Shown here piece after piece: positions 1 to 20,397 of a stretch of DNA of 20,397 nt (the stretch's first letter is position 1; each line of letters opens with the position of its first letter). Under the pieces are notes generated by a model. It did no database searches. It saw nothing but the letters and a program-made list of their open reading frames with translations, and had not been told where the DNA came from. The stretch is from Candidatus Aerophobetes bacterium Ae_b3b (GTDB taxonomy: Bacteria > Aerophobota > Aerophobia > Aerophobales > AE-B3A): positions 1 through 20,397 of the forward strand of contig NJBP01000042.1 in NCBI GenBank assembly GCA_005223085.1. Direction: 5' to 3'. The position numbers and the translations under genes are program-made.

Positions 1-290
1 CGGTGTCTAGTGAGAGTTCTGGCAGTTGGGTTGGACTCAAGAAAGAGATTTACCGGGCCCTAAATATTATTCGAGTATACACGAAACAGCCTGGAGAATC
101 AGCTGATCTCAAAGACCCTGTTGTTCTTAAAAAGGGAAGTGTAGTCCTGGACGCCGCTAAAGCTATTCACAAGGATTTCGCTCATAATCTCAGATATGTT
201 CGTATGTGGGGTTCCAGCAAATTTGATGGTCAACAAGTAGATCGAGACCATCCTTTAGAGGACGGTGACATTGTAGAATTCCATCTATGA
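1..290 (+). CDS. C-terminal part of a DRG/OBG-type GTPase (TGS domain), 5' end outside window
   Basis: The frame is open from the left edge and stops with TGA at 288-290, so only about 95 C-terminal residues are visible. They form a TGS domain: the IRVYTKQPG strand, a charged insert, then VLKKGSVVLDAAKAIHKDF, the YVRMWGSS segment and the ending LEDGDIVEFHL. This is the usual C-terminus of DRG/OBG-like translation-factor GTPases, in which the GTPase domain comes first. The GTPase motifs must lie upstream of the window. An in-frame GTG at position 3 could be read as a start, but nothing upstream of it can be checked and a stand-alone TGS protein is less likely. The gene converges on the histidine kinase, whose stop is 30 nt away. 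No clear terminator is visible between them. The domain call is firm and the exact family is inferred. Confidence 0.8.
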   Translation, partial: VSSESSGSWVGLKKEIYRALNIIRVYTKQPGESADLKDPVVLKKGSVVLDAAKAIHKDFAHNLRYVRMWGSSKFDGQQVDRDHPLEDGDIVEFHL

Positions 291-319
291 GGTAGCCGGG
301 CAAGCAAAGACAATTTTAA

Positions 320-2278
320 TCAATCCAAAAGTAGGGTGAAGATGAAGTTAGCCCATTGTCCTTCTTCAGACTCAGCCCATATTTTCCCCCCATGCTTTTG
401 GATAATCTCTTTGGTGACAAAAAGACCCAATCCACTTCCCTTCTCTTTTCTGAATTTCTCCCCGCTGAGGCGGACAAATTTGGTAAAAAGCTGATCGCTC
501 TTATCCTTGGGAAATCCCTCACCTTTGTTCCATACATTTATCTTCCACTCATTTTCTTCCCTCAGAACACCTATCTTAATTTTACCTTTTTCTTTCCCAT
601 ATTTTATAGCGTTGCTCAAAAGATTTTCCATTACTATCTTTAAAAGATCGGGGTCTGCCCTGACTTTAAAAGAATCAGATACATCTACTTCCAGGAGTAT
701 ACCCCCTCCTTCAAGTTGACCTTCAAATTCATCTAAAACTGGCTCCAAAATATCTTTTTTAAATTCGACCTCCTGTTTGTTAACTTTCAACTCTTCTTTT
801 TCTATTCGACTCAAATCAAAGTAATTTTTTATCATATCGCTAAGTCTTTCGGAATTCCGCAACAGCACATCCACCATCGTTTTCTGTCCTTCGTTCAGTG
901 TTCCTACAACTCCCTGGCTTAGATTATAAGCACTACCCAATACAAGACCCAGTCTATTCTTAATTTCATGAGTTACAAAAGTAAGTATTTCCATGTAGTG
1001 CTGATTTATCTGCCTTAAATCATCGTTTGCTTTTTCCAGGTCTGTCTCCCTTTTATATAAAACAGCAGCCATCTGATTAAAATTTCGTATGAGCTCCTGA
1101 ATTTCCAGATATGGCAATTTCTGAATGTAAGGATATTTCTTCTCTTTTTCTAGAATATCCTGGATTTCCCCTCGTGCAATACGATTGGTTGCTTTCACCA
1201 GCTTCTTTATTGGTTTGGAAAGTCCTCGGGACAAAAGATGAGAAAGAATTAGGACAGCGACAATACCTCCAAATATTATGGCTAGAAAACGGAGGAAGAT
1301 TCCGTTTCTGATATCAACATATTTATCCTCCAGAACACCTGCATACAACATCCCTATTGTCTCGTTGGTGGGGGAATATATCGGTTCGTAGGCTGATATG
1401 TACCAACTATTGACTACAAAAGCTCTATCCAGCCATGTTTTTCCATTCTCCAAGACCTTTTCGTAAACTTCTCTTGAAACACGTGTCCCAATAGCTCGAG
1501 AGCCATCCTTTTCTTTGACATTGGTGGTTATTCGTACATCCCACTGGAAAATAGTAACGGTTCCGAATGGCTTTCCTTTGTATTCCTTCTCCTCAAAGAC
1601 CATATCTCTTACGTAATCAACTAACCGGTAGTTTCTATTTAATAAAATTCCTCCATATAGAATACCTATTATTTCTTCATTTCCTGCCCACACAGGCACA
1701 GCAGCCATGAGAACCATCCCTGACGTTTCTGCTTTTTCGGAACGAGGTCTGGCTCCAGGAGTAGGAGTAAATTGAATATATGCTTGCTGAAATAGATCCT
1801 CTCCCTCCATTTTCAGAGTCTGAGGAGGCATTATTACAATACCTGATGCACTTTTCCCCCGGAAGGCTTTTGACACAAGGGAATTTGAGAGAGAAAAGTC
1901 CCCGCTGTAGTGTGGAAAACGAGTCCGGAGTATAACTTTTCCTTTTCTATCACATAAGGTGAGAAAATCAAAGCCAGAATCAACTCTTTTTTTCTCAAGC
2001 CAGGATCTTATATCCGAGGAAATGGGTTGAGATTTTTCGAGAGGATCTATTAACCGCTGTTTTTCTGCGAGAAGATCCAAAGTAATTACTAATTTTTCTA
2101 TCTCTTTATCCAAGAAATTGTGAGCTACTCGCAAATCAATGGCAACTCTGCTCTTTGTTTCGTTAAGGACGACATGAAAGATATGGAGACGAGATACCAG
2201 TATGACAAGAACCCCTATCAAGAGAACAACCAGCGTGAAATACCAGAAAATCTTCCGCTGAAACGATAATTTAATCAT
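320..2278 (-). CDS. Membrane sensor histidine kinase with periplasmic Cache-type domain, HAMP, HisKA and HATPase
   Basis: 652 residues. A membrane helix at about 10-30 and a second at about 328-350 enclose a roughly 300-residue extracytoplasmic sensor. Its tandem pattern (IIGILYGGILLNRNY near 203-217, ETIGMLYAGVLEDKY near 306-320) is typical of double Cache domains. HAMP follows (SKPIKKLVKATNRIARGE), then a coiled coil. The H box THEIKNR holds the phospho-acceptor His437, with Arg442 where most kinases have Pro. The N box ENLLSNAIKYG contains Asn556. The G1 box reads NKGEG rather than the usual DxGxG form. The G2 box is GSGLGL at 614-619, with the F-box phenylalanine in LFTKF. The gene lies 10 nt after the response regulator, its probable partner, and both follow rex on the same strand. 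The ligand is unknown. The divergent G1 box could lower ATPase activity, but all other motifs are intact. Confidence 0.93.
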   Translation of the reverse strand: MIKLSFQRKIFWYFTLVVLLIGVLVILVSRLHIFHVVLNETKSRVAIDLRVAHNFLDKEIEKLVITLDLLAEKQRLIDPLEKSQPISSDIRSWLEKKRVDSGFDFLTLCDRKGKVILRTRFPHYSGDFSLSNSLVSKAFRGKSASGIVIMPPQTLKMEGEDLFQQAYIQFTPTPGARPRSEKAETSGMVLMAAVPVWAGNEEIIGILYGGILLNRNYRLVDYVRDMVFEEKEYKGKPFGTVTIFQWDVRITTNVKEKDGSRAIGTRVSREVYEKVLENGKTWLDRAFVVNSWYISAYEPIYSPTNETIGMLYAGVLEDKYVDIRNGIFLRFLAIIFGGIVAVLILSHLLSRGLSKPIKKLVKATNRIARGEIQDILEKEKKYPYIQKLPYLEIQELIRNFNQMAAVLYKRETDLEKANDDLRQINQHYMEILTFVTHEIKNRLGLVLGSAYNLSQGVVGTLNEGQKTMVDVLLRNSERLSDMIKNYFDLSRIEKEELKVNKQEVEFKKDILEPVLDEFEGQLEGGGILLEVDVSDSFKVRADPDLLKIVMENLLSNAIKYGKEKGKIKIGVLREENEWKINVWNKGEGFPKDKSDQLFTKFVRLSGEKFRKEKGSGLGLFVTKEIIQKHGGKIWAESEEGQWANFIFTLLLD

Positions 2279-2288
2279 TAATATTAGC

Positions 2289-2681
2289 TCATTTTCTTCT
2301 TTGAAGCACTTCCGCCACTTTTTCTATCAGTTTATCTGGGGGCACAGGTTTTTCCAGGAACTCAGTTACGGGTAACCACTCCTTGTCGGGTTCTATTTTC
2401 TCCTGAATATCCATACTTTCTCTTATGGCTGTTAGCATTATTATGGGTGTGTTCCGGATTTCTTCGTATTTTCTGAGCTCTCGGGAAACATTAAACCCCC
2501 CTGTCTTTCTTTTCAGCATCACATCCAGTATTATAACATCTGGCTTTTCCTTAAGAGCTTTCTCGAGAGCCTCTTTTTCATCGTAAGCGGCCACCACTTT
2601 ATATCCCTTATTCTCCAAAGCCACCTTGTTGACCTTTACGAAATCAACCTCATCATCAACTAAAAGTACTTTTTTCTCCAT
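2289..2681 (-). CDS. Single-domain response regulator (CheY-like receiver)
   Basis: 130 residues, consisting of a receiver domain only. The acidic pocket is Asp9-Asp10-Glu11 in LLVDDE, the phospho-acceptor is Asp53 in VIILDVM, the switch Thr84 is in IIMLTA and the conserved Lys111-Pro112 is in FLEKP. The loop after Asp53 is a little long (LKRKTGGFN). No DNA-binding or enzymatic output domain follows, so it probably acts by protein contact or as a phospho-relay carrier. The ATG is preceded by GAGG about seven bases upstream. The gene is first of a two-gene unit with the histidine kinase (10-nt gap), and rex ends 96 nt upstream on the same strand. Partnership with the kinase is inferred from position. 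Confidence 0.93.
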   Translation of the reverse strand: MEKKVLLVDDEVDFVKVNKVALENKGYKVVAAYDEKEALEKALKEKPDVIILDVMLKRKTGGFNVSRELRKYEEIRNTPIIMLTAIRESMDIQEKIEPDKEWLPVTEFLEKPVPPDKLIEKVAEVLQRRK

Positions 2682-2709
2682 TGTAACCTCTTTTTTGATA
2701 TTTAGAAGA

Positions 2710-2726
2710 TTGTGACCTATTCACTT
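2710..2726. promoter_or_regulatory. Imperfect Rex-like palindrome upstream of the response regulator
   Basis: TTGTGACCTATTCACTT lies 29 nt before the response-regulator start. It has the TTGTGA and TTCAC half-sites of a Rex operator, but the spacing is one base shorter than the consensus TTGTGAANNNNTTCACAA. No convincing promoter hexamers surround it. It is listed as a weak candidate only. Confidence 0.22.
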
Positions 2727-2777
2727 CATTGGCCAAGGTACAACCTTCTTGAGTTTGCCACTAATCACCAGGAATGC

Positions 2778-3176
2778 TTAATTTCCTCTAGATAAATGAA
2801 AACGCTGATCGTTAACAATATAACAGGTTATAACTTCAAGTTGAGAGGTAAAATCAACATTTTTTAACTTCACGTAAGAGGGAACAACGACTCCAGCGGA
2901 AGAGAAATTGAAAATGCCTTTTATCCCACTTATGACAAGAAGATCTGCTGACTCTTGGGCCGCTTCAGCTGGAGCAGTAATCATTCCTATATGAATTTTC
3001 TGCTTCCTTATTATTTTGGGCATCTGGTAAGGATGATATATCTTTACACCGGCTACTGTCTTACCAATCTTGTTCGGATTTACATCAAATCCGACTTGGA
3101 TATGGAACCTACTTTTCTCAAAAGCAAGATTGTTTAATAGAACCCTCCCTAATTTCCCAACACCCACCAGTGCTAT
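2778..3176 (-). repeat. Direct repeat copy 1: DNA for the Rex Rossmann domain, inside rex
   Basis: This 399-nt stretch aligns without gaps to 4168-4566 at an offset of 1390. By hand count there are about 32 mismatches (about 92% identity). Positions 2913-3024 are completely identical to 4303-4414 (112 nt). Similarity fades at the stop codon on one side and at the start of the Rossmann domain on the other. It encodes 132 residues in each copy, 108 of them identical. Confidence 0.93.
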
Positions 3177-3425
3177 AGGCCATACTCTATCGAGACCCAA
3201 TGCCTTTGAGATCCCCTCTCGCAACTTCCCTACTCTGTACCCCTTACTCGGAGTTCCAAATTGCCCAAAATAAGAGAGGTCTTTTCTTACCCTCGCCCCC
3301 GATGTCCCTAAGAACTCAGCCAGCTGCTCAGAAGATATCCTTGTCTCTTCCCTCATTTCCTTGAGATATCTAAGATAAAGAGAAAGGCGGATAGCTGCGT
3401 TTTCTGACGCTTTTTCTTTAGACAT
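2778..3425 (-). CDS. rex: Redox-sensing transcriptional repressor Rex
   Basis: 215 residues, the usual Rex length. Residues 1-80 are the winged-helix DNA-binding domain, with the family hallmark RVRKDLSYFGQFGTPSKGY at 46-63. Residues 83-215 form the Rossmann domain, with the NAD(H)-binding loop GVGKLG at 88-93 and acidic Asp114 in VGFDVNPNKIG. The C-terminal segment DFTSQLEVITCYIV is the swapped helix that joins Rex dimers. Rex proteins bind TTGTGAANNNNTTCACAA operators when NADH/NAD+ is low and let go when NADH rises. GAGG precedes the ATG by about nine bases. Two operator-like sites lie upstream of the channel operon at 5872 and 5958. The DNA encoding residues 84-215 is duplicated at 4168-4566, where it forms the tail of the FNT channel. 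The upstream leader contains repeat arms and a promoter-like motif resembling that of the channel operon. Confidence 0.96.
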   Translation of the reverse strand: MSKEKASENAAIRLSLYLRYLKEMREETRISSEQLAEFLGTSGARVRKDLSYFGQFGTPSKGYRVGKLREGISKALGLDRVWPIALVGVGKLGRVLLNNLAFEKSRFHIQVGFDVNPNKIGKTVAGVKIYHPYQMPKIIRKQKIHIGMITAPAEAAQESADLLVISGIKGIFNFSSAGVVVPSYVKLKNVDFTSQLEVITCYIVNDQRFHLSRGN

Positions 3426-3440
3426 AGCCTAAACCTCGAT

Positions 3441-3510
3441 CAAGATACTCGAGGGGGGAAATATCCCCCCTCGACGGCTCGAGCAAGCCGAGCCTGCTCC
3501 CCTCTTTTTT
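3441..3510 (-). repeat. Left arm of an inverted GC-rich repeat element
   Basis: Read on the minus strand this arm starts with AAAAAAGAGGGGAGCAGGCTC and continues through GCTCGAGCCG, TCGAGGGGGGATATTTCCCC and CTCGAGTATCTTG. The same order of blocks occurs on the plus strand at 3823-3947. It contains a perfect 9-bp stem, CGAGGGGGG with CCCCCCTCG, at 3450-3473, with a six-base loop, and the smaller GGCTCG/CGAGCC stem next to it. It lies 16 nt upstream of the rex start codon, so the hairpin would be in the rex leader RNA. Confidence 0.7.
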
Positions 3511-3544
3511 CTGATATTTGGTCTACCGAGGGTTACTTGATAAT

Positions 3545-3573
3545 AATTCAGAGAGATTATTGAAATTCCTATA
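3545..3573 (-). promoter_or_regulatory. Promoter-like motif upstream of rex resembling the FNT operon start region
   Basis: On the minus strand a possible -10 (TATAGG, 3568-3573) is followed directly by AATTTCAATAATCTCTC and then TGAATT. The FNT operon promoter has TATAAT followed by AATTGTGAATAATCTCTC and AATT at 5956-5984. The AATAATCTCTC core is identical and the spacing from the TATA box is within one base. No good -35 is present here and the TTGTGA half-site is degenerate, so binding by Rex is only a suggestion. Confidence 0.35.
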
Positions 3574-3822
3574 CTTCAAAATTATTCAGTGGGAGGCACG
3601 CTGAAAAAGCTGCTTCCTTCTGCTTCTGTGCTTTCCTCAGCCATGCCACGCCTGCATCCCCAATCCTTAAGCACAAGTCAGATGCTTCAATTTGAAATAA
3701 ATGTGAGCTTGTTGCTAAACCATATCTAAAATTACTATGGGAAAAATACCGCTGTCCCGGAGAATAGTTAAAAGTATCGGAATTTCAAAAATTTCTTTGG
3801 ATTGCTACCAAATGAGCTACCG

Positions 3823-3947
3823 AAAAAAGGGGGGAGCAGGCTCTCTCATGCCCTGAGCGAAGCGAGAGTCGGCTTTGCCGATCGGGCCGTTGAGGGGGGC
3901 ATTCCGAAGGAATCGGCGAAGCCCTATTTTCCCCCTTAAATATCTTG
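3823..3947 (+). repeat. Right arm of the inverted GC-rich repeat element
   Basis: This arm begins AAAAAAGGGGGGAGCAGGCTC, passes GGGCCGTTGAGGGGGGC and ends CTATTTTCCCCCTTAAATATCTTG. It matches the left arm block by block in opposite orientation. It is longer because of extra hairpin segments: CTCTC with GAGAG around CATGCCCTGAGCGAAGC, CGGC-TTT-GCCG, and ATTCC-GAA-GGAAT. Such multi-hairpin, non-coding arms are typical of REP/MITE-like sequences. No transposase remains between the arms. Confidence 0.65.
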
Positions 3948-4167
3948 CGATGGTCTATGCCTGGGTAGTACACGGTGCACCTCTCCTTTTTCAATGTAGT
4001 TTACCAAATGTCGAGAGAAACACAACTTATGCCAGACTATCTTTAAAGAGTCCCAAGAAATAAAAAGAACCTCCTCAGCCTGGCAATAATCAGAATATTA
4101 TATACTTCGTCGAGGAGTAAGGCGGGTTAATATCCTTTGAGGACACTAAGTTTTAATTCTTCAATAC

Positions 4168-4566
4168 TTAATTTTCTGTAGATAACTGAAAATGTCGATT
4201 GTTAACAATATAATTAGGTATAATTTCAAGTTGAGAGGTAAAATCAACATTTTTTAACTTCACGTAAGAGGGAACAATGACTCTGGTACAAGAAAAATTG
4301 AGAATGCCTTTTATCCCACTTATGACAAGAAGATCTGCTGACTCTTGGGCCGCTTCAGCTGGAGCAGTAATCATTCCTATATGAATTTTCTGCTTCCTTA
4401 TTATTTTGGGCATCCGGTAAGGATGATACACCTTTACACCGGCTATTCTCCTACCAATCTTGTTCGGATTTACATCAAATCCGATTTGGATATGGAACCC
4501 ATTTTTCTCAAAAGTAAGATTGTTTAACAGAACCCTCCCTGATTTCCCAACACCCACCAGTGCTAT
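4168..4566 (-). repeat. Direct repeat copy 2: Rex Rossmann-domain DNA fused to the FNT gene
   Basis: This is the counterpart of 2778-3176. The frame is preserved from the shared IALVGVGK start to the stop, with no insertion, deletion or early stop. The 24 amino-acid differences from about 32 base changes indicate many non-synonymous changes. They cluster outside the 112-nt identical block and in the last ten residues. Confidence 0.93.
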
Positions 4567-5364
4567 AGACAATGGCCATCTACGCTTTTTTTTACCATAT
4601 AGATAATAGTAAAGCATACCAACAAAGAAGGCTCCACCAACAATATTTCCCAGGGTTACCGGCAACAAATTGTTGAACAAAAACATCCCCCAGGTAATCT
4701 TGTTTGTAATAAACATACCGGCAGGAATAAAAAACATATTGGCAACACTGTGTTCAAATCCTAAGGTAACGAAAGCCATGATAGGAAATTGAATTGCAAA
4801 GACCTTGCCTATTATATTATCACTACCTAATGCTAACCAAATAGCTAAGCAGACCAACCAGTTACATCCTACTCCACGCAGAAATGCCTGAGTAAAGCTG
4901 AGTTTGCATTTTGCCTGAGCAATCTCAGCAATATAGCTCATCCAGGGATCTTTAAGTAGCAACCCGGTGCCAATACCTAGAAAATAGGCAACGAAGATTC
5001 CTCCCATAAAATTACCCATATAGGAGCCAGTCCAGTTTCTCACCAAGCCTTTCCAGCTACCTCTATTATTTAGACAAGCAACTGTAGGCAACATGCAATT
5101 CCCAGTAAAAAGTTCTGCGCCTCCAATAACCACGAGCATCAGACCAACTGGGAAGACAGCACCAAAGACAAGCTTCTGTAAACCTGGCAATTCCCTTGGC
5201 CACGGATCTCCAGCAGCAGCAATCACCGCTAAAAACCCCCCAAAAGCAACGTAGGCACCTGCGAGAAACCCCAAAATCAGCACCCTGTTCCAAGTCATTT
5301 TTGTTTTCTTCTCGCCAACAGCACATACTGTTTCCATAATAGCAGGAGGCACTTTGCACGGCAT
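4168..5364 (-). CDS. FNT-family channel fused to a C-terminal Rex NAD(H)-binding domain
   Basis: 398 residues, against about 260-290 for ordinary FNT channels. Residues 25-256 are a complete formate/nitrite/hydrosulfide-type channel: TM1 LGFLAGAYVAFGGFLAV, the signature GAELFTGN at 82-89, SYMGNFMGG at 114-122, CNWLVC at 167-172, the central pore His205 in FEHSVANM, and NLLPVTLGNIVGG at 232-244. A basic linker, GKKKRRWPLS, leads straight into residues 267-398, which are about 82% identical to Rex 84-215. The dinucleotide loop GVGKSG (271-276) has Ser for Leu but all glycines. The winged helix is absent, so this is not a repressor. FNT C-termini face the cytoplasm, so the domain could see NAD(H). 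AAGGAGAT precedes the ATG by eight bases. The gene lies 38 nt after the 120-residue gene, behind a promoter with Rex-type operators. Substrate (formate, nitrite, hydrosulfide or other) cannot be told. Redox gating or Rex sequestration is inference. Confidence 0.92.
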   Translation of the reverse strand: MPCKVPPAIMETVCAVGEKKTKMTWNRVLILGFLAGAYVAFGGFLAVIAAAGDPWPRELPGLQKLVFGAVFPVGLMLVVIGGAELFTGNCMLPTVACLNNRGSWKGLVRNWTGSYMGNFMGGIFVAYFLGIGTGLLLKDPWMSYIAEIAQAKCKLSFTQAFLRGVGCNWLVCLAIWLALGSDNIIGKVFAIQFPIMAFVTLGFEHSVANMFFIPAGMFITNKITWGMFLFNNLLPVTLGNIVGGAFFVGMLYYYLYGKKKRRWPLSIALVGVGKSGRVLLNNLTFEKNGFHIQIGFDVNPNKIGRRIAGVKVYHPYRMPKIIRKQKIHIGMITAPAEAAQESADLLVISGIKGILNFSCTRVIVPSYVKLKNVDFTSQLEIIPNYIVNNRHFQLSTEN

Positions 5365-5402
5365 CGTTTAATCTCCTTTTTCTCTAATTGCTATTTTTCT
5401 TG

Positions 5403-5765
5403 TTACCATTTTTCTTGCTGGAGACGACAACTTAGCCAGGTTTTTTGTTTTTCGCTCAATTCCCCAACAATTTCCTCGATAAATCTGATATCTCCGCTGG
5501 CTAAAGCTGCATATTCTTCAGTAGTTAAATCAAACTTATTGAGGACTTGAGCTGGATCATCTGCTAACTGAGCTAGGATTCTATTATCTTCCGCTGCCAA
5601 TTCTAATACTTTTAGGATTTCTGCCTTGTGCCTGCGTCTACCTTCTAGCCAGAACCAGTGTCGATCTTCCGCTGTTAGTCTTTTAAGCATCCCAGAGAAA
5701 GCCTTCTCTAGATCTTCTAGCACCTCAACGACCTGCAAAGCTTCCGTTTCACTACCTTTGCTCAT
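5403..5765 (-). CDS. Small predicted helical protein preceding the FNT-Rex channel
   Basis: 120 residues with no signal peptide or membrane helix. Residues 1-60 are highly charged and predicted helical (EVLEDLEKAFSGMLKRLTAEDRHWFWLEGRRRHK). Residues 61-110 carry the pattern LADDPAQVLNKFDLTTEEYAALASGD, which recalls the small all-helical LigA-like or Franean1_4349-like domains (a DP turn, then LTxEExAALxSGD). I do not recognise the family with confidence and assign no function. A good Shine-Dalgarno (GAGGTGAC) lies seven bases before the ATG. As first gene of the operon, 38 nt from the channel gene, it is probably made together with it. It could be a soluble partner or an unrelated small protein. 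The start looks sound because a 15-bp palindrome and the ribosome site lie immediately upstream. Confidence 0.75.
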   Translation of the reverse strand: MSKGSETEALQVVEVLEDLEKAFSGMLKRLTAEDRHWFWLEGRRRHKAEILKVLELAAEDNRILAQLADDPAQVLNKFDLTTEEYAALASGDIRFIEEIVGELSEKQKTWLSCRLQQEKW

Positions 5766-5783
5766 TTTTTTGTCACCTCGTTT

Positions 5784-5798
5784 TTATGAATTTCATAA
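5784..5798. promoter_or_regulatory. Perfect 15-bp palindrome TTATGAATTTCATAA before the 120-residue gene
   Basis: Two 7-bp arms, TTATGAA and TTCATAA, flank a single base, a few bases upstream of the GAGGTGAC ribosome site on the minus strand. The arms resemble Rex half-sites (TTGTGAA/TTCACAA) with one change each, but the spacing is too short for a normal Rex operator. It may be a different operator or a leader hairpin close to the ribosome site. Confidence 0.4.
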
Positions 5799-5871
5799 GC
5801 CAATACACTAGGGCCAATTGGTGAATTTGTTTGGCAACGTCAGTCAATAAAAAGTGCTGGATTTGTACGCA

Positions 5872-5889
5872 TTGTGAGTTATTTCACAT
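5872..5889. promoter_or_regulatory. Rex-type operator in the leader of the FNT operon
   Basis: TTGTGAGTTATTTCACAT matches 12 of the 14 defined positions of the Rex consensus TTGTGAANNNNTTCACAA. It lies about 85 nt downstream of the predicted transcription start of the FNT operon, where a bound repressor could block elongation or form a loop with the site at 5958. The core TGTGA-N6-TCACA would also suit a CRP/FNR-family protein, but rex is the only such regulator in the window. Confidence 0.65.
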
Positions 5890-5957
5890 ATTACTAACTT
5901 GGCCCATAATCGTTATTTATCTAATCAAAGGGCGTTTACGTATTCGACACTCTCCAA

Positions 5958-5975
5958 TTGAGAGATTATTCACAA
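5958..5975. promoter_or_regulatory. Rex-type operator overlapping the FNT operon transcription start
   Basis: On the minus strand TTGTGAATAATCTCTCAA matches 12 of 14 consensus positions, with one perfect half-site. It begins 3 nt downstream of the TATAAT box and so covers the expected start of transcription, the standard place for a repressor. A CTCTC/GAGAG inverted repeat (5950-5964) overlaps its far end. Confidence 0.62.
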
Positions 5976-5978
5976 TTC

Positions 5979-6006
5979 ATTATAATAAAAAAATCTCTCC
6001 TGTCAA
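5979..6006 (-). promoter_or_regulatory. Strong leftward sigma-70 promoter for the FNT operon
   Basis: On the minus strand the -35 is TTGACA (6001-6006) and the -10 is TATAAT (5979-5984). Both are perfect consensus hexamers, with a 16-base spacer rich in T. A promoter this strong next to repressor sites fits a gene kept off and then fully induced. Confidence 0.8.
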
Positions 6007-6102
6007 GAGGACACCTCCAGTTTTCCGAAAAACCCTTGTCTTTTTGCTGTGGGGCGAGGTGTTGGGCATATCTCAGCCGCGTGATCCCGGGTCTATAGAG
6101 AA

Positions 6103-6152
6103 AAGTATCTAGGAGATTTATACGCGTATCGAGGGACTTTCCCGAGATACTT
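6103..6152 (+). promoter_or_regulatory. Conserved palindromic element upstream of the acyl-CoA dehydrogenase promoter
   Basis: The outer inverted repeat AAGTATCT (6103-6110) / AGATACTT (6145-6152) encloses AGATTTATACGCGTAT (6114-6129), whose last ten bases form a perfect palindrome. GAGGGACTTTCCCGAGAT follows. The same AGATTTATACGCGTAT and CCCGAGAT blocks occur at 10641-10677, and in both places the -35 box starts 24-25 nt after the palindrome. This fits an activator or repressor operator. Confidence 0.6.
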
Positions 6153-6153
6153 C

Positions 6154-6181
6154 TTGACAACTCGCCCACCACAGGTATATT
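6154..6181 (+). promoter_or_regulatory. Promoter of the acyl-CoA dehydrogenase/ETF operon
   Basis: TTGACA (6154-6159) and TATATT (6176-6181) are separated by 16 bases. The GTG start of the first gene is 53 nt further on. The conserved palindromic element abuts the -35. Confidence 0.7.
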
Positions 6182-6234
6182 AACCATTAGTCAACTTGAC
6201 AGGCTACATTAGTGAAAGATGGGAGGAAAAATAA

Positions 6235-7374
6235 GTGGATTTTAGTCTAAGCGATGATCAGAAGATGATTCTGGAGTTGGTAGAGGAAGTTAGCCAGGCT
6301 GAATTTGCTCTTCGTGCTGATGAGATATCTAAAAAAGGAGAGTTTCCTGGTGAAAACATAAAGAAATTGGCCGAATTAGACCTATTTGGGGTTACCATTC
6401 CCAAGGAATACGGCGGACTGGGTATGGATTATCTCACCTGGACTCTTGTTTCAGAGAAGATTTCTAAGGCCTGCGCTACTACCGGCTTGATTTTCGGAGC
6501 TAACCTACTCTGTACCTATCCTCTCATGGTATTTGGTACAGAAGATCAAAAGAGGAAATTTCTTCCCCCCCTGGCTAGAGGAGAGGCCCTGGGTGCTTTT
6601 GCTTTGACAGAACCAGAGGCAGGTTCAGATGCGGGAAATGTTCAGACCATCGCCAAAAAAGGAGAGGATCATTATACTCTCAATGGTAGTAAAATTTTCA
6701 TTACTAACGGGGAAGTTGCTCATACATATATTGTTATTACCACCATGGATCGGAGCCTGGGACCACGGGGGCTGACTGCTTTCATCTTGGAAAAAGGAAC
6801 ATCTGGTTTTAGCTTCGGACAGCACTTTGAAAAGATGGGACTGAGCGCTTTGCCCAACGTGGAGTTGATTTTCCATGATTGCAGAGTTCCCAAAGAGAAC
6901 CTTTTGTACAAAGAGAAAAGGGGCTTTCGGGTAGCAATGCAGACCTTCGCTGCGGGAAGAATTGGAGTGGGGATTGGAGCTTTGGGAGTAGCAGAAGCTG
7001 CCTTTGAGGAAGCTAAAAAATATTCTAAGCAGCGGGTGCAGTTCGGAAGATCCATCTCCAGTTTTCAGGCTATTCAGCATACCTTAGCTGATATGGCTAC
7101 CGAGATAGAGGGAGCTAAGTATCTTCTTTATCGAGCTGCCTGGCTTCTTGATCAAGGAAAACCTTTTGAAAAACTCGCTTCTATGGGCAAACTATACGCC
7201 TCGGAGGTAGCCATGAAGGTGACTACCAAAGCAGTCCAGATCCTGGGAGGTTATGGTTATACTAAGGATTATCCGGTTGAGCGCTATATGCGGGAAGCCA
7301 AACTTTTTGAGATCATTGAGGGAACCTCAGAGATCCAAAGGGGTGTAATCGCCAATAAAATTCTTAAGGAATGA
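6235..7374 (+). CDS. Acyl-CoA dehydrogenase (short-chain/Bcd-like)
   Basis: 379 residues, the family's normal length. This flavoenzyme makes the alpha-beta double bond in acyl-CoA (or reduces enoyl-CoA) and exchanges electrons with ETF. Visible are the N-terminal helical domain, the FAD signature AFALTEPEAGSDAGNVQT (121-138), the strand segment with FITNGE, the C-terminal signature FGRSISSFQAIQHTLADMA and the dimer motif QILGGYGYTKDYPVERYMREAK. The catalytic base is Glu362 in IIEGTSEIQ, as in short- and medium-chain enzymes. I chose the GTG at 6235 because GGGAGG lies eight bases upstream and the protein then starts with the usual MDFSLSDDQK. etfB begins 3 nt after its stop, so the three proteins are probably made together and form an acyl-CoA dehydrogenase-ETF system. 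Chain length cannot be deduced, and no thiolase, hydratase or hydroxyacyl-CoA dehydrogenase is nearby. Confidence 0.95.
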   Translation: MDFSLSDDQKMILELVEEVSQAEFALRADEISKKGEFPGENIKKLAELDLFGVTIPKEYGGLGMDYLTWTLVSEKISKACATTGLIFGANLLCTYPLMVFGTEDQKRKFLPPLARGEALGAFALTEPEAGSDAGNVQTIAKKGEDHYTLNGSKIFITNGEVAHTYIVITTMDRSLGPRGLTAFILEKGTSGFSFGQHFEKMGLSALPNVELIFHDCRVPKENLLYKEKRGFRVAMQTFAAGRIGVGIGALGVAEAAFEEAKKYSKQRVQFGRSISSFQAIQHTLADMATEIEGAKYLLYRAAWLLDQGKPFEKLASMGKLYASEVAMKVTTKAVQILGGYGYTKDYPVERYMREAKLFEIIEGTSEIQRGVIANKILKE

Positions 7375-7377
7375 AAT

Positions 7378-8169
7378 ATGAACATCATTGTTTGTATTAA
7401 GCAGGTTCCCGACACGGAACAGTTGCAAAAAGTAAAGGTTGATCCCCAGACCAATACTCTCGTTAGAGAAGGTGTTCCTGGCATTATAAATCCATTCGAC
7501 GAAAATGCCATTGAGGAGGCCTTGAGACTGAAGGAGAAAAAAGGGGGGAAGGTTAATGTTCTTTCTATGGGTCCTTCGCAGGCAGCAGAATCTCTAAGGA
7601 AAGCTCTGGCTATGGGGGTGGACGAAGCGGTGCTTTTGTCAGATAGATTGTTTGCCGGCTCCGATACTCTAGCTACTTCTTATACTTTGGCCATGGCCAT
7701 TAAAAGAATAGGACCATTTGACTTGATACTTCTGGGTAAACAGGCCATTGATGGAGATACCGCTCAGGTTGGACCGGGACTGGCTGAGTGGCTCAATTTA
7801 CCTCAGATAACTTACGCTCGGAAGATAGAGGTTAATGAAGATAAAATTAGAGTAGAGCGTGTTTTAGAAGACGTATTTGAAGTGGTTGAGTCGCCGCTTC
7901 CTGTGGTGGTTACAGTAACCAAGGATATAAATGAACCTCGCTATCCTTCCCTGAGAGGACTTATCAGAGCCAAGGCCGAAAAGATATCCACCTGGACTGC
8001 TGAAGATTTACCTTTAGATAAGAGGAGAATTGGATTAGAAGGATCTCCCACACAAGTAATTAAAGTTTTTATCCCCAAGCCTCCGAGGAAAGGTGATATC
8101 CTTTCTGGAGAAATTTCTCAAGTGGTGGATAAGTTGATTTTGGAAATAGAGAAAAGAAGTATAATTTAA
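7378..8169 (+). CDS. etfB: Electron transfer flavoprotein beta subunit
   Basis: 263 residues, typical of EtfB/FixA. The N-terminus MNIIVCIKQVPDTEQLQKVKVDP, the INPFDENAIEEALRLKE block and LLGKQAIDGDTAQVGPGLAEWL are family landmarks for the nucleotide-binding fold. In ordinary ETF this subunit holds AMP, and in bifurcating ETFs it holds the FAD that splits the electron pair. The start is 3 nt after the dehydrogenase stop, with AAGGA supplied by the end of the previous gene. The stop TAA overlaps the etfA ATG by one base, indicating translational coupling. Confidence 0.95.
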   Translation: MNIIVCIKQVPDTEQLQKVKVDPQTNTLVREGVPGIINPFDENAIEEALRLKEKKGGKVNVLSMGPSQAAESLRKALAMGVDEAVLLSDRLFAGSDTLATSYTLAMAIKRIGPFDLILLGKQAIDGDTAQVGPGLAEWLNLPQITYARKIEVNEDKIRVERVLEDVFEVVESPLPVVVTVTKDINEPRYPSLRGLIRAKAEKISTWTAEDLPLDKRRIGLEGSPTQVIKVFIPKPPRKGDILSGEISQVVDKLILEIEKRSII

Positions 8170-9362
8170 TGAGAAAGATCAAGATAATAGTTGAAAAATG
8201 TAATGGCTGTGAGGAATGTTTATCCAGTTGTCTTTTCTCCGCTATCAAGATCGAGAATAAAAGGGTGAGGATACTGGACAATTGCAATCTCTGCGGAGCC
8301 TGCATAGATGCTTGCCCCTTTGAGGCTATCGTACTGGAGAAAGAAAAGACCCTGGTTGATCTATCTTCTTACCGGGGAGTATGGATATTTGTCGAACAAC
8401 GCAAGGGTGAGATTATGCCGGTAACTTATGAGCTTCTGGGGATGGGTAGGACTCTGGCCAATGATCTGGGGGAGGAACTTTCTGGGGTTCTTTTAGGCAG
8501 CCACATGAAAGGAAAAGCAGAAGAGCTTTTGAATTACGATTTAGAGAAAATCTATTTGATAGAGGATCCTCTTCTTGAGTCTTATCGGACGCATCTTTAT
8601 ACTCAGGTCATAGTCGATTTAGTGAACCACAAAAAACCCGAGATTATTTTAATGGGAGCTACTAGTCTCGGTCGGGATCTTGCACCTCGGGTGGCAACTC
8701 GCCTCCAAACTGGCTTAACTGCTGATTGTACAGGGCTTGAGATAGATAAAAAGGAGAGGAACTTAATTCAAACCAGACCTGCTTTGGGAGGAAATATTAT
8801 GGCTAGGATTATTTCACCTTATCATCGTCCCCAGATGGCTACAGTTAGACCCAAGGTGATGAAAAGAGCCAGGCCTGGCCATAGTAAAAAGGCAGAGATT
8901 ATAGAGATTGAACCCAAGGTCAGTCAAGACAATGAGGTAGTAAAAATTATCAGTCTTATCAGGGAGGAAAAGGAGGCAGTTGACCTGCAGGGGGCAGAGA
9001 TCATTGTCTCCGGTGGTCGGGGACTGGGAAAACCAGAGAATTTTTCCCTTATTAGAAAATTAGCCGATCTTTTGGGAGGAGCTGTGGGGGCCTCCCGGGC
9101 GGTAGTAGATGCTGACTGGATTCAGCCCTATCATCAGGTAGGACAGACGGGAAAAACTGTTCAACCTAAACTCTATATAGCCTGTGGTATCTCCGGGGCT
9201 ATTCAGCATCAGGTGGGAATGAGAACCTCAGAGGTAATTGTTGCTATCAACAAAGATCCTGAGGCTCCTATTTTCAACATTGCTACTTACGGCATTGTCG
9301 AGGATCTTCATAAATTTTTGCCAGTATTGATAGAGAAACTGGAAAAAAGAGGAAAGTCCTGA
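8169..9362 (+). CDS. etfA: Electron transfer flavoprotein alpha subunit with N-terminal 2[4Fe-4S] ferredoxin domain
   Basis: 397 residues, longer than plain EtfA (about 320) because residues 1-55 are a bacterial ferredoxin domain. The cluster ligands are Cys11, 14, 17, 21 and Cys39, 42, 45, 49, two complete CxxCxxCxxxC sets. The second ends in the usual CP and the first in CL. The FAD domain follows, with VSGGRGLGKPENF, the YHQVGQTGKTVQPKLYIACG stretch (FAD-binding) and the C-terminal VAINKDPEAPIFNIATYGIVEDL signature. The same architecture occurs in the clostridial ETFs of lactate dehydrogenase and caffeyl-CoA reductase, where it serves electron bifurcation with ferredoxin and NADH. A bifurcating role here is inferred from that architecture and the adjacent acyl-CoA dehydrogenase. 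Confidence 0.95.
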   Translation: MRKIKIIVEKCNGCEECLSSCLFSAIKIENKRVRILDNCNLCGACIDACPFEAIVLEKEKTLVDLSSYRGVWIFVEQRKGEIMPVTYELLGMGRTLANDLGEELSGVLLGSHMKGKAEELLNYDLEKIYLIEDPLLESYRTHLYTQVIVDLVNHKKPEIILMGATSLGRDLAPRVATRLQTGLTADCTGLEIDKKERNLIQTRPALGGNIMARIISPYHRPQMATVRPKVMKRARPGHSKKAEIIEIEPKVSQDNEVVKIISLIREEKEAVDLQGAEIIVSGGRGLGKPENFSLIRKLADLLGGAVGASRAVVDADWIQPYHQVGQTGKTVQPKLYIACGISGAIQHQVGMRTSEVIVAINKDPEAPIFNIATYGIVEDLHKFLPVLIEKLEKRGKS

Positions 9363-9376
9363 GGGACTCTGAGAAA

Positions 9377-10612
9377 ATGGCTTTTATTGCTGATTTTCAT
9401 ATTCATTCTAAATTTAGTCGAGCCACATCAAAGGATATGGATATTTCCCATCTTGATGAGATGGCTAAGCTAAAGGGAATTGATCTGGTAGGAACGAGCG
9501 ATTTTACTCATCCGGTCTGGTTAGATAGTTTAAAGAGAACTCTTTCTCCTGAAGAAGACGGGCTTTACCGGTTCAGAAATACTCTGTTTATTTTAACTAC
9601 CGAGGTAAACAATATCTTTTATGCTCAGGGGGCGACTCGCAAAATTCATAATTTGATTTTTGCGCCCAGCTTCGATGTGGTGGAGAAAATAAATAAAAAT
9701 CTGGCCAGTTTTGGGGATTTGCACTCCGATGGACGTCCTACTTTGAAGATGGAAGCAAAGGATTTAGTGGAGGCTGTTCTAGGTATAGATGAGGATGCTT
9801 TCATTGTTCCTGCTCATATCTGGACTCCTTGGTTTTCTTTGTTTGGGGCTAATTTTGGATTTGATTCTATTGAGGAGTGTTTTGGAGAATACACAAAGTA
9901 TATCTATGCTCTGGAAACAGGCTTGAGTAGTGATCCCCAGATGAACTGGCGAGTTTCCAGCCTGGATAGATTCACCCTCATCTCCAATTCTGATGCTCAT
10001 TCTCCGTCCAGATTAGGAAGAGAAGCCAATGTCTTTTCTTACAGAATAGGCTATGAGGGTATCAAAAAGATTTTCAGGGAAAAAAACAAGGAAGAATTCC
10101 TCTACACTGTAGAGTTTTTTCCACAGGAAGGAAAATATCATTATGATGGTCATCGTGGGTGCAGCCTTTGCTTTTCTCCCCAAGAGAGTCAAAAGTATAA
10201 AAATCTGTGTCCTAAATGTGGCAAGCCTCTGACCATAGGAGTAATGCATCGAGTGGAGACTCTGGCAGATAGGGATGAAGGCTTCAGGGGAACTGAAGAT
10301 AACATTCCTTTTAAACATCTCATTCCTCTGTCAGAGATCATCGCCGAAGCTTTGGATCAGGGTGTTGATACCAAGGCTGTGGAGGAGCGATATAGGGGAA
10401 TCACTCAGCGGCTGGGGGGTGAGTTTAAAGTATTGTTGGAGGTTCCAGAGAGCGAACTCTCTCGATCAATATCTTCCAGAGTCGTAGAGGGTATAATGCG
10501 GGTAAGAAAGGGAAAGGTAAAGATAAAATGTGGTTATGACGGGGTTTACGGAGAGGTAAGAGTATTTGACGAGGAAGAGAAAAAGAAAGAAAAACAGCTC
10601 GATCTTTTCTAA
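9377..10612 (+). CDS. Endonuclease Q-like PHP-domain DNA repair nuclease
   Basis: 411 residues, close to archaeal and bacterial EndoQ (about 400-420). EndoQ cuts DNA 5' of deaminated bases such as uracil and hypoxanthine. The PHP metal site is visible: DFHIHSKFS (Asp6, His8, His10), TSDFTHP, HNLIFAP, PAHIWTPWFSLFG and ISNSDAHSPSRLGREANVF. A zinc-finger pair follows, Cys262/265 and Cys278/281, then a helical C-terminal region. The last five residues, QLDLF, are a textbook sliding-clamp-binding peptide, which would bring the enzyme to the replication clamp. The stop is immediately after this motif. The start lies 14 nt after etfA with GAGG upstream, so it is co-transcribed with a metabolic operon that has no obvious link to repair. 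PHP histidinol phosphatase is unlikely given the zinc finger and tail. Confidence 0.88.
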   Translation: MAFIADFHIHSKFSRATSKDMDISHLDEMAKLKGIDLVGTSDFTHPVWLDSLKRTLSPEEDGLYRFRNTLFILTTEVNNIFYAQGATRKIHNLIFAPSFDVVEKINKNLASFGDLHSDGRPTLKMEAKDLVEAVLGIDEDAFIVPAHIWTPWFSLFGANFGFDSIEECFGEYTKYIYALETGLSSDPQMNWRVSSLDRFTLISNSDAHSPSRLGREANVFSYRIGYEGIKKIFREKNKEEFLYTVEFFPQEGKYHYDGHRGCSLCFSPQESQKYKNLCPKCGKPLTIGVMHRVETLADRDEGFRGTEDNIPFKHLIPLSEIIAEALDQGVDTKAVEERYRGITQRLGGEFKVLLEVPESELSRSISSRVVEGIMRVRKGKVKIKCGYDGVYGEVRVFDEEEKKKEKQLDLF

Positions 10613-10640
10613 TAATTCGATTCCTTGAGTCCTCAGGAAA

Positions 10641-10677
10641 AGATTTATACGCGTATTGAGGGGAAGAGTCCCGAGAT
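10641..10677 (+). promoter_or_regulatory. Second copy of the conserved palindromic element, upstream of proS
   Basis: AGATTTATACGCGTAT (10641-10656), then TGAGGGGAAGAGT and CCCGAGAT, aligns with 6114-6148. The 10-bp palindrome is identical, the middle differs by a few bases and an indel, and the distance to the -35 is the same within one base. The outer AAGTATCT arm of the first copy is missing here. Confidence 0.6.
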
Positions 10678-10681
10678 TCTC

Positions 10682-10709
10682 TTGACATTTCTCTTTAGTT
10701 ACATATTAT
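10682..10709 (+). promoter_or_regulatory. Promoter of the proS-nusA-infB operon
   Basis: TTGACA (10682-10687) and TATTAT (10704-10709) have a 16-base spacer, the same geometry as the acyl-CoA dehydrogenase promoter. The leader to the proS ATG is about 80 nt, with a T-rich segment and the AAGGGG ribosome site at 10783-10788. Confidence 0.7.
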
Positions 10710-10794
10710 AAAGTGAAAGAGGTCTTTAAGCTGTGAATGAAAAAGAAAGGGTATTTTTTTGCTAATTTTTTTATTTTACCAAAAGGGGTAATGA

Positions 10795-12495
10795 ATGAGA
10801 CTTTCCCGATATCTATTTTCTACCTCTAAGGAGTCCTCCAAGGAGGCGGAGCATTTGAGCCACAAATTGATGCTCAGAGCGGGTTTGATAAAGAGATTTG
10901 CCGCCGGTGTATATTGCTTTCTTCCTTTCGGGTACAGAGTTTTAGCTAAAATTAGCTCCCTTATCGAGGATGAAATGGATCGGATTGAAGGGCAAAGGTT
11001 GCTCCTTCCTTTTCTTCAACCAGCTGATCTATGGAAAAAGAGCGGAAGATGGGAAAATTACGGAGAAGAGCTTGTTCGCTTTGAGGATAGAAAGGGCGCA
11101 GAGTTTGCTTTAGGACCCACCCATGAAGAGATGATAACTCAGTTGGTGAAAGAAGAGATAAGTTCTTATAAAAGACTTCCTTTAATACTTTATCAGATTC
11201 AGACGAAGTTTAGAGATGAGCTAAGACCACGGGGTGGAGTCATTCGAGCAAGAGAGTTCTTGATGAAGGATGCCTATAGCTTCTGTCGAAATGAAGAAGA
11301 ATTAGTCTCAGTTTACCAGCTCATAAAAAAAGCCTATGAAAAAATTTTCTCTCGCTGTGGATTAGATTGCAGAGTGGTAAAGGCTGATACCGGTCCTATA
11401 GGAGGCAAACTCTCCGAGGAATTCATTGCTCTGGCTAACTCGGGTGAAGATAAAATTGTGCAGTGTGAGCACTGTGGGTGTGTGGCAAAACTGGAAAAGG
11501 CTGAATATGAGTCATTAGAGGAAGCTCAAGCTGAACTCGAACCGATGAAGGAGGTCTCCACGCCCAATACCAGGACCGTTAGAGAAGTAAGTCAGTTTCT
11601 CCACTGCAGACCGGGGGACATTTTGAAGACCATTTTTTATCAAACCGAGAAAGGTTTGATAGCTGCCTTAATTAGAGGTGATCACCAGATAAACGAGGCA
11701 AAACTACAAGCTCTCTTAAAGGTAAAAAAAATTGAAATAGCAGGGAACAATTCGATTAAGAAAGAGATTGGGGTAGAACCTGGATTTACTGGCCCAGTTG
11801 GACTTGACAAATACCCACTAATTGCAGACAATACAGTAATGAAAAGTCGGAATTTGGTTGCGGGAGCTAACCGCAAGGATACGCATTTGTTAAACGTTAA
11901 TGCCGGCAGGGATTTTCAGCCCACTATAATTGGAGACATAGGGTTTCCTCTCTCTGGGGATTTGTGTCGAGTCTGTAAGAGTCGGATGGAGGTAAGGAGG
12001 GGAATTGAGATAGGTCATCTTTTCCAACTGGGAGAAATCTACAGTCGGTCTCTTAAAGCCACCTTTTTAGATGAAAAGGGAAAGGAAAATTATTTTGTTA
12101 TGGGCTGCTATGGGATTGGAGTAAGCAGGCTTCCTGCTGCAATAATAGAACAAAACCATGATTCCCAGGGTATCATTTGGCCCCCAGAGATTGCCCCCTT
12201 CCAAACCATGGTAATACCAACCTTGGAGAAAATGTTTAAGGTAGCGCAGGAGGTTTGTCAGGACCTGAAAGATCAGGGAGTAGAAACATTATGGGATGAT
12301 CGGGACTTAAGCGCCGGAGTAAAATTTAATGATGCAGATCTTGTTGGTATTCCCTTTAAAGTAATTGCGGGAGACACCTTTTTAAAAGAAGGTAAGATCG
12401 AAATTAAAACCCGTCGAGAGGCAAAGGTTGAGAAAGTCAAAAAAAATATGATTTCCCAGCGAATGAAAGAGCTGATCCAAGATGCAAAGCAGTGA
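10795..12495 (+). CDS. proS: Prolyl-tRNA synthetase (bacterial type with editing insertion)
   Basis: 566 residues, normal for bacterial ProRS with the INS editing domain (about 570). It charges tRNA-Pro with proline in the cytoplasm. Class II motif 1 lies around YCFLPFGYRVLAKI, motif 2 is FRDELRPRGGVIRAREFLMKDAYSF, and motif 3 is GCYGIGVSRLPAAIIEQ. The editing insert spans roughly 225-380 (SQFLHCRPGDILKTIFYQ, GDHQINEAKL, GFTGPVG). The cysteines CEHCGC and CRVC and the landmark RRGIEIGHLFQLGEIYS are also present. I chose the ATG at 10795 (AAGGGG seven bases upstream) over the ATG at 10791, which opens a short frame only. The last 14 nt overlap nusA. Confidence 0.97.
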   Translation: MRLSRYLFSTSKESSKEAEHLSHKLMLRAGLIKRFAAGVYCFLPFGYRVLAKISSLIEDEMDRIEGQRLLLPFLQPADLWKKSGRWENYGEELVRFEDRKGAEFALGPTHEEMITQLVKEEISSYKRLPLILYQIQTKFRDELRPRGGVIRAREFLMKDAYSFCRNEEELVSVYQLIKKAYEKIFSRCGLDCRVVKADTGPIGGKLSEEFIALANSGEDKIVQCEHCGCVAKLEKAEYESLEEAQAELEPMKEVSTPNTRTVREVSQFLHCRPGDILKTIFYQTEKGLIAALIRGDHQINEAKLQALLKVKKIEIAGNNSIKKEIGVEPGFTGPVGLDKYPLIADNTVMKSRNLVAGANRKDTHLLNVNAGRDFQPTIIGDIGFPLSGDLCRVCKSRMEVRRGIEIGHLFQLGEIYSRSLKATFLDEKGKENYFVMGCYGIGVSRLPAAIIEQNHDSQGIIWPPEIAPFQTMVIPTLEKMFKVAQEVCQDLKDQGVETLWDDRDLSAGVKFNDADLVGIPFKVIAGDTFLKEGKIEIKTRREAKVEKVKKNMISQRMKELIQDAKQ

Positions 12496-13708
12496 ATTTT
12501 TCTTTCTTTTAGAACGTGTAGGAAGAGAAAGGGGTCTTTCTTCTGAGATCCTTTTAGAGAGCGTTAAAGAGGCTTTAACCTCGGCTTACAAGAAAAAATA
12601 TGATGAATCACCTCAGAACTTGAGAGTAATTCTAGACGAGGAAAAAGGAAAGGTTCAGGTTCTGGTAGATAAAGAGGTAGTAGAAAAGGTAACCAATTCT
12701 GGAATAGAAATTTCTCTGGAAGAAGCTCGGGAAATCAATAACAAGATAAAATTGGGAGACCAGGTGAAAATAGAGGTTAATCCTTTCCAATTTAGTAGAA
12801 TTGCTGCCAGCACTGGCAAGTACGTAATGATGCAACAGATCGTGGAGATGGAGAAGGATCTTCTTTATGAAGAATTTAAGAAGCGGGAAGGAGAAATAAT
12901 TAGTGGGACGGTGAGGTATAAAGCTGATCACTTTATTCTCATTGATCTGGGTAAGACGGAAGGAATTCTTCCTGTAAGGGAACAGCTGTTAAACAGAGAA
13001 TACCGACAGGGCGAACGGGTTAGGACTTATATCCTGAGGGTCACCCGTGAACCTAAAGGCCCTCGTATTATTCTTTCGCAGACCCACCCCATTTTTTTGA
13101 AAAGACTTTTCGAGTTGGAAGTGCCAGAAGTAGAGGAGGGAATTGTTAAAATTATACAGATAAAGCGAGATGCAGGAAGAAGAGCTAAAGTGGTTGTAGA
13201 GTCAGGGCAGAAGAAGGTAGACGCAGTGGGAGCCTGTGTAGGTTTGCGAGGTTCCCGAATTAAGGCTATCTTGCGAGAACTGGAGGGAGAGAGAGTTGAT
13301 ATAATAAGGTACAGTGAGGAAACTTCTGTTTTTATAAAGAATTCTCTTAAGCCAGCGGAAGTTAAGCAAGTTAAGCTTGATGAGGCCAATAAGGAAGCAA
13401 AGGTTATCGTGGCTGATGATCAACTTTCCCTGGCCATCGGGAGCCATGGAGAAAATGTGAAATTAGCAGCTAAATTAACGGGGTGGCAGATTGACATTCG
13501 GTCTCTGGGCCAGATAGAGGAAGAATCAGCTTTTCTGAGAGAACTTTCTGGAGTAGGCGAGAAGATCCTGATTGGTTTAAAACAGGCCGGCTTTCTAACC
13601 CATAAAGATATTATTAGAGGAGGGATTGAGGGATTGTGCAAGGTCTCAGGAATTGGACCTAAGCTAGCCGAGAAAATTTTTAACAGAGCTAAAGAAATTA
13701 GTCAATAG
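12482..13708 (+). CDS. nusA: Transcription termination/antitermination factor NusA
   Basis: 408 residues. It binds RNA polymerase and nascent RNA to modulate pausing, termination and antitermination. The domains in order are the N-terminal polymerase-binding domain (SEILLESVKEALTSAYKKKY), an S1 domain (about 135-200, EIISGTVRYKADHFILIDLGKTEGILP), two KH domains (GACVGLRGSRIKAILREL and VADDQLSLAIGSHGENVKLAAKLTGWQIDI) and a short helix-hairpin-helix tail (LSGVGEKILIGL, VSGIGPKLAEKI). It overlaps proS by 14 nt, so translation is probably coupled. In many bacteria rimP precedes nusA and ylxR follows it. Both are absent here, and infB comes 19 nt later. Confidence 0.97.
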   Translation: MQSSEFFFLLERVGRERGLSSEILLESVKEALTSAYKKKYDESPQNLRVILDEEKGKVQVLVDKEVVEKVTNSGIEISLEEAREINNKIKLGDQVKIEVNPFQFSRIAASTGKYVMMQQIVEMEKDLLYEEFKKREGEIISGTVRYKADHFILIDLGKTEGILPVREQLLNREYRQGERVRTYILRVTREPKGPRIILSQTHPIFLKRLFELEVPEVEEGIVKIIQIKRDAGRRAKVVVESGQKKVDAVGACVGLRGSRIKAILRELEGERVDIIRYSEETSVFIKNSLKPAEVKQVKLDEANKEAKVIVADDQLSLAIGSHGENVKLAAKLTGWQIDIRSLGQIEEESAFLRELSGVGEKILIGLKQAGFLTHKDIIRGGIEGLCKVSGIGPKLAEKIFNRAKEISQ

Positions 13709-13727
13709 ATCTTAAGGGTCAAAGAAA

Positions 13728-15407
13728 ATGATGCGGGTATATCAATTAGCTAGAAGGTTAAATTTATCCACCGGTAAGCTTTTAAAATTACTTACTAGTT
13801 TAGGGATCGAAGCCAAAAGCAGCCTGAGCAGTCTATCCCCTAAAGAGGTTAGACAGCTGGAGAAATTGGCATTAAAGAAGAGAAAACCCTCCCTTAAAGC
13901 AAAGAAACTTCATGCCCGGGCTCCCATAGTGACGTTGTTGGGCCATGTGGATCACGGCAAGACCTCTCTTCTGGATGCTGTACGCCAGACAGCTGTAACT
14001 GAGGAGGAGGTAGGTGGGATCACTCAAAGAATCGGAGCTTCGGAGGTGGAGTTTCAGGGGAAAAGAATAGTTTTTATTGACACTCCCGGCCACGAGGCTT
14101 TTACAGCTATGCGGGCGCATGGAGCTCAAGTTACTGATATCGCAGTTCTGGTAATCGCTGCTGATGATGGAGTTATGCCTCAAACAGTCGAAGCAATCGA
14201 TCATGCTCGAGCAGCTAAGGTTCCTATCGTAGTTGCTGTAAATAAAATAGATAAGAGTGAGGCCAAATCAGACCAGGTCAAAAGACAACTCAATAAATAT
14301 GATTTAACTCCCGAGGAATGGGGGGGGAAGACCATCTGTGTGGAGGTCTCCGCCTTAACCAAAGAGGGATTAGATGGACTGTTAGAGATGATCCTTTTGG
14401 AAGCAGAAATGCTTGAGCTAACCGGAGATCCTGAGGGGGATTTCAAGGCGGTAGTAATCGAGGGGGAAATGGATCGCCAGAAAGGTCCCTGCTCGACCTT
14501 ATTGATTCAGGAGGGTAGTCTAAAAATAGGGGATATTCTGGTAGGAGGAGCCAGTTTTGGGAAGGTAAGGGCTTTGGTTGATTGGAAGGGGAAAAAGTTA
14601 AAAGAAGCGGGTCCTCCCACACCGGTAAGAGTTTTGGGACTTTCTGACATAGGAACTCCCGGAGGTATATTTAGAAAAGTTGAAAGTGAGAGAAAAGCTC
14701 GTCAGTTAGCGGAAGAGGCCAGGATAGAAGAAAGAGCAAAGAGCTTAACCAAAAGAGATAAGATAACTTTGGAAACTCTTTATCAAGAACAGGTGAAGGA
14801 GAAAAAGGCTCTTAATATTATCCTGAAGGCAGATACTCAGGGGTCATTAAAAGCTCTCAGGGATGTTTTGAATAATTTAGAAGATGAAGAGGTGAGGATA
14901 AATGTAGTTCATGGGGGAATAGGAGAAGTAAATAAATCCGATGTTCTCCTCGCCGCTGCTTCAAAAGGTATAGTAATTAGTTTTAGTGTAGGGACATTTT
15001 CGGAGAGCCGTAGCTTAGCTACAGATGAGAGGGTAGAGATAAGATCCTATCAGGTTATCTATGAAATGATTGATGATATCAAGAAGAGCATGCAAGGTCT
15101 TTTAGAACCTCGGTATGAAGAGATAGAGATAGGAGAAGTCGAGGTGCGCGAAATTTTTAGAATTCCAAAAGTGGGAGTTGTAGCAGGTTCTTACATCACG
15201 GTAGGCAAAGTGGTTAGGGGAAGCAAAGCCAAAATTTTTCGGGGGGATGAGATAGTGGGAGAAGGTGTGGTTAGTGGTCTTAAACGTTTTGACAAAGATG
15301 TAAGTGAGGTCCTCACAGGACTAGAGTGTGGAGTAAATGTAGAGGGTTTTAACGAGGTAAGAAAAGGTGATCTAATCAAAGTTTACGAAACAAAAAGAGT
15401 TGGTTAA
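13728..15407 (+). CDS. infB: Translation initiation factor IF-2 (short form)
   Basis: 559 residues, shorter than most bacterial IF-2 proteins (about 600-900). One IF2_N module is present at 1-50 (MRVYQLARRLNLSTGKLLKLLTSLGIEAKS), followed by only a brief basic linker. The GTPase motifs are G1 GHVDHGKTS (72-80), the switch segment GGITQRIGA, G3 DTPGHEA (118-124) and G4 NKID (172-175). Domains II to IV continue with QGSLKALRDVL, GIGEVNKSDVLLAAAS and the fMet-tRNA-binding C-terminal domain (VSGLKRFDKDVSEVLTGLECGV). It places initiator tRNA on the 30S subunit. The protein appears complete, with no frameshift. The small N-terminal part is a lineage trait rather than damage. Confidence 0.97.
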   Translation: MMRVYQLARRLNLSTGKLLKLLTSLGIEAKSSLSSLSPKEVRQLEKLALKKRKPSLKAKKLHARAPIVTLLGHVDHGKTSLLDAVRQTAVTEEEVGGITQRIGASEVEFQGKRIVFIDTPGHEAFTAMRAHGAQVTDIAVLVIAADDGVMPQTVEAIDHARAAKVPIVVAVNKIDKSEAKSDQVKRQLNKYDLTPEEWGGKTICVEVSALTKEGLDGLLEMILLEAEMLELTGDPEGDFKAVVIEGEMDRQKGPCSTLLIQEGSLKIGDILVGGASFGKVRALVDWKGKKLKEAGPPTPVRVLGLSDIGTPGGIFRKVESERKARQLAEEARIEERAKSLTKRDKITLETLYQEQVKEKKALNIILKADTQGSLKALRDVLNNLEDEEVRINVVHGGIGEVNKSDVLLAAASKGIVISFSVGTFSESRSLATDERVEIRSYQVIYEMIDDIKKSMQGLLEPRYEEIEIGEVEVREIFRIPKVGVVAGSYITVGKVVRGSKAKIFRGDEIVGEGVVSGLKRFDKDVSEVLTGLECGVNVEGFNEVRKGDLIKVYETKRVG

Positions 15408-15413
15408 GCAAAA

Positions 15414-15695
15414 ATGGTCATAGGAATTTTAGAGCTGGAAATTAAGTTATTTTCCAGTAATTCTTTGAAAGATAAGCGGCGGATTATAAAAAGCTTAACT
15501 GACCGCATACGCAATAATTTCAATGTCTCTGTCTCTGAAATCAGACATCAGGATCTGTGGCAAAGAGCAGGTTTGGGTATAGCTCTTTTGACTACCGAGG
15601 GAAGGTTTGCTCAGCGTATGTTGTCTAAGATTGTTAACTTTATCAAAGAAGATAAAAAGATCTCCCTCATAGATTCCAAAATGGAGATAATGTAG
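15414..15695 (+). CDS. YlxP/DUF503-family protein
   Basis: 93 residues, the usual length. The family pattern is clear: MVIGILELEIKLFSSNSLKDKRRIIKSLTDRIRNNFNVSVSEIRHQDLWQRAGLGIALLT, with the conserved SLKDKRRxxKS and the E-x9-RA(x)LGIA-type segment. DUF503 proteins commonly lie between infB and rbfA. A role in ribosome assembly or RNA binding is suspected from this, but I know of no established reaction. The start is 6 nt after the infB stop. rbfA, the usual next gene, is missing and the following 138 nt are non-coding. Confidence 0.92.
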   Translation: MVIGILELEIKLFSSNSLKDKRRIIKSLTDRIRNNFNVSVSEIRHQDLWQRAGLGIALLTTEGRFAQRMLSKIVNFIKEDKKISLIDSKMEIM

Positions 15696-15714
15696 TTATC
15701 CCTCCCCATTCCTG

Positions 15715-15738
15715 ACCGTCGCCAAATATCCCTCGACA
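15715..15738 (-). repeat. Fragment of the dispersed GTCGAGGG repeat
   Basis: On the minus strand the DNA between ylxP and truB reads GTCGAGGGATATTTGGCGAC. It shares TCGAGGG, then ATATTT, with the left repeat arm (3441-3510), which reads GTCGAGGGGGGATATTTCCC. It sits where rbfA would be expected. The match is short, so kinship is probable but not certain. Confidence 0.35.
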
Positions 15739-15833
15739 CAATATTAATTGGCAAAGTGAGGTAGACAGTTTTTGAAACGAGGGTCTCAAGAAAATCCCTT
15801 TGGTCAACAAGATTCCCAAAATAGGTAAGGATC

Positions 15834-16763
15834 ATGGATGGACTATTATTGATAGATAAGCCGAAAGGGTTGACCTCTCATGATGTTGTGAACAGAATTA
15901 GGCAGCTCCTTAAGATAAGGAAGGTGGGACATACCGGAACACTGGACCCACTAGCCAGTGGACTTCTCTTGATATGTTTAGGCCGGGCTACCAAGCTGAC
16001 CCGTTTTCTACAGGATTTGGACAAAACTTATCAAGGCGAGATGATTTTTGGTATGACCACCACCAGTTTTGATGGTCAGGGAGAGGTAGTAGAGGAGAAA
16101 AACGCCTCGGATCTGTCCAAAGCCGAAGTAGAGGAGTTTTTTGCTCGTTTTAGGGGAAAAGTAATCCAGACTCCTCCTATGTGGTCTGCTGTTCACTGGA
16201 AGGGAAAGAGACTCTATGAAATAGCCAGAGACGGACTGGAGGTTGAGCGTATACCAAGGAAAATTTGGATTTATGAGCTTAAGTTACTGGATTTCGTCTC
16301 TAACCATCATCCTAAAGTAAAGTTTGAAATACGCTGCTCTAAAGGCACTTACGTCAGGAGTTTATGTGCCGATATAGGGAGGGTTTCTGGTTTTGGAGCT
16401 TACCAGGCTGCGCTTTGCCGAACTAAGGTAGGTCCTTTTGATTTAAAGCAAGCCAAGAGATTGAAGGATTTAGGGGAAAAGGTAGCCAATGGTAAAGAGG
16501 AAGGAATTATTTGTTCTTTGAAAGATTCTTTACCGCACTTACCCTTGGTCAAGGTAAAATCTGGAGTGGAAAAGATAGTCAAGTGGGGCAGGCCTCTATA
16601 TTCATCTCATCTGGATTTCTTACCCAAGGAATTGGGAAAAGGCGATAAGGTTCGGTTATGCAGCCAAGGAGGAGAACTTCTAGCAGTAGCCATAAGTCTG
16701 CAAGAAGAATCTCATTTTTGTAAAGATAAGATAGGCTTTAAATATCTGAGAGTACTTATTTAA
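15834..16763 (+). CDS. truB: tRNA pseudouridine(55) synthase TruB
   Basis: 309 residues, normal for TruB. It converts U55 to pseudouridine in the T loop of tRNAs. The start GLLLIDKPKGLTSHDVVNRIR, the catalytic block GHTGTLDPLASGLL with nucleophile Asp38, KTYQGEMIFGMTTTSFDGQGE, the QTPPMWSAVHWKGKRLYEIAR motif and CSKGTYVRSLCADIG are all typical. The C-terminal region is a PUA-like domain (about 235-309). The ATG has AAGG six bases upstream. It follows a 138-nt gap and runs directly into ribF, 1 nt after its stop. Confidence 0.97.
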   Translation: MDGLLLIDKPKGLTSHDVVNRIRQLLKIRKVGHTGTLDPLASGLLLICLGRATKLTRFLQDLDKTYQGEMIFGMTTTSFDGQGEVVEEKNASDLSKAEVEEFFARFRGKVIQTPPMWSAVHWKGKRLYEIARDGLEVERIPRKIWIYELKLLDFVSNHHPKVKFEIRCSKGTYVRSLCADIGRVSGFGAYQAALCRTKVGPFDLKQAKRLKDLGEKVANGKEEGIICSLKDSLPHLPLVKVKSGVEKIVKWGRPLYSSHLDFLPKELGKGDKVRLCSQGGELLAVAISLQEESHFCKDKIGFKYLRVLI

Positions 16764-16764
16764 A

Positions 16765-17697
16765 ATGGAGGTTAAAAGAAAATTTTTCCCCAGGGAAAAA
16801 CTGGCACACATTATTCTTACAATTGGTTTTTATGATGGAATTCACCAAGGACACCAAAAGATTCTCACTCAGCTAGTCAAGGACGCAAAGCGGAAGGGAG
16901 GAAAAAGTTGTGTGATTAGCTTTGTCTCTCATCCTTCGGAACATTTCTCTGGCCAGCCTTTGCTTCTTCTAACCACCTGGGAAGAAAAGAAGAAGATTCT
17001 TACCGGATTAGGTATAGATTTACTGTTGATTTTACCCTTTACCTCTAATTTTGCGCGTCTTTCTCCGTATTCCTTTGTGAAACAACTGAGTAATAATTTA
17101 GAGATTGAAGAAGTGGTGGTAGGGGAAGATTTTGTATTTGGTAAAGATAAACAGGGAGATGTGGGGTGGCTAAAGGAGGCGGAAAATGAGTTTGGATACA
17201 AGCTCAAGCTGATTCCTCTTCTCAAAGTAGAAAAGAAAAAGCTGAGCAGCTCTTTAATTCGTCAGTGGTTGAAAGAAGGAAAGATAGAGAAAGTTAGCCA
17301 ATGGCTGGGTCGACATCCCACAATTCTTGGCAAGGTAGTGAGGGGGAAGAGACGAGGTCGAGCTCTTGGTTATCCTACCGCCAACCTGGAGCCTCATCCC
17401 CATAAACTTTTACCCGCCTCGGGGGTATATGCCGGTAAACTTAGTTTAAAGGAAAATTGTTACAAGGCAATAATAAACGTGGGGGGTAAGCCGACTTTTG
17501 GTGATAGTTCCTTTGGGATTGAGGTGCACATAATAGAATTTAAAGAGAATATTTATGGAGAGACGATTAAAATCGAGTTAGTTGACAAAATTCGGGGAAT
17601 AGAAAAGTTTGCCTCTTTTTCGCGCTTGGCGGAAAGAATAAAGAAAGATAGAAAAGAGGCAGACAGGATTCTGGAGGGATTCAACTGTCTTTCATGA
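16765..17697 (+). CDS. ribF: Bifunctional riboflavin kinase/FMN adenylyltransferase
   Basis: 310 residues. It makes FMN and FAD from riboflavin and ATP in the cytoplasm. The N-terminal adenylyltransferase has the nucleotidyl-transfer signature GFYDGIHQGHQKIL, with the HxGH motif at 27-30, and VVVGEDFVFGKDKQGD. The SSSLIRQWLKEGKIEKVSQWLGR segment links the domains. The C-terminal kinase has GKVVRGKRRGRALGYPTANLEP (189-210) with the PTAN motif, then GVYAG, and GIEVHIIEF with the catalytic Glu. truB's stop is 1 nt upstream, so the genes are coupled. FAD is needed by the ETF and acyl-CoA dehydrogenase encoded nearby, although they form a different operon. Confidence 0.96.
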   Translation: MEVKRKFFPREKLAHIILTIGFYDGIHQGHQKILTQLVKDAKRKGGKSCVISFVSHPSEHFSGQPLLLLTTWEEKKKILTGLGIDLLLILPFTSNFARLSPYSFVKQLSNNLEIEEVVVGEDFVFGKDKQGDVGWLKEAENEFGYKLKLIPLLKVEKKKLSSSLIRQWLKEGKIEKVSQWLGRHPTILGKVVRGKRRGRALGYPTANLEPHPHKLLPASGVYAGKLSLKENCYKAIINVGGKPTFGDSSFGIEVHIIEFKENIYGETIKIELVDKIRGIEKFASFSRLAERIKKDRKEADRILEGFNCLS

Positions 17698-17756
17698 AGG
17701 AAGAAAGTTGTGTAAAATTGTAACTGTTCAGCGCAAAAATCGCAGAGTGCACAGAG

Positions 17757-18530
17757 ATGAATCAGAAAGTGAAAAGAGGAGTGTTTGGTAAAGAAATCTA
17801 TCATTACTTCTGTTTAGAATCCACCAATAAAGTAGCCTATTTGCTTGCCAAAAAAGGAGCAGAAGAGGGGACAGTGGTGGTAGCTGATGAGCAAACTCAG
17901 GGAGAAGGAAGGGGGGATCATTACTGGTATTCTCCTCAAGGGGGATTATGGTTTTCTCTTATTTTGCGTCCTCGCATGATATCTTCCGAGACTTCCCGGC
18001 TGAGCATCCTGGGAGCCACCGGAATTGCTATGAGTATAGATAGACTATTTTCTTCGCTTAAGGTGAGGATTCGATGGCCTAACGATGTGGTGATAAAGGA
18101 CAAAAAAGTGGCAGGGGTGTTAATCAAAGTGAGAACTGAAAGATCGGACGTGAACTTTGCCATCATGGGCATAGGAGTTAATCTGAATGTTCGGGAATTT
18201 CCTTCACCCCTTTCTTTTATAGCAACTTCATTGATCAAAGAAACCGGAGACTCAACCTCAAAAAAAAGGTTCCTTGAGTCTACGTTAGAAGAGCTAGAAA
18301 ATCTATATTTTTCCTCTCAAGTCAATGGTCACATGCTTTTAGAAAAAGCTCGCTCATTTTCATCTTTACTGGGTCGGCAGGTGGAGGTTATAACTACTGA
18401 GGGAAAGTTTCAAGGTCTAGTACAGGATTTAGATGAAGACGGTGGACTGATCCTGAGATTAGAGAGTGGGCTGCACAAAAAGATCCTTCCTGAGGAAGGA
18501 TGTATCAAGGAAAGGTCCCCAAAGATATGA
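17757..18530 (+). CDS. birA: Biotin-[biotin carboxyl carrier protein] ligase, without DNA-binding domain
   Basis: 257 residues. It activates biotin to biotinyl-AMP and attaches it to carboxylase carrier domains. ESTN (21-24), DEQTQGEGRG, YSPQGGLWFSLILRP, WPND (107-110) and KKVAGVLIK (the catalytic Lys is in this stretch) are present, followed by IMGIGVNLN and a C-terminal SH3-like domain. There is no N-terminal helix-turn-helix, so it is a class I ligase and not a repressor. The biotin loop reads GEGRGDHYW (49-57) where GRGRRGRxW is common, keeping only one of the usual arginines. The 59-nt gap after ribF holds CGCAGAGTGCACAGAG, which looks like a scrap of a common dispersed repeat, and no strong ribosome site. 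Its last codons overlap coaX. Confidence 0.94.
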   Translation: MNQKVKRGVFGKEIYHYFCLESTNKVAYLLAKKGAEEGTVVVADEQTQGEGRGDHYWYSPQGGLWFSLILRPRMISSETSRLSILGATGIAMSIDRLFSSLKVRIRWPNDVVIKDKKVAGVLIKVRTERSDVNFAIMGIGVNLNVREFPSPLSFIATSLIKETGDSTSKKRFLESTLEELENLYFSSQVNGHMLLEKARSFSSLLGRQVEVITTEGKFQGLVQDLDEDGGLILRLESGLHKKILPEEGCIKERSPKI

Positions 18531-19294
18531 ACCTGGTTGCTGATGTAGGTAATACGGTAGTCAAGACAGGAGTTTTTGAAAAAAGGAATCTAGTGCTCAC
18601 CGGAGAATTTGCTACCCAACCCAGAAAAGAACTTGATGAATGGGGAATCTTACTTTCCAGTTGGATAGGAGAGTCTGGCAGAGAGATTAAGATAAGTAAA
18701 GCAATGATCTGTTCTGTGGTCACCTCAGTGGTTTCTCCTTTAAAGAAAGCAATAGAGAAGTATTTTAGAGTACCCGCATTTGAAATAGAGGCAGAGAAGG
18801 TAGGGATACCTCTTTTGTGTGATAATCCCTGGGAGGTAGGAGCAGATAGAATAGCCAATGTAGTTGCTGCAGCACAGTTGTATAAACTTCCGGCCATTGT
18901 TATAGATTTTGGAACCGCTACTACCTTTGATGTGATCTCGGAAAAAGGAGAATATCTGGGGGGAGTTATAGCTCCGGGCGTAAGGACTGCTATGGAGAGT
19001 CTGGCCGAGAAGACGGAAGCTTTATTCCCGGTAGACTTTAAAAAACCAGCATCCGTAATTGGAAAGAATACTAAAGATGGTTTAAGGGCAGGATTATTTT
19101 ACCAGTGTCTTGGTGGAGTAAGAGAGATCATCAGGGGAATAAAAAAGGAGCTGGGAAAAGAGGTAAAAGTCATAGCCACGGGTGGGATAGGACTCTTGTT
19201 AGGAGAGGAATGTGCCGAGATCGATGAGATTGATCCTGTGTTAACTTTAGAGGGGCTAAATTTTATAGTGGAGAAATGGCCGGATAGATCTTGA
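18527..19294 (+). CDS. coaX: Type III pantothenate kinase
   Basis: 255 residues from the chosen start, the normal length. It phosphorylates pantothenate, the first step to coenzyme A. Family signatures are DVGNTVVKTGVF at the N-terminus (Asp6, Asn9, Thr10 in the phosphate loop), NPWEVGADRIANVVAA, VIDFGTATTFDVI, the GGVIAPGVRTAMESL loop and TGGIG near the end. An upstream in-frame ATG at 18500 would add nine residues. I prefer 18527 because AAGGAAAGG lies about ten bases upstream, the birA stop overlaps it as ATGA, and DVGNT then falls at the usual place. CoA supply fits the acyl-CoA metabolism in the region. Confidence 0.95.
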   Translation: MNLVADVGNTVVKTGVFEKRNLVLTGEFATQPRKELDEWGILLSSWIGESGREIKISKAMICSVVTSVVSPLKKAIEKYFRVPAFEIEAEKVGIPLLCDNPWEVGADRIANVVAAAQLYKLPAIVIDFGTATTFDVISEKGEYLGGVIAPGVRTAMESLAEKTEALFPVDFKKPASVIGKNTKDGLRAGLFYQCLGGVREIIRGIKKELGKEVKVIATGGIGLLLGEECAEIDEIDPVLTLEGLNFIVEKWPDRS

Positions 19295-19352
19295 AGCTAG
19301 GGGACGAGAATGGGCTCTTTTCAGGATCCCCCGAGGTACTAAGATCTAAATC

Positions 19353-20397
19353 ATGAAAATCCTTCTTCTATATGTCTCACCCGTATCGGGTCACCGCCGT
19401 GCTGCTGAGGCCATCGAACAGGCCTTAGAGAGGTTATATCCTCAAATAAAAGTCAGGAAGGAAGATCTCTTTAAGCACGGAAATCCCCTGGCCAGGAAAA
19501 TATTGGATGATCTCTATTACGCTGCTATAAAAGTAACCCCCTGGTTCTGGGATTTTCTCTGGAACAGTAACCTAATTTTTTGGCTAACCCGTGGTTTGAG
19601 AGAGTTTTCTTGCCGGCTAAATTCCTTCCGGCTTTATAAGGAGGTCATTGCCTCTTTTAATCCTCAGGTGGTCGTGTGTATCCATGGACTACCTCTTGCT
19701 CTCTGTTCCACTATAAAAAGACGAAGAAAATTAGATTATTTGTTGGTAGCGGTTCCTACTGATTATTCTCTTCATCCTTACTGGACTTACAACAATGTTG
19801 ATCTCTATTTCCTTGCTCATGAGGGCATGAAAGATAGTCTGAGGAAAAAAGGAATTTCCCAAGCCAAGGTTCAAGTCTGCGGAATCCCTATCTCGCCTGT
19901 TTTTTCTGAAGATACTGATAAAGAGGAATTAAAAAATAAATGGCAAATAAGGCATGATCTTTTTACTATTCTTTTGATGGGAGGGGGTCAGGGAATGGGA
20001 CCTTTACGCCGGACCGTAGATGCCTTAAATGGATTAGGTTTACCTATTCAGCTTTTGATAGTTACCGGAACCAATGATGGGCTGAAGAAAGAGCTTCAAG
20101 AAATTGAATCAGAACTTAGTATCCCTAGCAAGATTTTGGGCTATACCAAGAAAATCGATGAGTTAATGGAAATATCAGATTTACTTATGAGTAAACCAGG
20201 AGGACTTACTATTACTGAAGCCTTGGTTAAAGATCTTCCTCTTGGGATCCTGGATTCCTTAGCCGGGCAGGAGAGAAAAAATCAGGAGTTCTTTCTCGAA
20301 AAGAAGATTGCCTTCAAGCTGCAAAGAGAAAAAGAGATGGTTAGCTTGATCCAAAGATTTCTTGATGGGTCATTTAATTTTGAAAACTGGCAAGCTA
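19353..20397 (+). CDS. Processive diacylglycerol glycosyltransferase/MGDG synthase-like protein (GT28), 3' end outside window
   Basis: The frame is open from ATG at 19353 to the window edge (348 codons), so the C-terminus is missing. The protein starts MKILLLYVSPVSGHRRAAEAIEQAL, the MGDG-synthase N-terminal pattern (GxGHxxAAxAI in the family, with Ser-Gly-His-Arg here). It continues with VVVCIHGLPLALC, VAVPTDYSLHPYW (the family's TD-x2-HP-W motif), LLMGGGQGMGPL and SKPGGLTITEALVKDLPLGI (280 onwards), the sugar-nucleotide-binding region shared with MurG. Enzymes of this type add glucose or galactose to membrane diacylglycerol at the inner face of the membrane. It follows coaX by 58 nt with no clear promoter. 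A polyprenyl or other lipid acceptor is possible. Confidence 0.9.
   Translation, partial: MKILLLYVSPVSGHRRAAEAIEQALERLYPQIKVRKEDLFKHGNPLARKILDDLYYAAIKVTPWFWDFLWNSNLIFWLTRGLREFSCRLNSFRLYKEVIASFNPQVVVCIHGLPLALCSTIKRRRKLDYLLVAVPTDYSLHPYWTYNNVDLYFLAHEGMKDSLRKKGISQAKVQVCGIPISPVFSEDTDKEELKNKWQIRHDLFTILLMGGGQGMGPLRRTVDALNGLGLPIQLLIVTGTNDGLKKELQEIESELSIPSKILGYTKKIDELMEISDLLMSKPGGLTITEALVKDLPLGILDSLAGQERKNQEFFLEKKIAFKLQREKEMVSLIQRFLDGSFNFENWQA

Follow-up and report, generated by a model that had tools for sequence, protein, structure and literature searches.

The channel gene, rex and their surroundings

The window, by which we mean the whole stretch of 20,397 nucleotides analysed, is an entire contig of a 2.04-Mb, 86-contig MAG of Candidatus Aerophobetes bacterium Ae_b3b. 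Its minus strand carries, in this order, a 120-aa ORF, a 398-aa fusion ORF, 742 nt free of genes, rex, a response regulator and a cache histidine kinase. Neither tRNA nor Rfam elements were found in the window. The features of the locus are as follows.

320-2681, minus strand: response regulator (2289-2681) and cache histidine kinase (320-2278), downstream of rex in a conserved rex-RR-HK cassette
2778-3425, minus strand: rex, complete, the sister copy of the tail (PF02629 and PF06971; NF003995 at 216.8 bits, cut-off 126)
3430-4166: intergenic region from the fusion gene to rex, where a dispersed repeat is present as two inverted copies, at about 3441-3585 and 3772-3950
4168-4566, minus strand: Rex C-terminal NAD(H)-binding (Rossmann) domain, residues 267-398 and the stop codon (identity to Rex, PF02629, 1xcb/2dt5, pLDDT)
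4567-4596, minus strand: linker GKKKRRWPLS, residues 257-266 (translation; pLDDT below 50 at 259-263)
4600-5364, minus strand: FNT channel part, residues 1-255 (PF01226, TIGR00790, match to LciA 9v2a)
5403-5765, minus strand: 120-aa ORF upstream of the channel gene, 38 nt from the FNT ORF and in the same probable operon
5872-5889: Rex-operator-like palindrome 2, one mismatch, in the leader of the channel operon
5958-5975: Rex-operator-like palindrome 1, one mismatch, directly downstream of the -10 element of the channel operon promoter
5979-6006, minus strand: sigma-70-type promoter TTGACA-16-TATAAT directed toward the channel operon (12 of 12 positions; a consensus match only)

The fusion ORF (4168-5364, minus strand) is a single open frame with two Pfam domains, Form_Nir_trans (PF01226) at residues 9-254 (E 5.5e-89) and CoA_binding (PF02629) at residues 266-358 (E 6.9e-19). 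The earlier note had read it as a complete formate/nitrite-type (FNT) channel followed, after about ten linker residues, by a Rex-type Rossmann domain, and it was right about the architecture and about the identity of both halves, as seen from Pfam and from the alignment to Rex. The three channel motifs it named were all found, i.e. GAELFTGN, FEHSVANM with the pore histidine H205, and NLLPVTLGN, and the linker has exactly ten residues. Ordinary FNT proteins mostly end about 4-15 residues past the corresponding point, and thus the fusion point is the natural end of the channel.

The channel half scores 298 bits with PF01226 (cut-off 34.6) and 275 bits with TIGR00790 (cut-off 232). Its closest solved structure is the bicarbonate channel LciA (9v2a, E 2e-58; Foldseek TM(target) 0.94). 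With the FocA (formate) equivalog TIGR04060 it reaches 198 bits, below the cut-off of 290, and it falls short of the NirC equivalog cut-off as well. It shares with the FNT family (FocA, NirC, HSC, LciA) the whole channel domain, the conserved histidine and the same end point, but the fusion has about 130 extra cytoplasmic residues and lies under both equivalog cut-offs.

In an AlphaFold2 monomer model of the fusion built with 25 homologues (mean pLDDT 84), the sixth transmembrane helix extends to residue 260 and the first Rossmann strand begins at 265, the linker being very short. The pLDDT is about 92-98 across most of residues 265-375, the Rossmann core, and about 40 at residues 379-398, which correspond to the dimerising end in Rex. 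For Rex modelled likewise, the pLDDT is 67-70 at residues 191-210 and 39 in the final five. Since monomer models disfavour a swapped helix, the low pLDDT at the end of the tail is weak evidence. According to these models, the cytoplasmic end of every channel subunit would bear a folded Rossmann domain of the Rex type.

The repeat in the intergenic region is MITE-like, about 145-175 bp long, with 46 matches in its own genome, and it also occurs in six related Aerophobetes genomes. The rex-RR-HK cassette (320-3425 in the window) is conserved and repeated in Aerophobetes (loci L033, L034 and L040-L045), an unusual partnership of Rex with a two-component system. The 120-aa ORF has a weak match, below the cut-off, to an Os1348-type NHLP-clan domain of RiPP precursors, and its first 61 residues have a 59 % relative beside a rex cassette in another genome (G002, L045).

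The Rex-type tail and its sister copy

The window holds two copies of the last 400 nt of rex (its 3' end), and the second is fused in frame behind a complete FNT channel gene. Residues 267-398 of the fusion correspond to residues 84-215 of Rex and are identical to them at 108 of 132 positions (82 %, 24 amino acid differences), just as the earlier note had counted, and the DNA is 91.9 % identical. The homology begins at Rex codon 83/84 and ends within about 10 nt past the stop codon; it is also seen as a 300-nt direct repeat at 91 %, far above chance. Since the copies differ at 32 of 396 nt, both are real, and the tail does not stem from a collapsed repeat. The tail scores 68.9 bits with PF02629, and the Rex structures 1xcb/2dt5 match fusion residues 260-388.

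Compared to the C-terminal domain of the redox-sensing repressor Rex (1xcb, 2dt5, 3keo), the tail is tethered to a channel, its C-terminal helix is altered, and the N-terminal winged-helix DNA-binding domain (PF06971), present in the rex gene, is absent. The tail itself would be unable to bind DNA. The motif GVGKSG, correctly reported for the tail in the earlier note, reads GVGKLG in Rex itself; the leucine of GxGxLG, found in 86 of 90 Rex sequences and invariant in 15 Rex relatives, is a serine in the tail. The GxGxxG motif and the FD acidic residue of an NAD-type fold are kept, as is VDF at the dimer/cofactor pocket. In the C-terminal helix the tail has the change C201N (Rex numbering) at a position which is Y or F in 67 of the 90 Rex sequences, and the last 17 residues hold 7 of the 17 amino acid changes of the fused branch.

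The dS between tail and rex is 0.077 overall and 0.126 in the part shared with the orthologue in a related genome (G004). The linked kinase and response-regulator genes give dS values of 0.11 and 0.18 against the same genome, and so the duplication is about as old as that split; the order of tail, rex and the G004 orthologue could not be separated in trees. In a codon model the fused branch had an omega of 2.2-3.0 against a background of 0.15. This was not different from 1 (delta lnL 0.8) but differed from the background (2 delta lnL about 20), and the result was the same with three topologies and when only the structured part was used. Hence there is no dN/dS signature of purifying selection on the tail, dN/dS being about 1 or more. 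The standalone rex branch has an elevated dN/dS too, and the raised value is thus not unique to the fused copy.

The tail contains no stop codon, frameshift or indel; as a tail would be free of stops by chance with P 0.59, the absence of a stop is uninformative. Judged by a 90-sequence Rex profile, the substitutions on the fused branch are more acceptable than random mutations (P 0.0008-0.012, depending on the settings), and tail and rex share a 112-nt stretch without a difference (P 0.00025 under an even spread), which gene conversion or constraint on the core would explain. Profile compatibility and the identical stretch together argue against mere drift of the tail, although gene conversion would account for the stretch as well. 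These tests rest on one sequence pair and were picked post hoc, and the evidence from them is only moderate. The earlier note had regarded the lack of any relative with the fusion, together with clear decay of the domain, as telling against its reading. The former is what we find, but clear decay is not seen, the tail having neither stop nor indel and carrying Rex-compatible substitutions.

About 16 of the 22 changes inferred for the fused branch in 4168-4566 are A/G transitions on the coding strand, a count of small numbers. A diversity-generating origin of the copy differences was considered and dropped, as the changes run both from G to A and from A to G. Elsewhere in the group, at L034 (2393-2665, G002:C5), a broken rex fragment with stop codons adjoins an intact rex cassette, which indicates that pieces of rex have been duplicated and lost in Aerophobetes.

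Operator-like sites and relatives

The consensus of the Rex operator is TTGTGAAN4TTCACAA (PMC8376106, PMC2883068). When TTGTGA-N6-TCACAA was searched for with at most one mismatch in its 12 fixed bases, the two palindromes listed above were the only sites in the window, compared to 0.07 expected. Both candidate operators lie between the channel operon and a divergent operon (region 5765-9362) encoding an acyl-CoA dehydrogenase, EtfB, and EtfA with an N-terminal ferredoxin-like domain, by resemblance of the bifurcating type. Because both sites face this acyl-CoA dehydrogenase/Etf operon, it is likely a Rex target too. From the sites, the channel operon looks like a member of the Rex regulon. 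Rex would then repress it at a low NADH/NAD+ ratio, and expression would occur at high NADH.

Only 3 of the 17 genomes of the order have an FNT gene. The other two Aerophobetes FNT proteins are 51-52 % identical and have no tail, and by eye from the sequence their neighbours resemble formate dehydrogenase/NuoE/NuoF and MobA genes. The earlier note had proposed a search for relatives with a C-terminal Rex domain on long FNT proteins. No other such protein was found in the 17 Aerophobetes genomes or in about 60 FNT-bearing genomes among 386 sampled, and scanning the genome contigs with the full protein gave no second fusion. In the sample of 386, 61 genomes had FNT matches, and all but a few of the long frames were opened. 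Among the examined loci, the longer FNT frames carry other extensions. L163 and L164, with about 75 extra C-terminal residues, were rejected as fusions, as the extension is hydrophobic and probably forms two added membrane helices; L023 was rejected because its extension is N-terminal.

Two loci with profile matches over both halves, L061 and L063, likewise proved to contain separate rex and FNT genes. In these loci, which come from Margulisiibacteriota and Saganbacteria, rex, FNT and a MobA-like gene stand in a row (L061 5746-7346, L063 5752-7366). A perfect TTGTGA-N6-TCACAA site directly precedes FNT, and in L063 genes resembling FdhD and formate dehydrogenase come next. Side-by-side rex and FNT genes are thus seen in more than one phylum, and as far as our searches reach the fusion is private to this lineage. 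With predicted operators in the promoter region and rex beside FNT in other phyla, the link between Rex and the channel is stronger than was known to the earlier note.

Two loci cut by contig ends gave no support for a fusion: in L005 (G005:C116) the frame reads into the Rex linker EISKVLGLDRVWP, and in G004:C61 the order is rex-RR-HK. The latter contig starts (L033, 1-192) within the section of rex where the two copies of the window do not differ, as if a second copy had broken the assembly there.

What the tail may do

The best explanation, to which we give a probability of about one half, is that the fusion is genuine, young and specific to this lineage, and that a working, probably ordinary channel bears a folded tail which is probably tolerated. 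It is followed, in this order, by titration of Rex, gating by NADH and an artefact. The fusion probably arose by partial duplication of the neighbouring rex or, alternatively, by duplication of rex and subsequent deletion of the DNA-binding half of the second copy together with the FNT stop. The protein would most likely still be an ordinary anion channel, and the tail a tolerated, folded extra whose role, if any, would be no more than weak or newly evolving. Binding of NAD(H) near the pore or contact with Rex would be the natural candidates for such a role.

That the junction joins unrelated sequence, through an error of assembly or a mixed population, is very improbable. The case for the fusion rests on one assembled MAG contig, a repeat is involved, and the related contig G004:C61 breaks within the same repeat. 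However, the two copies and also their flanks differ, the FNT gene has no rex-like sequence of its own to act as an overlap, and direct repeats collapse in assembly rather than create a second, diverged copy.

Whether the tail makes this a redox-gated or Rex-capturing anion channel, in which NADH/NAD+ acts on the pore via five tails or the channel draws Rex away from DNA and thereby keeps itself expressed, is doubtful when both possibilities are taken together. Rex dimerises via swapped C-terminal helices (PMC8376106), and the tail, so similar to Rex and with VDF in place, might pair with free Rex in this way and hold it at the membrane as a dominant-negative fragment. As Rex would repress the operon, which has the operator-like sites, such titration would give positive feedback once NADH rises. 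We nevertheless regard it as unlikely, since the changes of the fused branch gather in the last 17 residues, including C201N, since the model confidence at the dimerising end is about 40 compared to about 70 in Rex, and since the fusion is kept in no relative. Direct opening or closing of the pentamer by NAD(H) bound to its five tails seems still less probable. The C-terminus of FNT channels is cytoplasmic (PMC5572259), the linker after the sixth helix is very short, the NAD-type motifs are kept, and RCK channels provide a precedent (PMC3510474); against this stand the serine in place of the GxGxLG leucine, the mismatch between dimer and pentamer symmetry, and the lack of conservation of the fusion.

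Partial parallels exist among known proteins. RCK/KTN-gated potassium channels such as GsuK (PMC3510474) also have an NAD-type Rossmann domain that faces the cytoplasm, but channel and Rossmann domain are of other families, RCK rings are built of dimers whereas FNT channels are pentamers, and gating by the tail is only putative. In Ks-Amt5, a fusion of an ammonium transporter and a histidine kinase (PMC5764959), a channel-type membrane domain and a C-terminal signalling module likewise share one chain; its output is a kinase, whereas the FNT-Rex tail consists of a sensor domain only, with no output domain. The earlier note knew of no described channel with the present architecture, and a literature search indeed found no FNT-Rex fusion.

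If the tail works, this would be the first FNT channel known to us that has a redox sensor built in. It would also be a rare capture of the sensing half of a transcription factor by a gene under its probable control. Even as a passenger, the tail provides a clean example of how a regulator and a member of its likely regulon have very recently come to share a domain, with the sister copy still adjacent.
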